62,715 nt of DNA from a virus. The stretch is from positions 1 through 62,715 of the IMG/VR virus record IMGVR_UViG_3300008108_000056, one strand, 5' to 3'. The position numbers and the translations under genes are program-made. The notes under the pieces are model-generated. The model was not told the DNA's origin. It saw only the letters and a program-made list of their open reading frames with translations, and did no database searches. This document shows, in pieces, positions 1 through 62,715 of this stretch (position 1 is the stretch's first letter; every line of letters begins with the position of its first letter).

Positions 1-1
1 T

Positions 2-97
2 ATCACCCCTTCGGTGTTCTATGTGTCGAACAACCAAGGTCTGAAGAATGCTTCTTCTAACTACGGTGGTGTAATTCAGACAACTTTCCGTTTCTGA
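2..97 (+). CDS. C-terminal end of a possible porin-like outer-membrane protein (partial)
   Basis: The reading frame is open from the window edge and stops with TGA at 95-97, giving the last 31 residues of a protein. The tail ends in alternating polar and hydrophobic residues with a terminal Phe (TTFRF), the usual signature of the last strand of an outer-membrane beta-barrel. Cyanobacterial porins end similarly. The call rests on this short tail only; another virion protein is possible. Confidence 0.35.
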   Translation: MTPSVFYVSNNQGLKNASSNYGGVIQTTFRF

Positions 98-126
98 TAT
101 ATAATGTGGGGGGTAACCCCCTTTAA

Positions 127-211
127 GGAAGTGTGGCCGAGTGGTTTAAGGCACCTGTCTTGAAAACAGGCAATGTGAAAGCATTCGTGGGTTCAAATCC
201 TACCACTTCCG
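127..211 (+). tRNA. tRNA-Ser (anticodon UGA)
   Basis: A cloverleaf folds with acceptor stem GGAAGTG/CACTTCC and discriminator G. The anticodon stem CCTGT/ACAGG encloses loop CTTGAAA, so the anticodon is TGA. A long variable arm follows, as expected for a class II serine tRNA, then a T-loop with TTCAAAT. No CCA is encoded. It is followed 46 bases later by tRNA-Pro. Confidence 0.95.
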
Positions 212-257
212 TTGGAGTTACTCGTTAGGCAGACAGCCTAGAAGGAGGCTCCACCTT

Positions 258-331
258 CGGGGTGTAGCGCAGTTTGGTAGCGCAACTGCTTTGGGAGCAG
301 TGGGCCGCAGGTTCAAATCCTGCCACTCCGA
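258..331 (+). tRNA. tRNA-Pro (anticodon UGG)
   Basis: The acceptor stem CGGGGTG/CACTCCG has one G-U pair and discriminator A. The anticodon stem encloses loop TTTGGGA, so the anticodon is TGG. The T-loop TTCAAAT is canonical. The C1-G72 pair is typical of proline tRNAs. It lies just upstream of the glutaredoxin gene and is probably co-transcribed with tRNA-Ser. Confidence 0.95.
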
Positions 332-352
332 TTTTCCATATTGGAGGAAATA

Positions 353-601
353 ATGGCATCACCAAATGTTACTGTAATTTACACTAAGAGAGGTTGCCCT
401 TTCTGCGAAAAGATTAAAGAAGTTTATAACCTAAAGGGATGGAACTATACTGAGTACGTTCTTGATGAGCATTTTAATCGAGAACAATTCTACAGTGAGT
501 TTGGGAATGGTGCTACTTTCCCCCAGGTTATTGTAGATAATAAGAAAACAGGTGGTTGTACAGATACTATTCAACACTTTCAAAATAACGGTCTAATTTG
601 A
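353..601 (+). CDS. grx: Glutaredoxin
   Basis: This 82-residue protein has the glutaredoxin fold pattern: a first beta strand, the redox motif C15-P-F-C18, a cis-Pro segment (TFPQVIVD), and a GG..D.. glutathione-binding end. It would reduce disulphides with glutathione, for example supplying ribonucleotide reductase during infection; T4-like phages commonly carry one. The ATG at 353 is preferred over the in-frame TTG at 341 because GGAGG lies at 343-347, a proper spacing upstream. It directly follows the tRNA-Pro gene. Confidence 0.92.
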   Translation: MASPNVTVIYTKRGCPFCEKIKEVYNLKGWNYTEYVLDEHFNREQFYSEFGNGATFPQVIVDNKKTGGCTDTIQHFQNNGLI

Positions 602-603
602 CA

Positions 604-610
604 ATAAATA
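604..610 (+). promoter_or_regulatory. T4-type late promoter motif (ATAAATA)
   Basis: ATAAATA lies just after the glutaredoxin stop and about 60 bases before the next start codon. The same core recurs in front of structural genes at 12089, 16765, 22206, 25514, 32876 and 34798. In T4 relatives it is recognised by gp55 sigma together with gp33 and the sliding clamp. Confidence 0.5.
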
Positions 611-669
611 ATATTGAGTTCAAATTAGGAGGTTGGGTTTCGTCATAGTTGTTGTTTAAGGAGGAACCC

Positions 670-909
670 ATGAGTAGTTTAGAGTTTATTTACGTGTCAT
701 TTTTTATGACACTTTTATCATTTGTCGGTGGTGCAGTATTGTCTTGGGTGATTAAAGATTACGTTGAAGCATTTATTGATAATGCTGCCTATTCTAAATC
801 CATCACTCATCCAGAAATGCTTGATGAAGATGGTCACGTATTAAGAGATGAGTTGATTTACTTGCATATTACGGACGATGATGATATGATGGATGAGGAA
901 GACGACTAA
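670..909 (+). CDS. Small N-terminally membrane-anchored acidic protein
   Basis: This 79-residue protein has one hydrophobic segment (about residues 5-25) followed by a cytoplasmic-looking acidic tail ending in a run of Asp and Glu. The ATG at 670 is chosen over an upstream TTG because AAGGAGG precedes it by a normal distance. It lies directly upstream of RNase H. I do not recognise the family. Confidence 0.75.
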   Translation: MSSLEFIYVSFFMTLLSFVGGAVLSWVIKDYVEAFIDNAAYSKSITHPEMLDEDGHVLRDELIYLHITDDDDMMDEEDD

Positions 910-916
910 GATCATT

Positions 917-1801
917 ATGATTCTGATTGATATGAATCAGGTTATGATTTCTAACCTGATGATGAATATATCCATTAATGGACCACAAAAAATTGAAGAA
1001 GATCTAGTTCGACATATGGTTATTAATTCACTTAGAATGTATCGTTCTAAGTTTTATAAAGAATATGGAGAACTAGTTCTTTGTTATGATTCTAAAAACT
1101 ATTGGAGGAAAAAAGTATTTCCCTACTACAAAGGAACTCGTAAAAGAGATCGTGAGAAATCCAATCATGATTGGGGAAATATCTTTGATGTCCTAAACAA
1201 ACTTAAAGAAGAGTTTAAAGAAAATCTTCCATACCCTACTATTGATGTGGATGGTGCAGAAGCAGACGATATTATTGCAGTTCTATGTAAGCATCAAGGA
1301 ATTGTAAATATTCGATTGCAGAGAGACTTACAACCTGCTGTTAAGGTTCTCATTCTTTCTGGAGATAAAGACTTTATTCAACTTCAAAAGTATAAGTTTG
1401 TAAAGCAATACAATCCTATTCAAAAGAAATTTGTTGGTGGTGGAGATCCTAAAGCATACATTCTAGAACACACTATTAAGGGTGATCGTTCGGATGGCAT
1501 CCCAAACTTTCTTTCAGATGATGACACTTTTGTAGAAAATAAAAGGCAGAAACCACTAAGTAAAAAGAATATTGATATGTGGTTGGATATGTCTCCAGAA
1601 CAATTCTGCAGAGATGAAAAGACTTTGAATCAGTACAATAGGAATAAACAATTGATTGATTTTAATTACATCCCTGAAGAAGTAGAAAAAAGTATTATAG
1701 ATAATTATGTATCTATAGTGCCAAACAAAAGAGGTAAACTATATCCTTATTTTGCTTCCCATCGGTTACTTGAAATGCTTGATAAAATAGGAGAATTTTA
1801 A
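917..1801 (+). CDS. rnh: RNase H (T4 Rnh-type 5'-3' exonuclease)
   Basis: This 294-residue protein belongs to the FEN/T4 RNase H family, which removes RNA primers from lagging-strand fragments. The metal-binding acidic residues expected of the family are visible: the N-terminal ILIDMN, the DVDGAEADDI segment, SGDKDFIQL, and GDRSDGIPN in the helix-hairpin-helix region. The start is placed at ATG 917 because the conserved N terminus begins with MILIDMNQV; upstream in-frame codons fall inside the preceding gene. It is followed after one base by the next gene. Confidence 0.93.
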   Translation: MILIDMNQVMISNLMMNISINGPQKIEEDLVRHMVINSLRMYRSKFYKEYGELVLCYDSKNYWRKKVFPYYKGTRKRDREKSNHDWGNIFDVLNKLKEEFKENLPYPTIDVDGAEADDIIAVLCKHQGIVNIRLQRDLQPAVKVLILSGDKDFIQLQKYKFVKQYNPIQKKFVGGGDPKAYILEHTIKGDRSDGIPNFLSDDDTFVENKRQKPLSKKNIDMWLDMSPEQFCRDEKTLNQYNRNKQLIDFNYIPEEVEKSIIDNYVSIVPNKRGKLYPYFASHRLLEMLDKIGEF

Positions 1802-1802
1802 A

Positions 1803-2240
1803 ATGAGATTGTTAATTTCTGAAATCTTGCAGAAGGTATCTAACGCAAAAACAAAAGCAGAGAAAATTAAAATCCTTCAAGATAATAATACCCAAACACT
1901 TCGTTCGATTTTAATCTGGAATTTTGATGAGACGGTAGAATCTCTTCTCCCAGAAGGTGAAGTTCCATACACTCCAAATGAAGCACCTGTAGGAACGGAA
2001 CATACACTCTTAGAACAGGAGTCTAGGAGATTCTATTATTTCGTTGCTAATGGTAGAACAACGATCTCTCAAATGAAAAGGGAGCAAATGTTTATTCAAA
2101 TGCTTGAAGGACTTCATAAGTCTGAGGCAGAAGTCCTTGTCCTAGTCAAAGATAAAAAACTAGGCAAGAGATATAAGATTACTAGAGCATGTGTTGAAGA
2201 AGCATTCCCTCAAATTGAATGGGGGAATAGATCAGCATGA
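1803..2240 (+). CDS. Conserved T4-like phage protein (DUF6433-like)
   Basis: This 145-residue mostly helical protein starts one base after RNase H and overlaps the next gene by four bases, so it is translationally coupled. The layout (LISEILQKVSNAKTKAEKI near the start, a basic helical centre) matches a family I recall as DUF6433 in T4-like phages; that match is from memory. Function unknown; the place beside replication genes suggests DNA metabolism. Confidence 0.7.
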   Translation: MRLLISEILQKVSNAKTKAEKIKILQDNNTQTLRSILIWNFDETVESLLPEGEVPYTPNEAPVGTEHTLLEQESRRFYYFVANGRTTISQMKREQMFIQMLEGLHKSEAEVLVLVKDKKLGKRYKITRACVEEAFPQIEWGNRSA

Positions 2241-2497
2241 AGTATAGATGTAAAGTATTTAAAGAGGATTGCTCCCCATTAGATGCCGAAGATACATCTT
2301 TACCTTTAAATTCTTATCTGGTTAAATATGAGGATGATGGTATTGTAAAATACGACATTGTTATCTCACACAAACGAGTAGATATTTTTGATTATTATTA
2401 CGATAATTTTCCTGCAATACACTCAATTGAATGGACTAAAGGTAAAGTTAATCCAAAACTTTGGCAAGATCCAAGACAATCGAATAAAAAGAAATGA
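2237..2497 (+). CDS. Unrecognised small protein
   Basis: An 86-residue soluble protein with several Tyr- and Asp-rich beta-like stretches and a basic C-terminal tail. It overlaps its neighbours by four bases on both sides (ATGA junctions), typical of this operon. Confidence 0.75.
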   Translation: MKYRCKVFKEDCSPLDAEDTSLPLNSYLVKYEDDGIVKYDIVISHKRVDIFDYYYDNFPAIHSIEWTKGKVNPKLWQDPRQSNKKK

Positions 2498-2934
2498 ACT
2501 TCAATTTCAACTTTGGTAAAAAGAAACCAGGTATTAAAGAGTACGCAATCATCGGAGTAGTTCTCTCTGCGGTGATTGGTACTCTTTCTCAATGTACAGG
2601 AGTATCGGAAGATGGACTATGGGACTTATTGGATGAAATTCAAAGAAAGTATTTCCCACAAACTATGCTTAATGAGTTTATACTTAAAGATCCTGCGAAA
2701 CTAGAACGTAGGATTACACGAGACGTTGACCATGCTATCGATGATTACATTAGAAAATCTGGTTTAAAAGAATCTGGAGTTGATAAACCTAGGTTTATTG
2801 ATAGTGCTATTGACCCAACAGTATGTTATACTAAAGAGTGTCAATCTCTAGGAGGAGAGATGAGACTCTGTGCCCCTTGGATTCCTGATTGTAAGAAAGA
2901 TGACGAAAAAAATGACAGTATATCTGGATCCTAG
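2494..2934 (+). CDS. Membrane-anchored protein with Cys-rich C-terminal part
   Basis: This 146-residue protein has a basic N terminus, one hydrophobic segment (about residues 16-33), a helical middle and a C-terminal part with four cysteines (CYTKEC and CAPWIPDC). If the C-terminal part lies outside the cytoplasm, disulphides are likely. It overlaps the next membrane protein gene. No function recognised. Confidence 0.75.
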   Translation: MNFNFNFGKKKPGIKEYAIIGVVLSAVIGTLSQCTGVSEDGLWDLLDEIQRKYFPQTMLNEFILKDPAKLERRITRDVDHAIDDYIRKSGLKESGVDKPRFIDSAIDPTVCYTKECQSLGGEMRLCAPWIPDCKKDDEKNDSISGS

Positions 2935-3187
2935 AGGTCCAGCACAAGAAGAAGCAGAAGAACTTCAAAAGCAACTTGAAGAGCAGGAGAAGAAAGAAAA
3001 TATAGAAAAGGGAGTTGCAATCGTCAATGGATTGATTGCTTATCTATTAATTCTTCCCGTACTATTCATGTTTGCTTTTAACGTGTCCTTGACAAAGATG
3101 TTCAGTCTTGATAGGATAGGTTACGTTGAATCCCTCGGGATTGTAATTGTTGCAAGAGTATTGAGAGGTAAGAGATCTAATGGCTAA
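2912..3187 (+). CDS. Coiled-coil plus transmembrane small protein
   Basis: With the start at ATG 2912 the product is 91 residues: a Glu/Gln-rich coiled coil (about residues 8-33), then one or two hydrophobic segments, then a basic end. ATG 2900 is an equally possible start. It overlaps the previous membrane protein gene by 23 bases and thyX by eight, suggesting the two membrane proteins act together. Function unknown. Confidence 0.7.
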   Translation: MTVYLDPRGPAQEEAEELQKQLEEQEKKENIEKGVAIVNGLIAYLLILPVLFMFAFNVSLTKMFSLDRIGYVESLGIVIVARVLRGKRSNG

Positions 3188-3875
3188 AGTTTGTTTAGTT
3201 TCGGTGACACCAGATGCAGAAAAGACAATGGCATATATTGCTAGAGTTAGCAACCCTGCGAATCAAGACAACGAAAACTATGCCAAGTTGCTTGCTTATT
3301 GTATTAAGCATAATCATTGGTCTGTTTTTGAACAGTCTACTATGACTCTTGAGATCGAAACGAATCGTGGTATCGCAGCTCAGATTTTGCGTCATAGGTC
3401 CTTCACATATCAAGAATTTTCACAACGATATGCTGATGCTTCTCTTCTAACTGAAGAGATTCCTGTTCCTGAACTTCGTAAGCAGGACACGAAGAATCGT
3501 CAGAACTCTACTGATGATCTTGATCCTGAACTCAAGAGAAGTTTTGAACGTCGCACTAAGCACTTGTTTGCAGATATTATGGATCTGTATGATGATATGC
3601 TTGCCGCAGGAGTGGCAAAGGAATCAGCACGTTTCGTGCTCCCCTTGGCAGTACCAACCAGAATCTATATGACTGGCTCGTGCCGTTCATGGATTCATTA
3701 TATTAATCTTCGTTCTGCTAATGGAACTCAGAAAGAACACATGGACATTGCTGAAGCAGCAAAGAAAGTATTTATCTGTCAGTTCCCTACAGTTGCAGAA
3801 GCACTTGGATGGTGTAATGGTGAGTGTGATTGTAGAGATTGGGAAAATGTTCAACCTTGCATTAGGATAGATTGA
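3180..3875 (+). CDS. thyX: Flavin-dependent thymidylate synthase ThyX
   Basis: This 231-residue enzyme makes dTMP from dUMP using FAD, NADPH and methylene-tetrahydrofolate. The ThyX signature is intact: R71-H-R73, then S81 and R83 in the pattern RHR(x)7SxR. The downstream segment SCRSWIHYINLR matches the substrate-binding region. ThyX is a frequent cyanophage gene that supplies thymidine for phage DNA. It follows small membrane protein genes in the same operon. Confidence 0.96.
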   Translation: MAKVCLVSVTPDAEKTMAYIARVSNPANQDNENYAKLLAYCIKHNHWSVFEQSTMTLEIETNRGIAAQILRHRSFTYQEFSQRYADASLLTEEIPVPELRKQDTKNRQNSTDDLDPELKRSFERRTKHLFADIMDLYDDMLAAGVAKESARFVLPLAVPTRIYMTGSCRSWIHYINLRSANGTQKEHMDIAEAAKKVFICQFPTVAEALGWCNGECDCRDWENVQPCIRID

Positions 3876-3876
3876 T

Positions 3877-4068
3877 ATGTACTACGAATATCTCCATCAA
3901 GAAGGTATGCAAACATGTTGGGTCTATTGTATTATTTTAGACCCAGCACGAAAGCAAGATAAACTTCGTATTAGATATAAACTTGGTACGGAAGAACATG
4001 ATGCTTGGGTGCCAGCAAATAGTGTCAGACTTGTCACTGGGAGTAATGAAATGGAGACATCACAATGA
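3877..4068 (+). CDS. Unrecognised small protein (SH3-like beta pattern)
   Basis: A 63-residue protein starting one base after thyX. It is predicted mostly beta, with a segment resembling a small barrel (RIRYKLGTEEHDAWVPANSVRL). It overlaps the next tiny gene by four bases. Confidence 0.65.
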   Translation: MYYEYLHQEGMQTCWVYCIILDPARKQDKLRIRYKLGTEEHDAWVPANSVRLVTGSNEMETSQ

Positions 4069-4211
4069 ATAATCAAGAAGTAATTCAAATTGCAAAAGAT
4101 TGTGGACTTGTTTATAATAACAACCACGATATTTTGGAGTTCTATCAGAAGATTCGCAAAGAATTAAAAAAAGAGTTCAAAGAAACAACAGAAGTTGTTG
4201 AAACTAAATAA
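4065..4211 (+). CDS. Unrecognised 48-residue helical protein
   Basis: ATG at 4065 overlaps the preceding stop (ATGA) and the frame closes with TAA at 4209-4211. The product is helical and charged, rich in Lys and Glu at its C-terminal half. Its stop overlaps a CTAAATA sequence (4204-4210), a weak late-promoter candidate for the next gene. Confidence 0.6.
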   Translation: MNNQEVIQIAKDCGLVYNNNHDILEFYQKIRKELKKEFKETTEVVETK

Positions 4212-4228
4212 GGTAAGGGAGTGTTACA

Positions 4229-4459
4229 ATGCCTACATATCCAGTAAAGAATCTGAAAACAGGTGAAACAAAAGAATTGTACATGTCAATGGCAGAGTAC
4301 GAATCTTGGAAACTTGAAAATCCAGACTGGGATAAAGATTGGACTCAAGGAATTGGTGGTGTCACTTATGGACAACCAAAACAATCCGATGGATTTAAAG
4401 AAGTTATGAGTAAAGTGCAAAAGGCACACCCCCGAGCAAACCTTAGTAGATTCATCTAG
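4229..4459 (+). CDS. Small conserved protein, possibly a cysteine-free FmdB-like domain
   Basis: A 76-residue protein whose beginning (MPTYPVKNLKTGE) resembles the N terminus of FmdB zinc-ribbon proteins, but it has no cysteines, so a zinc site is not expected. AAGGGAG precedes the ATG. It lies directly upstream of phoH. The FmdB link is a tentative inference from the opening residues. Confidence 0.7.
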   Translation: MPTYPVKNLKTGETKELYMSMAEYESWKLENPDWDKDWTQGIGGVTYGQPKQSDGFKEVMSKVQKAHPRANLSRFI

Positions 4460-4462
4460 ACT

Positions 4463-5227
4463 ATGCCAGTAAAAACTCGCAGGAACAAAACCAACGGAAA
4501 TGGTAACGGCAACGGAATGAGTGCAAAGCAGATGAGAAGGAAGAAACCTATTAACAATGAGCACTTAATTGACATCAAACCTCTAACTGATGGTCAGAAG
4601 AAAGTGTTTGAGTGTTGGGATGAAGGTAAAAACCTTATTCTTCATGGTGCTGCTGGAACAGGGAAAACTTTCGTAAGTCTTTTCCTTGCACTCAGAGATG
4701 TATTAAATCCTAATACACCATACGATAAAATTTATATTGTGCGTTCTTTAGTTCCCACTAGAGAGATTGGTTTTCTCCCTGGAGATCATGAAGATAAATC
4801 AGCACTCTATCAAATTCCATACAAACATATGGTAAAATATATGTTTGAGATGCCAGATGATAATTCTTTTGAGTTATTATATGACAATCTAAGAGGTCAA
4901 GAAACGATTTCATTCTGGAGCACTTCTTATATTCGTGGGGTTACTCTTGACAATTGTATTGTTATTGTTGATGAATTTAGTAACTTGAATTTCCATGAAC
5001 TTGATTCTATGATCACTCGTGTGGGTCAAGATTGTAAGATTGTTTTCTCTGGTGACATTTCTCAGTCTGATTTAATTAAACAGAATGAGAAGAATGGAGT
5101 TCTTGACTTCATGAAAATTCTAGAAACAATGGAAGAGTTCTGCTGTGTAGAATTTGGCATTGAAGATATTGTACGTTCTGGATTAGTTCGTTCATACTTA
5201 ATTAGTAAAATTAATCTTGGTTTTTAA
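4463..5227 (+). CDS. phoH: PhoH-like P-loop ATPase
   Basis: This 254-residue protein has an Asn/Gly- and Lys-rich N-terminal tail, Walker A GAAGTGKT at residues 62-69, a Walker B region (IVIVDEFSN) and a sensor-like FSGDISQSD, matching PhoH ATPases. PhoH is one of the most widespread cyanophage genes. Its role is not settled; links to RNA metabolism or phosphate stress are discussed for the family. It starts three bases after the previous stop. Confidence 0.94.
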   Translation: MPVKTRRNKTNGNGNGNGMSAKQMRRKKPINNEHLIDIKPLTDGQKKVFECWDEGKNLILHGAAGTGKTFVSLFLALRDVLNPNTPYDKIYIVRSLVPTREIGFLPGDHEDKSALYQIPYKHMVKYMFEMPDDNSFELLYDNLRGQETISFWSTSYIRGVTLDNCIVIVDEFSNLNFHELDSMITRVGQDCKIVFSGDISQSDLIKQNEKNGVLDFMKILETMEEFCCVEFGIEDIVRSGLVRSYLISKINLGF

Positions 5228-5229
5228 TT

Positions 5230-5904
5230 ATGTTTAACTTTGTCGGGACTCCAGTTCCTTTATTAGAATTGGAGTCCGTGGAAGAAAATGGAAAACGATT
5301 CTATCCAGTTCCAAGTGGACAAAAGTATCCATCTGTAACTACAGTAACTTCTATTCGGTCTAAAAAAAGTATCCTTGCATGGAGACAAAACGTTGGTGAG
5401 GAAGTTGCAAATAAAATTTCACACCGTGCCTCTAGACGAGGCACGTCTCTTCATGCTATGATAGAAGCATACCTTAAGGGAACCCCTGTTAAAGATGAAG
5501 ATGAGGAAGTCCTATCGTCGTTTCTTTTCAAAATTTGCAAAGGGTCTCTTAATCGTATTAATAATATACATGCTTTGGAAGCCCCTCTTTACTCTGATTA
5601 TTTACGTCTTGCTGGTAGGGTTGATTGTATTGCTGAGTTTGATGGCATCCTTAGTGTAATTGATTTTAAATCCTCATCTAAACTAAAAAAAGAATCGTGG
5701 ATTGAAAATTATTTCGTACAAGAAACAGCATATGCTGCAATGTACTTTGAAAGAACAGGAATTAAAGTCGAACAAATCGTTACTATAATTTCAACAGAAG
5801 AAGGTGAGTGTCAAGTCATCATTAAAAATGATCTATCAAAATACTTTAACCTTTTAAAAGAGTATATTCAAGAGTACGAGGAAGAAAACAGTAATGGAAT
5901 TTGA
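5230..5904 (+). CDS. PD-(D/E)XK superfamily exonuclease
   Basis: This 224-residue protein has a RecB/Cas4-like nuclease core: H75 in a GTSLHAMIEAYL helix, E117, D132 in GRVDCIAEFDG, the D145-F-K147 catalytic pair and a QxxxYA motif (Q165). This arrangement is typical of phage exonucleases placed next to recombination and replication genes. It overlaps gp33 by 11 bases. The substrate is not shown by the sequence. Confidence 0.88.
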   Translation: MFNFVGTPVPLLELESVEENGKRFYPVPSGQKYPSVTTVTSIRSKKSILAWRQNVGEEVANKISHRASRRGTSLHAMIEAYLKGTPVKDEDEEVLSSFLFKICKGSLNRINNIHALEAPLYSDYLRLAGRVDCIAEFDGILSVIDFKSSSKLKKESWIENYFVQETAYAAMYFERTGIKVEQIVTIISTEEGECQVIIKNDLSKYFNLLKEYIQEYEEENSNGI

Positions 5905-6139
5905 TGACAGGTTTATGACACAAGCAAAGTTTAATGATGAAGTAGAGAAGATTGTTCTCGGTAGTAATGGCATGACAAATTATATTGATGCAGTCATTTC
6001 TGTATGCGATCAATATGAGATTGAAATAGATACGGTTTCAAAATTAATTTCAAAACCACTTAAAGATAAACTTAAATACGATGCTCAAAAGTTAAACTTT
6101 ATCAAAAGAACTACTATGGGAGTTTTGCCGATCGTATGA
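5894..6139 (+). CDS. 33: gp33 late-transcription co-activator
   Basis: An 81-residue protein with the T4 gp33-type core (YIDAVISVCDQYEIEIDTVSKLIS, then KDKLKYDAQKLNFIKR). gp33 links host RNA polymerase to the sliding clamp for late transcription at ATAAATA promoters, many of which are seen in this window. ATG 5915 (MTQAKF) is an alternative start. It overlaps gp59 by four bases. Confidence 0.88.
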   Translation: MEFDDRFMTQAKFNDEVEKIVLGSNGMTNYIDAVISVCDQYEIEIDTVSKLISKPLKDKLKYDAQKLNFIKRTTMGVLPIV

Positions 6140-6750
6140 CTGGATTTGATGTTTACAAATTATACTTGTCTGTGAAGTTACATTTCACTTCTGACAAGTA
6201 TAATTTTTTTCAGTATAATGGTAAGAGTCGAGCATCACAGACATCTTATGATACTAGAAAAGACAAATACTTTTTTGAAAAGTTAGCAAATAAATACAAT
6301 TACGATACATTAGTTGAATACTTTGTATCTCAATTCGTCACAGAGCAAGATATGTGGCTAGGTGATATAGTTAAACCAAAAGGAGAAAAAAATTATTACA
6401 ACTGGAGAAAGAAAAAACATGCACTAAAAGACACTTTTGAATTTGAACTAGTGCAATTATTAAAATCAATTCCAACTCCATATCAAGAAAATATCGATAA
6501 GTTATTTCAATGTAATACAGGAACTCATCCTTTAATTGTAAAGGCATATTTAAAGAAATCTGTAAGTCTTGAGTCTTTAGTAATTTTGGAAAAAGTTTTT
6601 TCTTTTGTTTCACATATTGATAAACACATATCAGATCCATTGTGGAAATCTATAATGAAGAAGATCGAAAATTATTCTCCCTTTCTAGATGTAGATGTAT
6701 CGGACTACAGAAAAGTTATTAAGGACAAGATTACATGTCAGAGTTTTTAA
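6136..6750 (+). CDS. 59: gp59 helicase loader
   Basis: A 204-residue basic, helical protein matching T4 gp59, which loads the gp41 replicative helicase on gp32-coated forks. The opening (MTGFDVYKLYLSVKLHF) and the WLGDIVKPKGEKNYYNW region are family-like. Its position between gp33 and gp32 agrees with T4 gene order. Confidence 0.88.
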   Translation: MTGFDVYKLYLSVKLHFTSDKYNFFQYNGKSRASQTSYDTRKDKYFFEKLANKYNYDTLVEYFVSQFVTEQDMWLGDIVKPKGEKNYYNWRKKKHALKDTFEFELVQLLKSIPTPYQENIDKLFQCNTGTHPLIVKAYLKKSVSLESLVILEKVFSFVSHIDKHISDPLWKSIMKKIENYSPFLDVDVSDYRKVIKDKITCQSF

Positions 6751-7055
6751 GGTCAGAAATCGTACAAAAAGAAATGTACGATATGCAAATTTTATATAAA
6801 AGATTATCAACTATTGTTGAACATCTTAAGACCTTAGATAAAGAAGAAAAGATTGAGTTTATTGAACAAACTAAAATTTTAATTGAGAAACAAAAAGTAT
6901 TCTATACTAGAATGACTCTTGCAGCAAAGACTGACGAAGAATTAAAAGAAATTGTCAATAATATGAATCGTTTATCTAAACTGTTCTGTGGGGAACCCAT
7001 GATGGATGTGCTGAACAACATGACTGATAAGTTAAACTCATACATCCCCACTTGA
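6735..7055 (+). CDS. Unrecognised helical protein between gp59 and gp32
   Basis: A 106-residue protein made almost entirely of charged helices, probably a coiled-coil bundle. It overlaps the end of gp59 by 16 bases. Its place in the gp33-gp59-gp32 group suggests a role in replication or recombination, but nothing in the sequence shows a function. Confidence 0.75.
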   Translation: MSEFLRSEIVQKEMYDMQILYKRLSTIVEHLKTLDKEEKIEFIEQTKILIEKQKVFYTRMTLAAKTDEELKEIVNNMNRLSKLFCGEPMMDVLNNMTDKLNSYIPT

Positions 7056-7080
7056 CACTGCCTAAATAGTGTGTTACTCT
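7052..7080 (+). promoter_or_regulatory. Composite promoter of gp32
   Basis: TTGACA (7052-7057), a 17-base spacer and TACTCT (7075-7080) form a sigma-70-like promoter. The spacer contains CTAAATAGT (7062-7070), close to the phage late-promoter core. The halogenase promoter at 36131 has the same arrangement. The gp32 start codon lies 55 bases downstream, leaving room for a leader. Confidence 0.65.
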
Positions 7081-7134
7081 TAATGAGTGGCAATCAAACG
7101 AATCCACACAATACAACAAATACGGAGAATACGA

Positions 7135-8067
7135 ATGTCTTTTTCACAACTCAAGCGCAATTCTGGGTCTGCTTTTGATAAACTGACCAAAGAATTGGAG
7201 AAGATTTCTAATCCTGAATCTTCTAGTGGTGCTGATGAGAGGTTTTGGAAACCCGAAATGGATAAGTCGGGTAATGGTTATGCAGTAATTCGGTTCCTTC
7301 CAGAACCTGAAGGTGAAGAACTTCCTTGGGCAAAGGTATGGAGTCATGCCTTCCAAGGACCTGGTGGTTGGTATATTGAGAATAGTCTTACCACTCTTGG
7401 TAAGAAGGATCCAGTTGGTGAACTCAATCGTCAACTGTGGAACAGTGGTAGTGATGCAGATAAAGAAATTGCACGTAAGCAGAAACGTAAACTGTCTTAC
7501 TATGCAAACATCTATATTGTAGAAGATCCCCTGCACCCTGAAAATGAGGGTCGTGTGTTCCTCTACAAGTTTGGTAAGAAGATCTTTGACAAACTGATGG
7601 AAGCAATGCAACCTCAGTTCAAGGATGAGAAACCTGTCAATCCTTTTGATCTTTGGAAGGGTGCTGACTTCAAACTGAAGATCCGTAAGGTTGAAGGTTA
7701 CTGGAACTATGATAAGTCTGAGTTTGCTTCTCCTAGCACTCTCGGTAATTTTGATGATGAACAACTGGAAGCAGTTTGGAAGAAGTGCTATTCTCTTTCT
7801 GAGTTTGAAGACCCTAAGAACTTTAAGACTTTTGAAGAACTGGAAGCACGTCTTGATATGGTTCTGAATTCATCGAAACCTCCTACTCGTAAGGTTGTCG
7901 ATGTTGAAACTCAAGAGGATGAAAACTGGGCACCCACTAAAAAGTCTGATTGGGATGAAGAGATTACCTCGTTTAAATCTACTAAGGTTGCTACTGTTGC
8001 ATCCGTGGATGATGAAGACGATGAAGATAAACTGAGTTGGTTTGCACGTCTTGCGGAGGAAGATTGA
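7135..8067 (+). CDS. 32: gp32 single-stranded DNA-binding protein
   Basis: This 310-residue protein coats single-stranded DNA in replication and recombination. It shows the T4 gp32 layout: a short basic cooperative N-terminal part, an OB-fold core containing RFWKPEMDKSGNGYAVIRF, and a strongly acidic C-terminal tail (DDEDDEDKL) that contacts partner proteins. The ATG at 7135 is chosen because it begins the family-like MSFSQLKRN; an ATG-less upstream extension is not needed. It has its own promoter. Confidence 0.95.
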   Translation: MSFSQLKRNSGSAFDKLTKELEKISNPESSSGADERFWKPEMDKSGNGYAVIRFLPEPEGEELPWAKVWSHAFQGPGGWYIENSLTTLGKKDPVGELNRQLWNSGSDADKEIARKQKRKLSYYANIYIVEDPLHPENEGRVFLYKFGKKIFDKLMEAMQPQFKDEKPVNPFDLWKGADFKLKIRKVEGYWNYDKSEFASPSTLGNFDDEQLEAVWKKCYSLSEFEDPKNFKTFEELEARLDMVLNSSKPPTRKVVDVETQEDENWAPTKKSDWDEEITSFKSTKVATVASVDDEDDEDKLSWFARLAEED

Positions 8068-8231
8068 TGTTTATCGCAACTAGGGAACACGGTGACAGTA
8101 CCCTGTACTATCAAGATGATGGTCAATGGACACTAGATAGAAGTAGAGCACTTGAGTTTAAAACTTCAGATGATGCTCATATGACTTCTAATTTTCATCA
8201 AATGTATGATGTGATTCTAGAGGAAGTATGA
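8067..8231 (+). CDS. Unrecognised 54-residue protein
   Basis: ATG at 8067 overlaps the gp32 stop (TGATG). The product is soluble and mixed alpha/beta. It is probably co-transcribed with gp32. Confidence 0.6.
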   Translation: MFIATREHGDSTLYYQDDGQWTLDRSRALEFKTSDDAHMTSNFHQMYDVILEEV

Positions 8232-8494
8232 AATTCTTATTTGGTTTTCTTGGTGCCCTAACTATTAGTACACCTGCATTTGCCTATAATGTTGAGTACA
8301 TACCTGGCACTATTCCTGGATGCGATAGAATTAATGGAGTCTATGTCTGTCAAGATGGATATGGGAACCGATGGATTCCCTTGCCAAAGACGAGAAGGTA
8401 TCGGTACTATCGAGAACCTGCATTTGATTGCGGTGCATCGGCTCTTACAATTCTAGGTGTTCCTATTATCGGGACAGTGAATGTATGTCAGTGA
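8228..8494 (+). CDS. Small exported cysteine-containing protein
   Basis: An 88-residue protein with a clear signal peptide: basic start, hydrophobic core (FLFGFLGALTIS) and a TPAFA-Y cleavage site near residue 19. The mature part has four cysteines (GCDRINGVYVCQDG, FDCGAS, NVCQ) and is basic and Tyr-rich, so a disulphide-bonded periplasmic protein is likely. Last gene before the terminator at 8611. Confidence 0.8.
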   Translation: MKFLFGFLGALTISTPAFAYNVEYIPGTIPGCDRINGVYVCQDGYGNRWIPLPKTRRYRYYREPAFDCGASALTILGVPIIGTVNVCQ

Positions 8495-8541
8495 CACCTA
8501 AGGAAGAGTGGAGTTACATCTGGATGTGTTTTAAGGAGACC

Positions 8542-8558
8542 CTCAAAATAATTTTGAG
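8542..8558. repeat. Perfect 17-base inverted repeat
   Basis: CTCAAAAT-A-ATTTTGAG is a perfect palindrome with a single central base, in the gap between the gp32 operon (ends 8494) and the terminator (8611). It could be a protein-binding site or an RNA-processing hairpin. Confidence 0.6.
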
Positions 8559-8610
8559 TAGACCCCAAAACCAAAATCGACCTTAAATTCCCAGATAGGG
8601 CAGAAAAATT

Positions 8611-8641
8611 CCCCAGGTAAAAATCGTACCTGGGGTTTTTT
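8611..8641 (+). terminator. Rho-independent terminator after the gp32 block
   Basis: A 9-bp stem CCCCAGGTA/TACCTGGGG with loop AAAATCG is followed by TTTTTT. It sits at the convergent point between the plus-strand gp32 block and the minus-strand gp53 gene. On the minus strand an A/T-rich flank follows as well, so it may act in both directions. Confidence 0.9.
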
Positions 8642-8651
8642 GTAAGTAATT

Positions 8652-9338
8652 TTACCTATTTCTTCCACCAATGTAGTATTCGGAAATACTTGATTTTGTT
8701 AGTGGTGCTCCATCATCTGTTTCGACATCATCATCATATTCTACTAACTTATCAAACTCTGAGATAAACTGACCTAGATAAGTTTTCTTTAATAAGTATA
8801 ATTCTTTTTTCTTTTCGTTCTCTGCAATTAAATGTTCATATAAAGTGACTGGATGACGAATCGATAACCCACTCATTACTATTTGAGTTTCTGGATTTTT
8901 ATAAGTGAAGTTGTCATTTACAATTAAACCCTCTTCTAAGACAGTAATACCATTGGAGAGTTGAATTTTATTCGTCTCGTAGTGGTGTATTTCATTTCTG
9001 ACATCAATATCTGGATAATGTCTTTGAATATAGTCCCACATTTCATTGTTTGTTAATGGCCATTGATCATATACATTTGTAATGTTATTGCATAGTAAAA
9101 TAATCCAATCATATGCTGGGTCACCATAATACTGATATGAAATAGTTTCTGGTCTATCTCCTTCTTCAATAAGGATTGGAGTAAAGAGTAGGAATTCTTT
9201 TTGTAGGTTATTTGCAAGAGTTACATTTCTGAATATATTTTTTACTTTTACATATGGGTGCTTATTACCTTCGGATGGACCCATACGGACCCATACATCT
9301 GGTAAATGACTAAAGTAAAATTTATCATTATTTGCCAT
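8652..9338 (-). CDS. 53: gp53 baseplate wedge protein
   Basis: A 228-residue protein with the gp53 N-terminal region: MANNDKFYFSHLPDV, then FLLFTPILIEEGDRPETISY and YYGDPAYDWIILLCNN. gp53 joins baseplate wedges to the hub in T4. It begins directly after the gp48 stop on the minus strand (TAAATG), so the two genes form one operon running against their neighbours. Confidence 0.92.
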   Translation of the reverse strand: MANNDKFYFSHLPDVWVRMGPSEGNKHPYVKVKNIFRNVTLANNLQKEFLLFTPILIEEGDRPETISYQYYGDPAYDWIILLCNNITNVYDQWPLTNNEMWDYIQRHYPDIDVRNEIHHYETNKIQLSNGITVLEEGLIVNDNFTYKNPETQIVMSGLSIRHPVTLYEHLIAENEKKKELYLLKKTYLGQFISEFDKLVEYDDDVETDDGAPLTKSSISEYYIGGRNR

Positions 9339-10433
9339 TTATCTTCCTCCTAGTTGTGCTTTCTTAGCACCACCAAAACTTGCCTTGGTTAACATTGCAG
9401 TTTCTCTAAATTGTAGGTCTAGTTGGTAAGAAAGAACACCTCTGTCCTGCTTACTATCTCCATCTGTACCTTTTAGTGGTTGATAACTTCCATCAGGAGT
9501 ATAGTTGATACTCATATTTTCTAACACACAGTATGTTGGGAATGAAACTAGTGTAGAAATTTGTCTAGTTGATTTTTCTGATGGATTATCACTTGGTTGA
9601 ACTCTAATTAATTCTAATTTGAAGAAATCTGGAATTAATAACCAACGTTCAGAACTAATATTTGGATCTTTATAATTAAATTTTGCAGATGCTGGTGTTG
9701 CACCAGCAGAAGACTGATTCTGTGTTCCTTGTGCATTCTGTGCTGCAGCAGTCGTCTCATTAAACTCATCAGCACCTGCACCTGCAATACCTGGATGCAT
9801 TGCAAATTTCAATGAATGTAAAATATTTCGGATCATAGCAATGTCACTTTCTGTATTGACTGTCAGTTTGAAAGAGAATGAATGTGATCTAAAATCTGTA
9901 CCTTGATAGGTCAATTCTTTATATGGGTTTAGGATTGCACCTTTGGTCAATTGAGATATAGTATTTGCATTTACTTGACCTCCAACCCCAGCAATATTTG
10001 CAACTGCACTAACTGCAGATGCCATTGCTGCTAGACCTGCTTCGGGTTTTAGTCCATTTGCTGCATCTTTTAGTTGTGCTGCCATGGATGCTGTATCACC
10101 TCTTTGATTTAACATTCCAATTGCTGCAGCACCGAGCATTCCAATAGAATCTACGTTGTATCCTTGTTGGAATGTTTCTGACAGTTGATGTGGCATGTAT
10201 AAGAAGATTATATCACCAATAGCATCTTTTACTTTTTCTCCTGCAATAAAACTTCCACCAACACCTCCACCACTATTTCTCCCTACATAGTTAGAGTAAG
10301 ATGCTGATTCTGATTTAATAACTGTTATTTTTAGATAGTCGTGAGATTCATTGAAGATAGCAGTTTTTTCTATCTTGTTTTCAGCATTTTTAAACGATAT
10401 ATCATTTATGTCTGGATAATAGAATACATTCAT
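9339..10433 (-). CDS. 48: gp48 baseplate tail-tube-associated protein
   Basis: A 364-residue protein like T4 gp48, which caps the hub and starts the tail tube. It has an N-terminal domain, a Gly/Ala-rich helical middle with low complexity (about residues 90-150 and 220-245), and a C-terminal beta domain with PTYCVLENMSINYTPDG and YQLDLQFRET typical of tube-like folds. It is transcribed with gp53. Its start codon is only four bases from the start of gp4 on the other strand. Confidence 0.85.
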   Translation of the reverse strand: MNVFYYPDINDISFKNAENKIEKTAIFNESHDYLKITVIKSESASYSNYVGRNSGGGVGGSFIAGEKVKDAIGDIIFLYMPHQLSETFQQGYNVDSIGMLGAAAIGMLNQRGDTASMAAQLKDAANGLKPEAGLAAMASAVSAVANIAGVGGQVNANTISQLTKGAILNPYKELTYQGTDFRSHSFSFKLTVNTESDIAMIRNILHSLKFAMHPGIAGAGADEFNETTAAAQNAQGTQNQSSAGATPASAKFNYKDPNISSERWLLIPDFFKLELIRVQPSDNPSEKSTRQISTLVSFPTYCVLENMSINYTPDGSYQPLKGTDGDSKQDRGVLSYQLDLQFRETAMLTKASFGGAKKAQLGGR

Positions 10434-10437
10434 TGTT

Positions 10438-10869
10438 ATGTCTTATACAGGAAAATATTTGCCATCATATCCCAAAAAATATAAAGGTGACATCACTAAC
10501 ATTATTTATAGGAGTTTATGGGAACGTAAATTCATGGTTTATTGTGATTTGAACGAACATGTACTTGAATGGGCATCTGAAGAAATCATAATCCCATATC
10601 GTTCTCCTGTTGATGGAAAAGTGCATCGTTATTATCCTGACTTTTACGTTAAGGTTAAAAATAATTCTGGCATAAAAGTTTATATTGTTGAGATCAAACC
10701 CAAAAAACAGACTTTAGAACCAAAACCACCTAAGAGAAAAACAAAACAGTATATTAATGAAGTCTTTCAATACACTAGAAATCAAGCAAAGTGGAAAGCA
10801 GCTCGTGAATGGTGTGCAGATAGAAATTATGAATTTAAAGTTTTAACAGAAGTAGAACTAAAGATATGA
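10438..10869 (+). CDS. 4: gp4 head-completion protein
   Basis: A 143-residue protein matching T4 gp4, needed to complete the filled head before tail joining. It has a nuclease-like pattern: YRSLWERKFMVYCDLN, E..I.IPY, HRYYPDFYVKV and VEIKPKKQ (D..ExK). This pattern resembles Tn7 TnsA-type endonucleases. It overlaps the next gene by four bases. Confidence 0.9.
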   Translation: MSYTGKYLPSYPKKYKGDITNIIYRSLWERKFMVYCDLNEHVLEWASEEIIIPYRSPVDGKVHRYYPDFYVKVKNNSGIKVYIVEIKPKKQTLEPKPPKRKTKQYINEVFQYTRNQAKWKAAREWCADRNYEFKVLTEVELKI

Positions 10870-11336
10870 CACTCTACGAACAAATCAAAAAAGAAATGAA
10901 AGGGTTCGGTAAGTCGAATGATTGGTACAGAGATTGGTTATTTTCAAAAGTTAGTGGTCATTACACCACTGAACCAAAACCAGGGCAAATGTTATTCTTC
11001 TCTTATCAAGCATTTACTGCAGATCGATTAAAATGGTATGACAAGTATCCACTAGTCATGGTAAGTGAAACAACTGAACAGCATTTCATAGGTGGAAACT
11101 TACATTATGTTTCTCCTATTTTAAGAAGATCTATAGGAAAACATTTTCAAAATGGTGGTATGGAATATCCTATTAAGATGCATCATAAATACTTACGGAT
11201 TTATGTAAATTCTCCACTATTTGTTATTGATGAATCTGAGTGGGCAGACATTGGATTAATACCAGTTGAGCATTTTGTTAAAGTTGAAAATGGGAGAACG
11301 GTAAAGGTGTCATCCTCTCAAGTTTGGAACGATTAA
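10866..11336 (+). CDS. Conserved virion-associated protein, function unknown
   Basis: A 156-residue protein rich in Tyr, Trp and His, opening with MTLYEQIKKEM. Its fixed place between gp4 and tube/hub genes suggests a structural or assembly role. No catalytic motif is visible. It is joined to its neighbours without gaps (the next gene begins at the base after its stop). Confidence 0.7.
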   Translation: MTLYEQIKKEMKGFGKSNDWYRDWLFSKVSGHYTTEPKPGQMLFFSYQAFTADRLKWYDKYPLVMVSETTEQHFIGGNLHYVSPILRRSIGKHFQNGGMEYPIKMHHKYLRIYVNSPLFVIDESEWADIGLIPVEHFVKVENGRTVKVSSSQVWND

Positions 11337-12089
11337 ATGGCATATAACAAATTTGATGAATTTGTATCTTATGTTGCTGGAGATAGAAAATGGAATCCAG
11401 CAACAAGTAACTTATATGGAATTGATTTAAACATTCCAAATAGTACTATATTGGATAAAGTCGGTACTAATGCAAAAGACTTAAATCGATCCATAAATTT
11501 ATTGGCAATGGAAGTTACTATTCCAAGTAGACAGCTGACAACGATTGAATCTAGGTCTTTTGGTACTATGATGCGTTATGTCAGTGGAACAAGTTTTTCA
11601 GAGATCACCATTAGTTTCTTAATGACAAAAGATTTATGGGTAAGAGTCTTTTTTGAGAGATGGATGAATTATACAACAGATGATGCCTCTTCATTTGTTA
11701 TGATTCCTTCAGGATATAAGGGTACTATTAGAGTTTCTAAATGGGAAACTGGATCTAATGTAGTATTGAGAAAGAAGGATGATCAAGGACGAGTGATTGG
11801 TTCTACTCGTCTTAAGACAAATACTGGAAACTGGATTATTGAAGGTGCATTTCCATTTAATATCAGCACCATGACTTTAAATAACGAAGAAACCAATCTA
11901 TTAAAGTGTGATGTTTCTTTTTATTATGATCGTTATAGAATGGATAATACAGGTGGGGGTGGAGTAGATGGTCTTTCTGGTGGAGATAAATTCCTTGATG
12001 ATAATAATTCATTGAGCACATATTTAAGTAGTATTAATAGTGTTCTTTCAAATACTGCTGTTGGAACTGGTACTGTCAGTTATGAGTGA
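11337..12089 (+). CDS. Tail-tube-like structural protein (possible gp54/gp19-type tube initiator)
   Basis: A 250-residue beta-rich protein with a central segment (ITISFLMTKDLWVRVFFERWMNY) and a strand pair (WIIEGAFPFNISTMTLNNEETNLLKCDVSFYYDRY) that resemble contractile-tail tube proteins. The C terminus is Gly/Asp-rich and flexible. T4 uses gp54, a gp19 relative, to start the tube on gp48. That role is inferred from fold pattern and neighbours. Confidence 0.65.
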   Translation: MAYNKFDEFVSYVAGDRKWNPATSNLYGIDLNIPNSTILDKVGTNAKDLNRSINLLAMEVTIPSRQLTTIESRSFGTMMRYVSGTSFSEITISFLMTKDLWVRVFFERWMNYTTDDASSFVMIPSGYKGTIRVSKWETGSNVVLRKKDDQGRVIGSTRLKTNTGNWIIEGAFPFNISTMTLNNEETNLLKCDVSFYYDRYRMDNTGGGGVDGLSGGDKFLDDNNSLSTYLSSINSVLSNTAVGTGTVSYE

Positions 12090-12095
12090 TAAATA
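12089..12095 (+). promoter_or_regulatory. Late promoter motif before gp26
   Basis: ATAAATA overlaps the stop of the upstream gene; the gp26 ATG is 29 bases downstream. This fits a phage late promoter for the hub and tape-measure genes. Confidence 0.6.
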
Positions 12096-12123
12096 ATTTT
12101 AATGAAATGTATTTGGAGTAATT

Positions 12124-12840
12124 ATGCCTTTACCTAAATTATCTGTTCCTGAATATGAATTGGAACTACCTTCAACAGGAGAAAAAGTTAAGTATAGACC
12201 ATTCCTAGTTCGTGAAGAGAAAATTTTATTCATGGCAATGGAATCTCAGGATGAAAAGGAAATGGTTTCTTCTGTGAAGAATATTATCAAAAACTGTACT
12301 AATCTTAAGAGAAAAGTTGAAGAACTAGCAACATTTGAAATTGAATACCTCTTTCTTAAGATTCGTGCAAAGTCTGTGGGTGAGACTTCAACATTCATGA
12401 TTACATGCCCTGATGATGGTGAAACTCAAGTGGAAGTGAAGGTAGATCTTGATGATGTTGAATTGGAAATGAATGATAATCACAGCAGAAAAATTCTGCT
12501 AGATGATAATGTAGGTGTCTTGATGAGGTATCCTTCTCTGGATACATTTGTTAAACTAAACTTAACCAATGAAGAAGAACCTTCAATGGATAATATGTTT
12601 GAACTTGCTGCATCTTCTATCGATCAAATTTTTGATGGTGAAGAAGTTTGGGAATGCAAGTCAACACCTAAAAAAGAAATCATGGAATTTCTTGAGAGTA
12701 TGAATAGTGAGCAATTCCAGAAGATTCAATCTTTCTTTGAGACTATGCCAAAACTTAAAAAAGTTTTGGCAGTTAAGAATCCCAAAACAGGAGTTGAGAG
12801 TGAGGTTGTACTTGAGGGTCTAGCAGCTTTTTTCGCATAG
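12124..12840 (+). CDS. 26: gp26 baseplate hub/tail assembly protein, probable frameshift donor
   Basis: A 238-residue acidic protein matching cyanophage gp26 (MPLPKLSVPEYELELPSTG, YRPFLVREEKILFMA). The family sits upstream of the tape measure, where lambda-like phages have tail chaperone gpG. Its last codons contain T-TTT-TTC (12828-12834), a textbook -1 slippery heptamer. Slippage would bypass the TAG at 12838 and continue for 67 codons to 13037, making a fusion of about 304 residues. Confidence 0.88.
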   Translation: MPLPKLSVPEYELELPSTGEKVKYRPFLVREEKILFMAMESQDEKEMVSSVKNIIKNCTNLKRKVEELATFEIEYLFLKIRAKSVGETSTFMITCPDDGETQVEVKVDLDDVELEMNDNHSRKILLDDNVGVLMRYPSLDTFVKLNLTNEEEPSMDNMFELAASSIDQIFDGEEVWECKSTPKKEIMEFLESMNSEQFQKIQSFFETMPKLKKVLAVKNPKTGVESEVVLEGLAAFFA

Positions 12841-12898
12841 CCCTGTTGCATGATAGTTTGGGTAATTATTACAAGACTAATTTTGCCCTCATGCAACA
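12828..12898 (+). promoter_or_regulatory. Programmed -1 ribosomal frameshift signal
   Basis: The slippery heptamer TTTTTTC (12828-12834) is in the correct phase (X XXY YYZ) in the gp26 frame. Nine bases later begins a stem, TGTTGCATGA (12844-12853), pairing perfectly over 10 bp with TCATGCAACA (12889-12898), loop 35 bases. The -1 frame enters the downstream reading frame without a stop. Spacer and stem fit known bacterial frameshift stimulators. Confidence 0.8.
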
Positions 12899-13037
12899 TC
12901 ATAAGTACAGTCTTACAGAACTAGAAGATATGATACCTTGGGAAAGAGACATCTATGTAAGGATGTTGATGAAGTGGTTGAAAGAAGAAGAACAAAGGCA
13001 ACGTTCTCAACAAGCACAAGGTAGAATTTCACTCTAA
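12846..13037 (+). CDS. gp51-like tail assembly domain, probably made as a gp26 fusion
   Basis: The frame is open from the frameshift site to TAA at 13035-13037. It encodes a helical, acidic-then-basic segment (YSLTELEDMIPWERDIYVRM) like small tail-assembly chaperone extensions. There is no ribosome-binding site or ATG at its beginning: only a TTG at 12846 or an internal ATG at 12891 that lies in the stem. The gp51 name is a positional inference. It overlaps the tape-measure ATG. Confidence 0.72.
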   Translation: MHDSLGNYYKTNFALMQHHKYSLTELEDMIPWERDIYVRMLMKWLKEEEQRQRSQQAQGRISL

Positions 13038-16000
13038 TGGCAGAAGTAAAAGTAAGACCATATTTAACTATTCGTCCCACTCCCATCAAAACTGGGGGTG
13101 GGATGTCTGCGTATTACTTTGCTACTGTAAAAGGTATCAATAGAATGGGTGGAGTGGTTGAATCTATAGGTAAACACTTAGAAACAACCAATAAGTTATT
13201 CACATTCAGAAATGAATTTCTTATTCAAAGTCAAGCACAGCGTATCAAACTAGAGCAGAAAGGTATCAAGCTTGATGAACTAGAAGAGAAGAAAGCAGAA
13301 GATAAAAATAGAAAATGGTGGAGAAAATTCTTAGATAAGAAATCAGAAGAGGAATCGGAGAAGCAAACAAAGAAACCAGGAAGTGCTATAGATGCAACTT
13401 CAAAGGTAGTTAAAAAAGCAATATCTCCATTAAAGAAATTCTTTCAGCAATTTGCATCATTATTTGAAGCATTTATTAGATTAACCGTTGTCCCTGCTGT
13501 ATTGGGATGGATTGCTGGTGCGGATAATGATAAGTTAGCACGATTTATAGGTAACATATTAAAGGTATTCAATTTTGTACGAAAACTAGTTGGATTTGGT
13601 ATTGGTACATTATTGGATGGTTTAACAAATTTATTTGGTGGATTTGATAAACTTAAAAGTGGAAACCTATTAGGTGGTCTACAAGGACTACTGGGTGTTG
13701 GACAGTTATTAGCAGGTGTTGCTCTGGTTAAAGGGGCACAGTATATTATGATGCCATGGAAACTAATTGGAGATGTTTCCTGGGTTATGAAATTATTCAC
13801 TGATATGGGTAAAGCCGTAGGTGAAACAGAAGGTGCTGCAAAAAATAAAGACATTGTTGGATATGTAGATAAGAACGGTAATACAATTTCTAAAGAAGAT
13901 TTTGAAAGAGCAAAGAAATCTGCAGCACGAAATGATGCAAAACGTTCTAAAAAACAAGGAAAGGGATGGTCATATAGTGGTGGTCAAGATGCAATAGGTG
14001 ATAGATATAGAGCACAATATGGAAGAAGAAAGAAGAATTTCTTACAGAGAGGTGCTCAGAGAACTCGTATCGGATTCAATCGTGCCACTCGTGGAGTTCG
14101 TGGACAGTTCAAAGCAGCAGGAAACTGGATGCAAGCAAACCCAGCAAAGGGGAATGCTATCTTTTCTGTTGTTGGTGGACTGGTACGTGCTGGTGGTGGT
14201 TTAATGGGTGGTGAGAATGCTGGCCAGGCAGTTGGAGCAGGTCTAGGACAGGCAACAGGGGGTATTGCTGGTTTTGCCCTGGGCAATATGTTACTTCCTG
14301 GTGTAGGAGGTATCATTGGATCTATGCTTGGTTCATTCCTAGGTGAATGGGTTGGTACTAAACTCGGTCCAATCATTGATCCAATCATGAAACCGATTGG
14401 TAATGCATTTAAACTAGGATTTGATATTATTGGAATGGGAATTAGTCCCATCATCAATACATTTGGTGAATTTTTTGGTGCATTAATTGATGGAATAGGA
14501 GCAATATTTCAGTTATGTGGATGGTTAGCAAAGGCAGGAGCAGAGGTTCTTAATTTTGCATGGCAGAACTCCATCTATAAAAAAGCAATTGATGGAATGA
14601 TTTGGGTATGGCAAAATAAAGACAATATAGGTCAAGCAGTTAAAGAAGCATTACTGCAAGGTGCTAAAGGCACACTAGATGCTGTTACCTTTAATGTATT
14701 TGATTTTGATAAGCAGAATAAGAGATTTGCTGGTGGTAAAGTACCTCTGATGGCAGCAGGGGGAATGTTGAAAACTGATAGTCCTGAAGTCATGGGACTA
14801 AAGGTTGCTGGATCTGCACTGATCTCTACTGTTGAAGCAACTCTTAAGAACTTTGGTCTGGTTGGTGAATTCACCAGGATGGCAATGGCATCCGATCTAA
14901 GCAGATTGAAGGGTGCTTTTGGTGCTGGTCCTGCAATTGGATTTGGTGGAGGTAAAATTGCTTCACAAGTTAGAAAACCAACAGATCTAGGTCGGGCACC
15001 AGGAGAAACAGGTGGAGATGGTGCTTTAGTTTCTATTGTTGGTACAAAGGAAGTAAGATTCTTAACAGCACAACCTGATAAATTTACTCCAATGAATGAT
15101 GGGAGTATCAGGGGTTTACTTGCTGATCTCTATAATGGATTAGTTAGTTTGAAAGTCATTGGTGGTGATGTTGTCCCTGGTCCTAATGGAACAACTCCTG
15201 GGCAAGCAGATGCGGCATTGACTGCGGCAGACTTAAAGGCAATTCAAGCATCATCTGCCGATAAGAGAGCAGCCGCACACTTATCAACTTTGGAAGCATC
15301 TGCACCTCAACATGTTGCTGACGTTTATCAAGTTATTCTGAATAGAGCAGCAAAGCAATCAGGTGGTATTCCAGCAGTTATTACTGCAAGGGAACAGTTT
15401 TCACCTTATTCTGCTGCGATTTATGGGTCTAGTGCAGATGGTGCTGCAGCAAAGAAATATGGTGGTTTAGGAGTAACCAAAAAAGAATTATTTGACTTGG
15501 CAGGAAAACCAGATGGTATACAACAATTAACAAAACGTTTTGGTGCAGGAAATCCATCAATTGCTGCTAAAGTATTAGCAGATTTTGAGGCTAATGGTCC
15601 AATGTCTCAAAATGCTAAGAAATTTGTAGGTGGTGCTCAATATTTTATGGGTTATAAGGTTACTTCTGCAGATAGAAGGAGACCTGATGGTGGAAACTTC
15701 TTTAGAGATAAGTATGCAGTTGGTGGAATAGTACCATTTATGGATGGTGGTGGGGAAGTTGATCCTAGAACTGGAGAACCAACTAGTGATAGAATGAGGA
15801 GAAGGAAAAAATATGCTGAGCAATTTAAAAAGTTTGCTGCGGGTGGAGAATTAACTAAGTTAGATTTTACTAAAGGTGCTAAAGCTGCAACTGCTGCAAG
15901 AGGAAGATGTACTGAAGGTGTTATTTTAACTGCAGAAAAAAATAAAGCAAACATTGGTGCCCCTGATGTATACACTAGTAGAGACCCAAATAATCCAAGA

Positions 16001-16768
16001 GGATTGATGTCTCAAGCAGTTGGTAGATTCGGATGGGGATCTATACCTGGTCTTGGAAGAGCAAGACCAATTAAATCTCCATATGGAAATGTTACTGTAA
16101 ATTCTATGTCATGGAGTGAATGGCAAAAGGCAGTTAAAGGTGGAAAAATACCTAGTGGTGCCTTAGTGTTTAGTACAGAAAGGGGATGGGATTGGTCTGG
16201 AGGATCTAGTGGAAACGACTCTGCAATTGCACAATATGGTGGTAAAAAACTATGGAGTGGCCACTGGCAGTATGAATATAATGGTGTGGGTGGTGTATAT
16301 GGATCAGCAACTAAAGAAGTTGTTGCATTAACACATCCAGGTGGAAATATGGCTGGATGGGACGGTTCTTCTCCTGCGGGAGCAGATGGAACTTCCCCAA
16401 CTACTACAACAGTTACTGCTAAGACTTCATTACTTGGTGGTGGAGGAGGGCAGCAGGAAGATGTTGGTACGATGCTTGAAAAAGCATTCAAAGCATTTAG
16501 AGAAGGTTTCAGTGAACCATCTGTTGCAGTAACTCCCGTAGAATCTGGAACTCCATCAAAAGTTCAACCTCAACCATCACCAGATAGAACTAAAGTACAA
16601 AAAACAGTTCAGCAGGGATCAGAAGAATATACATCAAGAGAAGCAACAAAACCTAAAGGTGGAGTTGCTGTAGCAACTATTCCTATTCCTGTTGCTAGCC
16701 AATCCGCACAACCTCAACAAAGAATTGTTGTGAATAGTGCTGGTCCAACTGCGATGGTGTCACCATAA
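13037..16768 (+). CDS. Giant tape-measure-like virion protein with two cell-wall hydrolase domains
   Basis: This 1243-residue protein starts with a charged coiled coil (about 50-115), then hydrophobic helices and Gly-rich segments (about 130-520) typical of tape-measure proteins. Residues about 740-880 look like a SleB-type hydrolase: E753 in STLEASAP, then DVYQVILNRAAK, FSPY and GGAQYFMGY. Residues about 950-1100 resemble a Cys/His amidase-like domain, with C958 in GRCTEGVI and H1076 in SGHWQY. The tail is Pro/Gln-rich. It probably sets tail length and opens peptidoglycan. It follows gp26 and is paralogous to the next gene. Confidence 0.78.
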   Translation: MAEVKVRPYLTIRPTPIKTGGGMSAYYFATVKGINRMGGVVESIGKHLETTNKLFTFRNEFLIQSQAQRIKLEQKGIKLDELEEKKAEDKNRKWWRKFLDKKSEEESEKQTKKPGSAIDATSKVVKKAISPLKKFFQQFASLFEAFIRLTVVPAVLGWIAGADNDKLARFIGNILKVFNFVRKLVGFGIGTLLDGLTNLFGGFDKLKSGNLLGGLQGLLGVGQLLAGVALVKGAQYIMMPWKLIGDVSWVMKLFTDMGKAVGETEGAAKNKDIVGYVDKNGNTISKEDFERAKKSAARNDAKRSKKQGKGWSYSGGQDAIGDRYRAQYGRRKKNFLQRGAQRTRIGFNRATRGVRGQFKAAGNWMQANPAKGNAIFSVVGGLVRAGGGLMGGENAGQAVGAGLGQATGGIAGFALGNMLLPGVGGIIGSMLGSFLGEWVGTKLGPIIDPIMKPIGNAFKLGFDIIGMGISPIINTFGEFFGALIDGIGAIFQLCGWLAKAGAEVLNFAWQNSIYKKAIDGMIWVWQNKDNIGQAVKEALLQGAKGTLDAVTFNVFDFDKQNKRFAGGKVPLMAAGGMLKTDSPEVMGLKVAGSALISTVEATLKNFGLVGEFTRMAMASDLSRLKGAFGAGPAIGFGGGKIASQVRKPTDLGRAPGETGGDGALVSIVGTKEVRFLTAQPDKFTPMNDGSIRGLLADLYNGLVSLKVIGGDVVPGPNGTTPGQADAALTAADLKAIQASSADKRAAAHLSTLEASAPQHVADVYQVILNRAAKQSGGIPAVITAREQFSPYSAAIYGSSADGAAAKKYGGLGVTKKELFDLAGKPDGIQQLTKRFGAGNPSIAAKVLADFEANGPMSQNAKKFVGGAQYFMGYKVTSADRRRPDGGNFFRDKYAVGGIVPFMDGGGEVDPRTGEPTSDRMRRRKKYAEQFKKFAAGGELTKLDFTKGAKAATAARGRCTEGVILTAEKNKANIGAPDVYTSRDPNNPRGLMSQAVGRFGWGSIPGLGRARPIKSPYGNVTVNSMSWSEWQKAVKGGKIPSGALVFSTERGWDWSGGSSGNDSAIAQYGGKKLWSGHWQYEYNGVGGVYGSATKEVVALTHPGGNMAGWDGSSPAGADGTSPTTTTVTAKTSLLGGGGGQQEDVGTMLEKAFKAFREGFSEPSVAVTPVESGTPSKVQPQPSPDRTKVQKTVQQGSEEYTSREATKPKGGVAVATIPIPVASQSAQPQQRIVVNSAGPTAMVSP

Positions 16769-16771
16769 ATA
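16765..16771 (+). promoter_or_regulatory. Late promoter motif
   Basis: ATAAATA overlaps the stop codon of the first tape-measure-like gene. The next ATG, with GGGGAG upstream, lies 21 bases further on. Confidence 0.6.
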
Positions 16772-16791
16772 ACAAGGGGAGTATATAAGAA

Positions 16792-19700
16792 ATGGCAGAA
16801 CCAATTCAAAGACCACCTAAACCAAAACTTTATAAGTTCGTTACTGTACCAAGAGTAGCAGCAACTGGTGGTGCAACAATAAGAGTTGGGGGTTCAACTA
16901 TCGCTGGAGGTGCTGGTAATTCTGGTGCATCTGTAATCAAGGCAATGAATAGTCTTGGTGCTACGATTAACAGTATTGCAATTATTACCGAATCTATTGC
17001 CAAACAAACATCAAGAACCATTGCTACTGAGATTAGGCAGCAAAGTGAGTTAGTAAGAAGGCAAGAAAAATTAAGAAAAGAGAAGATAAAAAGAGACAGA
17101 GAAAAAGAAGATACTAAAAGAAAAAAAGCACAAAGAGATAAAGATGCGGATGCAGAAAAGAAGTCAGAAGGATTAGGTAAATTCTTTAAGACTTTTACTA
17201 AAATGACAACTGCCGCAGCAGGTAGTTTCTTTGCAGGGATTGCTCAATTATTTGAAGCAATCTTCAGGGGTTTAGTAGTTTATTCTGTATTAGATTGGTT
17301 ATCAAAACCTGGAAATATTGGCAAGTTACAGGTTCTAATCAAAGGTTTTATTGGAATATTCAGAGTATTCAAACGTCTGATTGATTTTGGTGTCTCCAGT
17401 ATGCTGGAGGGATTAGTTAAGATAATAGACAATCCAATATCCTTTAAAGGATTATTCGGATTAGTTCAGTTTATGGTGGGATCTGCTGTCTTATTCAAGG
17501 CACTATCCTGGATTAAAAACCCTGCTAAACTAGCAGAAGATTTATTTAGTGTAATGAAATTCCTTGCAAAAGGAATTATAAACTTGAAGAAAGGTGTTGG
17601 TATATACGGTAAGATTAAAAAGTTTGCTGGCACCAGAGCAGGGAAGTTTGCTATTGCTGGTGGTGTTGGTGTTGGTGCTGGAGTGGGTTCTGCTCTGCTT
17701 GGAGGAACCGTTGAGGAAGCAGTTGGAACTGGCATTGGAGCAGGTGCAGGAGCAATTGCTGGAGAGGCACTAGGGACTAAACTCGGGGGTGGTGTTGGAG
17801 GTGAGGTAGGTAGAGCAGCAGGCACTTTAGTTGGTGGTCTACTTGGTGGACAGGTAGGAAAAGCACTCAAACCAGTTACTGATGCTATTGGTAGATTTTT
17901 CAAATTAGTTGGTGATATTTTAAAACCAGCAATTGACTTTGTTGCCAACATTGGAAAAGAGTTTTTCAGTGCTGTTGGTGATTTAATTCAAGCAGTTGTT
18001 AGTTTTATTGAACCACACAAAGAAACTTTAGGTGCAATTGCAAAAGTATCTCTTGTTGTTGCATTTGGACCACTGATTGCGTTAATGAAAGCAATCACTT
18101 GGGTCATTCGTTTATTTGTTCCCAAAGGAAAAGATACTGAAAATGGTTCTGCGGCTGCACCTAAGAGATCTTTTGGTGGGAAGGTTGTAGTTCCACAAAT
18201 GGCAGTTGGTGGACCTTTAGTTGGACCTACAACAGATTTTGTTGATCCCATTACATCTAGATTGAAGCAGGCATTACAAGATGCAATGCTACTACCATTC
18301 AGAGCAGTTGGTACAGGTTTAGTCAGTGCATTTGGATTGATTGGTAGTATTTTTGGTGCATTTCTACCTGGTCCAATGCAAGCATTCTTAGGTGGAGTAT
18401 TGGCACCTATTGCAAGTGTATTTGGTGTACCCAACTCAGTATTCAGGAGAATTACTGGTATTGCAATGAAGGGGGTTAGTGGTGTTGCTGGTGCAGTTGC
18501 TGAAGGTGCTGGTGGTTTATTAGAAAAGTTAATGGGTGGTGACAATGAAACTAGTGTTACAGGAATTCTTAAAAAGATTCTTGGAGCAATGGTTAAATTG
18601 CATGAGCAGAACAATGGAACACCACCAGGAAAAGCAATTGGTGGTGTAGTTCCTCAGGCAGCACGTGGAGGATGGATTTCTGGTCCTATGTCTGGTTATC
18701 CAGTTTCATTAGATGGTGGACGATCAACAGCATTTATTGGGCATGGGACAGAGTGGGTAGGATTTAAGAATCGTGCAGCAGGTGGTGGAGCAGGATCTGC
18801 ATTTGTTGTTCCATTCCATACACCAGCAACAGTTAGAACACCAAGTCTAACAAGTATGAGAATGAATCAGGCACGTGCTGGTGGTTATGCCATGCCAAGG
18901 TCTGTTGGTGGAATAGTTCCAAAGAAAGTAAATCTTCCACTATTTGCTGAGGGTGGAAAGTTTGATCCTTATGAATATGATAAAGGTATGAAATCTTCAT
19001 ACCACATCACTAATCCTGGAAATAGTGGTAAAACATTTGTTGTTGGATATACAGTAAATGATGCGGAAGTTACTATCAAACAAGTTAATAAACTAGTAGA
19101 AAAGGGTAATTTGGTTTCACCAGATAAATTAACTGGAGTTAAACCAGGATCTGATGAATGGAAAACGGTAATGGGATCTGCCGAGACTGTGAAGTATTTC
19201 AAAAATCATGCAGTTCCTGCAATAAAAGCAAGCAAACTAAAAATTAAAGTAGATCCAAAAGCAGACATATATTATGGTTACAAGCAGGCATATAATACAA
19301 CGTATGATAAATGGAAGTCTCAAGGTGCAGATGAACAAACTGCAAGAAATTATGCAAATGCAGCAGCTCGTGAATTTGCCATTGCTAAGAATGGTGCTTC
19401 TAGATTACCTGGAACAAAGGGTGGTTTAGATGCAAAATTAGCAGATGTTCAAGTTGCTGGTAGTACAGCAGCAGAAACAACTTCACCTGCAGCAAGCACT
19501 ACAGCAACAGAAACAGATATTGGTTCACAACTTGCAAAAGCATTTAGTGACTATAGATCTGCTTTTGGTATGAATGAAACCTCAGGTGATAGTATAGATA
19601 AACAGTCAGGTAAAACCAAGGACGCACAGGAGGAAGCAACTAAAGCACGATTACAGGAAGAGTCATCTAAGATTTCTGCTGCTGCTTCACAATTGGCAAC

Positions 19701-19860
19701 GAGTAGTTCTAAGACGCAAAAACCACCAACTGCACCACCAACGGTAGTAAATCCATCTGGAAATGGTGCAAAACCAACTGCAGATATCAATCCTTTCTTA
19801 AGATCTAAGTTTGGACTAATTGCACAAACTGCATTCGACCCATCATTAACTCTATTCTAA
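16792..19860 (+). CDS. Second tape-measure-like virion protein
   Basis: A 1022-residue protein built like its upstream neighbour: a charged coiled coil (about 75-125), an LFEAIFRGLVVYSVLDWL segment matching LFEAFIRLTVVPAVLGWI upstream, then Gly/Ala-rich hydrophobic stretches (about 280-360). It lacks the SleB-like and Cys/His hydrolase parts; its C-terminal third is Ala/Thr/Ser-rich. It could be a second tape measure, a hub plug or an ejected protein. Confidence 0.75.
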   Translation: MAEPIQRPPKPKLYKFVTVPRVAATGGATIRVGGSTIAGGAGNSGASVIKAMNSLGATINSIAIITESIAKQTSRTIATEIRQQSELVRRQEKLRKEKIKRDREKEDTKRKKAQRDKDADAEKKSEGLGKFFKTFTKMTTAAAGSFFAGIAQLFEAIFRGLVVYSVLDWLSKPGNIGKLQVLIKGFIGIFRVFKRLIDFGVSSMLEGLVKIIDNPISFKGLFGLVQFMVGSAVLFKALSWIKNPAKLAEDLFSVMKFLAKGIINLKKGVGIYGKIKKFAGTRAGKFAIAGGVGVGAGVGSALLGGTVEEAVGTGIGAGAGAIAGEALGTKLGGGVGGEVGRAAGTLVGGLLGGQVGKALKPVTDAIGRFFKLVGDILKPAIDFVANIGKEFFSAVGDLIQAVVSFIEPHKETLGAIAKVSLVVAFGPLIALMKAITWVIRLFVPKGKDTENGSAAAPKRSFGGKVVVPQMAVGGPLVGPTTDFVDPITSRLKQALQDAMLLPFRAVGTGLVSAFGLIGSIFGAFLPGPMQAFLGGVLAPIASVFGVPNSVFRRITGIAMKGVSGVAGAVAEGAGGLLEKLMGGDNETSVTGILKKILGAMVKLHEQNNGTPPGKAIGGVVPQAARGGWISGPMSGYPVSLDGGRSTAFIGHGTEWVGFKNRAAGGGAGSAFVVPFHTPATVRTPSLTSMRMNQARAGGYAMPRSVGGIVPKKVNLPLFAEGGKFDPYEYDKGMKSSYHITNPGNSGKTFVVGYTVNDAEVTIKQVNKLVEKGNLVSPDKLTGVKPGSDEWKTVMGSAETVKYFKNHAVPAIKASKLKIKVDPKADIYYGYKQAYNTTYDKWKSQGADEQTARNYANAAAREFAIAKNGASRLPGTKGGLDAKLADVQVAGSTAAETTSPAASTTATETDIGSQLAKAFSDYRSAFGMNETSGDSIDKQSGKTKDAQEEATKARLQEESSKISAAASQLATSSSKTQKPPTAPPTVVNPSGNGAKPTADINPFLRSKFGLIAQTAFDPSLTLF

Positions 19861-19861
19861 A

Positions 19862-21307
19862 ATGTTACAGTCACAAGGTTATAGTTTATCTGACATCGAT
19901 TGTACTCTAAGTGATGAGAAAACCATCATCAATATTAAGGGTATAGTTTCGGAATTTAGTATTTTTGAAAGTGTAGATTCTCCTGCAGTTAGGGCAGAAT
20001 TTCTAATCACTGACGTAAATGATTTTGTAAGTGCTTTAAGAGGATACGAACAAATCACCCTAAAGTTAAAGACAGACTCTGCTGACGAAACATATGAGTT
20101 GAAACATAGGATTTATAAAATTGGATCTAACATCAAAACGGAAAGAACTCAACAGTACATTATTCATACTGTAAGTGAAGCAGCAATTATAAATGAAAAG
20201 GTAAAAGTATTCAAAACATTTAAAGGACCAGTTAAGAATACAGTACAGAAAGTTTTAAAAGAAAATTTAGGTATAAGTAAAAAGATTGTAGTAGAAGATA
20301 CCCTAGGAACTTTTCCATTCATTTCTCCAAGTTGGAGACCATATGATCTTATTTCTTATTTAACAGATAAGACTATCCGTGGAGCATCAAAGTCATCCAA
20401 TATCAATCAACAACAGAGTGCATTTTTATTCTTTGAGAATAGAGATGCTGTGTATTTTTATAGCATTGATGGACTTATTGAAAAGGCAGCACGTGGAGTA
20501 TCTAAATATGCATCTAAAAGTGGTACTACATCTCCTGTAAAGGTCTTTACATATAAGCAGAAGAATGTAGGTATTACAGAAAATGGGTACTATAGTATTG
20601 AGAATATTACATATCCAGACAAGTATGACATTATAACACAACTGAGATCGGGTACTCTAGGAACATCTTTACTTGGTGTTGATCCGCAATCAATTAACGA
20701 ATCATATTTACCAAAATCATCAAAAACTTCAGACACAGATACTGCAAATCCAAAAGGTCCAGGTGGAGGTAATTATCAAGTTGTGGACATGACTGCTGCT
20801 ACATCTTGGCAATCTAGATTTTCACATCTACCAAATTCAGAGAATCCTTTTACAAAAATTGGAGGTAGTTATGGACATGGTGAAAGAAAGAGATTGAAGT
20901 TTTTCAATTCATATGGTTGGGACTCTTCATCTGGTGGAGATATTACAGGAACTTTACAAGCATCTAACACTGCACCAAAGGGATCTCCACTAGCAACAGG
21001 AACTACCAACAAAGGTGGTAGTGGAAATGTAACTCAGCAAATTGCAGTTGCTGCACTCTACTCATTAATGCGTTATCAAGCACTGAATTATATCAAACTA
21101 AATATAGTTGTACCTGGTAACACAGGTGTGGCTGCTGGTGATGTAATTGAAGTGGTGATCCCTAGTTCTAGAGAAACCGCAAAGAATCTACCAAAAGAAT
21201 CTACTTATAGTGGAACATATATGGTTTTAGGAGTAGTGCATATTTGGAGACCAGAAGGAGTATCTACTCATTTACAAATCGGAAGAGATAGTATTTCTAA
21301 GAAGTAA
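19862..21307 (+). CDS. Baseplate hub protein (gp27-like)
   Basis: This 481-residue protein has the hub pattern: an N-terminal beta domain (TIINIKGIVSEFSIFESVDSP and VRAEFLITDV), a second domain with FPFISPSWRPYDLISYL, and a C-terminal part with VVPGNTGVAAGDVIEVVIP. T4 gp27 carries the spike gp5, and gp5 lies 935 bases downstream here. It starts one base after the preceding stop. The assignment rests on these segments and gene order. Confidence 0.8.
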   Translation: MLQSQGYSLSDIDCTLSDEKTIINIKGIVSEFSIFESVDSPAVRAEFLITDVNDFVSALRGYEQITLKLKTDSADETYELKHRIYKIGSNIKTERTQQYIIHTVSEAAIINEKVKVFKTFKGPVKNTVQKVLKENLGISKKIVVEDTLGTFPFISPSWRPYDLISYLTDKTIRGASKSSNINQQQSAFLFFENRDAVYFYSIDGLIEKAARGVSKYASKSGTTSPVKVFTYKQKNVGITENGYYSIENITYPDKYDIITQLRSGTLGTSLLGVDPQSINESYLPKSSKTSDTDTANPKGPGGGNYQVVDMTAATSWQSRFSHLPNSENPFTKIGGSYGHGERKRLKFFNSYGWDSSSGGDITGTLQASNTAPKGSPLATGTTNKGGSGNVTQQIAVAALYSLMRYQALNYIKLNIVVPGNTGVAAGDVIEVVIPSSRETAKNLPKESTYSGTYMVLGVVHIWRPEGVSTHLQIGRDSISKK

Positions 21308-21312
21308 ACAAA

Positions 21313-21525
21313 ATGGAAAACATTCAACAACATATTCAAAGAGATAGGCAGATCTTAGATGATCCTCAGACATCTCCACAAGCACGTAGGCATACTGAAC
21401 AGGAACTTCAGTCACTTGAAAGATATGCAGAGAGGCATCCAAACTCTGATCATAACCCAACTGCATTAGAACTTTATTGTGATGAGAATCCTGATGCTGC
21501 AGAATGCAGAAAATATGACGTGTAG
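21313..21525 (+). CDS. Unrecognised helical protein downstream of the hub gene
   Basis: A 70-residue hydrophilic, helical protein rich in Glu, Gln and His. It starts five bases after the hub gene stop and ends one base before a sigma-70 promoter. No function recognised. Confidence 0.65.
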   Translation: MENIQQHIQRDRQILDDPQTSPQARRHTEQELQSLERYAERHPNSDHNPTALELYCDENPDAAECRKYDV

Positions 21526-21554
21526 TTGACAGGCATATATAATACCAGTATAAT
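21526..21554 (+). promoter_or_regulatory. Perfect sigma-70 promoter (first of a tandem pair)
   Basis: TTGACA, a 17-base spacer and TATAAT match the bacterial consensus exactly. It starts at the base after the stop of the preceding gene. Between it and the second promoter lies a 6-bp hairpin, AGAGGT/ACCTCT. It would drive tRNA-Val and perhaps the RlpA-like gene. Confidence 0.85.
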
Positions 21555-21584
21555 GAACCATGTGAGAGGTTCAGAGATTACCTC

Positions 21585-21613
21585 TTGACAATTTAAAGAG
21601 TACTTGCTACAAT
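21585..21613 (+). promoter_or_regulatory. Sigma-70 promoter (second of a tandem pair)
   Basis: TTGACA, a 17-base spacer and TACAAT. Transcription would begin about 21620, only a few bases before the tRNA-Val acceptor stem, so this promoter would produce nearly mature tRNA 5' ends. Confidence 0.85.
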
Positions 21614-21623
21614 ATCAAGTATT

Positions 21624-21695
21624 GGGAGATTAACTCAGCGGTAGAGTGGCTGCCTTACAAGCAGTAAGTCGTTGGTTCGAGTCCGACATTTCCCA
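21624..21695 (+). tRNA. tRNA-Val (anticodon UAC)
   Basis: The acceptor stem GGGAGAT/ATTTCCC has one G-U pair and discriminator A. The anticodon stem GCTGC/GCAGT encloses CTTACAA, giving anticodon TAC. The T-arm GTTGG/CCGAC has loop TTCGAGT. It sits alone among tail genes behind two strong promoters. Confidence 0.94.
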
Positions 21696-21698
21696 CTT

Positions 21699-21771
21699 GA
21701 TAGTAGCAATTTTTATTATGAGAAAGTGTCTACTATCGTTGTGCCCAGGAGATTCCCCTCTGAGAAGAGGG
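21699..21771 (+). other. Two hairpins between tRNA-Val and the RlpA-like gene
   Basis: GATAGTAG (21699-21706) pairs with CTACTATC (21730-21737) around a 23-base loop. CCCTCT (21756-21761) pairs with AGAGGG (21766-21771) around GAGA. Neither is followed by a T run, so they look like RNA-processing or leader structures rather than terminators. Confidence 0.45.
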
Positions 21772-21814
21772 ATGTGCGGTTTCTCTATTGGGATGTAGAG
21801 TTCAATCAAATTTA

Positions 21815-22174
21815 ATGCTAAAACTTTTTTCAATTCTTGCCATTGCCACTGTAGGATTGGCACCCCTTCAAGCAAAGGCTGCGAGTGGTTGTACCCTCGC
21901 ATCACATTATGGAGTCGGTGATGGTTATCATGGCCAAACCACCGCAAATGGTGAAAGGTATAACGCATATGGTAAATCTGTGGCACACAGATGGTTTCCT
22001 TTTGGAACTAGATTGCGAGTGACCAATCAACAAAATGGTAAATCGGTAATAGTGCGAGTGAATGATCGTGGACCTTATGTGGGTGATAGAGATCTTGATC
22101 TGTCGTATGGTGCATTCTCCACAATAGCCCATCCAGGGCAAGGTGTAGCTAGAGTCTGTTACAGTAGGGTCTAA
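21815..22174 (+). CDS. Exported RlpA-like double-psi beta-barrel protein
   Basis: A 119-residue protein with a signal peptide (cleavage probably after QAKAA, near residue 20). The rest is one RlpA-type double-psi barrel: ASHYG, TTANGERYN, HRWFPFGTRLRVTN, then VRVNDRGPYVGDRDLDLS. RlpA proteins are peptidoglycan lytic transglycosylases or bind naked glycan. Here it may help lysis or tail penetration. The ATG at 21815 begins the signal peptide. A terminator follows seven bases after the stop. Confidence 0.87.
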   Translation: MLKLFSILAIATVGLAPLQAKAASGCTLASHYGVGDGYHGQTTANGERYNAYGKSVAHRWFPFGTRLRVTNQQNGKSVIVRVNDRGPYVGDRDLDLSYGAFSTIAHPGQGVARVCYSRV

Positions 22175-22180
22175 TATTTT

Positions 22181-22203
22181 GGGAGGGTGACCTCCCTTTT
22201 TTT
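22181..22203 (+). terminator. Rho-independent terminator after the RlpA-like gene
   Basis: GGGAGG, loop GTGA, CCTCCC, followed by TTTTTTT. It separates the tRNA-Val/RlpA unit from gp5. Confidence 0.92.
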
Positions 22204-22205
22204 GT

Positions 22206-22212
22206 ATAAATA
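22206..22212 (+). promoter_or_regulatory. Late promoter motif before gp5
   Basis: ATAAATA lies immediately after the terminator T run and 30 bases upstream of the gp5 ATG. Confidence 0.65.
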
Positions 22213-22241
22213 TTCTTGAAAAGAACGAGTGTAATATTGTA

Positions 22242-24713
22242 ATGGCAATTATTAATACACCAGGGAAACTTGACTTTGCTGGAAGAGATGGATTTACATG
22301 GTGGATCGGTGAAGTAGAGAAAATTGACCTAGAAAAGCACAGATGTAAAGTCAGAGTCCTTGGGTGGTATACTGGAAATCGTGCTAGAAAAACTGCAGAT
22401 GCAAAAGAAGGAGAATCTGGAGATAAGTTTGAGCAGTCATACTTACAAGATGTTCCTACAGAAGATCTGCCATGGGCATATGTTCTCCTACCTAATGACC
22501 AGGAAGGAATTAAAGATGCTGGAACTGCAGTAAGACTTCAGGTAGGTGCTGTTGTTTTAGGTTTCTTTGCAGATGGTGATGAAGCACAGGTTCCTATTGT
22601 CATGGGTAACCTTAAAGGATATAAACTAAATCCTAATACTGCAATTGCAGATCCTAAAGAACAAATTGAACACCAGGCACAAACACAGGGTCAATCAATT
22701 AGTAATCCTGGGAATACCTCTGATGTTACTGGTAATGATCAAACAATTGCTGATCAGTCATCTGCAGCACCTGGAGCAGGAGCAGGTGCTCAAGAAGCAC
22801 GTGGAGTGCCATCTGTATTAACACCAGCACTAGCAGGTTCTCCTGGTGGAGCAATTACAAATCCACCTGCTATTCCTAATGAACCAATTCCTACAGCAGA
22901 TGGAATTATGGGTCCTGCTGGAAAGGGTCTAGAACAAGATCTAAAGAGGATGCTAATTGAAATTGGACAGTCCTTTTCCTCTGTAGTAAAAAATGAGAAG
23001 GGAGAATTTGTCTCTGTTGTTACTGGTAAACTCGTAAAGTTAAATCACCTTCTCGATAATGTTAGGGCATTTATCAGTAGAGCAATTACTGGTATTATGT
23101 CTTGGCTGAAAGAAGTTCTAGCAAAAGTTATTCAAACTATTATTGATAGGATTGTAAGTATTATTTCCAATTTTATCCCACTTGGTGTTACTATTGCAAT
23201 TCTTGAACTGATCAAGTTTATTCTTGAGTTATTCTGTAACTTTGAAGCAGCATATATTTTGGGTTATATACGAGCCGCATTAGGGGATCTGAATGGATTC
23301 TTGACTAGTATAACAAATAATATATTAGATAAAGTTCTTGCCCCAGCATTTGCTTTTGCTGCAAAAGTAGAGCAGACTGTAAACACAATTATCTCTAGAA
23401 TTCAGCAAGGATTGAACCAAGCAATTGCGATTGGTCAAACGATCATTGCAGTTATCAATACTGTTAAGGGTGTGGCAAAAGTTACAGGTAAGTTTAGTGA
23501 GATTTTCAGAGTTGACTTTACAAAACTAGATTGGAAATCAATTATCAATATTATTAAACTACTTCTCGGTCTATTCATTAAAAAAGATTGTGGAAGAACT
23601 TCAAAGGAGGCAGTTCCAAAACAGTGGTTACCTCTACTTGGAACCACAGAGTGTGAAAATATTGCAGATGCTCTGAAGAGTGACTTTAATTTGCCGTTGA
23701 AATATGCAGATAAATCTAGAAATAAGAAAATTGATGTTGGTAAAACACTAAGTAATTTCTCAGCAAATTATTGGAATGGGATGGATCCTAATTTAATGAA
23801 GATCTCTTCTCACTTAAATGGTGCTTGGGAGTTACATGACTCCACAAAGGGAAAAGTTAAGAAGGTTGTTTCTGGTCCTGGAGCAGTCACTACGTTTGAG
23901 GATGAGAAGGGTAATGTTCATAAGAATGTACCAAGAAATGACACTCGTATTATTGGTAAGGACTCATGTGAACTTGTTAAGGGTCATAAAGTTCTCACTA
24001 TTGAGGGTGACTTAACTCTAAAAGTTATGGGTAACTTCAACTTAGAAGTTGGTGGAACGGTTAACAAGCATGTTTCTGCTGGTATGGATGTTGCCAAAGG
24101 TGATACAAAACAACCAAAACTCGTATCTACTGAAGCATCAGATAAGAACGTTTCTCAGCAAGGTGACATTACTTTACAAGCACCTAATATCAAATTTACT
24201 GCCATTTCAAATATTAATCTTAAGGCATCCAGCATTAAGAATGAGTGTGTCTCTATGACTAACTCCGTTGATGGTGAATGTCTAGATGAGTTTGGTATGC
24301 ATACAACGTTTGTTAATTCACTACAAACAACTATTATTGCATTATTGAATCCTCTAGCACCTATTACGGGTAGAGTAACTTATATGCAAGGTGCAGACAT
24401 GACTATCATTCAGGAAAAACTAATTGGTATTCCTGGTGTGCCTCCTGTTAAGTTTGATGTTACGATTGGTATCAAACAACCAACAGGATTCATTCGTCTT
24501 GCAACTGGTGCTACAAACGCATCGAGCTTAGATCTAATGCAAGGTGCAACTGCCGCAGCAGGAAGATTTGTTCAAGGTGGATCTGGTCTTATTTGTGATG
24601 CAAACAATTCTGGGGGTGGTGCTTCCATCTACCACAATGCTGTTGGTATTTTTGCTGCAGGATGCCTGGTCGGTCCTGCCCAGTTTTACGGTTTGCCAAT
24701 TTTCCTGAACTGA
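22242..24713 (+). CDS. 5: gp5 baseplate hub spike protein without lysozyme domain
   Basis: This 823-residue protein has the N-terminal OB-fold (WWIGEVEKIDLEKHRCKVRVLGWYTG, LPWAYVLLPND, VGAVVLGFFADGDEAQVPIVMG) of gp5/VgrG-type spikes. The middle is helical and hydrophobic (about 250-440). The C-terminal part (from about 570) is beta-rich with VLTIEGDLTLKVMGNFNLEVGG, like a spike beta-helix. No T4-type lysozyme insert is visible, so peptidoglycan cleavage is probably done by other proteins in this window. Confidence 0.88.
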   Translation: MAIINTPGKLDFAGRDGFTWWIGEVEKIDLEKHRCKVRVLGWYTGNRARKTADAKEGESGDKFEQSYLQDVPTEDLPWAYVLLPNDQEGIKDAGTAVRLQVGAVVLGFFADGDEAQVPIVMGNLKGYKLNPNTAIADPKEQIEHQAQTQGQSISNPGNTSDVTGNDQTIADQSSAAPGAGAGAQEARGVPSVLTPALAGSPGGAITNPPAIPNEPIPTADGIMGPAGKGLEQDLKRMLIEIGQSFSSVVKNEKGEFVSVVTGKLVKLNHLLDNVRAFISRAITGIMSWLKEVLAKVIQTIIDRIVSIISNFIPLGVTIAILELIKFILELFCNFEAAYILGYIRAALGDLNGFLTSITNNILDKVLAPAFAFAAKVEQTVNTIISRIQQGLNQAIAIGQTIIAVINTVKGVAKVTGKFSEIFRVDFTKLDWKSIINIIKLLLGLFIKKDCGRTSKEAVPKQWLPLLGTTECENIADALKSDFNLPLKYADKSRNKKIDVGKTLSNFSANYWNGMDPNLMKISSHLNGAWELHDSTKGKVKKVVSGPGAVTTFEDEKGNVHKNVPRNDTRIIGKDSCELVKGHKVLTIEGDLTLKVMGNFNLEVGGTVNKHVSAGMDVAKGDTKQPKLVSTEASDKNVSQQGDITLQAPNIKFTAISNINLKASSIKNECVSMTNSVDGECLDEFGMHTTFVNSLQTTIIALLNPLAPITGRVTYMQGADMTIIQEKLIGIPGVPPVKFDVTIGIKQPTGFIRLATGATNASSLDLMQGATAAAGRFVQGGSGLICDANNSGGGASIYHNAVGIFAAGCLVGPAQFYGLPIFLN

Positions 24714-24717
24714 CCCC

Positions 24718-24747
24718 TTGACAGGGGGGTGCTCCCCCTGCTAGACT
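24718..24747 (+). promoter_or_regulatory. Sigma-70 promoter containing a hairpin in its spacer
   Basis: TTGACA (24718-24723), an 18-base spacer and TAGACT (24742-24747). A perfect 7-bp stem, CAGGGGG (24722-24728)/CCCCCTG (24734-24740), occupies the spacer. It follows the gp5 stop by four bases, so the stem may also stop gp5 transcripts, although no T run follows. Confidence 0.65.
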
Positions 24748-24770
24748 GTACACGTACCCAAGAGGACCAC

Positions 24771-24968
24771 ATGGAAGTTAATTCAAATTCCACCCTCCAT
24801 CACGTTGTAATTAATTTCCGTGAAAGAAAGATTGAACTGCACGGAGATGATGGAGAAATTAAAGTAGAGAATTGTTCATGGGATGAAAAAGGTTGCGAAC
24901 ACTTTGAAAACATGGTAAAATTCTGTCAAGACACACTTCCCCCTGAGATGAGGATTTACGAACTATGA
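24771..24968 (+). CDS. Unrecognised small acidic protein
   Basis: A 65-residue protein beginning at ATG 24771 with AAGAGG upstream. It has two beta-like segments (LHHVVINFRERKIELHGDDG) and an acidic, Cys-containing C-terminal helix. It overlaps the next gene by four bases. Confidence 0.7.
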   Translation: MEVNSNSTLHHVVINFRERKIELHGDDGEIKVENCSWDEKGCEHFENMVKFCQDTLPPEMRIYEL

Positions 24969-25225
24969 TGATGACTGCTATTACTCCCGAAGAACTAGCA
25001 ACTAATCTTGAATTTATTTTGGATCTTGTTCAAAGAGGACATACATTCAAAGTAATTCAAGAAGGTCATAAGTCTGTACTGTTAACAAGTATTAATAATC
25101 CTGTTATTCCTGAGGTGGATCCAATTCCTTTAAATGCACCCCCTCCAGGAATGGACTTAGTTCCAGAGACTGAGATACGCAACTACGTTCACGAATCACT
25201 TGCAGAAATGCAACAAAAATTGTAG
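24965..25225 (+). CDS. Possible Phd/YefM-like antitoxin-fold protein
   Basis: An 86-residue protein. Its first 40 residues (ITPEELATNLEFILDLV, then GHTFKVIQEGHKSVLL) resemble the Phd/YefM fold: a short strand, a helix ending in a short turn, and the strand that normally reads V.I...G.PVAVL. The C-terminal half is Pro-rich then helical, the usual place for toxin binding. No toxin gene is adjacent, so a regulator or a decoy against a host toxin is possible. The family link is tentative. Confidence 0.5.
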   Translation: MMMTAITPEELATNLEFILDLVQRGHTFKVIQEGHKSVLLTSINNPVIPEVDPIPLNAPPPGMDLVPETEIRNYVHESLAEMQQKL

Positions 25226-25232
25226 AATGTAG

Positions 25233-25304
25233 GGGACTGTTGCTTATCGGTTAAAGCCCACACCTTATAAGTGTGTGAACCGAGTTCAACTCTCGGCAGT
25301 CCTA
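25233..25304 (+). tRNA. tRNA-Ile (anticodon UAU), with encoded CCA
   Basis: The acceptor stem GGGACTG/CAGTCCT begins with a G-U pair, discriminator A, and CCA follows in the DNA (25305-25307). The anticodon stem CACAC/GTGTG encloses CTTATAA, so the anticodon reads TAT and decodes AUA. The T-arm CCGAG/CTCGG encloses TTCAACT. Confidence 0.85.
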
Positions 25305-25312
25305 CCAAATAT

Positions 25313-25395
25313 GGGACGGTGGTGGAAGTGGTAGACACACCAGACTTAAAATCTGTCGGGCATTGCCCATGGGGGTTCAAGTCCCCCTCGTCCTA
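25313..25395 (+). tRNA. tRNA-Leu (anticodon UAA)
   Basis: A class II tRNA with acceptor GGGACGG/TCGTCCT (two G-U pairs), anticodon loop CTTAAAA giving TAA, a long variable arm (GGGCATTGCCC) and T-loop TTCAAGT. It lies 5 bases after the CCA of tRNA-Ile. Confidence 0.93.
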
Positions 25396-25418
25396 TTACA
25401 CATATATAATGTGTAAAT

Positions 25419-25492
25419 GCCTCCGTAGCTCAGCTGGATAGAGCAACGGTTTTGTAAACCGTAGGTCGTCGGTTCAAGTCCGACCGTGGGCT
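25419..25492 (+). tRNA. tRNA-Thr (anticodon UGU), one acceptor mismatch
   Basis: The acceptor GCCTCCG/CGTGGGC pairs except for a C-T mismatch at the fifth pair. The anticodon stem ACGGT/ACCGT encloses TTTGTAA, giving TGT. D-arm and T-arm (GTCGG/CCGAC with TTCAAGT) are canonical. A short T run follows the gene. Confidence 0.88.
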
Positions 25493-25513
25493 TTTTACTG
25501 TTCTACAACTTGT

Positions 25514-25520
25514 ATAAATA
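25514..25520 (+). promoter_or_regulatory. Late promoter motif before the tail-fibre genes
   Basis: ATAAATA lies 29 bases upstream of the GTG start of the first tail-fibre gene, after the tRNA cluster. Confidence 0.65.
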
Positions 25521-25548
25521 AAACTGTATGAACAGAAGGTAATAGTAC

Positions 25549-26880
25549 GTGGCAGTTAAAAGAATTTCACAACTTGCTACTATCTCTGATGGAGGATTGA
25601 CAGGAGAAGCAATTCTTCCTGTGGTTGTCTCTGACCCACTTTTACCAAATAGAAAAGCAAAAGTTAGTCAATTATTCCGTGGAATTTCTGGAGGAACTAA
25701 AAGTGCTCCAGGTCTAGCTTTTGACCTTGATCGTGACACTGGTTTATATCAACTTCAATATAATGAACTAGGTCTATCATTTGGTTTATCGTCTCTCTAT
25801 CATAGAAGTATTTCAAATAGTGATGGATCTAGAACAATTACAGTTGCTGCTGGAAACACAGAAGCAACAAATGTAAATATTCAGTACCAACCACAAGGTG
25901 CTGGATTTTTTACTGTAAATGGTGTTACTAGACTCACAGATGCTAACTTCTTTCTAGTTGATGATACTGATCAGAACAAGAGAGCACAATTCCAGGTTTC
26001 TAATATTTCAACTGGTGGTGGTATTAAAACTTTTATTCTTCCTTCAGTTGGATCTCAGACTGGAACTACTTTAGTTGGTACTGATACATCACAAACTTTA
26101 ACCAATAAATCAATGGTTATTGTTGATAGTAACTTACAAATTATTGGTTCTGGTGCTGCAACAAAAATTGCTAGATTTGAAGTTGATAGTTGGGATGCAG
26201 TTGGCACGAAAACTTATAAACTTCCAGACTTGGGAATTAGTGTAATTGAATCTGTTCTTGTTGATGATAGAAGTGTACAGTATATTTCAAATAAGTTTTT
26301 GGTTAATCCATTAATCAGTGATACACCTTCTATCGATCCATTAAATCCAACACCATACGTAAGTTTAGATCCTTCTGAATTAACTGCAAACAGAGTTGCA
26401 GTTTTCCCTGATCAGAATATTACATTTGTTGGTGAAGATTCTAACCAAGTTTTAACTAACAAAATTTATAGAGGAGCAGTTTTTGCTGATAGCACTACTT
26501 TAAGTAAAAGAGTATCGTTTGATCTTTCAAATTATTTACCTTTACAAAATGCTATTGCTGGTTTTCCTTCATCAAACCTAAATACTCAAACAACAGAAGT
26601 TAATTATTTTGTTTGGGAAAGAGCTACTCAAAATTTATATAATAAAACAGCAGTTGGATTGACAATTGCTAATCCTTCATCACCTGCATCTAGACAGGTT
26701 GTTATTGATACGAGTAATTTAACTGCAATTAGAACTATTCAATTCCCAGATGCGGACGCAACATTACTCTCTACCAATAACGCAGGATCTCTACAGGGAA
26801 TTTCATTCGGTGGAGCTCTAGGTGCGGACTCATTTGGAGGTAGATTAAGATTACAAACTTATTTTCAGGCAGGATGGTAA
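25549..26880 (+). CDS. Tail-fibre/virion structural protein
   Basis: A 443-residue protein that begins with GTG at 25549 (AVKRISQLATISDGGLTGEAI), a typical opening for cyanophage fibre-type proteins. It is rich in Thr, Ser, Asn and Val, and contains two repeats of a DTSQTLTNKS-like motif (also DSNQVLTNKI), which marks repeating fibre shafts. It starts a run of fibre genes; the role in binding the host surface is inferred. Confidence 0.78.
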   Translation: MAVKRISQLATISDGGLTGEAILPVVVSDPLLPNRKAKVSQLFRGISGGTKSAPGLAFDLDRDTGLYQLQYNELGLSFGLSSLYHRSISNSDGSRTITVAAGNTEATNVNIQYQPQGAGFFTVNGVTRLTDANFFLVDDTDQNKRAQFQVSNISTGGGIKTFILPSVGSQTGTTLVGTDTSQTLTNKSMVIVDSNLQIIGSGAATKIARFEVDSWDAVGTKTYKLPDLGISVIESVLVDDRSVQYISNKFLVNPLISDTPSIDPLNPTPYVSLDPSELTANRVAVFPDQNITFVGEDSNQVLTNKIYRGAVFADSTTLSKRVSFDLSNYLPLQNAIAGFPSSNLNTQTTEVNYFVWERATQNLYNKTAVGLTIANPSSPASRQVVIDTSNLTAIRTIQFPDADATLLSTNNAGSLQGISFGGALGADSFGGRLRLQTYFQAGW

Positions 26881-26887
26881 TTAAAAA

Positions 26888-29266
26888 ATGGCAGCAGGAA
26901 GACTAGCATCATCAAAACCAGCAGCAACTACCAATACAACGTTGTATTCATGTCCTATTGGTTATGCAGCATCAGTAGTACTGAATGTATGCAACCAAAG
27001 TTCATCAGCAACATCTTATCGAGTTGCATTGAGGAACTATACACAAATTATTACAACCACTGGAAGTTCTCATACTTTTAATAGAGGTAATCCAATTTCT
27101 ACGTATAGATTAACTCTTTCTCCTGGGATTCCAATTTCAGGTTTTAATCCTGGTGACACTTACACTGATACTAACAGTAAGTGGTCTTTAAAAATGTTAG
27201 ATGTTGTAAAAGATACGTCTATTATTACTGTTAATACCAGAATCTTTAGAGTTGGAACTATTACATATAATAATATATCTCCAGCACTAACTACCTTCTC
27301 TGTTGGTAATACGATTACTGATTCTACAAGTGGATTGACAGCAAAAGTTGTTGGTGTAGATTCTCTCAATTCTCAAGTACATATCCAATTAGAACCTTTA
27401 TCTACCGTTGCTACTTCATTAAAATTGGCTTCTGCTCCAGTATATATTACTGCTGGTGCTAATCAATTTTTAGCAATTCCTAGTGGAACTTCTTTTGAAA
27501 TTGTAAGAATCAGTGCTTGGACTCCTGCAACCTACACTGCTACTATTGTAAGAGCACAACAAGGAACAACAGCAGCAAAGATTCCTGTTGCTGCAAATTC
27601 AATTTCTTTAAGTCTTACTGCAACAACAAAAACTATTAATGAAGGTGCTTCTTTCAGTTCAACTGATACTACATTAACTTTGAATAACGTAACAGGATTG
27701 TTTACTGGTGATTATTTAAAAATTGGAAATGAATTTCTACTTGTTCAAGTAGTTGATTCTGGAACTTCTACTGTTAACGTTCTTAGAGGACAATTATCAT
27801 CTACTGCAGCAACTCATGCAGATGGTGCAACAGTTACAAGAGTTGCTAACAATGGTAATGTGTTTGTTAATTATTTTGGTACTACACCAACACCAGCACC
27901 AGCAACAAAAAATTACACTTTAACTGCAAATATGACAAATGATTTTGTATTTGCTGGAGATGCTACAGGTAACGATCCAACAATTACGGTTAATATTGGA
28001 GACACTTTAACTTTTGTAAATAATGTTGCAGGAGCTCCTCTCCACATCATGAATACTACAGGTGCTTACAATGTAGCAAACGTTGTAACAACAGGAATTA
28101 CTAATGATGGTGCTGATGGTGGGGAAACATTAACCTGGGATACTACAGGACTTGCAGCAGGAACTTATTTTTATTTGAATGAATTCCAGTCAACTATGCA
28201 AGGTCAGATTATCTTAGTTACTCCATCTTCAGATCCAACCATTTCAAACGGAACTTCCACAGCAAGAGTATCTACTTCAGCCAGTGCTTATATGTCATAT
28301 GATGAATTTGTTCATGACTTCAATGGTGATAGTAATTTTGAATGGACTCCCAATGGATTCTCTCTGAATCTTGGTAGAATTTATAGATTTGATCAGTCAG
28401 ACTCTACAAATACTTCACAACCATTTAGATTTTCGGATCAGCAAAGTTTAACACCTTTATATACAACTGGTGTTACTACTTCTGGAACACCAGGTTCTGC
28501 TGGAGCATTTACTCAGATTGACTTAACTGCATCTTCACCTACAGTATTGTATTCATTATCTACTGCACCAGATGATGAATCTTATGGTTCAAGTTTTACT
28601 ATTAATAACGATCCAGCATATACACAAATTTTTGTTTATGATGTTACTGCAACACCAACTGTTTCAGATACATTTACTAGTGGCATTACAACATCAACCA
28701 CTCAGACAATTAGTGCTGTACAACCAGGTCCATATGGATATGTTCAAGAGTTTAGTGGAACAACCTTAAAAATTTCTTTGGGTAATAAATCTACAGCATT
28801 TGCATCGTATACAACTTCAATAACTGGAACTTCTGGACAATTTACAATTACTGTTGGATCAAATGCAAATCTTGCTGTAGGTATGGCAGTAACTGGTACA
28901 GGAGTTGCAACTGGAGCAAAGATTACAAATATTGTAGGAACTACAGTAACTCTAGATATTGCAAATACTGGGGCTGTTTCTGGAACTGGAACATTTAACT
29001 TTACATTTTTAGATACTCCATTAACCATTGCTGGTATAAAAACAACAGCAACAGTTTCTTCAGTATCAGAAATTGATGTTGCAGATTACATTCTTTATGA
29101 CAAATCAATTTCTGGAAATACTACAGATAAAAATACGGGAATTGTTGTTGGTCCAGGGTCTAGCATCATGGTATATTCGACTGCAAACTCACTTAGTTAT
29201 GTTGTTAATGGTTTTGAAGATGTAACTAGTGACTGGACAACAGTTCAGTATAGATACAGAACGTAA
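26888..29266 (+). CDS. Tail-fibre protein with a cupredoxin-like domain
   Basis: A 792-residue Thr/Ser-rich virion protein. Residues about 340-447 resemble a small blue copper domain: a beta strand, TVNIGDTLTFVNN, PLHIM, and GTYFYLNEFQSTMQGQIILV. The plastocyanin loop that normally reads C..H....M.G here keeps only the Met and Gly, so copper binding is doubtful. The rest is repetitive beta structure, probably fibre shaft. The Ig-like or lectin role of this domain is unknown. Confidence 0.78.
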   Translation: MAAGRLASSKPAATTNTTLYSCPIGYAASVVLNVCNQSSSATSYRVALRNYTQIITTTGSSHTFNRGNPISTYRLTLSPGIPISGFNPGDTYTDTNSKWSLKMLDVVKDTSIITVNTRIFRVGTITYNNISPALTTFSVGNTITDSTSGLTAKVVGVDSLNSQVHIQLEPLSTVATSLKLASAPVYITAGANQFLAIPSGTSFEIVRISAWTPATYTATIVRAQQGTTAAKIPVAANSISLSLTATTKTINEGASFSSTDTTLTLNNVTGLFTGDYLKIGNEFLLVQVVDSGTSTVNVLRGQLSSTAATHADGATVTRVANNGNVFVNYFGTTPTPAPATKNYTLTANMTNDFVFAGDATGNDPTITVNIGDTLTFVNNVAGAPLHIMNTTGAYNVANVVTTGITNDGADGGETLTWDTTGLAAGTYFYLNEFQSTMQGQIILVTPSSDPTISNGTSTARVSTSASAYMSYDEFVHDFNGDSNFEWTPNGFSLNLGRIYRFDQSDSTNTSQPFRFSDQQSLTPLYTTGVTTSGTPGSAGAFTQIDLTASSPTVLYSLSTAPDDESYGSSFTINNDPAYTQIFVYDVTATPTVSDTFTSGITTSTTQTISAVQPGPYGYVQEFSGTTLKISLGNKSTAFASYTTSITGTSGQFTITVGSNANLAVGMAVTGTGVATGAKITNIVGTTVTLDIANTGAVSGTGTFNFTFLDTPLTIAGIKTTATVSSVSEIDVADYILYDKSISGNTTDKNTGIVVGPGSSIMVYSTANSLSYVVNGFEDVTSDWTTVQYRYRT

Positions 29267-29308
29267 TTTTATATAAAATTGTTCTTTAAATCCTTAGGGT
29301 AAAATAAT

Positions 29309-32300
29309 ATGGCATTAACAAGACTTAAGAACATTATCACATCTAGAACTGGTCGTATCATCTATGTTAACCCAGATGATTTCGATGCTTCTGATGATTT
29401 TGACAACAGGGGCAACTCATCTCTGAGACCATTTAGAACACTTCAACGTGCTTTCCTTGAAGTAGCACGATTCTCATATCGTGTTGGTCTATCGAATGAC
29501 GAATTTGACGCATTTACAATTTACTTATTTCCATCAGAATATATTATTGACAATAGACCAGGAACTTCAACATACAATGATATTGTTCCTTTTGATGCCA
29601 ATACTAATTTTGATATTAATAGTCCTGTTAATGTTCTTTATAGATTTAACTCCACAGATGGTGGAGTTATTGTTCCTAGAGGTTGTTCAATCGTAGGTAC
29701 AGACCTTAGAAGAACTAAGATTGTTCCCAAGTATATTCCTTATCCAACAACGAGTTCTGCATTAGGTATTACCTCACTTAACGAACCAGCAACTGCAGCA
29801 ATCTTCCGTGTAACTGGTGGTTGTTATTTCTGGCAGATGTCATTCTTTGATGGTGATAGTAACGGTGTATATTATAAGTCAAATGATGCATCGCAAATTT
29901 CACCTAACTTCTCTCACCATAAGTTAACTTGTTTTGAATTTGCAAATAAAGCAGATCTAGATCTGTACTACCAAAAAATCTCAAAAGGTTATGCATCTAT
30001 TCCAGATACTTCTGGTATTGTTGCACAAGACCAATTGCAGGCACGTGTTGAAGAAAACAGAATCGTTGGTCCTATCTCTGACGAATATAGAGTTTCTCAG
30101 ATCATTCGTAATGGACAGACAGTAACTGCATTTACCGTTGATGAACTTGGTAATCCAGTCAACCATGGATTCTCTGTTGGTGTTGCTGTTAATATTTCTG
30201 GTGTTACTGGACCCACAGAGGGTGATGCTCTACTGTATAATGGATCTTTCCTCTTAACTTCTGCATCAGGTAACCAGTTTACTTATCAGGTATCAGCAGA
30301 ACCATCGGGTAATGCTATTGGATCTAATATCTTAGTTAAGGTTGAAATTGATACTGTTGACTCTGCATCACCATATATCTTCAACTGTTCCTTGCGTTCA
30401 GTTTGGGGTGTCAATGGTATGCACGCAGATGGTGCAAGAGCAACAGGTTTCAAATCAATGGTTGTTGCACAGTTCACTGGAATTTCTCTACAGAAAGACG
30501 ACCGTGCATTTGTGAGATATAATCCTTCAACTGGATCTTATGATGATGCTGGGTCTGGTGCTCACATTGACGGTACTGCACGATATAAGAAGGGGTGGAG
30601 ACACTGCCACATTAAAGCATCAAACGACGCATTTATTCAGGTCGTTTCGGTGTTTGCTGTGGGATTCGGTGATCACTTCTTTGCTGATAGTGGTGGAGAC
30701 ATGTCTATCACCAACTCTAACTCAAACTTTGGTTCATTGTCTCTACGTTGTAAGGGATTCAAGGCAGCAGCTTTTACTAAAGACAAGGCAGGACAAATCA
30801 CTCATATTATTCCACCTAAGTCACTTGCTGATGTTCCTGAAATTTCAATTAACTGGACAACAATTGATATTCAAAAGACTAAGCAGGTTGGTAACACTGG
30901 AAGATTGTATCTCTACGGATATACATCACAATCTTCTCCTCCTCCAACTAAAGTTCAGGGATATAATATTGGTGCAAGGCAAGATGGTTCAGTTCCCGAT
31001 AGACTGTATGTTCAGTTAGTTGTATCTGGACAAAGTGCAGCATCAACCCAATCTGCACGTATTACACCATTTGGACCATCTGTAACAGGAACAGCAGCAA
31101 ATAGTTCAGGAAATCCTATTAAATGGGATGCGGCAAATTCACAGTGGTATCTACAAGTAGAAGGTGCAACAAATACAATTTACACAACTCTTGTTGGTAA
31201 TGTTAAGTATAACACTGTGGCATTTACCCCAACAACATTCCTAAAGAGAGTTCCCGATGCTCGTGTTCTTAAGGATAGAATTTATCGTTTCCGTTATGTT
31301 TTAGATAAAGATGCTTTCCCAATTCCACGTGCCCCCATCACTGGTTTTGTAATGCAACCACGTTCATCTGAAGTTAACTCACCTTCATACAATAGAGTTT
31401 ATTATGTTTATGAAGTTGAAACTTTCCAAACATTTGAACGTGGTGTTAAAGATGGTATCTATTATCTAACTGTACTTGAAGCATCTGTTTCACCATCAAC
31501 ATCAAACTTCAATGATTATAAGTTCTCACAGAACGTAACTGAAGTGTACCCTGCATTTGATAGAGATAATCCAAACGCAGATCCAAATGAGGCAGTATCA
31601 GTTGCAGATAATATCATTATTGGTAAAGTATATTCCACAGATGGAGCAACTCCAACACCTAATTTAGATTCTAAGAGAAGTATTACTAAGGAAGCAACAT
31701 TACATTGGGTTGCTGAAGTTGAAAATAACTTAGGTTATAACTCCACAAATAAATCTATTTCTGGAACAGTTATTACTGCTAGACTTGGTGATGCAGAAAC
31801 TAGAAAGATTCCAGTTAAAATTAATGCAGACGGTTCAAACTCACCAGTTTTAGTCGAACTCCGTCGTCACTCGATTCTACGTTCTGGTAACCACACATTT
31901 GAATATCTTGGTTTCGGTCCTGGTAACTACTCAACTGCATTCCCCTCAACTCAGGTTGAAGTTCTAACTCAAGAACAAGTTAAACTTTCTCAGTCTCTTA
32001 GGGAAGCAGCAGGTGTTGCATTCTATTCTGGATTGAACTCTAATGGTGACCTATTCATCGGTAACCAGGTTGTTAACCCAGTTACAGGTCAGATTACAAA
32101 TGATGATATTGCACAGTTGAATGTTATCGGTGAAGAGAATACTACAATTCAAACTTTCTCTGAATTGATTCTTACTGATAAACTGACTGTTCTTGGTGGT
32201 GCATCTAACCAGTTAGAATCTCTGTTTGTTGGTCCTGTTACCTTTACTGGTAAAGTGACATCCAGCAGCAATATGCAAGCACTGAAACTTACATATGCCA

Positions 32301-32872
32301 ACGATGATGGTACTGTTCTAAAACAAACCTTCATGGCAAAAGATAATGGAAGTGGATTGCCTGTTATTGTTGGATCTCCTGCATTCAACGAAGGGGATAT
32401 TATTTACAATATTGACTGGACTCCAGGCAAATCTATGGGATGGATTTATGGATCTGGAACCTGGTATCAGTGGGGACTAACGGACACTAAAGGATTTACA
32501 TCCACAAGATCAGGTAATAATGTTTTCTGGGGAATTGATGCTACACCATCGTCTTCTCATAAACTAAATGTTGGTGGAAATACAAACGTTGGTGGTAACC
32601 TAACCGTTACTGGAACTTATGGATTATCTGGTAGATACAAACTTGCTACTGGACAAGCAAATAATAACAATGGTGTTACGTATGCTGGTAATGGATCAAC
32701 TTCTAGTTTTGCAATTAGTCCTGGTCACACTTCATTTTCTGTTATTGTTGCACTTAATGGTGTTCTTCAAGTTCCAGTTGCAGACTATAATGTTACCAGT
32801 AACTCTGTAGTATTTGTTGGCACACCACCAGCAACGGGTGATACCATTCATATTCGTGAATTGCCAATCTAA
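29309..32872 (+). CDS. Large virion structural protein (fibre/baseplate periphery)
   Basis: At 1187 residues this is one of the three largest proteins of the window. The start (MALTRLKNIITSRTGRIIYVNPDDFDASDDFDNRGN) is followed by PFRTLQRAFLEVARFS and a likely right-handed beta-helix region (about 100-450) with repeated Gly/Asn turns. The C-terminal end has GFTSTRSGNNVFWGID and a Gly/Asn-rich tip like other fibre proteins. Cyanomyoviruses often carry such a protein; the exact role is unknown. Confidence 0.8.
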   Translation: MALTRLKNIITSRTGRIIYVNPDDFDASDDFDNRGNSSLRPFRTLQRAFLEVARFSYRVGLSNDEFDAFTIYLFPSEYIIDNRPGTSTYNDIVPFDANTNFDINSPVNVLYRFNSTDGGVIVPRGCSIVGTDLRRTKIVPKYIPYPTTSSALGITSLNEPATAAIFRVTGGCYFWQMSFFDGDSNGVYYKSNDASQISPNFSHHKLTCFEFANKADLDLYYQKISKGYASIPDTSGIVAQDQLQARVEENRIVGPISDEYRVSQIIRNGQTVTAFTVDELGNPVNHGFSVGVAVNISGVTGPTEGDALLYNGSFLLTSASGNQFTYQVSAEPSGNAIGSNILVKVEIDTVDSASPYIFNCSLRSVWGVNGMHADGARATGFKSMVVAQFTGISLQKDDRAFVRYNPSTGSYDDAGSGAHIDGTARYKKGWRHCHIKASNDAFIQVVSVFAVGFGDHFFADSGGDMSITNSNSNFGSLSLRCKGFKAAAFTKDKAGQITHIIPPKSLADVPEISINWTTIDIQKTKQVGNTGRLYLYGYTSQSSPPPTKVQGYNIGARQDGSVPDRLYVQLVVSGQSAASTQSARITPFGPSVTGTAANSSGNPIKWDAANSQWYLQVEGATNTIYTTLVGNVKYNTVAFTPTTFLKRVPDARVLKDRIYRFRYVLDKDAFPIPRAPITGFVMQPRSSEVNSPSYNRVYYVYEVETFQTFERGVKDGIYYLTVLEASVSPSTSNFNDYKFSQNVTEVYPAFDRDNPNADPNEAVSVADNIIIGKVYSTDGATPTPNLDSKRSITKEATLHWVAEVENNLGYNSTNKSISGTVITARLGDAETRKIPVKINADGSNSPVLVELRRHSILRSGNHTFEYLGFGPGNYSTAFPSTQVEVLTQEQVKLSQSLREAAGVAFYSGLNSNGDLFIGNQVVNPVTGQITNDDIAQLNVIGEENTTIQTFSELILTDKLTVLGGASNQLESLFVGPVTFTGKVTSSSNMQALKLTYANDDGTVLKQTFMAKDNGSGLPVIVGSPAFNEGDIIYNIDWTPGKSMGWIYGSGTWYQWGLTDTKGFTSTRSGNNVFWGIDATPSSSHKLNVGGNTNVGGNLTVTGTYGLSGRYKLATGQANNNNGVTYAGNGSTSSFAISPGHTSFSVIVALNGVLQVPVADYNVTSNSVVFVGTPPATGDTIHIRELPI

Positions 32873-32875
32873 TTC

Positions 32876-32882
32876 ATAAATA
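32876..32882 (+). promoter_or_regulatory. Late promoter motif
   Basis: ATAAATA lies four bases after a stop codon and 24 bases before the next ATG in the fibre gene group. Confidence 0.6.
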
Positions 32883-32905
32883 GTAAAGAAAAGTAGGAAT
32901 CAGCT

Positions 32906-33781
32906 ATGCCAACAAAGATTATAGGAAACCAAATTGATTCCTCAACTGTTGCATTGATGAACTCTTTGACGTTGAGCAACAATTTTAGGTTACCATCATT
33001 AGCTACAGCAAGTAGACCAGCATCACCTAATGCTGGACAGATGATATTTGACACAGACCTAGATAATGTTGTAGTATGGAGACTCAAAACTGGTCCAAAC
33101 AAAAATACTGCAGCATGGGCAGTTGTTGGTGCTGGTGGTCCGTCTATCGGAACACTTTCAATTATAAGATCTAACGGTCCTTCTATTAATGAAAATCTCA
33201 CAATTGGACCAACTGCTAATGGTGGTGCAGAATTTACTAATGGATTTTCTGGTGGACCTATTTCTATTGGAAATGGATTCACAGTAACCATTGAGACAAA
33301 TGCAAACTATACCATTATTGGTAATGATGACTTCTCTGGTACTGGTCCATTCTTTGAAACAATGGAGAATCTTGCCGTATACCAGAATCTTAGAATATCT
33401 GGTAGTGGGTTACTTGAATTTGGTGAAACCAGAGAATATGTAACAATGTTAAGTAACCCATCTGGAACTGTTGCCTATAATTTTATAGATGGTGGTGTTT
33501 GGTATGGAGAAAATCCATTAACAGGAAATTGGACAGTAAATTTAGTTAATGTTCCTACAGATGAAATGTTTGCGATGGGAATTACAATTGTAACTAGACA
33601 AGCAACTTCAAGTGGTTTGCCAACAGGTTTTCAGATTAATGGAGCTGGACAAACTATAAGGTGGGCAGGTGGATCTACTCCTTCTGCTAGTACTGCGGGA
33701 AGAGTTGATGTTACTACTTTTAGTTTTGTTAGAATTGCAGGTTCTTGGATTGTAACTGGTTCAAATAGTTCTTTTGGATAA
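32906..33781 (+). CDS. Tail-fibre-like protein
   Basis: A 291-residue protein beginning MPTKIIGNQIDSSTVALM, with NFRLPSLATASRPASP and AGQMIFDTDLDNVVVW near residues 30-60, a motif common in collar and fibre proteins of cyanophages. The C-terminal part is beta-rich and Gly/Thr-rich. One base separates its stop from the fibrinogen-like gene, so the two are co-translated. Confidence 0.75.
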   Translation: MPTKIIGNQIDSSTVALMNSLTLSNNFRLPSLATASRPASPNAGQMIFDTDLDNVVVWRLKTGPNKNTAAWAVVGAGGPSIGTLSIIRSNGPSINENLTIGPTANGGAEFTNGFSGGPISIGNGFTVTIETNANYTIIGNDDFSGTGPFFETMENLAVYQNLRISGSGLLEFGETREYVTMLSNPSGTVAYNFIDGGVWYGENPLTGNWTVNLVNVPTDEMFAMGITIVTRQATSSGLPTGFQINGAGQTIRWAGGSTPSASTAGRVDVTTFSFVRIAGSWIVTGSNSSFG

Positions 33782-33782
33782 T

Positions 33783-34574
33783 ATGGCATTAAATAAGATT
33801 GGAAGTAAACAATTTTCTAGTGGATTTAAACCATCAGCAATTGGTGGTGGATCTGGATTTACTTCGGCTGCAGCAATTAAAGCAGCAACTGGAACTAATG
33901 TTGACGGTGTATATCAGATAAATCTACCTAATGTTGGTTTAAGAAATGTATTCTGTATTATGAACTCTGCTATTGATGGTGGAGGTTGGATGATGATGAT
34001 GAAAGCAACTAGAGGAACAACTTTTGAGTGGGGAGCTAGTTATTGGACAACTAATAATACTCTCAATCCAAATGAAACAAATAGAAATGATGGTGACGCA
34101 AAATTTGATGTTATGAATACATTTCCAGCAAGAGATATGCTTGCTCTTTGGCCAGACATTGGCCAAGGTGGTTGTATTAGTGTTAGTGGATACCCATGGA
34201 TATGGCTGCAAAATAACTTTAATGGTGGTACTAGGATAATTCCTATTGATTTTTGGAATAGTGTAGATAGATATTTTATTCAAAATGCTAACAATCATTG
34301 TGGAATAGGTGCTTTTTCTGGTCAGGCAGATGTTGCTTTTTATGGATATAACTATAGGAATAACCCAGGATGGGCACGAACTCGTTGGGGGTATGGGTGG
34401 AATGAAAATGGAGGTGGGCAATTTCCAAATGGAGATATGAATAGTGATGATGTTTCTGGTGGTATAGGAATGACTGGTAGTTTTGGTAGCTTTTCTGCAG
34501 GAGATCGAGTTAATTGTTGTAATAATAGAGGTGGTATAAATAGGTCTGCAAGGGTTGAAATTTATGTCAGATAG
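33783..34574 (+). CDS. Fibrinogen-like lectin-type adhesin
   Basis: A 263-residue protein. From residue 35 it shows the start of a fibrinogen C-terminal-like domain: GVYQINLP, VFCIMNSAIDGGGWMMMMK (residues 56-74), a WGASYW segment and a C-terminal Cys/Trp-rich part ending SARVEIYVR. Such domains bind sugars or proteins in animals and appear in some bacterial and viral adhesins. The place between fibre genes suggests receptor binding. ATG 33783 is used because no ribosome site suits the in-frame TTG nine bases upstream. Confidence 0.7.
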   Translation: MALNKIGSKQFSSGFKPSAIGGGSGFTSAAAIKAATGTNVDGVYQINLPNVGLRNVFCIMNSAIDGGGWMMMMKATRGTTFEWGASYWTTNNTLNPNETNRNDGDAKFDVMNTFPARDMLALWPDIGQGGCISVSGYPWIWLQNNFNGGTRIIPIDFWNSVDRYFIQNANNHCGIGAFSGQADVAFYGYNYRNNPGWARTRWGYGWNENGGGQFPNGDMNSDDVSGGIGMTGSFGSFSAGDRVNCCNNRGGINRSARVEIYVR

Positions 34575-34809
34575 TATTCTTACTGGGCATCAAGTTGCTC
34601 TTAGATATATTAATTTTCTTTCTTTAAAGATGCAAAGTAATGATTCAGATGTTGCAGAACTGGCAAAATATATTCATGAATGTACTGATAATGTAGATGA
34701 ATTGAGAAAAAGATACAAGCAATTATTTTCAAAGTATAAAATAGATTCTGAAGATAAAAAACAAATTGTCTACATTACCGAAAAAATTTTAGAGTTTATA
34801 AATAAATAA
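34564..34809 (+). CDS. Small helical protein, possible fibre chaperone
   Basis: An 81-residue charged helical protein. Its ATG overlaps the end of the adhesin gene by 11 bases. A helical small protein coupled to an adhesin gene could be its assembly chaperone; this is inference only. Confidence 0.65.
   Translation: MSDSILTGHQVALRYINFLSLKMQSNDSDVAELAKYIHECTDNVDELRKRYKQLFSKYKIDSEDKKQIVYITEKILEFINK
34798..34808 (+). promoter_or_regulatory. Double late promoter motif
   Basis: Two overlapping ATAAATA copies (34798-34804 and 34802-34808) run through the stop codon of the preceding gene, 30 bases before the next ATG. Confidence 0.6.
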
Positions 34810-34837
34810 AGGAAAACAATTACAGGATTAATTACTA

Positions 34838-35644
34838 ATGAGTACACTACGAGTAACTAACATCCGAGATTTGGCAGGTACTGGTGGATTCTTCCTGAAT
34901 TCTGGTACTATTTCGGCTCAAGGTACATTAACTGTATCTAACCTTGTTATTAATGGAACAATTTCGGGTTCAAACAAGCAATATCTACCATCACAGAGTG
35001 GTCAAAGTGGTAGATTCTTAACAACAGATGGAGTTAACCCATCATGGGGAACTCTATCACTTGATGCTGGTCCAGTTTCGATGCAAGTTTTCACTTCATC
35101 TGGAACTTGGAATAGACCTGCAAATATTAAGTATATTCGTGTTCAGGTACTTGCTGGTGGTGGAGGTGGGTCTGGTCATGGTGAATCTGGTGGTGCTGGT
35201 GGATATTCAGAAGTTTATGTTAATGTACAATCTGTACCTTCAGTTGGTGTAACTGTTGGTGGTGGAGGTGGTGGAACTTGGTACGCAAACGCAGGTGGTA
35301 CTGGACAAGCATCATCATTTGGAGGATTTGCTTCAGCAAGTCCAGGGCATGGAGCAAATACCCAAAACCAACATTGTGGAGGTAGAGCAGGTGTCGGATC
35401 TGGTGGATCTTTGAATATTCATGGTGGTGGTGGTCAAGGTCATGAACACTATGGTGGTGGTGGAGATGGTGGAGCATCCTATTTCGGTGGTTCTGGACCT
35501 TCTGGGCACCCTAATGGTGGTAACTATGCACATAACCACCAAGCACACTCAGCACCTGGAACTGGAGGATCCTCTGGATGGACTAGTGGCCACAGAGGTG
35601 CCGATGGTAGACCTGGTATGGTAGTAATTACGGAGTACAGATAA
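34838..35644 (+). CDS. Glycine-rich tail-fibre tip adhesin
   Basis: A 268-residue protein. The N-terminal third is a fibre attachment part (STLRVTNIRDLAGTGGF). From about residue 90 follows the common entry motif FTSSGTWNRP, then long Gly/His/Ser-rich stretches (AGGGGGSGHGESGGAGG and similar to residue 255) ending in PGMVVITEYR. Polyglycine sandwich tips of this type are the receptor-binding ends of T-even-like fibres. The His content is unusual. Confidence 0.78.
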   Translation: MSTLRVTNIRDLAGTGGFFLNSGTISAQGTLTVSNLVINGTISGSNKQYLPSQSGQSGRFLTTDGVNPSWGTLSLDAGPVSMQVFTSSGTWNRPANIKYIRVQVLAGGGGGSGHGESGGAGGYSEVYVNVQSVPSVGVTVGGGGGGTWYANAGGTGQASSFGGFASASPGHGANTQNQHCGGRAGVGSGGSLNIHGGGGQGHEHYGGGGDGGASYFGGSGPSGHPNGGNYAHNHQAHSAPGTGGSSGWTSGHRGADGRPGMVVITEYR

Positions 35645-35645
35645 A

Positions 35646-36134
35646 ATGAAAAAAGTCTTAGTAACTTACGATGGTATTATTTCACAAATAGAAGAACCTG
35701 GAAGAGAATTTGAAATTTATGAGGGTCCAGATGCTGTAATAGCTTGGGTTGATGCTCCAGATAATGTTGGTCCATTATGGTCTTTGGAATATAGTCCAAA
35801 AGAAGATAAAATGATTTGGGTTGAGAGGGAGGAAGCCCCTGCAGATCCTGTCTTAAAAAGAGTAATTGCATATGGTGCTATTGGGGATCAACTTGATATG
35901 CTATTCAAAGATATTACTGCTGGTAATATTGAAGATGGTGCATGGGTTAATCATATTAAAAATGTAAAGGAAACTACACCAAAACCATTTGATGATCGTA
36001 GAAATTTTGAAGAGATTCAAAAGAATCTAGAAGATCAAGAACCATCAGCATTATTGCCAGTTAAATATTCATCAAGAGATCTTCCAGCATGGGTAAGATA
36101 TCCTGGTTGGAAAGGTTATCAGGGGGCATCTTGA
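35646..36134 (+). CDS. Tail-fibre assembly-type protein
   Basis: A 162-residue acidic protein whose central segment (RVIAYGAIGDQLDMLFKDI, then GAWVNHIKNVK) is a motif I recall from small proteins encoded beside phage fibre genes. Its start lies one base after the adhesin stop. A chaperone or small virion role is likely. A promoter for the halogenase overlaps its last codons. Confidence 0.65.
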   Translation: MKKVLVTYDGIISQIEEPGREFEIYEGPDAVIAWVDAPDNVGPLWSLEYSPKEDKMIWVEREEAPADPVLKRVIAYGAIGDQLDMLFKDITAGNIEDGAWVNHIKNVKETTPKPFDDRRNFEEIQKNLEDQEPSALLPVKYSSRDLPAWVRYPGWKGYQGAS

Positions 36135-36159
36135 CATTCTAAATAGTTTTTGATATACT
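36131..36159 (+). promoter_or_regulatory. Composite promoter of the halogenase/oxygenase cassette
   Basis: TTGACA (36131-36136), a 17-base spacer and TATACT (36154-36159) form a strong sigma-70-like promoter. The spacer holds CTAAATAGT (36139-36147), the same late-type core found in the gp32 promoter. This could allow both early/middle and late transcription. Confidence 0.75.
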
Positions 36160-36186
36160 TGTTAATAAATTGGAGTGATAATAGGA

Positions 36187-37800
36187 ATGCAAATTGAATC
36201 AGTATGTATTGTTGGGGGTGGATCATCTGGTTGGATGACTGCCGCAGCACTAAGCAAATTGTGCCCAAAATTGCAGATCGCATTGATTGAATCACCAACA
36301 GTAAAAACAATTGGTGTTGGTGAATCTACCTTAGGTCACATTAATAGATTTTTAGATCTTCTTGATTTAAAAGATGAAGATTGGATGGCAGAATGTAATG
36401 CCACCTATAAAAATTCTATTCGTTTTACTAACTTTAGAAAAAATGATGGTACTCATTTTGAGTATCCTTTTGCATCTGGATTTGACTATACTGATAAGTA
36501 TGCAGGTCTTCTTACATGGGCAGATCTATCTGTTTTATATCCAGATGAATTTACTCCAGAAACTTTTGCAGAATTTTATGCAACTGGGAATACATTCCTA
36601 GCAAAATACAATAAAGAATGTAGAAATGAAGACGGAGTATTTAGAAATTTTGATTTCAAATATGATACTGCATACCATATGGATGCAGAGAAGTTTGGAC
36701 AATATTTAAAGAATAAGATTGCTATTCCAAATGGAGTTCAGTATCTAGTTGGTAATGTTTGTAAGTATCAGATTGATGATACTACGAAGAATATCACCAC
36801 AATTGTGACAGAAGATGATCTTGCGATCTCTGCAGATCTTTTTATTGATTGTACTGGATTTAAATCTCTTCTTTTAGAGGGATTTATGGGATCTAGATTT
36901 CAATCCTTCTCGAATATGCTTGCAAATAATAAAGCAATGGCATGTAGACTTCCTTATGTTGATCGGGAAGAGGAGATGGAAAATGTCACCAACTGTACTG
37001 CAATTGAGAATGGTTGGGTTTGGAATATTCCTCTTTGGAATCGTATTGGTACTGGATACGTTTATTCTAGTAGATTTGTTGAAAAAGATGTTGCAGAACA
37101 GGAATTTCGTACACATCTCTCAAGAGATCCAAGATTTGTCAAACGTGTCGAAGAAGCAGAAATATTTCATATTGATATCAAACATGGTAAGAGAGCTCGT
37201 GCTTGGGTGAATAATGTTGTTGGTGTTGGTTTATCCTATGCATTTGTAGAACCACTAGAATCAACTGGTTTACTTACAACTCATGAGAATATTATTAAAT
37301 TAATTGAGACCTTGAATAGAAGAGATGGGTATGTCTCTAGAATGGATATTGATGGATTTAATTTTGCATGTGATTATGAAATGAATGGGTGGCAACAATT
37401 TATTGCTGTTCATTATGGTATGTCCATGAGAACAGACACTCCATATTGGAGATGGTGTACTCAAGTAAATGAATACATTCCTGATATTTTTGATGGACTT
37501 CTCAGGGAACCAAGAGGAATTCAGAATTTCTATTTCCAGACTAACGTTTCACGTGCTTGGAATGAAGATCTTCAAGGTGTAAATTATATTGCAGCAGGAA
37601 TGGGATTGAAACCACATTCAACTAAAGAAGTTGTAATGAATAGTATACGTAGAAGTGGTTTTAATGATGATGTTATTGCCGATTCAAAGAGAAAATATGA
37701 ACAGTATAGGGATTATGTAATTGATTATGTTAAGAAACTACCATCGCATTATCAATATCTTCGTGATAACATCTATAATGGGGTTGATCAATATATCTGA
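36187..37800 (+). CDS. Flavin-dependent tryptophan-halogenase-type enzyme
   Basis: A 537-residue protein of the PrnA/RebH family. The FAD-binding GGGSSG (residues 10-15) and GVGES (43-47) are present. The active-site lysine is retained (K75 in NATYKNSIRF), as is the halogenase signature W277-x-W279-x-I-P282. So the enzyme looks complete. Family members halogenate tryptophan or other aromatic groups with FADH2, oxygen and halide. Start ATG 36187 is preferred over GTG 36175. It heads the oxygenase cassette. The substrate here is unknown. Confidence 0.9.
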   Translation: MQIESVCIVGGGSSGWMTAAALSKLCPKLQIALIESPTVKTIGVGESTLGHINRFLDLLDLKDEDWMAECNATYKNSIRFTNFRKNDGTHFEYPFASGFDYTDKYAGLLTWADLSVLYPDEFTPETFAEFYATGNTFLAKYNKECRNEDGVFRNFDFKYDTAYHMDAEKFGQYLKNKIAIPNGVQYLVGNVCKYQIDDTTKNITTIVTEDDLAISADLFIDCTGFKSLLLEGFMGSRFQSFSNMLANNKAMACRLPYVDREEEMENVTNCTAIENGWVWNIPLWNRIGTGYVYSSRFVEKDVAEQEFRTHLSRDPRFVKRVEEAEIFHIDIKHGKRARAWVNNVVGVGLSYAFVEPLESTGLLTTHENIIKLIETLNRRDGYVSRMDIDGFNFACDYEMNGWQQFIAVHYGMSMRTDTPYWRWCTQVNEYIPDIFDGLLREPRGIQNFYFQTNVSRAWNEDLQGVNYIAAGMGLKPHSTKEVVMNSIRRSGFNDDVIADSKRKYEQYRDYVIDYVKKLPSHYQYLRDNIYNGVDQYI

Positions 37801-37808
37801 GGTTTGTT

Positions 37809-38585
37809 ATGATTTTTGGTAAAAAAAGTTGGATCAGGTTCTATTCATTGGAACCTGCAGTTGTTGATCTGTTCCCAATAGTTCCAGCAGGTACTCTTCA
37901 CAGAACATGGAGACAACCAGAAATTAAAAAGAAAAAATGTCCATTTTCTGGTTTATCTTCCTCTTCTAATTGTCCAGCAATTACAACATTTTCTAGTCTT
38001 GGATATGTAGTTGTTGCTCCTGCAGATTTTATTATTAAGACTGATGGAGATGGAGTTAGTTTCAATTGGCAAACCAATTGTATTTTCACAAAAGGTATGA
38101 ATGGATACATTGCTAGTCATGATGAAGCACAAACAGTTCCTATCTTGGATGATCCAGATAATACATTAAAGACAATTATTAAAATTGAAACACCTTGGAG
38201 AGTAAAAGCATCTGATGATGTAGTTCTTCTACAAACACCAGTTCATTATATGAATGAAAATAGGTTTAGTGTTGCAACAGGTATTTTGGATCCTAAATTT
38301 GCTCATGTTGTGAATGTTCAAATGTTTTGGAAAGTTTTAAATGGTGAGACAGTAATCAAGGCAGGTACACCATTAGCACAATATATACCTATGAGTAGAA
38401 AGTATCTCTCACCTAAGAATTTTGATCTTATTGTTGACAAAGCTGGAAAAATAGAATATGATCTTGAGGAATCGTTTCAGTATGCTAATACTGCAAATAT
38501 TTTGAAATATGATTCCATTCAAAATCGAATTAATAGGGTAACAAGAGTTTTAAATTCGTATCGAAACAAAAACAATAAATTATAG
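37809..38585 (+). CDS. Unrecognised cassette protein (possibly DUF6065-like)
   Basis: A 258-residue, mostly beta protein (IRFYSLEPAVVDLFP near the start; TPLAQYIPMSRKY in the C-terminal third). I recall such proteins beside tryptophan-halogenase and hydroxylase genes as DUF6065, but this is from memory. It starts eight bases after the halogenase stop. It may be a substrate carrier or the modification partner; no catalytic motif is evident. Confidence 0.65.
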   Translation: MIFGKKSWIRFYSLEPAVVDLFPIVPAGTLHRTWRQPEIKKKKCPFSGLSSSSNCPAITTFSSLGYVVVAPADFIIKTDGDGVSFNWQTNCIFTKGMNGYIASHDEAQTVPILDDPDNTLKTIIKIETPWRVKASDDVVLLQTPVHYMNENRFSVATGILDPKFAHVVNVQMFWKVLNGETVIKAGTPLAQYIPMSRKYLSPKNFDLIVDKAGKIEYDLEESFQYANTANILKYDSIQNRINRVTRVLNSYRNKNNKL

Positions 38586-38596
38586 GAGTATCGAAA

Positions 38597-38806
38597 ATGA
38601 CAATTGATGAACTTATTGAAAATTTTCAAGCGCAACATGCCGAAAAAATGGAAGAATTTACTAAAGTGGAAAGTGAATTACAAGATCCAGTATTAAACCC
38701 ATATGGTGTTACCAAAATTGATTTTGGTAAGAGAGAGGATCTCAGAGTTGATATTATTAAATTAGAAGGTGCTATTGAAGCTTTACAACTATTCAAAACT
38801 CTATGA
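38597..38806 (+). CDS. Small coiled-coil protein in the oxygenase cassette
   Basis: A 69-residue, acidic, wholly helical protein (ENFQAQHAEKMEEFTKVE) with GGAG-type ribosome site before ATG. It could be an adaptor between cassette enzymes. No function is seen. Confidence 0.65.
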   Translation: MTIDELIENFQAQHAEKMEEFTKVESELQDPVLNPYGVTKIDFGKREDLRVDIIKLEGAIEALQLFKTL

Positions 38807-38809
38807 TAA

Positions 38810-39382
38810 ATGAAACCAATACATTTATGGAAACCTCTTGTATGGAAATTTGAATATGAATTTCCACAAGAAAAGTTAATTTCAAAATTAACTGATCTAA
38901 AAGAAAAAATTGTTTCACCATCGGCATTAGAAGTTGGTGATTCTTTTTCAACTGTAAGTGTCAATCCAAAACATAGACCACATCTTTGGGAAGAACTACA
39001 AGATTTTAATAATTTTTTGAAGTTTAAAATTGCATTTTTGTGGGATGAGTATGAGTTTAATATGAAAACACATTCTCATATTCAAGAATCATGGTTTAAT
39101 AGTCATAAAAATACAGGTATGACATTAGAGCATTATCACAATAATATAAATCTTGTAGTCACTTCCTATATCAAATTACCTGAAAATTCTGGTTATATTG
39201 AATTTAGAGATCCATTAGAATATCATTGGTCAAATACTCCTATTGTTCCTGAGCAAAAATTATGGACTGAGGTGAAATGTAAAACAAATGATGTCTTAAT
39301 GTTTCCTGGTTGGTTAAGACATAGGGTACAGGAAAATAAATCTAATGACGAGAGAATAGTACTAACTTACAATATAGTTTAA
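38810..39382 (+). CDS. Fe(II)/2-oxoglutarate oxygenase-like protein 1
   Basis: A 190-residue double-stranded beta-helix protein. Iron ligands are expected at H108/H110 (LEHYHNN) and H171 (WLRHRV), with R182 for 2-oxoglutarate. The P..FP.W..H end resembles the TIGR02466/2OG-FeII_Oxy_5 group. It starts three bases after the previous stop. It shares family with the next gene. Confidence 0.72.
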   Translation: MKPIHLWKPLVWKFEYEFPQEKLISKLTDLKEKIVSPSALEVGDSFSTVSVNPKHRPHLWEELQDFNNFLKFKIAFLWDEYEFNMKTHSHIQESWFNSHKNTGMTLEHYHNNINLVVTSYIKLPENSGYIEFRDPLEYHWSNTPIVPEQKLWTEVKCKTNDVLMFPGWLRHRVQENKSNDERIVLTYNIV

Positions 39383-39386
39383 CACG

Positions 39387-39965
39387 ATGGAATTACATTA
39401 TTGGTTTCCAACTCCAATTTGGTCTTGTAAATTGGATTATGATTGGAATAAACTTGTAGATTATGCATATGATCTCAGAAGTAAAGATTCTGGTAGAGAA
39501 GTATCGAATGTCAATGCTTGGCAATCTAATGATTTATATTATGATGACCATTCTCCCATTGCAGATCTCATTAATATTTTAAATATAAAAACGGAAGAAT
39601 GCCTCTATGAGTTTAAATTGCAGACAAATGGTATTAAATTAGGTAATTATTGGATAAATATCAATCCTCCAGGAGGATTCAATACCTCACATATACATAC
39701 TGGAACTTTTTTATCTGGTGTTTACTATGCTAAAGCAGATAAAAAAACAGGAAATATTAAATTTGAAAATGACTCACTAAAATCTTATATTTATGGAGAA
39801 TATAAAAGAATAGGTGATAGTCCAATTACACATACTGATTGTAAATACATTCCAGAACCAGGAATGTTAATTATATTTCCATCATGGATTCCCCATTCAG
39901 TTGAAGTAAATAATTCAACAGAAGAAAGAATTTCTTTATCGTTTAACTCTAGGATCATAACATGA
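39387..39965 (+). CDS. Fe(II)/2-oxoglutarate oxygenase-like protein 2
   Basis: A 192-residue protein with the H102-I-H104-TGTFLSGVYY segment, an acidic middle, FPSWIPH170 and R181, the pattern of the TIGR02466 group of putative 2-oxoglutarate oxygenases. Such enzymes hydroxylate amino-acid side chains or small molecules. It overlaps the next gene by four bases. Confidence 0.82.
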   Translation: MELHYWFPTPIWSCKLDYDWNKLVDYAYDLRSKDSGREVSNVNAWQSNDLYYDDHSPIADLINILNIKTEECLYEFKLQTNGIKLGNYWININPPGGFNTSHIHTGTFLSGVYYAKADKKTGNIKFENDSLKSYIYGEYKRIGDSPITHTDCKYIPEPGMLIIFPSWIPHSVEVNNSTEERISLSFNSRIIT

Positions 39966-40606
39966 CACATATTTTACCTACTATCGTTGTTGATAATTTT
40001 TTTGAGACACCATCTTTAGTGAGAGATTATGCTTTAAGCTTAGAATTCTTTAAAGGTGATCGTGGAAATTGGCCAGGAATCAGAACAGAATTTATTGATA
40101 GAATAAACTCAGAATTATTTCAAGTTATTGCAAAAAATTTGATTGCAAATTTAAAGGGATATACTGGATTTTCTGAATTGCAAGCAACGTTTCAACTTGT
40201 TAGTGAAATTCATGAGTGTGGATGGATTCATAATGATGATACTAGATTTAACATGGGTGCGGTTATTTTTCTGAATCCTGAACCACCAGTAGATACGGGA
40301 TTTTCAATTTATGAATCATTGGTTAATCCTGGTAGTTTTTATTGGGAACAACATCAAAAGATGAAGGAAGAATATTTTTCTAAGTTTCAAAAGCAGGTAG
40401 AAACTGAAGATGTGGAAGAAATTAAAAAATATACAGAATATAGGGATAAACATAATTCAACATACAAAGAAACTATTAAATTTCAAAATAAATTTAATAG
40501 AGCACTTATTTTTTCAAGTACAAAAGATCATGCAGCACAAAATTTCTTTGGTACTACTAAGGAGGATTCTAGATTAACACTTGTTTGCTTTGGTAAGGCA
40601 ATATGA
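39962..40606 (+). CDS. Fe(II)/2-oxoglutarate-like protein 3 (DUF6445-like)
   Basis: A 214-residue protein with an HxD motif (H90-N-D92), late H190 (KDHAAQ) and R204 (DSRLTLV), spaced as in a 2-oxoglutarate oxygenase fold. The opening (TIVVDNFFETPSLVRDYAL) matches a halogenase-associated family I recall as DUF6445. It overlaps both neighbours by four bases. Confidence 0.72.
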   Translation: MTHILPTIVVDNFFETPSLVRDYALSLEFFKGDRGNWPGIRTEFIDRINSELFQVIAKNLIANLKGYTGFSELQATFQLVSEIHECGWIHNDDTRFNMGAVIFLNPEPPVDTGFSIYESLVNPGSFYWEQHQKMKEEYFSKFQKQVETEDVEEIKKYTEYRDKHNSTYKETIKFQNKFNRALIFSSTKDHAAQNFFGTTKEDSRLTLVCFGKAI

Positions 40607-41211
40607 AAAAAGTTGAACATGTGAAAAATGCTATATCATCTGAATTGTGTTACTTTCTTTCATTGCAATATGAAATGATGAGAGACAATTTGGTAAATTA
40701 TGCCCATGCTTTTCAAGATCCAATGTGCTTGGGTAATTTTTCTTGGTATTCACCTCTGCAATTTGAAGCACTGATGGAATATCTTATTCCTACTATTGAG
40801 AAGCATACTGAATTAAATTTACATCCAACCTATTCTTATGCTAGAATATACACTAATGGTGCATCTATGGGGAAGCATACTGATAGGAGGAGTTCTGAAA
40901 TTGCTGTAACCTGTTGTTTAAAACGTGATGTTGACTGGCCAATATGGTTTGAAGTTGATGGTGAAGAATATCCCATTAATATGAATGTTGGTGATATTTG
41001 CATTTATCGGGGAATGGAAGTTCCTCACTGGAGAAATACCTACACTGGAAATACTCAAGTTCAAGCATTTCTAATGTATGTTGATGCTGATGGTCCGTAT
41101 AATTATTTTAAGTATGATACTAGACCACGATTAGCAGCTCCATATGAATCTACTCATCAAATTATCAAAGATGAAATGGCAGGAATTATTAAAAATCCAG
41201 AAGAATATTAA
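40603..41211 (+). CDS. Fe(II)/2-oxoglutarate oxygenase-like protein 4 (prolyl-hydroxylase type)
   Basis: A 202-residue protein with H92-T-D94 (GKHTDRRSSE), a beta core (AVTCCLKRDVDWPIWFEVDG) and H142 in PHWR. This layout matches small prolyl-4-hydroxylase-like oxygenases. It is translationally coupled upstream. Confidence 0.75.
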   Translation: MKKVEHVKNAISSELCYFLSLQYEMMRDNLVNYAHAFQDPMCLGNFSWYSPLQFEALMEYLIPTIEKHTELNLHPTYSYARIYTNGASMGKHTDRRSSEIAVTCCLKRDVDWPIWFEVDGEEYPINMNVGDICIYRGMEVPHWRNTYTGNTQVQAFLMYVDADGPYNYFKYDTRPRLAAPYESTHQIIKDEMAGIIKNPEEY

Positions 41212-41213
41212 TT

Positions 41214-41918
41214 ATGACTCTTATTAATAAACTATTACAGCAGCAGGATTATCTAATCAATGATAAACCATTTGTTATTAAAAATGCTTTAGAGGATTCT
41301 TCTAAGTATTTGTCATGGAAGGATGTAGAATACTGTATAAATTTTCCGTCAAAGTATACTTTTGATTGTATTAATTCCAATACACAAAATAAAATCGAGT
41401 ATAGTAGATATAAACCATTTTGGATGCATCATTATGTTCCTGATAAAAGAGAATTGTTTGATATACTTTTAAATGGTCATACCGTATCTATTTGTAATTA
41501 TGGAGAACATAATGAACTTACAAATAGTCTCTGTAAAAGTTTAGAGGATGTTTTTGCAGTCACTACTAGCATACATGCTTATTGTGGATATAGTGAATCG
41601 AAATCTTTCAGAGTGCATTGTGATTACCCAGCAAATTTTATCATTCAATGTGAAGGATCTACGAACTGGAAAGTTTACAATAATAAACTATCACATCTAC
41701 TAGTTCTCAAACCAACAAATAGAATGATATGTAATGATGAATTAGAAATTGCAATAGATGTTGACATGGAACCAGGAGACCTACTTTACATTCCATCTAG
41801 ACATTATCATTGTGCAACACCACTCACAAAAAGACTATCAATGAGTATTCCATGTGTGCCACTAATCAATGAGGTGCAAAAATTAGATCGTCAAATCTAT
41901 AGTTTGTTGGAGGTATAG
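41214..41918 (+). CDS. JmjC/cupin-like oxygenase
   Basis: A 234-residue protein with the JmjC pattern: an active-site strand FRVHCDYPANFIIQCEG (H135-C-D137), WKVYNN, then MEPGDLLYIPSRHYHCATPL with H199 as the third iron ligand. JmjC relatives such as ribosomal oxygenases hydroxylate protein side chains. It lies two bases after the previous stop. Confidence 0.8.
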   Translation: MTLINKLLQQQDYLINDKPFVIKNALEDSSKYLSWKDVEYCINFPSKYTFDCINSNTQNKIEYSRYKPFWMHHYVPDKRELFDILLNGHTVSICNYGEHNELTNSLCKSLEDVFAVTTSIHAYCGYSESKSFRVHCDYPANFIIQCEGSTNWKVYNNKLSHLLVLKPTNRMICNDELEIAIDVDMEPGDLLYIPSRHYHCATPLTKRLSMSIPCVPLINEVQKLDRQIYSLLEV

Positions 41919-41922
41919 ATTT

Positions 41923-42513
41923 ATGGAAGATATTATTGTAATTGATGATATTGTCCCTCCTATACACTCTGATTACATTCTAGGTAAGATATCAACAGAT
42001 AAATTTCCATGGTTCTTCATGCCAACCATTGTTGACTTGACAACAGAATCATCAGATTACAATATCTCAGGATTTAATCACTTTCTTCTAGAGAATGGTA
42101 ATAAAGTATCTGACTATTTTGAATGTTTTTATCCAATTATATTAAGTGCTCTAGAGAAATCAAAAATTAAGAGTAAAGCATTGATTAGAATGAGATTGAA
42201 TTTACATACTAATCACAGAGAATCTACATTAGACTATCATCTTCCACATATTGATTCTTTTTTCCCTCATTATAATATGATCTATTACTTAAATGATAGT
42301 GATGGAGATACTTATATTTTTAATGAAACTAACGATCAATTTTCTGTAGAATATGATAGGGATGTAGTTTCTAAAAATTCATTTACAATTAAGCAAACAA
42401 TTTCACCAAAGAAAGGTAGAATAGTAATATTTCCAGGTCAATATTATCATGCATCTTCATATCCAAAGAAATCAATTTTTAGATCTGTTCTGAACGTCAA
42501 TCTTTCTATGTAA
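41923..42513 (+). CDS. Fe(II)/2-oxoglutarate oxygenase-like protein 5
   Basis: A 196-residue protein with H109-I-D111, YYLND.DGDTYIFNET, H176 and R187: a complete 2-oxoglutarate oxygenase set. It is a close paralogue of the minus-strand gene ending at 43268, sharing the PHID, DGDTYIFNET and P.KG blocks. Confidence 0.82.
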   Translation: MEDIIVIDDIVPPIHSDYILGKISTDKFPWFFMPTIVDLTTESSDYNISGFNHFLLENGNKVSDYFECFYPIILSALEKSKIKSKALIRMRLNLHTNHRESTLDYHLPHIDSFFPHYNMIYYLNDSDGDTYIFNETNDQFSVEYDRDVVSKNSFTIKQTISPKKGRIVIFPGQYYHASSYPKKSIFRSVLNVNLSM

Positions 42514-42515
42514 TT

Positions 42516-43319
42516 ATGATAAATTCAATACATGATTTTAGAATTTTCAACCCTAATTATCTTGATTTTGCAAAAGAAATTAGGGTTAAACATATTGATG
42601 ATTGGAAATATGAATATTTTAAATTGACCGATAACATTGGATATTGGTTAGCAGAATCACCATTTTATGATGATGGATTTGAGAAGTTTAAATCTTTTGT
42701 TAGTCAATGTCCAATATGTCATTTAAACAATGAAGAGATGTGTGATGATTCTAATCCATTTTCTACCATACATCTTCCTCACTGGTCATATTCTGCTATA
42801 ATTAATTTAATAAAGCAATTTTATGATAGGGAAATATACGGAAATAACTATATTCATAATCCAACCCAATCCGAATGGGGAAATATATTTGACTCTAGCA
42901 TAAGTAAACCTTTAAAATGGTCTGCATTTCCCCATCTAGATTATGCCTATGGGATTGTCGGTAATATGTGGTTCACGAATCATAATCTAGAAGATACTGG
43001 AACAGCATTATATGAGTACAGTGGAAAAATTTATAACATTCATTATGACTTCATGGTTGATAAATCACATCCATTATATGAAGATTGGCAAAAAATTTAT
43101 AATAATGAAAGATCCCCAAATTGGTTAACGATATCACAGAATGAATTAGAAAAATGGGGATTTAAAAGAGTTGGTATTGTACCAACAAAATATAATGGAA
43201 TGTCATTATATAAAAGTAATGTCCCACATAATCCATATATTACAGAAAGATGCAAATTTAGATGGTCTCATACATTTGCTTTTTCACATGAAAAGTTCAT
43301 AGTCAACACTAGTCTTTGA
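42516..43319 (+). CDS. Putative oxygenase-like protein 6
   Basis: A 267-residue protein, with H140-L-D142 (FPHLDYAYGIVGNMWFTNH), H238 and R249 in the expected order and spacing for a 2-oxoglutarate oxygenase. Two Cys pairs (CPICH region) might bind metal. It ends 52 bases inside the oppositely oriented next gene, so the two 3' ends overlap. Confidence 0.65.
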   Translation: MINSIHDFRIFNPNYLDFAKEIRVKHIDDWKYEYFKLTDNIGYWLAESPFYDDGFEKFKSFVSQCPICHLNNEEMCDDSNPFSTIHLPHWSYSAIINLIKQFYDREIYGNNYIHNPTQSEWGNIFDSSISKPLKWSAFPHLDYAYGIVGNMWFTNHNLEDTGTALYEYSGKIYNIHYDFMVDKSHPLYEDWQKIYNNERSPNWLTISQNELEKWGFKRVGIVPTKYNGMSLYKSNVPHNPYITERCKFRWSHTFAFSHEKFIVNTSL

Positions 43320-43846
43320 GAGAATACTTTTGGACATCCACTAGCATGATAATGCTTTCCATCAAAACAAATTAGTTTTCCCTTTTCTGGAGTAATTCTT
43401 TGTTTAATAGTATATTTGGAACTCTTTTCAGTCTCATTGAAAATATAAGTATCACCATCACAATCATTCAAATAGTATAATGCCACCATATGATCATATT
43501 CAAAATCAATATGGGGATTATTATACATGTATGGTTGACTAGGCAAGTTGTACACTGTATTCAGTAGAAAACCTAACCTCATTCGGTATAATTCTTTCAA
43601 TTTGAGATTTTCACGACTCAAATACTCTAATAGAATTGGATAAAATACATTTGTATATTGATTTGTTCTACCATTATTGTAAAGTACATTACCAAAACCA
43701 TGAGTAGATCTTCTACCTTCATAGGTTTTTTCATAGGTTACTTCTTCTAGATAATGCCAATCAAAATCGATATTGGTTACAATATCAAGAAGAAAATTTT
43801 GTTGTGACTTTGGGATTATGTTATAAATTGTTGTTATATCACTCAT
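43268..43846 (-). CDS. Fe(II)/2-oxoglutarate oxygenase-like protein 7 (opposite strand)
   Basis: A 192-residue protein with H112-I-D114, YYLNDCDGDTYIFNETE, H167 and R178. It is a paralogue of the gene at 41923. The start at 43846 gives MSDITTIYNII; longer upstream codons run into the early promoter. It is transcribed towards the rest of the cassette and overlaps its last gene tail to tail. Confidence 0.82.
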   Translation of the reverse strand: MSDITTIYNIIPKSQQNFLLDIVTNIDFDWHYLEEVTYEKTYEGRRSTHGFGNVLYNNGRTNQYTNVFYPILLEYLSRENLKLKELYRMRLGFLLNTVYNLPSQPYMYNNPHIDFEYDHMVALYYLNDCDGDTYIFNETEKSSKYTIKQRITPEKGKLICFDGKHYHASGCPKVFSQRLVLTMNFSCEKANV

Positions 43847-43881
43847 AATACAATGACTTGAACTATTTTTATGTAGGGGGG

Positions 43882-43910
43882 TTGACAACCACCTGAACCT
43901 GTGCCATAGT
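43882..43910 (+). promoter_or_regulatory. Early sigma-70 promoter opening the small-gene region
   Basis: TTGACA, 17-base spacer, CATAGT, preceded by GGGGG. It stands between the divergent oxygenase gene and the first small early gene at 43934. Confidence 0.8.
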
Positions 43911-43933
43911 ATCTGGGTAACGACAGACTTTCG

Positions 43934-44152
43934 ATGACACACCATGATCTACTGATTGACACCTTGATGACGTATCTGTATGCTGCGTACAATAAAGGTC
44001 GAAATGATGAACTCTGGGATCACTATCATGATGGTGAAGTGATAGCACAAGAAATTCTAGAAACTGTTGAAGAGTTTCAACAAATGAGAGCAAATGTCGG
44101 TAAGAAAGTAACCTATCTGAAACCTAGACCACAATGGAGGGCATCTGACTAA
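43934..44152 (+). CDS. Unrecognised early protein
   Basis: A 72-residue helical protein with an acidic centre and basic end. First gene behind the early promoter. Its stop overlaps the next start codon. Confidence 0.65.
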   Translation: MTHHDLLIDTLMTYLYAAYNKGRNDELWDHYHDGEVIAQEILETVEEFQQMRANVGKKVTYLKPRPQWRASD

Positions 44153-44346
44153 TGGCACTATCACAACAAGTACAAGAGTCTCTGAATGAGGCACAATCAG
44201 CACTGCGTAATGCACTTGCATTTGCTGCACGAAACGAACGTCCTGTAGTTTGTAATGCAATCTCAGAATCTATTTGTCGCATTGAACAGATTCAATCTTT
44301 CGATGGATTGATGGACAAACTAGAAAGCATGAACTATGACAAATAA
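44152..44346 (+). CDS. Unrecognised early helical protein
   Basis: A 64-residue helical protein rich in Ala, Gln and Glu. Coupled to the preceding gene by a one-base overlap (TAATGG). Confidence 0.65.
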   Translation: MALSQQVQESLNEAQSALRNALAFAARNERPVVCNAISESICRIEQIQSFDGLMDKLESMNYDK

Positions 44347-44509
44347 GACAACACCTGAAAATGTAGCAGAAGCAAACTGGGGTTTGTTCCGTGCTACAAT
44401 GAATCTTCCTGCTGCAGCAGATCACTGCGGCATGACTCAAAAAGAAATGAAAATGACCTTTCGTGAATTCCTAAAGTATCATGAACCAGACTATTCCGAA
44501 TCTAACTGA
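44336..44509 (+). CDS. Unrecognised 57-residue early protein
   Basis: ATG 44336 lies within the last codons of the preceding gene; the frame ends with TGA at 44507. The product has a helix-turn-helix-like middle (NLPAAADHCGMTQKEMKMTFREFL), so a small DNA-binding regulator is conceivable but unproven. Confidence 0.6.
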   Translation: MTNKTTPENVAEANWGLFRATMNLPAAADHCGMTQKEMKMTFREFLKYHEPDYSESN

Positions 44510-44657
44510 TCGTCAGTGGCAGACTGTTTATAATGCAGTTCGACGGTATCAATTTGAGAAGTGCATTCTCGATTCTAAAGATTATTGGGAATGTTCGGAA
44601 ATCCTTGACGAACTGTTTGATCTGGTCTATACTCAGACCAGAGAACAAACAACCTAA
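44481..44657 (+). CDS. Unrecognised 58-residue early protein
   Basis: ATG 44481, stop TAA at 44655. It overlaps its upstream neighbour by 29 bases and the next gene by one base. Helical, with aromatic residues, no recognised motif. Confidence 0.6.
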   Translation: MNQTIPNLTDRQWQTVYNAVRRYQFEKCILDSKDYWECSEILDELFDLVYTQTREQTT

Positions 44658-44842
44658 TGAAACACCTAAGAGTTATGAGAGTCTGTGATTTGTTACAGGA
44701 TGCGAGAGATCGTATGCTTGAACTTGACGAATCTGAAGATGCTGCTACACTAGAATTGCTTTATCAGAAGTATACTAAACTCTATCATGAATATCTTCGT
44801 GACCTCTACGAATCCACACCAGTCAGCAAGAGTTCTTCCTGA
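44657..44842 (+). CDS. Unrecognised helical early protein
   Basis: A 61-residue helical protein with many Glu, Leu and Tyr. It overlaps the next gene by 56 bases in a different frame. Confidence 0.6.
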   Translation: MKHLRVMRVCDLLQDARDRMLELDESEDAATLELLYQKYTKLYHEYLRDLYESTPVSKSSS

Positions 44843-45314
44843 CAAACATGTGGTCAAGATGCCACTAGAATGTTGTCAGATGCTCTCTATCATATATTCT
44901 AAGTGGTATTATGATTGGGGTACACTTCCCAAGAAAGATGGGTGTGATTATGAGACCAAGGGTGGAGCATTTCGCAACCATCCTTGTACTCAATGGGCAG
45001 CAAAGAACATCTACAATACTGCGTGGTTGATTGTACATGGTCTTGCACTTTGTACCGAATACAAGTATCGGTATGGTAAGATTCATGCATGTAACAAATC
45101 TCTGTTTGAGGCAAAGAAATTGTTTCATGAGAAGACAGGTAAGGCAATTACATGTTATTGTATGGCAGATAATTTTGCCCGTGCTATGCCCGATGAATAC
45201 AAACTAGATACTAGTATAGATACACCAACAGCATATATGATGTATGTTGCATCTAAACCTTGGGTAAAGGATAATTACCTTCGCAAACCTGATAGGAAAC
45301 CAGAATGGGTATAA
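44787..45314 (+). CDS. Conserved phage protein of unknown function
   Basis: A 175-residue protein beginning MNIFVTSTNPHQSARVLPDKHVVKM, an opening shared by a family common in diverse phages. The fixed D-K-H-x-x-K-M, E-x-x-Q and later W..H segments look like a metal- or nucleotide-dependent active site, but I cannot name a reaction. It overlaps the next gene by ten bases. Confidence 0.75.
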   Translation: MNIFVTSTNPHQSARVLPDKHVVKMPLECCQMLSIIYSKWYYDWGTLPKKDGCDYETKGGAFRNHPCTQWAAKNIYNTAWLIVHGLALCTEYKYRYGKIHACNKSLFEAKKLFHEKTGKAITCYCMADNFARAMPDEYKLDTSIDTPTAYMMYVASKPWVKDNYLRKPDRKPEWV

Positions 45315-45562
45315 GAAACATGTGGAGATTGTGGGCAAAAGCAATCGGGGAGAAAGCACACAAGAAGGATGATGTTGCAGATCAAGTGGCAATTCTTCGT
45401 ACTATTATTTTTGCTACTTATTTAATTACCAACTGCTTTATTGTTGCTGGTGTGATTCGACACTGGAACAAAGAAACTCAGGTACTTGTAGAAATCTACG
45501 AAGCACAACCTACAGTGCCATTGATCCAAACCAGTGTAAATCGTACAGGACAATTTGAATGA
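45305..45562 (+). CDS. Single-pass membrane protein
   Basis: An 85-residue protein with a basic N-terminal segment, one transmembrane helix (about 31-50: TIIFATYLITNCFIVAGVI) and a short outer tail. Coupled to the next gene by ATGA. Confidence 0.65.
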   Translation: MGIRNMWRLWAKAIGEKAHKKDDVADQVAILRTIIFATYLITNCFIVAGVIRHWNKETQVLVEIYEAQPTVPLIQTSVNRTGQFE

Positions 45563-45768
45563 AAGAATTAATTGATGAGGTTTTTTATGTTGAACAAACT
45601 CCGTACAAACTATGGCATTCTTTTGACAAAGATGGCAAACCACTTATCACTTCCCTCACAGAAGAATTATGCATTTCTGCCACCAGGTTTTATCTTAAAG
45701 GAATACAAGAAGGATGGGGTCAAGATGTTGGCACTAAGTATGAGGGAACTGTAGGTGGAAAACTCTGA
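45559..45768 (+). CDS. Unrecognised early protein
   Basis: A 69-residue soluble protein with mixed secondary structure. It overlaps the preceding gene by four bases and the following one by fourteen. Confidence 0.6.
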   Translation: MKELIDEVFYVEQTPYKLWHSFDKDGKPLITSLTEELCISATRFYLKGIQEGWGQDVGTKYEGTVGGKL

Positions 45769-45919
45769 ATATCCTTACCACGAATTAGATCCAACAACTC
45801 CATGGTACGAGTGGTTAATGTACTGTGAGATTTGTCATCAACTTGGTGTAAAGGATCAACCTAAATTAGGTCGATATATGGCATATCGTAGGTATCTGAA
45901 GTATATGGGGATTCTCTGA
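45755..45919 (+). CDS. Unrecognised 54-residue protein with GTG start
   Basis: The frame opens at GTG 45755 (GTAGGTG upstream) and ends with TGA at 45917, which overlaps the next ATG. It contains a CEICH pair of cysteines and several Trp/Tyr residues. The tight spacing supports it as a gene. Confidence 0.5.
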   Translation: MENSEYPYHELDPTTPWYEWLMYCEICHQLGVKDQPKLGRYMAYRRYLKYMGIL

Positions 45920-46197
45920 TGTATTATGAGAATGAGAGACTCAATCAAATATATAGAGATACGTGGCCTAATTTGGGGTGGGCAAAGATGGATACAATCC
46001 GAGCAGGTAACACAGTAAGATTTTTAGGTTGCACACAAGAACAAATTCAATGGGGAAACAACGATGATCCAAATCCTAGTCTTTTCGTCAATGGTCTTTA
46101 TTATGTGGAGCATGTTGAAGTTCGTTCAAACCACACTAAAATAGAACTGCGTGGTGTAAAGGGTAAGTTTAATTCGGTATGTTTTGAGAAGATTTAA
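45919..46197 (+). CDS. Unrecognised beta-rich early protein
   Basis: A 92-residue protein with a small-barrel-like C-terminal half (RAGNTVRFLGCTQEQ, LYYVEHVEVR). SH3- or KOW-like folds are possible. Two bases separate it from the next gene. Confidence 0.6.
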   Translation: MYYENERLNQIYRDTWPNLGWAKMDTIRAGNTVRFLGCTQEQIQWGNNDDPNPSLFVNGLYYVEHVEVRSNHTKIELRGVKGKFNSVCFEKI

Positions 46198-46199
46198 TC

Positions 46200-46412
46200 A
46201 TGAACTTGGCTCAATCGTTATGGTGGGTGATGCAAATGTCTTTCTTACTTGGACATTGTGCAGAAGGAAACTACATCTGTGTGAAAGATAATCCCTCTAC
46301 TGTTCAATACTATAAGAAGGGTGAGGCATGTTACATTAATGGAGAGTTTTACGAATCATGTCCAGGTATAGTACAAGAATCGAAGGAACGCAAAAGGAAA
46401 CCGTGGGATTGA
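46200..46412 (+). CDS. Unrecognised early protein with cysteines
   Basis: A 70-residue protein with a hydrophobic start (LAQSLWWVMQMSFLLGHC), then a Cys- and Tyr-containing part and a basic tail. It may be membrane-associated. Confidence 0.55.
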   Translation: MNLAQSLWWVMQMSFLLGHCAEGNYICVKDNPSTVQYYKKGEACYINGEFYESCPGIVQESKERKRKPWD

Positions 46413-46738
46413 ACTGGTATGATTACTGGATCGGTCATTGTTGGATGACTGGTTGGCAATCTATTGTGGGTGCATTTCGTATCTGGTGTGATCTCATGAC
46501 AGATAACTACAAGGACTATTCACTCATTCATACTGATAATGATGCAGAAGAATGTAGGGAATGGTTCTGGGTTTCTCTGGGTGAAGACAATACATATCCG
46601 AAAGAGTTTCTAGAATATCTTATGCAACTTGCTGCTGATGTTGAAAGTGGTAAGGAGAAAGTTATTCCTCTAGATGAGAATTTCTTTGAACGAATGAAAG
46701 AGTTGACAGATGGAGTAGAATTAGACGATGACACATGA
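46358..46738 (+). CDS. Unrecognised early protein
   Basis: A 126-residue acidic protein with Trp-rich N-terminal half and a C-terminal acidic helix. With ATG 46358 it overlaps the previous gene by 55 bases; GTG 46403 would reduce this to ten bases and is an alternative start. Confidence 0.6.
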   Translation: MSRYSTRIEGTQKETVGLNWYDYWIGHCWMTGWQSIVGAFRIWCDLMTDNYKDYSLIHTDNDAEECREWFWVSLGEDNTYPKEFLEYLMQLAADVESGKEKVIPLDENFFERMKELTDGVELDDDT

Positions 46739-47135
46739 AGAAATGATGGAAGAGGCAGCACGACGAGAAAAAGCACTAGAAGCATTAGACAAACTCTATG
46801 ATGAGAATGGTGAAGGTATGAAACAACTTGCCGAAACTGAAAGACCATTCTATCGTTTCTTTGCTGTAGAATACTTTGGCACTGGTGAGGGTATGTCTTT
46901 CTGGTTGAAAGCATGTCGTAACTATGAACCTTATGATGGTAAAGATTATGAACTGGAAAGTTTCAAAGAGTTTGTTGGTGACTCATTCTTCTTTGGTGGT
47001 ATTGAAGAACCAACAGAGGAACAGTTTCGTACACAATATGTTAATCTAATCCCAGATTATGTAAGCAAAATGCTTGACAAACGAGATCAACCAGGATTTA
47101 TTTGGGAAACTCACTATCACTTCAATTATTCATGA
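46728..47135 (+). CDS. Unrecognised acidic early protein
   Basis: A 135-residue protein: a Glu/Ala-rich N-terminal helix, then a Phe/Tyr-rich domain. It overlaps both neighbours by a few bases. No motif recognised. Confidence 0.65.
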   Translation: MTHEEMMEEAARREKALEALDKLYDENGEGMKQLAETERPFYRFFAVEYFGTGEGMSFWLKACRNYEPYDGKDYELESFKEFVGDSFFFGGIEEPTEEQFRTQYVNLIPDYVSKMLDKRDQPGFIWETHYHFNYS

Positions 47136-47341
47136 GATTTCAAGAACCAACAAAGTGGGAACTCTTCCTTGACGGATTCCATGATTTCCTGTATGCTTTG
47201 GACTGTTATGACTATGAAGACTATCGTGAGTTCTGGGAAGCACTTTCTTCTGGATGGTATGATGAATACATCTATCCTTACGATGATGTTTTCTACGGTC
47301 ACATTCCTTCACCCGAACGTAAATTGAGGTTAGCACAATGA
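47132..47341 (+). CDS. Unrecognised aromatic acidic early protein
   Basis: A 69-residue protein very rich in Asp, Tyr, Phe and Trp. ATG 47132 overlaps the preceding stop (ATGA). Charge and size recall DNA-mimic proteins, a loose comparison only. Confidence 0.6.
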   Translation: MRFQEPTKWELFLDGFHDFLYALDCYDYEDYREFWEALSSGWYDEYIYPYDDVFYGHIPSPERKLRLAQ

Positions 47342-47520
47342 GTCGTTTTGCAAAGAACCCAGACGAAATCGTGCTGGAAGATATTAGAATGTTCCACTAT
47401 GAAACGATGGAGGAAGGTCGGCATGTTTGGATTGGTATCTATACCAATGATGGCAAGATCTACCACATGAATATCGGTGGAGATAATCTCAAAGTATATT
47501 ATAGTAATGAAACAGCATGA
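47338..47520 (+). CDS. Unrecognised small beta early protein
   Basis: A 60-residue protein with a likely four-stranded beta sheet (HVWIGIYTNDGKIYHMNIGG). ATGA junctions on both sides. Confidence 0.6.
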   Translation: MSRFAKNPDEIVLEDIRMFHYETMEEGRHVWIGIYTNDGKIYHMNIGGDNLKVYYSNETA

Positions 47521-47723
47521 CTGAAAGAGCACAAAAAATGATGCAGGATGTTTGGAATGAAAGAAACACCTGGGCAGATACTGAGCAGAAACTTGTTGCT
47601 GCTATTATTCGTAAAACTATTGATAATTGCCGAACTCTGGTGGCATCCAAGGCAAACAACTTGACAGTGATCGACAGGAGTGATATGCTGGCACTGTCGA
47701 AAGAGGTTGAGAACCTTCCATGA
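47517..47723 (+). CDS. Unrecognised helical early protein
   Basis: A 68-residue wholly helical protein, joined to both neighbours by ATGA overlaps. Confidence 0.6.
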   Translation: MTERAQKMMQDVWNERNTWADTEQKLVAAIIRKTIDNCRTLVASKANNLTVIDRSDMLALSKEVENLP

Positions 47724-47989
47724 AACTATTTGATTCTGAAACCTATGAGGACTATGGAAAGGAATGGTTTTTCCAAATCCTCAGATTTAAAAAGTTTACT
47801 CTGCTGGATTTAACTTTCCAGTGGGATGAGTATCCTGCCACCGAAATCTTTCCGATGCTGATTATGAGTATTGGACCCCATCATTTGTTTGGATTTACAT
47901 TCAGGTGGAGAGCATTTGAGATGAATTGTGATATAATTGATACTGCACCACGCAAATTTGAATGGTATCGTAGAAATGGACAAGAGTGA
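47720..47989 (+). CDS. Unrecognised early protein, possibly membrane-associated
   Basis: An 89-residue protein with Phe-rich hydrophobic stretches (about residues 14-60) and a charged end. It overlaps the following tiny membrane protein gene by 14 bases. Confidence 0.6.
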   Translation: MKLFDSETYEDYGKEWFFQILRFKKFTLLDLTFQWDEYPATEIFPMLIMSIGPHHLFGFTFRWRAFEMNCDIIDTAPRKFEWYRRNGQE

Positions 47990-48116
47990 TAAAGATGCCT
48001 TATATCTGACATTATTTTTACTAATGCTTGTGGTACTTGACTTGTGCGTGATCGGTGGGATATTATGGCATGGTAAAGCAAACTTTCCTGAGTTGATCAA
48101 ACACCTACAATCATGA
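47976..48116 (+). CDS. 46-residue single-pass membrane protein
   Basis: ATG 47976, TGA 48114. A charged start (MDKSDKDAL) is followed by one long hydrophobic helix (about 9-33) and a short tail. It overlaps both neighbours; its stop overlaps the next ATG. Confidence 0.6.
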   Translation: MDKSDKDALYLTLFLLMLVVLDLCVIGGILWHGKANFPELIKHLQS

Positions 48117-48334
48117 GAAAGGTTACAGTCAAACCTAAATCCAGCAAGGCAAAGAATCGTCTTGCTAATGTAATGGAAGGTAATCCTGTTTGTGTTGTAG
48201 AACAGGATACTGGTGGAGAATTGTTCTTAGTATCTGAGAATGGTAAGTATGCTATGTGGGTAGCAACTAGGACTGGAACTAATCGTTTCGGTGATAAAGC
48301 AGATTCACACTGGGAGGTGATTGATCATGGTTGA
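48113..48334 (+). CDS. Unrecognised basic beta early protein
   Basis: A 73-residue protein with a basic N terminus (RKVTVKPKSSKAKNRL) and a beta-rich remainder. A nucleic-acid-binding role is possible. It overlaps the next start by eight bases. Confidence 0.6.
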   Translation: MRKVTVKPKSSKAKNRLANVMEGNPVCVVEQDTGGELFLVSENGKYAMWVATRTGTNRFGDKADSHWEVIDHG

Positions 48335-48512
48335 AAAAGTAAAGTTTGTAACTGTCACACGCACTATTGATGACCGCAAAGGTATTCATTACCTTGATGC
48401 GATTGATGAGAATGGAATGCACTGGACAGCAGAGATGGATAATAAACAAGAGAAATGGTTAGTGTATTCTAAAGTTTGGACCAAAGATCCTCAACAACCT
48501 TATGACATCTGA
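48327..48512 (+). CDS. Unrecognised early protein
   Basis: A 61-residue protein. ATG 48327 is chosen because GGGAGGTG lies at a proper distance upstream. Mostly beta. Confidence 0.6.
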   Translation: MVEKVKFVTVTRTIDDRKGIHYLDAIDENGMHWTAEMDNKQEKWLVYSKVWTKDPQQPYDI

Positions 48513-48684
48513 CACCTTTCGTAAATGGACGATCTGGACTTCTATTTCATTATTTGAGTTTTGTGTGTGGTCTTGGAGAAATCATATGTGGAACCACCTT
48601 GACGAATACCCAAATGAAGATAGAATGAGAGAACTGTTCTGGCATTACATCAACTACGGAAACACTACAACTTATTATGACTAA
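48502..48684 (+). CDS. Unrecognised Trp-rich early protein
   Basis: A 60-residue protein rich in Trp, Phe and His (WTIWTSISLFEFCVWSW). The N-terminal half may insert in or lie on the membrane. Confidence 0.55.
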   Translation: MTSDTFRKWTIWTSISLFEFCVWSWRNHMWNHLDEYPNEDRMRELFWHYINYGNTTTYYD

Positions 48685-48886
48685 AGAAGAACCCAGGAAC
48701 TTCAGTCAATCATCTGTGGATCATTATCAAGTTGCTTACAAATACAACAATGCTGATCCAAATGAGTATCGCACACAAAAGCATGATACAATGAGGATGG
48801 CATTAGCAGCAGCAAACTTCCTTGACGCACGAGGGCAATATACTATAATCTCAGTAACACCTATCTACAAGACCAATGAAACCTAA
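48677..48886 (+). CDS. Unrecognised early protein
   Basis: A 69-residue soluble alpha/beta protein overlapping both neighbours. Confidence 0.6.
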   Translation: MTKEEPRNFSQSSVDHYQVAYKYNNADPNEYRTQKHDTMRMALAAANFLDARGQYTIISVTPIYKTNET

Positions 48887-49055
48887 AATCCGTGTAATCT
48901 TAGAGATGGCAATCGAAGAAGGTGTGCGTCGTGGGTATCATCGTGCCCACAAGCATGTAGAGAATCCTTCTGAAGGTGCTATTATCGAGCATATTGAAGA
49001 GGCAGTGATGTCTCAAATCTACGAATACTTTACTTTCGACGACGAGGATCTATGA
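48876..49055 (+). CDS. Unrecognised 59-residue helical early protein
   Basis: ATG 48876, TGA 49053. A basic N-terminal helix and a strongly acidic C-terminal helix. The stop overlaps the next ATG. Confidence 0.6.
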   Translation: MKPKIRVILEMAIEEGVRRGYHRAHKHVENPSEGAIIEHIEEAVMSQIYEYFTFDDEDL

Positions 49056-49336
49056 GTTTTAGCAAGACCATTTCAACTATTGCTGCCCTTGCAAGTATCT
49101 TCGGTGCTGCTGCTGCTGGATGGAAACTTGCCGAATCAAACTCACAACAACCCCCAACAGCATTAGACGAAAAGATTAATCAACTTGACCAGAAACTTGA
49201 AGAGTTAGCTAAACCTGAACCAGCACCAGTTGTATTGCCTACACCTGCTCCTGTATTGACACCAGCACCTCAACCTGCTACACTTCCTCCTGTAGCACCA
49301 CCCCCACCCCCAGTACCAACGGAGACACAACCATGA
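49052..49336 (+). CDS. Membrane-anchored proline-rich protein
   Basis: A 94-residue protein with an N-terminal hydrophobic segment (about 8-26), a short coiled coil (ALDEKINQLDQKLEELA) and a long Pro/Ala/Thr-rich tail (about 54-94). The layout looks like a spacer that crosses the periplasm, TonB-like in style or similar to Rz-type spanins, but no lipoprotein partner is seen. Confidence 0.65.
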   Translation: MSFSKTISTIAALASIFGAAAAGWKLAESNSQQPPTALDEKINQLDQKLEELAKPEPAPVVLPTPAPVLTPAPQPATLPPVAPPPPPVPTETQP

Positions 49337-49590
49337 GGTTTCGTAAAGTAGAGTTTCGTTGGAGTAAATACAACAACAAGTATGAACTTGTCAGGTGGTA
49401 TGAACATGGCATCGACAAAGAAAATTGTTATACCATTGCTTTCTTTGATGAAAATAAAGAAGGATATGATATGAGGACCATTGGTGATAGGTTCTTTGAG
49501 GATAAAGATGCTTGGATTGTAGGAAAACATGCACTTTCATTTCTGAATGATATGTCTAGTGAACTACGTAATGAAAAGGAGTTAGGATGA
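49333..49590 (+). CDS. Unrecognised early protein
   Basis: An 85-residue soluble protein, aromatic at its start. ATGA overlaps on both sides. Confidence 0.6.
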   Translation: MRFRKVEFRWSKYNNKYELVRWYEHGIDKENCYTIAFFDENKEGYDMRTIGDRFFEDKDAWIVGKHALSFLNDMSSELRNEKELG

Positions 49591-49817
49591 CTGAAGAACA
49601 AATTGATATGCTCCGTCATCTCATCAAACAAGAGATTGATGCTGCCCAGATTGATGGTATGGAACATGGTGCATGGGGATGGGCAGACAAACAACTAGAA
49701 GAAGGATGGAAAACATTTATAGATAGTTTTAAGTTTCGTATCAGCACAACTATTGGTTCAGATTTACTGGACGCATTTCATGACCGTGCAATTAATTCTA
49801 AAAACAAAGATGACTGA
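49587..49817 (+). CDS. Unrecognised helical early protein
   Basis: A 76-residue, helical, Trp-containing protein. It overlaps the thioredoxin-like gene by eight bases. Confidence 0.6.
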   Translation: MTEEQIDMLRHLIKQEIDAAQIDGMEHGAWGWADKQLEEGWKTFIDSFKFRISTTIGSDLLDAFHDRAINSKNKDD

Positions 49818-50085
49818 GATTCACTTATTTGTGCAGGAAGGATGTAGACCCTGCATGTATGCTGAAACACAACTGAAGAAAGTAGAAGGATGGGAGAATG
49901 TGGTGAAGATCACTAATGCCAAAGTTAATGGTGTTTGGTCTGACTTTGCCCGAGATTGTGGTGTTGAAGCTACACCAACTCTCATTGCGTTGGTTGATGG
50001 TGTCATCGTTGCAAAGATGGCAGGATCTAAAGAAATGACAACTGACTTTTGGAGGGCTACGGTAGAGAAACATGGGAATGTTTGA
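49810..50085 (+). CDS. Thioredoxin-like protein
   Basis: A 91-residue thioredoxin-fold protein with a CRPC redox motif (C12, C15) and the cis-Pro region (VEATPTLIALVDG). It is shorter than host thioredoxin (about 105 residues). It could support ribonucleotide reductase or act with glutaredoxin (353-601). ATG 49810 is chosen as the first start giving the beta-1 strand (EIHLFVQEG). Confidence 0.85.
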   Translation: MTEIHLFVQEGCRPCMYAETQLKKVEGWENVVKITNAKVNGVWSDFARDCGVEATPTLIALVDGVIVAKMAGSKEMTTDFWRATVEKHGNV

Positions 50086-50464
50086 CACTTTCAGATCATC
50101 CTACGATCTAGGACAATTTACAAATGTGTTGTGCCAAACTAAGGACATTGAAGATGGTATTGGTGGCACAATGACTGACTACTGGTTAGACCCCAGTGGT
50201 CTTTTATGGTATCCAGAGTATAGTGGTACTCATGACTTTGTGATCATCGAGAAGGATGATCCACGATACGATCCTGATAGAAAGTTCCTGAACTTTGAGT
50301 GGATTCCTACTGGTCAGCATGGCAAGTATCAACCATGTTATCTAACAAAATACATTGAAGTCTATCCTGCTGAATGGAAAGGAAAATGGGAAGATTGGCC
50401 CAGGTTGCGGATTCACTTCCGATATGGTAGGATACAGGACTACACCGATGTCACAGGACACTGA
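50072..50464 (+). CDS. Conserved small phage protein
   Basis: A 130-residue protein beginning MGMFDTFRSSYDLGQFTNVLCQTKDIEDG. This start is common to a family of phage proteins of unknown function that carry a conserved C-T-K-D segment and a beta-rich domain. It overlaps both neighbours. Confidence 0.65.
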   Translation: MGMFDTFRSSYDLGQFTNVLCQTKDIEDGIGGTMTDYWLDPSGLLWYPEYSGTHDFVIIEKDDPRYDPDRKFLNFEWIPTGQHGKYQPCYLTKYIEVYPAEWKGKWEDWPRLRIHFRYGRIQDYTDVTGH

Positions 50465-50802
50465 TGCCACGAACTAAAAAGGTTGAAGAAACTAAACCAG
50501 TAGCAAAGAAACCTGCTGCTAAGAAGAAACCAGCAACTAAACCTGTTGCTAAGAAAACCACAACCAAACCTAAGGCAACACCTAAACCTAAAGTAAAGAA
50601 AGTAGAGAATACTCAGGTCATTAAACCCACAAGTGATCTGAGTAAGTTTCCATATGAAACTTTCCCATATCGTCTAGAACACTCTGAAGGTAAAGGTAAG
50701 AAAGTGTGCTGGTTCTCACATGAATCGCATGTTCATAAATACATCGAACGTCATAAACTTGCCAAGAAAGATTATGTTGCAGAGTGTTTCGACATTCTAT
50801 AG
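50464..50802 (+). CDS. Histone-H1-like basic N-terminal repeat protein
   Basis: A 112-residue protein. Residues 1-55 are made of Lys/Pro/Ala/Thr repeats (KKPAAKKKPATKPVAKK and similar), like histone H1 tails or AlgP. Residues 60-112 form a small compact domain. It may bind or condense DNA. Confidence 0.7.
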   Translation: MPRTKKVEETKPVAKKPAAKKKPATKPVAKKTTTKPKATPKPKVKKVENTQVIKPTSDLSKFPYETFPYRLEHSEGKGKKVCWFSHESHVHKYIERHKLAKKDYVAECFDIL

Positions 50803-50870
50803 TAATAGTTAAGAAATCTTCATTTGTTAGGGTTTCTGGATAATATAGTATGGTACATCGGGAGATCCAC

Positions 50871-51038
50871 ATGACCGAAGCAGAATGGAAACAACTCAAA
50901 GAAATGAGAGAATGTATTAAAACATCTGGTATGCAGGCATTTGATTCTGCATATATGGATTCTTATGCACAGTTGTTATCCAAGTCTCTTTCTGGCAAAG
51001 GTGATTTTGTAAATCGTACAACTCCAACTAACTACTAA
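50871..51038 (+). CDS. Unrecognised early protein
   Basis: A 55-residue helical protein. ATG 50871 has GGGAG at a suitable distance. A weak promoter (TATAGT-like -10 near 50840) may lie upstream in the 68-base gap. Confidence 0.55.
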   Translation: MTEAEWKQLKEMRECIKTSGMQAFDSAYMDSYAQLLSKSLSGKGDFVNRTTPTNY

Positions 51039-51039
51039 C

Positions 51040-51225
51040 ATGAAGTATTACGAACTCGCAATCAAATCATTGCATCAAAGACTTCTAGATTTAGAAAATA
51101 AAGTTAAATATCTTGAAGAAGAAAATGTAGGACTAACTAATGAATTGTATGAGTTGCAGAATCGTATAGATATACTTCAAGAACCAAAGTGGGAGCATTT
51201 AAATCAATTTAGTTTAGGAGAATAA
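51040..51225 (+). CDS. Small coiled-coil early protein
   Basis: A 61-residue protein with regular Leu heptads (LENKVKYLEEENVGLTNEL), so a dimeric coiled coil is likely. Confidence 0.65.
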   Translation: MKYYELAIKSLHQRLLDLENKVKYLEEENVGLTNELYELQNRIDILQEPKWEHLNQFSLGE

Positions 51226-51410
51226 TGGAAGAAGATACATTACAGGTAACTGAAAATGAAGATGGAACTTTGTCAATCTCTTGGGATGAAAATGATCCTA
51301 AGTATTCATTTTTGAATGGGTTGACAGAGGCAGAGGTTACTGCTATTATTGAACAGTCTATCAAAAGGATGATTGAAGATGACGAGTCCCTATTGGACAG
51401 TGATGAATGA
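51225..51410 (+). CDS. Unrecognised acidic early protein
   Basis: A 61-residue strongly acidic protein: a short beta pair (VTENEDGTLSISWDEN) then a helix. A DNA-mimic or regulator role is possible. It overlaps the next gene by eight bases. Confidence 0.6.
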   Translation: MEEDTLQVTENEDGTLSISWDENDPKYSFLNGLTEAEVTAIIEQSIKRMIEDDESLLDSDE

Positions 51411-51888
51411 TCTTGATTCTACGATCACGAACTTTATTCAGGTTCGTGATCTAGTTCGTGATAACATTGATGATCCTAAAGCTCTGGACCTAGCAGTACA
51501 GTTGCTTGATCATTATATTGACAAGCAAGATAAAGCATTTCAGAAAGCATGGAAAGAAGTTGTATTGCCTCAATCTGAAACAATTCAAGATAAGAAGTAT
51601 GTTGCACAATATACTGAAGAAGAATTAGATGCGATGTGTGATGCAGCAGAGCAAGAATCTAAGGAACAAATCTATAAGAACTATCGTGCTGCTATTGATG
51701 AGTGGAACAAACTTAATGATAAGTATAAAGAATTAGAACGATGCCATGAAGAACTTCAAGATCTATTTTATAAGGTAGATGGAGAACTTGATGAATATAA
51801 GGTGAAGTATGAACAGTGCCAGAGTAATTATCACCTCACTGTTAAACTTCTCAAAGAACTTAACAACGATCGAGAGAAACTTCAATGA
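51403..51888 (+). CDS. Long coiled-coil early protein
   Basis: A 161-residue, wholly helical protein with a C-terminal coiled coil (about 85-160). ATG 51403 overlaps the preceding stop; ATG 51379 is an alternative with 32 bases of overlap. Function unknown. Confidence 0.65.
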   Translation: MNDLDSTITNFIQVRDLVRDNIDDPKALDLAVQLLDHYIDKQDKAFQKAWKEVVLPQSETIQDKKYVAQYTEEELDAMCDAAEQESKEQIYKNYRAAIDEWNKLNDKYKELERCHEELQDLFYKVDGELDEYKVKYEQCQSNYHLTVKLLKELNNDREKLQ

Positions 51889-52079
51889 AATTATTTCTGA
51901 TGCAGAAATTTCTAAATGTACCAGTTTTATCTGGTATCTTTGATTCCTATGATGACATTGAAGATTTCAAGAAAAACTATTGGGGTGATCCCAATAAAGA
52001 CTGGCATGTGATTGAAGTTTCTGATGAAGATTTCAATGAAAAGTTTACTAAAGCACTTGTCGGAGAATTAAACTTTTGA
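51885..52079 (+). CDS. Unrecognised early protein
   Basis: A 64-residue protein with an alternating beta-alpha pattern and a conserved-looking W..IEVSDEDF. Last gene of this transcription unit, just before the promoter at 52088. Confidence 0.6.
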   Translation: MKLFLMQKFLNVPVLSGIFDSYDDIEDFKKNYWGDPNKDWHVIEVSDEDFNEKFTKALVGELNF

Positions 52080-52087
52080 CAAGGGGG

Positions 52088-52116
52088 TTGACAAGAGACC
52101 CAAAATGCTATATACT
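52088..52116 (+). promoter_or_regulatory. Early sigma-70 promoter
   Basis: TTGACA, 17-base spacer, TATACT, preceded by GGGGG. It starts nine bases after a stop and drives the gene at 52148. Confidence 0.85.
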
Positions 52117-52147
52117 AATGTTGTTGTTCACTTAAAACAAACTTTCA

Positions 52148-52336
52148 ATGGGAAAAACTTATCGTCGTTCTAGTGATGATTATGGATATGATTACGGTCG
52201 TCCTAAATCACTGAGGGAAAAACGTCGTGCTGGTAACAATGTCCGCAAAAAATGGGACAATGTGAGTGACTATGAAGGATATACCCAAAGTTCACGCAAA
52301 CAGCAACTTCCTGCCGAAGAAAGAGGAGAATGGTAA
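52148..52336 (+). CDS. Unrecognised basic early protein
   Basis: A 62-residue protein, rich in Arg, Lys, Ser and Tyr (SLREKRRAGNNVRKKW) and probably disordered. Nucleic-acid binding is likely. It overlaps the next start by one base. Confidence 0.6.
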   Translation: MGKTYRRSSDDYGYDYGRPKSLREKRRAGNNVRKKWDNVSDYEGYTQSSRKQQLPAEERGEW

Positions 52337-52578
52337 TGAGACTTAAATCTCATGAATCCCCTAGAAATAGGGGAAGAAACAATAAATCACCGAAACGATC
52401 TGCACGAACTCGGCAACTTAAAAAAGCACGAAATATGTTTCTGCAGACTATTGATAAGAAAAACAAATCAGAAGGGGGGTTGACAAACCCCCCTTTTTCT
52501 TTTATATTGTCTGGGTACTCAACGGAGAATAATGACTACGCAACGAACTCTCAGGAAATGGTTTCAAGATCCCATTAA
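52336..52578 (+). CDS. Basic early protein whose frame crosses a terminator/promoter
   Basis: An 80-residue protein starting at ATG 52336, with GAGGAG upstream. The first 45 residues are very basic. The frame continues through the hairpin at 52474-52493 and into the next gene (52532), so the last third may be an addition created by readthrough. The functional part is probably the basic half. Confidence 0.5.
   Translation: MRLKSHESPRNRGRNNKSPKRSARTRQLKKARNMFLQTIDKKNKSEGGLTNPPFSFILSGYSTENNDYATNSQEMVSRSH
52474..52508 (+). promoter_or_regulatory. Overlapping terminator and early promoter
   Basis: GGGGGGTT (52474-52481), loop GACA, AACCCCCC (52486-52493) and TTTTT make a full intrinsic terminator. 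The same bases contain TTGACA (52480-52485), followed after 17 bases by TATATT (52503-52508). Both activities would come from one 35-base element. Confidence 0.85.
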
Positions 52579-52759
52579 AAATGCAGACAAGATTATTGAG
52601 AATCGTCTTGAATGGGGTGCAGACCGTTGTGAATATCTTGTAAAACAAGGTAATGAACTTGATGCCGTTGCATTGTATGAAGAATACAGTGAATGGGTAA
52701 ATACTCCTGACCACGAAGATTACGGTTATCTTCTTCTTGAACAAATCTCTGCTGTTTGA
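52532..52759 (+). CDS. Unrecognised early protein
   Basis: A 75-residue acidic helical protein. First ATG after the promoter at 52480, with GGAG upstream. Confidence 0.65.
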   Translation: MTTQRTLRKWFQDPIKNADKIIENRLEWGADRCEYLVKQGNELDAVALYEEYSEWVNTPDHEDYGYLLLEQISAV

Positions 52760-52763
52760 TACC

Positions 52764-52910
52764 ATGACTGAAGGATTTATTACTCTTACCACTCGACTCT
52801 CTGATACTGAGTTTGAGTTTCTTCTTGATAGTCTTCGTAATCAAAATGATGCTGATGACTATGAGTTTGCTGAGCAAATTATCGACAAACTCTATCAAAA
52901 TGCTCGATAA
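52764..52910 (+). CDS. Unrecognised 48-residue acidic early protein
   Basis: ATG 52764, TAA 52908; four bases after the preceding stop. Helical, acidic. Too small for any fold assignment. Confidence 0.55.
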   Translation: MTEGFITLTTRLSDTEFEFLLDSLRNQNDADDYEFAEQIIDKLYQNAR

Positions 52911-52935
52911 AATATAATTGTAACAGTTTTGTCAC

Positions 52936-52969
52936 AGGGGTTGACTTTCGACCCCTGATCCCCTATCCT
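52936..52969 (+). promoter_or_regulatory. Early promoter inside an inverted repeat
   Basis: TTGACT (52941-52946), 17-base spacer, TATCCT (52964-52969). The -35 box lies in CAGGGGTTGA-CTT-TCGACCCCTG, a 10-bp stem with one G-U pair. A degenerate copy of the downstream palindrome (AAAGTAATC) follows. Confidence 0.8.
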
Positions 52970-52992
52970 ATAAAAGTAATCAACGGAGACCA

Positions 52993-53133
52993 ATGTTTTC
53001 AACTCTTGATTCCATCTACCAGTGTGAAGAACTCAATCGTGATTGGATTGATGATGCAATCGACGATGAGATTGATGATAATGGTGACTGGGACGTTACT
53101 GCTGACCATGAATATGGTGAAGTAGAGTATTGA
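52993..53133 (+). CDS. Unrecognised 46-residue very acidic early protein
   Basis: ATG 52993, TGA 53131. It has many Asp and Glu residues and a predicted helix followed by short strands. Behind its own promoter. Confidence 0.6.
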   Translation: MFSTLDSIYQCEELNRDWIDDAIDDEIDDNGDWDVTADHEYGEVEY

Positions 53134-53159
53134 TTGAACACTATCCTTACGAGGAGATT

Positions 53160-53762
53160 ATGATGACCAAGACCGAACAATTTATTCAGGCACTGCAATC
53201 TGTGCCCAAAGAAGTATATGCTCTGTTTGTCAAACGGGCACAAGTTCTTTCCTATCAATATCCTAGTGCATTTGGTATGGATTGCTTTGCCCGTGGTGAA
53301 GGAATTGAATATGGATTTCTTGAATCTGTGCAGGATCACATTGATCTGAAACCTAACACTAAAGGACAAGCAAATGATCCTGATTATGTGTTCAATGGTA
53401 ACATCTTCCCTGATGCTAAAACACAATGTGGTGGTCTAAAACCACAGAAGAAAGGCAATAAGTTGTTTTACTCTAATCAGTGGGACATTCAGAAGAAAGC
53501 ACAAGGTGCATCTGAGTTTAAATCAAAGGCAGATTGTTATGTGTTGATTGATCCTCACTATGGTCGCATTGCTGTGATTGATGCTGCTGTATTTTACACC
53601 AAGAAGTTTAAGCAAGGGTCTGCACGTATTTCATTCTCAGTCAAACCTGAAGATGTGACCATGATCTATGATGGTTCTGCAGATGTTGTTGAGGTTGATG
53701 TAAAGAATGATCCTAACGCAATCTTTCAGCAAATCTGGGATAGGACCTTCTTATATGTTTGA
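53160..53762 (+). CDS. Unrecognised early protein of about 200 residues
   Basis: ATG 53160 has GAGGAG upstream. The protein is mixed alpha/beta with a DPHYGRIAVIDAAVFYTKKF strand pair. The GNIFPDAKTQCGGLKPQKK and SEFKSKADCYVLID segments could be a nuclease-like core, but no motif is certain. It is the only mid-sized gene in its unit. Confidence 0.65.
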   Translation: MMTKTEQFIQALQSVPKEVYALFVKRAQVLSYQYPSAFGMDCFARGEGIEYGFLESVQDHIDLKPNTKGQANDPDYVFNGNIFPDAKTQCGGLKPQKKGNKLFYSNQWDIQKKAQGASEFKSKADCYVLIDPHYGRIAVIDAAVFYTKKFKQGSARISFSVKPEDVTMIYDGSADVVEVDVKNDPNAIFQQIWDRTFLYV

Positions 53763-53832
53763 TAAGCAGCACTGATCAATGACCCCTTGACATCCCCCTG
53801 ATTCCGTGCCATACTTACAAAGTAATCGACAA
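53761..53832 (+). promoter_or_regulatory. Early promoter module
   Basis: An upstream box GATAAGCAGCACTGATC (53761-53777), TTGACA (53787-53792), 17-base spacer, CATACT (53810-53815), and TTACAAAGTAATC just after the -10 box. This matches the modules at 56265, 59731 and others. Confidence 0.85.
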
Positions 53833-53838
53833 ACACCG

Positions 53839-54075
53839 ATGCCTGACATCACTTACGAGATGAACTTTGCAGATCCTAAGTATTGTGAATGGATCTTCTC
53901 TGATGGTCAATATATTGGAGAGATCCATGGTACTGTACTTGAAGGATACGAACTTCGCAAAGTAAATGAGATCCAACTTGCCGCAGGTGCAAGTGCAGTA
54001 GATCTCGAAACTATCGCATACTTTCAATGTGTATGTGATGCTAAAGATTTTGTTAATCAAGCAGGTACTCTTTGA
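53839..54075 (+). CDS. Unrecognised early protein
   Basis: A 78-residue protein starting at ATG 53839, downstream of the promoter; longer upstream frames would overlap the -10 box. Mostly beta then helical. Its stop overlaps the next start. Confidence 0.65.
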   Translation: MPDITYEMNFADPKYCEWIFSDGQYIGEIHGTVLEGYELRKVNEIQLAAGASAVDLETIAYFQCVCDAKDFVNQAGTL

Positions 54076-54239
54076 TGACTCCCGACACTTACACTTTCAC
54101 TGGTGATGCTACTACCTTCCTTGGTTTGGTTGGTGTGGTTTCGTCTTTCATTATTATTGTTGTTGCCTATCGTAGGTATTACAATAGTCCTTACAACATT
54201 CGTTATGTAAAACCTCAAGAGAAAAATACTAATGACTGA
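54075..54239 (+). CDS. 54-residue single-pass membrane protein
   Basis: ATG 54075, TGA 54237. A polar N terminus, one hydrophobic helix (about 13-32) and a basic Tyr-rich tail (YRRYYNSPYNIRYVK). It overlaps both neighbours. Confidence 0.6.
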   Translation: MTPDTYTFTGDATTFLGLVGVVSSFIIIVVAYRRYYNSPYNIRYVKPQEKNTND

Positions 54240-54501
54240 AGTTACTCTTATTCGTAAGCAATCTGTTGTTGATGAATTGTGGAAACGAGCAGACAAACTT
54301 GTTGAAACTTACGATGGTGAGATGTTTGGGTCTGCCATCCTCACTAATATGAATCTTCGCATTCTTGAGGATGAATTGATGACACATGAGGAGTTTCATA
54401 GTTCAATTTATGATGAAGATCTAGAAGCAATTCATGATTATATCTGGTTGCACACTAAAGATCATCCATTGTCCCCATATCGTCACTATAACCAGGAATG
54501 A
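54232..54501 (+). CDS. Unrecognised acidic helical early protein
   Basis: An 89-residue helical protein with acidic surfaces. It overlaps the next start by four bases. Confidence 0.6.
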   Translation: MTEVTLIRKQSVVDELWKRADKLVETYDGEMFGSAILTNMNLRILEDELMTHEEFHSSIYDEDLEAIHDYIWLHTKDHPLSPYRHYNQE

Positions 54502-54659
54502 ATTACATGAAAGAATATATCACTGATGCTGAATATGCTCAGCAAAAGAAACAAGAATATAAACAAAAGAAACTGCGACAACAACTAAAGAATAACACCA
54601 AATCTACTCGTGGATTTGGTTATGATTACAAACCACTTCAATTTGATTATCCCGAATGA
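54498..54659 (+). CDS. 53-residue basic early protein
   Basis: ATG 54498, TGA 54657. It is Lys/Gln-rich (QQKKQEYKQKKLRQQLKNN) and likely to be a single helix with a Tyr-rich tail. Overlaps on both sides. Confidence 0.55.
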   Translation: MNYMKEYITDAEYAQQKKQEYKQKKLRQQLKNNTKSTRGFGYDYKPLQFDYPE

Positions 54660-54850
54660 TGAAACCAACTAAGCATGTATCTCTGGGTGCATTTGTGGGT
54701 ATAATTGCATTTGCTATTGCTTTCCTTGGATTGCAAGCATGGGTGCTTGGTGTTGTTCTAGGATGGTTCGGTATTACACTTGCCTTCTGGAAATGCCTGG
54801 TGATTGTATTGCTTATTGGTACACTTTTCGGTTCTTCTCGTTCTAACTGA
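54656..54850 (+). CDS. Two-helix small membrane protein, holin-like in layout
   Basis: A 64-residue protein with two hydrophobic segments (about 9-33 and 37-58), a basic start and a short polar end. Small two-helix membrane proteins include class II holins, but the early position does not support lysis. It is adjacent to an SPFH-like membrane protein. Confidence 0.6.
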   Translation: MMKPTKHVSLGAFVGIIAFAIAFLGLQAWVLGVVLGWFGITLAFWKCLVIVLLIGTLFGSSRSN

Positions 54851-54852
54851 TT

Positions 54853-55260
54853 ATGAACAAACAAAACGGATTTATTGACCCTGCTGTTGCTGCTATTGCT
54901 GTCGGTGTGGTTGTGATTGGTGGTCTCATCTTTATTGGTGGTCCACAGTATAATGTGTGGCAACAATCTCTTGCTGGTAAAGCAGAACTGCAAAAGGCAG
55001 AATATACTCGTCAGGTTGCTGTGTTGGAAGCACAAGCAAAGAAAGATTCAGCACAACAACTTGCTGATGCTGAGATCATCCGTGCTCAAGGTGTTGCCAA
55101 AGCAAACCAAATCATCGGTGATTCACTGAAAGATAATCGTGAATATCTTCAGTATCTTTATATCACTGGTCTGGAAGAAGGTAGCAACAAAGGTAACGTG
55201 ACGATCTATGTTCCGACCGAAGGTGGTATGCCTGTGCCCACACTTCAGATGAATAAGTGA
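54853..55260 (+). CDS. SPFH/prohibitin-like membrane protein fragment
   Basis: A 135-residue protein with one transmembrane segment (about 12-30) and a helical region (AEYTRQVAVLEAQAKKDSAQ and AEIIRAQGVAKANQIIGDSL) like the C-terminal half of SPFH/prohibitin proteins, but without their beta domain. It may dock on host FtsH-type membrane complexes. Strong terminator/promoter follows. Confidence 0.65.
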   Translation: MNKQNGFIDPAVAAIAVGVVVIGGLIFIGGPQYNVWQQSLAGKAELQKAEYTRQVAVLEAQAKKDSAQQLADAEIIRAQGVAKANQIIGDSLKDNREYLQYLYITGLEEGSNKGNVTIYVPTEGGMPVPTLQMNK

Positions 55261-55299
55261 ACTTTATCACACACAGTTAAACTAATAAAATAGACTGAT

Positions 55300-55338
55300 G
55301 GGCAGGGGGTTGACTCCTGCCCTTTTCTGTGCCATACT
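55300..55338 (+). promoter_or_regulatory. Overlapping terminator and early promoter
   Basis: GGGCAGG (55300-55306) pairs with CCTGCCC (55316-55322), followed by TTTT. The loop contains TTGACT (55310-55315); 17 bases later is CATACT (55333-55338). ATG of the next gene lies six bases after the -10 box, implying a nearly leaderless mRNA. Confidence 0.85.
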
Positions 55339-55344
55339 AAAAGC

Positions 55345-56262
55345 ATGAAAAACACCCATCTAGAGCATCCTGAAGATTCTGTGCTGCTGGGCAAGCAATC
55401 TGTTCAGCAAGTTATCAATTTCCTTCGTGATCGCAATTCTACTGTCAGTGTGAAGTGGGACGGTGCTCCTGCTATTGTATTTGGCACGAATCCTGAGAAT
55501 GGTAAGTTCTTTGTTGGAACTAAGAGTGTATTCAACAAGGTAAAAGTTAAGATCAATTATACTCATGCTGACATCGAGAAGAATCACAGCAACAATCCGA
55601 AAGTTGCTGGTGTACTTCATACCTGTCTTGAAGCATTGCCGAGGGTGGAAGGGATTTATCAGGGTGATTTTATTGGTTATGGTGGTGAAACTACTCTTAA
55701 AGCAAATACTATTACCTATATTTTTGATCCTGAACACCGATATATTCCTCATTGCTCTATCGTGTTTGCTTGTCACACATCTTATACTGGAAGTTCGATC
55801 AAAGAACTGACTGCATCTTTCAGTGTGCCTGAGTATCTGAAGAATAACTTTATGTCAACCTATTTTGTAAATACCAATGCACACATTACCTCCCGTCGTC
55901 GTAGAGTTGATTACATTCTTGGTCTTGCAAGTGTGGTTAGCAATTTTGTTAAATACCCTACGGACAAGAAAGAGATCGAAAGACTGAAGATTGCCATTAA
56001 CAAGTGTATCAAAGAGAATCGTCCTGTTGATTGTATCTCTGGCAATATGTTGCTGCTGTTCAATCTCATCACTCAAGCAAAGGAATTGATCATGGAAGGT
56101 CTTGCATCTTGCGAGATTGTTGATACGATCATTGATCTTGGTGTTGACTATGAAGTGGTCAATCATGAGGGTTTCGTTGCTAGTAACAAGTTCGGCACGT
56201 TTAAGTTAGTCAAACGTCAGCAATTCTCGTTCTATAACTTTACTTTACAGAAGACGTGGTGA
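55345..56262 (+). CDS. Ligase-like nucleotidyltransferase (DUF6267-like)
   Basis: A 305-residue protein with covalent nucleotidyltransferase motifs: motif I K37-W-D-G (SVKWDGAPAIVF), a motif III-like IYQGDFIGY, motif IV E275-G-F-V and motif V K287-L-V-K290. It could be an RNA or DNA ligase or an adenylyltransferase. The DUF6267 name is from memory. The mRNA 5' end would lie at or near the start codon. Confidence 0.78.
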   Translation: MKNTHLEHPEDSVLLGKQSVQQVINFLRDRNSTVSVKWDGAPAIVFGTNPENGKFFVGTKSVFNKVKVKINYTHADIEKNHSNNPKVAGVLHTCLEALPRVEGIYQGDFIGYGGETTLKANTITYIFDPEHRYIPHCSIVFACHTSYTGSSIKELTASFSVPEYLKNNFMSTYFVNTNAHITSRRRRVDYILGLASVVSNFVKYPTDKKEIERLKIAINKCIKENRPVDCISGNMLLLFNLITQAKELIMEGLASCEIVDTIIDLGVDYEVVNHEGFVASNKFGTFKLVKRQQFSFYNFTLQKTW

Positions 56263-56264
56263 TC

Positions 56265-56330
56265 CATAAGCAACACTGATCGTTTAGGGGTTGACTCTGT
56301 GCCCGTTTTGCCCTATCATTACAAAGTAAT
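56265..56330 (+). promoter_or_regulatory. Complete early promoter module
   Basis: CATAAGCAACACTGATC (56265-56281), GGGG-TTGACT (56291-56296), 17-base spacer, TATCAT (56314-56319) and palindrome ATTACAAAGTAAT (56318-56330). This is the best-preserved copy of the module. Confidence 0.88.
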
Positions 56331-56343
56331 CGACAGAACACAC

Positions 56344-56556
56344 ATGTGGGACGAAATCATGGACATGCCTGGTGAAATCTTCGATTTTAGTGAAGAAGAT
56401 CGTAAGGAAATGATGCAAGACTGGGCAGAGATTCAGGAAGAAAATGAAGAACCTGGATGGGATCTGAATGGTTTCGATGATATTGATGATCGTGATATGA
56501 TGCCTCTTGATATGCAAGACGACATCGAGAAAGATGACCCTCTGCTGGATGATTGA
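56344..56556 (+). CDS. Unrecognised very acidic early protein
   Basis: A 70-residue protein with about 30 acidic residues (DFSEEDRKEMMQDWAEIQEE). ATG 56344 follows the promoter palindrome. Charge suggests a DNA-mimic or polymerase-binding role; not proven. Confidence 0.65.
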   Translation: MWDEIMDMPGEIFDFSEEDRKEMMQDWAEIQEENEEPGWDLNGFDDIDDRDMMPLDMQDDIEKDDPLLDD

Positions 56557-56642
56557 TGAACATTGTTGACCTTTCTCTTCTTGCCACTTTTATACTTCTA
56601 GTGGGTGGCATTGTATTCTTCTTCAAGGCAATCTACCGATGA
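56556..56642 (+). CDS. 28-residue transmembrane miniprotein
   Basis: ATG 56556 overlaps the preceding stop (TGATG), and TGA at 56640 overlaps the next start. The product is almost entirely one hydrophobic helix (VDLSLLATFILLVGGIVFFF) with a short basic end. The double coupling supports it as a real gene. Confidence 0.55.
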   Translation: MNIVDLSLLATFILLVGGIVFFFKAIYR

Positions 56643-56833
56643 CTGACGGTTACACTTTCAATCGAGTTGAGTTCACTGCAAACGAAGAGACTTGCATCCT
56701 TAAGTTTCTCAATCAAGCACGAGAATGTGGGTATCCTAGTGCTAACGAAGAATGGTATCCTGTTATTGATTCTATCTTTCAAAAGTTCTTCAATTCTAAC
56801 ATCAAAGAAGCACAAGAGTTTCAGACACGATGA
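56639..56833 (+). CDS. Unrecognised early protein
   Basis: A 64-residue soluble helical protein with overlaps on both sides. Confidence 0.6.
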   Translation: MTDGYTFNRVEFTANEETCILKFLNQARECGYPSANEEWYPVIDSIFQKFFNSNIKEAQEFQTR

Positions 56834-56973
56834 AGTATATTGTTGAGTTATACGTTGGTGGCAAAGTCTTCAAGGAAGAAGTATATGCTACCAACCCCAA
56901 AGATGCGAGGGAGACTGCACTTGCTCGCAATCCCAAAGCAAAAGTTATCGGTGTAAATGTAAGTTTTAACTAA
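56830..56973 (+). CDS. Unrecognised 47-residue beta-alpha-beta protein
   Basis: ATG 56830, TAA 56971. The order of strand (YIVELYVGGKVFKEEVYA), helix (NPKDARETALAR) and strand (AKVIGVNVSF) is a common phage miniprotein fold. Function unknown. Confidence 0.6.
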   Translation: MKYIVELYVGGKVFKEEVYATNPKDARETALARNPKAKVIGVNVSFN

Positions 56974-57179
56974 TGGAAAACAAGGCACGAATCCTGTCTA
57001 GTTTAGTTCTGTGTGTTGCATACATCATCACTTTGTATGTTGACACAACCCTAGGATCTAGGTTATACTTGTGTGGCAATGCTCTGGCACTCCCATACAT
57101 GATTAAGAACAAATGTTGGGATATTGTTGCATTGCTTGCGTTCTTCATTGTTGTAGGTCTTCCTAGAGCAATCTCATGA
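56973..57179 (+). CDS. Small polytopic membrane protein
   Basis: A 68-residue protein with two or three hydrophobic helices (starting about residues 8, 28 and 47). Coupled by one-base and four-base overlaps. Confidence 0.6.
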   Translation: MENKARILSSLVLCVAYIITLYVDTTLGSRLYLCGNALALPYMIKNKCWDIVALLAFFIVVGLPRAIS

Positions 57180-57451
57180 AGTTGTTATTTCACAAACCAC
57201 CAGAGGGTTATCACTATGAACGCACAGATTTCAAGAAAGATATATCTGCAATCTGGATTGTCAATGATAGGCATTTTGACTATTGTGGGTGCTCTGGTGT
57301 TAAGTCTATCTGGGGATTCTACAACTCAAAGACAAAACAATTCCACTCACCAGTTAATAGTAAGACAGTGGGTAATGTAGTCGATCTGAATAGAACTACT
57401 GCCTACAGTGCGATGATAAAGTTAAAAGATAAGTTGACCGAATCAGTCTGA
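57176..57451 (+). CDS. Unrecognised early protein
   Basis: A 91-residue soluble protein with CGCSGVKSIWGFYNSKTKQF in the middle, suggestive of a small beta domain with a Cys pair. Followed by a terminator/promoter. Confidence 0.6.
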   Translation: MKLLFHKPPEGYHYERTDFKKDISAIWIVNDRHFDYCGCSGVKSIWGFYNSKTKQFHSPVNSKTVGNVVDLNRTTAYSAMIKLKDKLTESV

Positions 57452-57504
57452 TAAGCACTGCTAATGGATCAGGGGTTGACTTTCGACTCCTGATCCTTTA
57501 TTGT
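57451..57504 (+). promoter_or_regulatory. Overlapping terminator and early promoter of the helicase
   Basis: A 14-bp stem (57466-57479 with 57483-57496, two G-U pairs, loop CTT) is followed by TTTATT. Inside it lies TTGACT (57476-57481); 17 bases later comes TATTGT (57499-57504). An ATAAGCACTGCTAATGGATC upstream box (57451-57470) overlaps the stem. No palindrome follows this copy. Confidence 0.85.
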
Positions 57505-57527
57505 ATTCACATACCAATCAAATCACT

Positions 57528-58760
57528 ATGAAACTGCGACTTCACCAATCCCGTGTGCTCGATGCAATGAACCAGCACAAGATCGGTCAGATCGTTATTC
57601 CTACTGGTGGTGGTAAGACTCTTTGCATGATCATGAATCTGCTGCAACGTTTTGTGCAGAATCCTGGTCAGGTTGCTGTTGTTGTTGCTCCTCGTATTCT
57701 GCTTGCTGAGCAACTCTCCGCAGAGTTTCTGGAGTTTATCACCAGTGCAAATGTGATGCACGTTCACAGTGGTGAAACTCATCACTATTCTTCTACCAAG
57801 TCTGACAAGATTGCGGAGTGGGTTGTTAATCATGCGGACACCAATCGTATCATCTTCACCACCTATCATTCTCTCGGTCGTGTTGTTGATGCTGGTGTAG
57901 ATATTGACGTTGCCTATTTCGATGAGGCACACAATTCTACGCAGAAGAAGCACTTTATTGCCACTGCTGCTGTATCTCTGTCCGCAGATAGCAAGTATTT
58001 CTTTACTGCTACTCCCAAACATCACACCAATCCTGGTGCTAATGGCATGAACAACTTTGAGATCTACGGAAAGATCATTGAGACTGTTCGTGCTCAAGAA
58101 CTGATCGAGACTGGTTGCATCATTCCTCCGCAAGTTGATACCTACAAAGTAGATATTACCCGTGACAAACGCACTGCTGCTGAGGCAGACCGCAACATGA
58201 TTGTGGACATTCTCGATAACATCGAGCATGACAATCCTAAGGTGCTCGTTGCTGCTCCTAGCACAAAAGTGATGTGGAATATGCTCACTAACTCTGACAT
58301 CCTGAAAGAGTTGGAAGATCGTGGATATGGCATCCTTCACATTACATCTAAGCATGGTGCCTATGTTAATCGTACAAAGGTGAATCGTGAGAAGTTCTTT
58401 GACACTCTGACCGAGTGGGGCAAAGACAAATCTAAGAAGTTTGTGCTGCTTCACTATAGCATCCTGTCCGAAGGTATCAACGTTCCTGGTCTCTCTCACT
58501 GCATTATGTTGCGTCAGATGCCTATCATCGAGATGGCACAAACTGTGGGTCGTGTGATTCGTATGGACAAAGATGATGCTGCTGATATTGCATCTGGCAA
58601 GATTCCTGCTGGTGCATGTCATCTGTATCGCAAGCAGTTTGGTAGTGTGATCGTGCCTGTGTTCACCAACTACGGTAGTGCTATTGCCAAACGTTTGCAG
58701 GGTGTTGTTGATACCATCTTCGTGCAAGGTATGCCTGCCATCTCTACCATGACTCGGTGA
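57528..58760 (+). CDS. SF2 DNA/RNA helicase (UvsW-like)
   Basis: A 410-residue helicase with P25-TGGGKT (Walker A), DEAH near residue 134, a TAT motif (FFTATPKHH) and motif VI QTVGRVIRM. ATG 57528 begins the Q-motif-like HQSRVLDAM. Of the T4 helicases it most resembles UvsW, which rescues stalled forks and controls origin use, but it is shorter (T4 UvsW is near 590 residues). It is followed by a terminator. Confidence 0.88.
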   Translation: MKLRLHQSRVLDAMNQHKIGQIVIPTGGGKTLCMIMNLLQRFVQNPGQVAVVVAPRILLAEQLSAEFLEFITSANVMHVHSGETHHYSSTKSDKIAEWVVNHADTNRIIFTTYHSLGRVVDAGVDIDVAYFDEAHNSTQKKHFIATAAVSLSADSKYFFTATPKHHTNPGANGMNNFEIYGKIIETVRAQELIETGCIIPPQVDTYKVDITRDKRTAAEADRNMIVDILDNIEHDNPKVLVAAPSTKVMWNMLTNSDILKELEDRGYGILHITSKHGAYVNRTKVNREKFFDTLTEWGKDKSKKFVLLHYSILSEGINVPGLSHCIMLRQMPIIEMAQTVGRVIRMDKDDAADIASGKIPAGACHLYRKQFGSVIVPVFTNYGSAIAKRLQGVVDTIFVQGMPAISTMTR

Positions 58761-58790
58761 GTTCTTTACACTTTCACTTTTTTCGTGATC

Positions 58791-58821
58791 GGGGCTATCA
58801 GGGATGACCTGATGCCCCTTT
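58791..58821 (+). terminator. Probable terminator after the helicase
   Basis: GGGGC-T-ATCAGG, loop GATGA, CCTGAT-GCCCC then TTT: an 11-bp stem with one bulged base. It starts 30 bases after the helicase stop. The T run is short, so efficiency may be modest. About 195 bases without a gene follow, up to 59015. Confidence 0.75.
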
Positions 58822-58984
58822 GCCGTAGAATTGCAGATTATTTGGGTTTTGACCCCAGTGGTGGCAAGGGTTCTCAGGTGAGACTCCCCCTAGACTGATG
58901 GCAGCAGCAGACCCTAGCATCATTCCCCACTGTGCCAGTCACTCAAACTGTCCACCAATCCCCCCAAAGGGCACCGATGCCCCC

Positions 58985-59002
58985 TATGATTACAAAGTAA
59001 TC
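58985..59002 (+). promoter_or_regulatory. Early promoter -10 box with perfect palindrome
   Basis: TATGAT (58985-58990) overlaps GATTACAAAGTAATC (58988-59002), a perfect palindrome with a three-base centre. No good -35 box is seen at 17 bases, so this copy may need an activator or be weak. Confidence 0.65.
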
Positions 59003-59015
59003 GGAAATCACTCAA

Positions 59016-59177
59016 ATGCAACGACTCGATGTTATCTGTCCTTCCGCACCTTGGGAGAACACTACTACCGATGAAGATCGTGCATGGGATCTCTGTCTTT
59101 CTCTCTCTGAGGAATACGGTTATGCACAAGTTCGTCAGAATGGTATCATCATCGGTGATTACACTAACGGTCGCTGA
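59016..59177 (+). CDS. Unrecognised 53-residue early protein
   Basis: ATG 59016, TGA 59175. It starts 13 bases after the palindrome, as in other modules. Mixed alpha/beta with acidic helix. Confidence 0.6.
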   Translation: MQRLDVICPSAPWENTTTDEDRAWDLCLSLSEEYGYAQVRQNGIIIGDYTNGR

Positions 59178-59180
59178 ATC

Positions 59181-59342
59181 ATGAAAAACTATCGTGTTCG
59201 TGTTGAAACCTACGATCAATGTGTTACCATTTGGTATGAGAAAAGCAAGGCAAAGTCCGCAGACAAATTGATTCTCAACCGTGTCTACAATCAACTCTGT
59301 GGGTTGAACATTAAGGAAATCTCTGTTACTCCATCTGTCTGA
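59181..59342 (+). CDS. Unrecognised 53-residue basic early protein
   Basis: ATG 59181, TGA 59340. A beta-alpha-beta pattern with a Lys-rich helix; resembles the 47-residue protein at 56830 in layout (strand, Ala/Lys helix, short strand). Confidence 0.6.
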   Translation: MKNYRVRVETYDQCVTIWYEKSKAKSADKLILNRVYNQLCGLNIKEISVTPSV

Positions 59343-59345
59343 ATC

Positions 59346-59543
59346 ATGCAATTCCAAGTTATTGACATCGAGTTTGATTTTGATGAAGATGATGACTTTC
59401 CCGAGCATGAGTTTAGTAATATCTTCTACGAAACTATCGGTATGATTTGGGAGGCAGATGATGAAGATGAACTAGTCGAAGAGATCACTGCTGCTACTGG
59501 TTGGTGTATCAAATCCATTGATTATCGTCACGTTCTGAAATGA
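59346..59543 (+). CDS. Unrecognised very acidic early protein
   Basis: A 65-residue protein: strand (FQVIDIEFDFDED), acidic helices and a final strand (WCIKSIDYRHV). Same beta-alpha-beta style as its neighbours but acidic. It overlaps the next start by four bases. Confidence 0.6.
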   Translation: MQFQVIDIEFDFDEDDDFPEHEFSNIFYETIGMIWEADDEDELVEEITAATGWCIKSIDYRHVLK

Positions 59544-59734
59544 GTTTCGACTTTCTTCTCGCAGCAATCCTATCAGCACGGGCAGCAAATACTGTTCCCA
59601 ATGCTGAATATGTGGATCGGTATTGTGCCGAGTTAGTTGGTATTCCCTACGCATCTGACAACTTTACAGATAGTGAATGGGCACAATTTAAGACATGTAG
59701 AGAAGTTATGAATGAACGTAGGACCTATCAGTAA
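59540..59734 (+). CDS. Unrecognised early protein
   Basis: A 64-residue protein with an Ala-rich first helix that may be amphipathic. Ends just before a promoter module. Confidence 0.6.
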   Translation: MSFDFLLAAILSARAANTVPNAEYVDRYCAELVGIPYASDNFTDSEWAQFKTCREVMNERRTYQ

Positions 59735-59793
59735 CACTAATCATTCAGGGGTTGACTCTGTGCCCCATCCGTCCTACCATTACAAAGTAATCA
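59731..59793 (+). promoter_or_regulatory. Early promoter module
   Basis: GTAACACTAATC (59731-59742, short upstream box), GGGG-TTGACT (59752-59757), 17-base spacer, TACCAT (59775-59780) and ATTACAAAGTAAT (59779-59791). Confidence 0.85.
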
Positions 59794-59802
59794 GGAAACG
59801 AC

Positions 59803-59956
59803 ATGGATCGCAATCGCACCCGAATTGCGTATTAAATACTGCTTCGAGTTTCTCACTGGTTATGTTGCTGATGGTGATGATCTGATGGCAGGTCGTTGTT
59901 ACGATGGCATCGCAAAGTACAGTGACAAACTTGACTGGTCCGAAGCACACTTCTGA
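59803..59956 (+). pseudogene. Possible frameshifted or unusually started small gene
   Basis: The ATG at 59803 is placed exactly as in other modules but its frame stops after ten codons. The +1 frame (59804-59956) is open for 50 codons and reads like a real protein (LRIKYCFEFLTGYVADGDD), yet it has no ATG; the first plausible start is TTG 59825. A one-base change, a frameshift or a non-AUG start would explain this. Confidence 0.4.
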
Positions 59957-59981
59957 TTCCATTCTTTACACTCACAAACAA

Positions 59982-60266
59982 ATGTCTAACTACGTTTGCA
60001 TCACTTTCGGTCCTCGCAATGATGATCCTGCACAATTCTGGAATGAGAGAACTTTCTGGGATCGTCAATCACAAGCAGAAAAGTGGGGTTTGCAATCTCT
60101 CTCGATCGCAGGAACTTTCGGTTACGTTGTGATCGAAGATGGAGAGGATTCGTGGAAGATTGTGGATGAACTAGGAGCACCTGCTAATGCTGTAAGTGTG
60201 AGTGCTGAGTATAAAGGTGGAGTGACCTATTCTGTTCAACCTGCCCCTGTACTTCTCGGAGTCTGA
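59982..60266 (+). CDS. Unrecognised early protein
   Basis: A 94-residue protein, beta-rich (YVCITFGPRNDDPAQFW near the start). ATG 59982 is chosen because upstream in-frame codons lie in the preceding frame. One-base overlap with the next gene. Confidence 0.65.
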   Translation: MSNYVCITFGPRNDDPAQFWNERTFWDRQSQAEKWGLQSLSIAGTFGYVVIEDGEDSWKIVDELGAPANAVSVSAEYKGGVTYSVQPAPVLLGV

Positions 60267-60403
60267 TGAACTACAGAATGAAGATTGTGTTCTCTCCAAT
60301 TATCTCCTGGCATCGACATATTACAGGATATTGGGAGAAGAAACTACCACATCTTCCTGGAGCAAACTCTAAACAATTCTGGAACATTATCAACGGAAAC
60401 TGA
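60266..60403 (+). CDS. 45-residue basic early protein
   Basis: ATG 60266, TGA 60401. Aromatic and basic (KIVFSPIISWHRHITGYWEKK). Coupled at both ends by one-base overlaps. Confidence 0.55.
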   Translation: MNYRMKIVFSPIISWHRHITGYWEKKLPHLPGANSKQFWNIINGN

Positions 60404-60561
60404 TGAACAAGCAAATGCAAATGATCGAGATTCTGCAAGACGAATGCCGCAAAGATGTGGATCTCCTCGATACTATCATTGAGGAATATGTGTTGGGATT
60501 GAATGCTTCTGAGGAGGCAAATCTAGAAGATTTCATTGTCAACAATTTCGGAGATCTGTGA
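60403..60561 (+). CDS. 52-residue acidic helical early protein
   Basis: ATG 60403, TGA 60559. Helical and acidic; one-base overlap on both sides. Confidence 0.55.
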   Translation: MNKQMQMIEILQDECRKDVDLLDTIIEEYVLGLNASEEANLEDFIVNNFGDL

Positions 60562-60734
60562 TGCCTATTCGTTATTGGATTGCTGGTGCATGTGCGTTCT
60601 CCGTTATCATCGGTTGGAACGTATTCTTGATTGCTCGTGATAATCAACTGTTCCGTGCTCAACAACAACGTGCTGCGGAAGTCTGTAAGATGGTTGCAGA
60701 GTTTCAGTACGATTGCAAGGGAAAGACTCATTAA
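60561..60734 (+). CDS. 57-residue single-pass membrane protein
   Basis: ATG 60561, TAA 60732. One hydrophobic segment (about 5-23), then a basic helical tail with two cysteines. Last gene of its unit. Confidence 0.6.
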   Translation: MPIRYWIAGACAFSVIIGWNVFLIARDNQLFRAQQQRAAEVCKMVAEFQYDCKGKTH

Positions 60735-60750
60735 TTCTGCTTATCAGACC

Positions 60751-60806
60751 CATAAGCAAAGATGATCACCCAACCCCTTGACCTGACCCCTGATCCGTGC
60801 CATACT
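60751..60806 (+). promoter_or_regulatory. Early promoter module without palindrome
   Basis: CATAAGCAAAGATGATC (60751-60767), TTGACC (60778-60783), 17-base spacer, CATACT (60801-60806). The palindrome is absent here. Confidence 0.82.
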
Positions 60807-60852
60807 ATGTTCATCGGGGGTTGAGAGAGATCCCCACCACAAACATCCTCAA

Positions 60853-61107
60853 ATGACTGTTACTTTCCAAACCAACATTGCAGACAAAACCTACAACGGT
60901 TGGACTAACTACGAAACCTGGAATGTTGCACTGTGGATCGGAAATGATGAAGGTCTGTATGATCTTGCTCGCAACTTCACTGATTACGATGATCTCGTCA
61001 CCGTGCTTTATGAAGAGTTTGGACAGAAGCAAACTCCTGACGGTGTGAAGTGGAACGATCGTAAGATCAACCGCATCGAACTCAACGAAATGCTCCAAGA
61101 TCTCTGA
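60853..61107 (+). CDS. Conserved small protein (DUF7249-like)
   Basis: An 84-residue protein with the sequence NGWTNYETWNVALWIGND, a motif I recall from short proteins in phages and plasmids (DUF7249, from memory). The rest is acidic and helical. Function unknown. Confidence 0.7.
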   Translation: MTVTFQTNIADKTYNGWTNYETWNVALWIGNDEGLYDLARNFTDYDDLVTVLYEEFGQKQTPDGVKWNDRKINRIELNEMLQDL

Positions 61108-61135
61108 TTTAACTAACACACAAAACACTCAAATC

Positions 61136-61351
61136 ATGAAACTGTTCATCATCAACAACGTCCTCTCTGATTATACTGACGGCATGGCAGTGATTGCTGC
61201 TGAGTCTAAAGAACAGTGCCGTGAGTTGTTTATCAAAGAGTTCAGTGAGTATCATGCTGATGAGTTCGATAAGTATGCAACCTTTACTGTTATCGAATCG
61301 GTTGGACTTGACGAGGCAGGTATAGTTCAATATGTGTACGGTGGTGGTTAG
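61136..61351 (+). CDS. Unrecognised beta-alpha-beta early protein
   Basis: A 71-residue protein: strand (KLFIINNVLSDY), strand and helix (AVIAAESKEQCRELFIKEF), strand (TFTVIESVGL). Similar in layout to the proteins at 56830 and 59181. Confidence 0.65.
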   Translation: MKLFIINNVLSDYTDGMAVIAAESKEQCRELFIKEFSEYHADEFDKYATFTVIESVGLDEAGIVQYVYGGG

Positions 61352-61392
61352 TTTTGTCTCGTAAATCCCTCACTTTCAAAGCACCTAATTCC

Positions 61393-61509
61393 ATGAATCT
61401 GATCACTGTTCTGATCATCGTCCTCTGTGTAATCTCTCCCCAGATGCGTTATACTGTAGGCAGTGCATTTATCTTCATCGGTAACACTCTCCAAGGTGAA
61501 ATCAAATGA
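61393..61509 (+). CDS. 38-residue membrane miniprotein
   Basis: ATG 61393, TGA 61507. One or two short hydrophobic segments (LITVLIIVLCVIS). Its stop overlaps the next start (ATGA). Confidence 0.5.
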   Translation: MNLITVLIIVLCVISPQMRYTVGSAFIFIGNTLQGEIK

Positions 61510-61607
61510 GTCGGGAACAACGTCAAACGAACGCAATCCGCAATCAAACAATCCAAATCCGACCTGTCCTGTTTAACAACAAACCCACAAACAAGAATCA
61601 CAAATGA
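61506..61607 (+). CDS. 33-residue basic miniprotein
   Basis: ATG 61506, TGA 61605; four-base overlaps on both sides. Very rich in Asn, Gln, Arg and Lys, probably disordered. The coupling supports it, the size makes it uncertain. Confidence 0.4.
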   Translation: MSREQRQTNAIRNQTIQIRPVLFNNKPTNKNHK

Positions 61608-61750
61608 GTTACAAAGATCTGCTAATCGAGTCCGAGCAATATGTTATCAATGCACGAGAATCTAACTTCACCGATGAACAAATCATGACTGATCTTATCA
61701 TCGAGTTTGATATTCAAGAAGAAGACGCAATCTACTTCCTCGCACAATGA
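61604..61750 (+). CDS. 48-residue acidic helical early protein
   Basis: ATG 61604, TGA 61748. Helical with acidic C-terminal half. Overlaps the next gene by four bases. Confidence 0.55.
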   Translation: MSYKDLLIESEQYVINARESNFTDEQIMTDLIIEFDIQEEDAIYFLAQ

Positions 61751-62013
61751 CCAACGATCTCTACACTGAAATCCTTAAATCTGAACGCACTCCAATGACA
61801 CTGACCGAAGCACAATTTGATCAACTGAAAGAGACCTATGCCTACATGATTGTGGACGATATGGATATGAAAACTCTGATCCAACTTGCCACTGACACTA
61901 TCATCGACAATCTCAAATCGTATGATCAAGATGAACTCAGGGATGAAATCGTAGAACTGTATGATGAAGAAGTCCTAGACAATCTCCTGCAAGAAGTTAT
62001 CACTGAAGGTTGA
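61747..62013 (+). CDS. Unrecognised acidic helical early protein
   Basis: An 88-residue helical protein with many Asp and Glu residues (DDMDMKTLIQLATDTI). Four bases separate it from the next start. Confidence 0.65.
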   Translation: MTNDLYTEILKSERTPMTLTEAQFDQLKETYAYMIVDDMDMKTLIQLATDTIIDNLKSYDQDELRDEIVELYDEEVLDNLLQEVITEG

Positions 62014-62017
62014 CAAA

Positions 62018-62170
62018 ATGAAAGACTTCACCTATACTGATCCCTGTACGATTGCTCTACAGTATGAACAACAATATAGGGACAATCTAGACTGGGATGA
62101 TCTACTCTCCCCTGATGAATACCTAGACCATCTTGATCGCAAACTGTATGAACAATCGAATCGTTACTAA
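62018..62170 (+). CDS. 50-residue acidic early protein
   Basis: ATG 62018, TAA 62168. Rich in Asp, Tyr and Gln. It overlaps the next gene by 23 bases. Confidence 0.5.
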   Translation: MKDFTYTDPCTIALQYEQQYRDNLDWDDLLSPDEYLDHLDRKLYEQSNRY

Positions 62171-62288
62171 CATCGACAACGAACAACTCAGTGAAATCAT
62201 CATGGAAGAAATCATGCAGTTGGATGATACGGAGATCGAAAAGTATGTAGAGTCGATGATTGCGGAACTTTTCCACAGTTATTGTTAA
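62148..62288 (+). CDS. 46-residue acidic early protein
   Basis: ATG 62148, TAA 62286. Helical and acidic. Its last codons contain the first DnaA-box-like sequence at 62269. Confidence 0.5.
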   Translation: MNNRIVTNIDNEQLSEIIMEEIMQLDDTEIEKYVESMIAELFHSYC

Positions 62289-62312
62289 TTTTGTGGAAAA
62301 ACCTGTGGAAAA
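62269..62312. other. Cluster of three DnaA-box-like sequences
   Basis: TTTTCCACA occurs at 62269-62277 on the plus strand and at 62292-62300 and 62304-62312 on the minus strand. All three match the relaxed DnaA-box form TTWTNCACA. The AT-rich stretch TTAATTAATATAG follows at 62321. About 280 bases here lack a gene (62289-62569); otherwise they hold only the promoter at 62475. Confidence 0.5.
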
Positions 62313-62448
62313 AGAAATACCTTAATTAATATAGGGTGAGTGTTTGTTATCTCTTGTAAATGTGCTGAGTTGATGTAAGTTAAGCCGACAATACCACGAA
62401 ACCCCACAAATGTCAAGATCCCAGACCATCAGAATACCTGATCACCCC

Positions 62449-62503
62449 CATAAGCAACACTTATCCGAAAACACTTGACTTCCCCTGCCAGATGCCCTAT
62501 ATT
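62449..62503 (+). promoter_or_regulatory. Early promoter module
   Basis: CATAAGCAACACTTATC (62449-62465), TTGACT (62475-62480), 17-base spacer, TATATT (62498-62503). The palindrome is replaced by GAGTGCATCGGAGGG. Confidence 0.85.
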
Positions 62504-62569
62504 GAGTGCATCGGAGGGAAGGGAAACAACCCAACCCCCACAACTCTCAAACCTTCTCAAGTCTCTCCC

Positions 62570-62715
62570 ATGCGTAAGATCGAACGACTGATGAATGCTG
62601 CTATCACTGCAGGCAAAGATTGGAAACTCGATAACACTGAGGTCGTTTCATGTTCTCATGTTTCTGATGTCTATCTGCACGGCAATCTGATTGCTCGCAT
62701 TGGTGAAACTTGGAT
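62570..62715 (+). CDS. Unrecognised early protein (partial, runs off the window)
   Basis: The frame opens at ATG 62570 and is open to the window edge (48 codons). It begins MRKIERLMNAAITAGKDWKL and is mixed alpha/beta. It is the first gene behind the promoter at 62475. Confidence 0.65.
   Translation, partial: MRKIERLMNAAITAGKDWKLDNTEVVSCSHVSDVYLHGNLIARIGETW

Follow-up and report, generated by a model that had tools for sequence, protein, structure and literature searches.

The gp26/gp51-like gene pair of this virus is very probably a single gene from which two tail assembly chaperones are made by programmed −1 ribosomal frameshifting. The pair lies in the window, the whole 62.7-kb partial virus record that was analysed. 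A frameshift joining gp26 to a gp51-like domain had been proposed in the initial annotation, and the proposal has gained support from a heptamer with fixed synonymous sites that is invariant at 227 of 227 related junctions, and from −1-frame codons that are under purifying selection although, in half of the relatives, they precede every possible start.

Most ribosomes would terminate at the TAG at 12838 to give the 238-residue gp26 (TAC-N), while a fraction would slip at U_UUU_UUC, where tRNA-Phe in both the P and A sites could re-pair on TTT TTT. Slippage would be aided by an internal Shine-Dalgarno contact upstream and a hairpin downstream, and the slipped ribosomes would read 67 more codons to produce a 304-residue long form (TAC-NC). 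By analogy with gpG and gpGT of phage lambda, short molecules in large number, together with a few long ones, would coat the tape-measure protein encoded by the next ORF, with the extension recruiting tail-tube subunits. We infer the slippage itself, its efficiency and the chaperone role from sequence.

Organisation of the junction

The 3′ end of gp26 reads GCA GCT TTT TTC GCA TAG, such that T(12828) TTT TTC falls in the X_XXY_YYZ phase of the gene, three codons ahead of its stop (Table 1). This bears out the initial annotation, which had placed the heptamer in phase for −1 slippage. Also as proposed, the −1 frame (CGC ATA GCC CTG ...) runs past the gp26 stop into the frame at 12846–13037, being open from 12834 to 13034 and closing with TAA at 13035–13037. 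The predicted fusion unites gp26 residues 1–237 with 67 further residues, matching the earlier estimate of about 304 residues beside the 238 of gp26; this GT-like long chaperone would contain the junction peptide ..LAAFFRIALLHDSL... Its stop shares one base with the ATG of the next ORF, which starts at 13037 (TAATGG).

The downstream frame had been described as having neither an ATG at its start nor a ribosome site, and this is the case. There is no ATG before extension codon 20, the first start-like codon is TTG at 12846, and a GAGGG some 27 nt upstream is too distant to act as its ribosome site. In-phase T_TTT_TTN occurs eight times in all window ORFs of at least 100 codons, non-genic ORFs included, but only the copy at 12828–12834 adjoins a stop; a chance origin of this copy is excluded because the heptamer is conserved among relatives.

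Table 1. Features of the gp26 junction and its flanks (window coordinates)
Feature	Position	Strand	Basis
Upstream tail-tube-type protein (gp54/tail tube)	11337–12089	+	phrog_45 tail tube, 4e-37
gp26, predicted short tail assembly chaperone (TAC-N, G-like), 238 aa	12124–12840	+	PF12322, phrog_150, AlphaFold2 model
Internal Shine-Dalgarno-like GAGGG, 9 nt before heptamer; probable 5′ frameshift stimulator	12814–12818	+	Anti-SD energy, codon usage
Slippery heptamer T_TTT_TTC	12828–12834	+	Sequence; in-phase TTTTTTN at 227/227 distinct junctions
Predicted −1-frame extension, 67 codons and stop	12834–13037	+	phrog_634, 2e-31; phrog_150 positions 238–281
gp26 zero-frame stop TAG, 3 nt past heptamer	12838–12840	+	Sequence
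Hairpin 5′ arm TGTTGCATGA (10 bp)	12844–12853	+	z = −4.3 vs synonymous recoding
Hairpin 3′ arm TCATGCAACA	12889–12898	+	Folding of window sequence
Downstream ORF, 1243 aa, probable tape-measure/baseplate-hub length protein	13037–16768	+	PHROG match

Conservation of the slippery heptamer

Junctions were gathered from two sources: annotated phage records, and IMG/VR searched with protein queries (gp26, and the extension alone) that leave the heptamer unconstrained. Removal of identical sequences left 229 distinct junctions, a set gathered by similarity to the extension; T4 and phiAS4 are the two omitted from the count of 227, and three divergent vibriophages lacking the heptamer fall outside the set. 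Outside T4 and phiAS4, all 227 distinct junctions contain an in-phase TTTTTTN, which in 226 of them occupies the same codon, exactly −6 nt from the start of the domain. The seventh base is C in 168, T in 36, A in 21 and G in 2. The T run is 6 to 8 long, with exactly 6 T in 191 junctions, and the zero-frame stop follows the heptamer by 0–27 nt, most often by 3 nt (192 of 227).

Among 163 representatives, defined as junctions below 85% identity, the codon preceding the Phe-Phe pair always ends in T (AGT, AAT, GAT, TCT or GCT). The first Phe is TTT in every case, even though TTC accounts for 36% of the Phe codons in these genes. As an internal control, Phe-Phe elsewhere in the same genes forms the heptamer in 6 of 129 cases. 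Because the sequences are related, the formal probabilities of 10^-39 and 10^-31 should not be read at face value, but the internal control draws on the same genomes.

Named phages with the heptamer infect Synechococcus/Prochlorococcus, Pelagibacter, Methylophilales, Vibrio (KVP40), Aeromonas, Cronobacter, Stenotrophomonas, Pseudomonas, Rhizobium/Sinorhizobium and Desulfovibrio. In the last of these, phage 7757, the pair with TTTTTTC is unannotated (about 1780–1960 of the compared locus), and its presence widens the system beyond the usual host groups of T4-like phages. In phiM9 and RHph_I46 the heptamer is TTTTTTG with a TGATG overlap, placing Leu rather than a second Phe in the A site.

These data bear on two explanations that do not involve ribosomal slippage. 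One is a sequencing error or a pseudogene, in which a single long gene has been disrupted; a one-base change would indeed join the frames. This is refuted by the recurrence of the arrangement at 227 distinct junctions, which come from assemblies and isolates independent of one another, and by purifying selection on both frames; its probability is negligible. The other is slippage of RNA polymerase on the T run, yielding mixed mRNAs. The site is a run of 6 to 8 T, but those 191 junctions offer only six, against the runs of about nine cited for bacteria (PMC5009743). Moreover, the T run keeps a constant phase relative to the codons, and ribosome-specific stimulators (the SD-like element and a 3′ structure) are selected, making it very improbable that the polymerase changes the frame.

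Selection on the −1 frame

The stretch from the heptamer to −1 codon 17 holds no ATG, GTG or TTG in 78 of the 163 representatives. Within these start-less sequences, HDSLxNYYKTNF in the extension is conserved at the protein level while third codon positions vary, and the mean entropy of −1 codons 5–18 is 0.80, 0.59 and 1.34 at positions 1, 2 and 3, respectively. Computation thus places both reading frames under purifying selection. An ordinary separate start cannot explain conservation of the −1 frame, since these sequences have none, whereas frameshifting can.

It is accordingly very unlikely that the gp51-like frame is a small gene of its own, expressed by termination-reinitiation (translational coupling) at the gp26 stop from TTG 12846 or another start. 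Depositors do annotate it as its own CDS, a stop/ATG overlap is present in KVP40, phiM9, YB07, SD25, K452 and 144E46.1, and 30S subunits could be held back by the SD-like GAGGG close to the end of the gene (PMC5009743). Nevertheless, −1 codons 1–17 are conserved as protein even in the start-less representatives, and reinitiation would leave the synonymous positions of the heptamer free to vary when they are in fact invariant. Furthermore, in T4 the domain occurs solely within a gp26-type protein.

Upstream Shine-Dalgarno-like element

The GAGGG ahead of the heptamer was absent from the initial annotation. Across the 163 representatives, the mean anti-SD duplex energy at this place is −6.35 kcal/mol, compared with −0.4 to −2.1 at five control places. 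Codon choice points the same way: of 110 Glu codons before Gly at the element, 63 are GAG, compared with a gene-wide share of 27.6% (p = 7e-11), while GGG is about three times commoner for its Gly than elsewhere. The element, which by computation is under selection, lies too far from most possible starts to serve as their ribosome site. Together with the structure 3′ of the heptamer, it would stimulate slippage.

RNA structure 3′ of the heptamer

The perfect 10-bp stem that had been noted nine bases after the heptamer is present, formed by the two arms in Table 1, and an inner helix within its loop pairs GGGTAA (12860–12865) with TTGCCC (12883–12888). The whole hairpin is predicted at −19.9 kcal/mol, with z = −2.7 against dinucleotide shuffles and −4.3 when the −1 frame is recoded with synonymous codons. 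Among the relatives, the 66 nt after the heptamer have a mean z of −1.58 against synonymous recodings, with 41% below −2; control stretches have means of −0.2 to −0.6, with 7–15% below −2.

Different lineages form different helices: TGTTGCATGA/TCATGCAACA in the window type, GCGTTAATGCA/TGCATTAATGC in a sister group, and GCTGAGTCA/TGATTCAGC or short local hairpins in others. Helices within single lineages are strong, of 8–13 bp with a spacer mostly of 3–9 nt. In the clade of the window, eight of the ten stem pairs are invariant and one pair is broken in four of eight sequences.

A universal stem was sought in three registers (sums 86, 83 and 78) and in clade alignments, and rejected, no register being common to all lineages. 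The stem is described as lineage-specific because no register is conserved throughout and compensatory changes are few. The initial annotation had suggested that the heptamer, the −1 phase and the stem pairing be compared across relatives; the first two are kept at every one of the 227 junctions, but the pairing is not shared. Computation indicates overall selection for RNA structure after the heptamer, in lineage-specific form and with weak covariation, and it is plausible that the specific 10-bp stem of the window acts as a stimulator.

Protein identity and comparison with T4

gp26 matches PF12322 (T4_baseplate, 8.5e-73) and phrog_150 (4.1e-79), while the extension matches phrog_634 (2e-31) and the last 44 positions of phrog_150 (238–281). 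T4 gp26 consists of PF12322 without the extension; T4 gp51 has PF12322 and the phrog_634 extension in one frame, as does phiAS4 gp51. These matches identify the downstream ORF as the C-terminal domain of T4 gp51, the N-terminal part of which is a gp26-type domain. The relation to gp51 made in the initial annotation therefore holds, but it is confined to that C-terminal domain.

Since T4 gp51 is a gp26-type domain plus the extension, each form, short or long, has its own gene in T4, the two genes being paralogous; here the same pair appears to come from one gene and a frameshift. The T4-type arrangement was not encountered in the window, where one gp26-type ORF is followed by a −1-frame extension and phrog_634 has a single match in the partial record. 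T4 genes 26 and 51 lie on opposite strands (3806–4429 and 4480–5229 of the compared locus). T4 gp26 ends ...GLKEFFELL, in which a vestigial GLKEFF motif survives without the heptamer because its Phe pair is coded TTC TTT.

No sequence homologue of gp26 was found in the PDB. The AlphaFold2 model of gp26 has a pLDDT of 84.9, and in a Foldseek search of 350,542 chains the HK97 TAC (2OB9) ranked third and sixth, below significance (E 0.86–1.6, best probability 0.54, TM 0.20 by query and 0.40 by target). In a viral structure library the model matches other gp26/baseplate-hub chaperone proteins.

Gene neighbourhood

gp26 and its extension are placed between a tail-tube-type ORF and a TMP-like ORF, as are chaperones of the gpG/gpGT type, and the order tail tube, gp26, extension, TMP-like ORF resembles V-G-T-H of lambda. 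In Rhizobium phage RHph_I1_18 a gene shortly beyond the pair, on its downstream side, is annotated 'tail tape measure protein'. Scans of this region for promoters and terminators gave nothing above chance, and no separate promoter for the downstream ORF.

The ORFs at 13037–16768 and 16792–19860 are paralogous in their N-terminal region (28% identity over 228 aa) and match tape-measure/'endolysin' PHROGs, forming a duplicated tape-measure-like pair directly after the chaperone. Further upstream, the gp4-like head closure ORF at 10438–10869 also matches the TnsA-like endonuclease N-terminal domain PF08722 (1.2e-23).

Exceptions and evolution

KVP40, phiM9 and YB07 carry both the heptamer and the stop/ATG overlap, and so look intermediate. 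Vibriophages SD25, K452 and 144E46.1 have the gp26/extension pair (1492–2420, 1402–2405 and 1666–2567 of the compared loci, respectively) with a TAATG overlap instead of the heptamer. These three form one nested clade in the gp26 tree, in which frameshifting may have given way to coupled reinitiation or the heptamer to a different slippery motif. SD25 carries GTTTTTC, another slippery-type motif, and the records of two of the three bear the label Ackermannviridae. Homologues with a start and without the heptamer, which the initial annotation had set against its own proposal, were thus found only in this divergent clade; the other 227 junctions all keep the heptamer.

The Straboviridae, too, include phages with frameshift signals, namely KVP40, Aeromonas phages 65 and Ah1, and Cronobacter phage S13. 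This suggests a derived origin for the two-gene state, but support in the gp26 tree is weak and the tree is too divergent for a firm root. Frameshifting with U_UUU_UUN and an SD-like stimulator is probably the ancestral and majority route across the T4 superfamily, with T4 an exception that would have arisen through duplication, fusion and loss of the heptamer.

Relation to known systems

Frameshifted tail chaperones are a classical feature of phages. Xu, Hendrix and Duda reportedly described in 2004 how the tail assembly chaperones of long-tailed phages, such as lambda gpG/gpGT, are produced by −1 frameshifting. The present locus shares with lambda a short ORF, a slippery heptamer near its stop, a −1 extension, flanking tail-tube and tape-measure-like genes and two predicted products with a common N-terminal part. 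It differs in that its protein belongs by sequence to the PF12322 (T4 gp26) family and not to lambda G, and in its U_UUU_UUC heptamer and strongly selected upstream SD-like element. With T4 gp26/gp51 it has in common the PF12322 and phrog_634 domains, which T4 distributes over two genes on opposite strands. A 2016 review described tail chaperone frameshifting as conserved among long-tailed phages 'except T4' (PMC5009743).

Two other systems are similar. The E. coli dnaX −1 cassette also combines a homopolymeric heptamer with an internal SD upstream and a stem-loop downstream (PMC5009743), although its heptamer is poly-A rather than poly-T and its frameshift product is the shorter one. At the TAC locus of Pakpunavirus Adele and the Vandenendeviridae, which belong to another phage family and use another slippery motif, GTTTTT, a conserved −1 continuation close to where the TAC gene ends is likewise mis-annotated as a separate hypothetical gene (PMC12846349).

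PMC10885494 and PMC12846349 credit Vladimirov, Gautam and Davidson (Virology 2022) with identifying the TAC genes of T4-like phages, and so the principle of frameshifting in these phages is probably on record. Some T4-like phages are said there to have a short gene and a longer fusion gene in place of a frameshift (PMC10885494), and poly-T is given as a known −1 signal in their TAC-N genes (PMC12846349). The initial annotation knew of no description in T4-like cyanophages. A search for frameshifting in Kyanoviridae and cyanophages found nothing specific, but for T4-like phages there is this prior art. Not found described in the literature were the breadth of the system, the selected SD-like element, the variable hairpins and an explanation of the 'truncated gp51' of cyanophages (PMC3037559). 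The junctions of relatives are usually mis-annotated as two separate genes: among the annotated records inspected there is not one in which the frames are joined, and several lack any annotation of the extension.

T4 gp51 is needed for assembly and is absent from the virion (PMC3004832), a behaviour that a chaperone role would fit. Frameshifting would remove the puzzle of the truncated gp51 of cyanophages and provide a counterpart to the two-gene arrangement of T4, and it makes the ratio of short to long chaperone testable in abundant marine phages.
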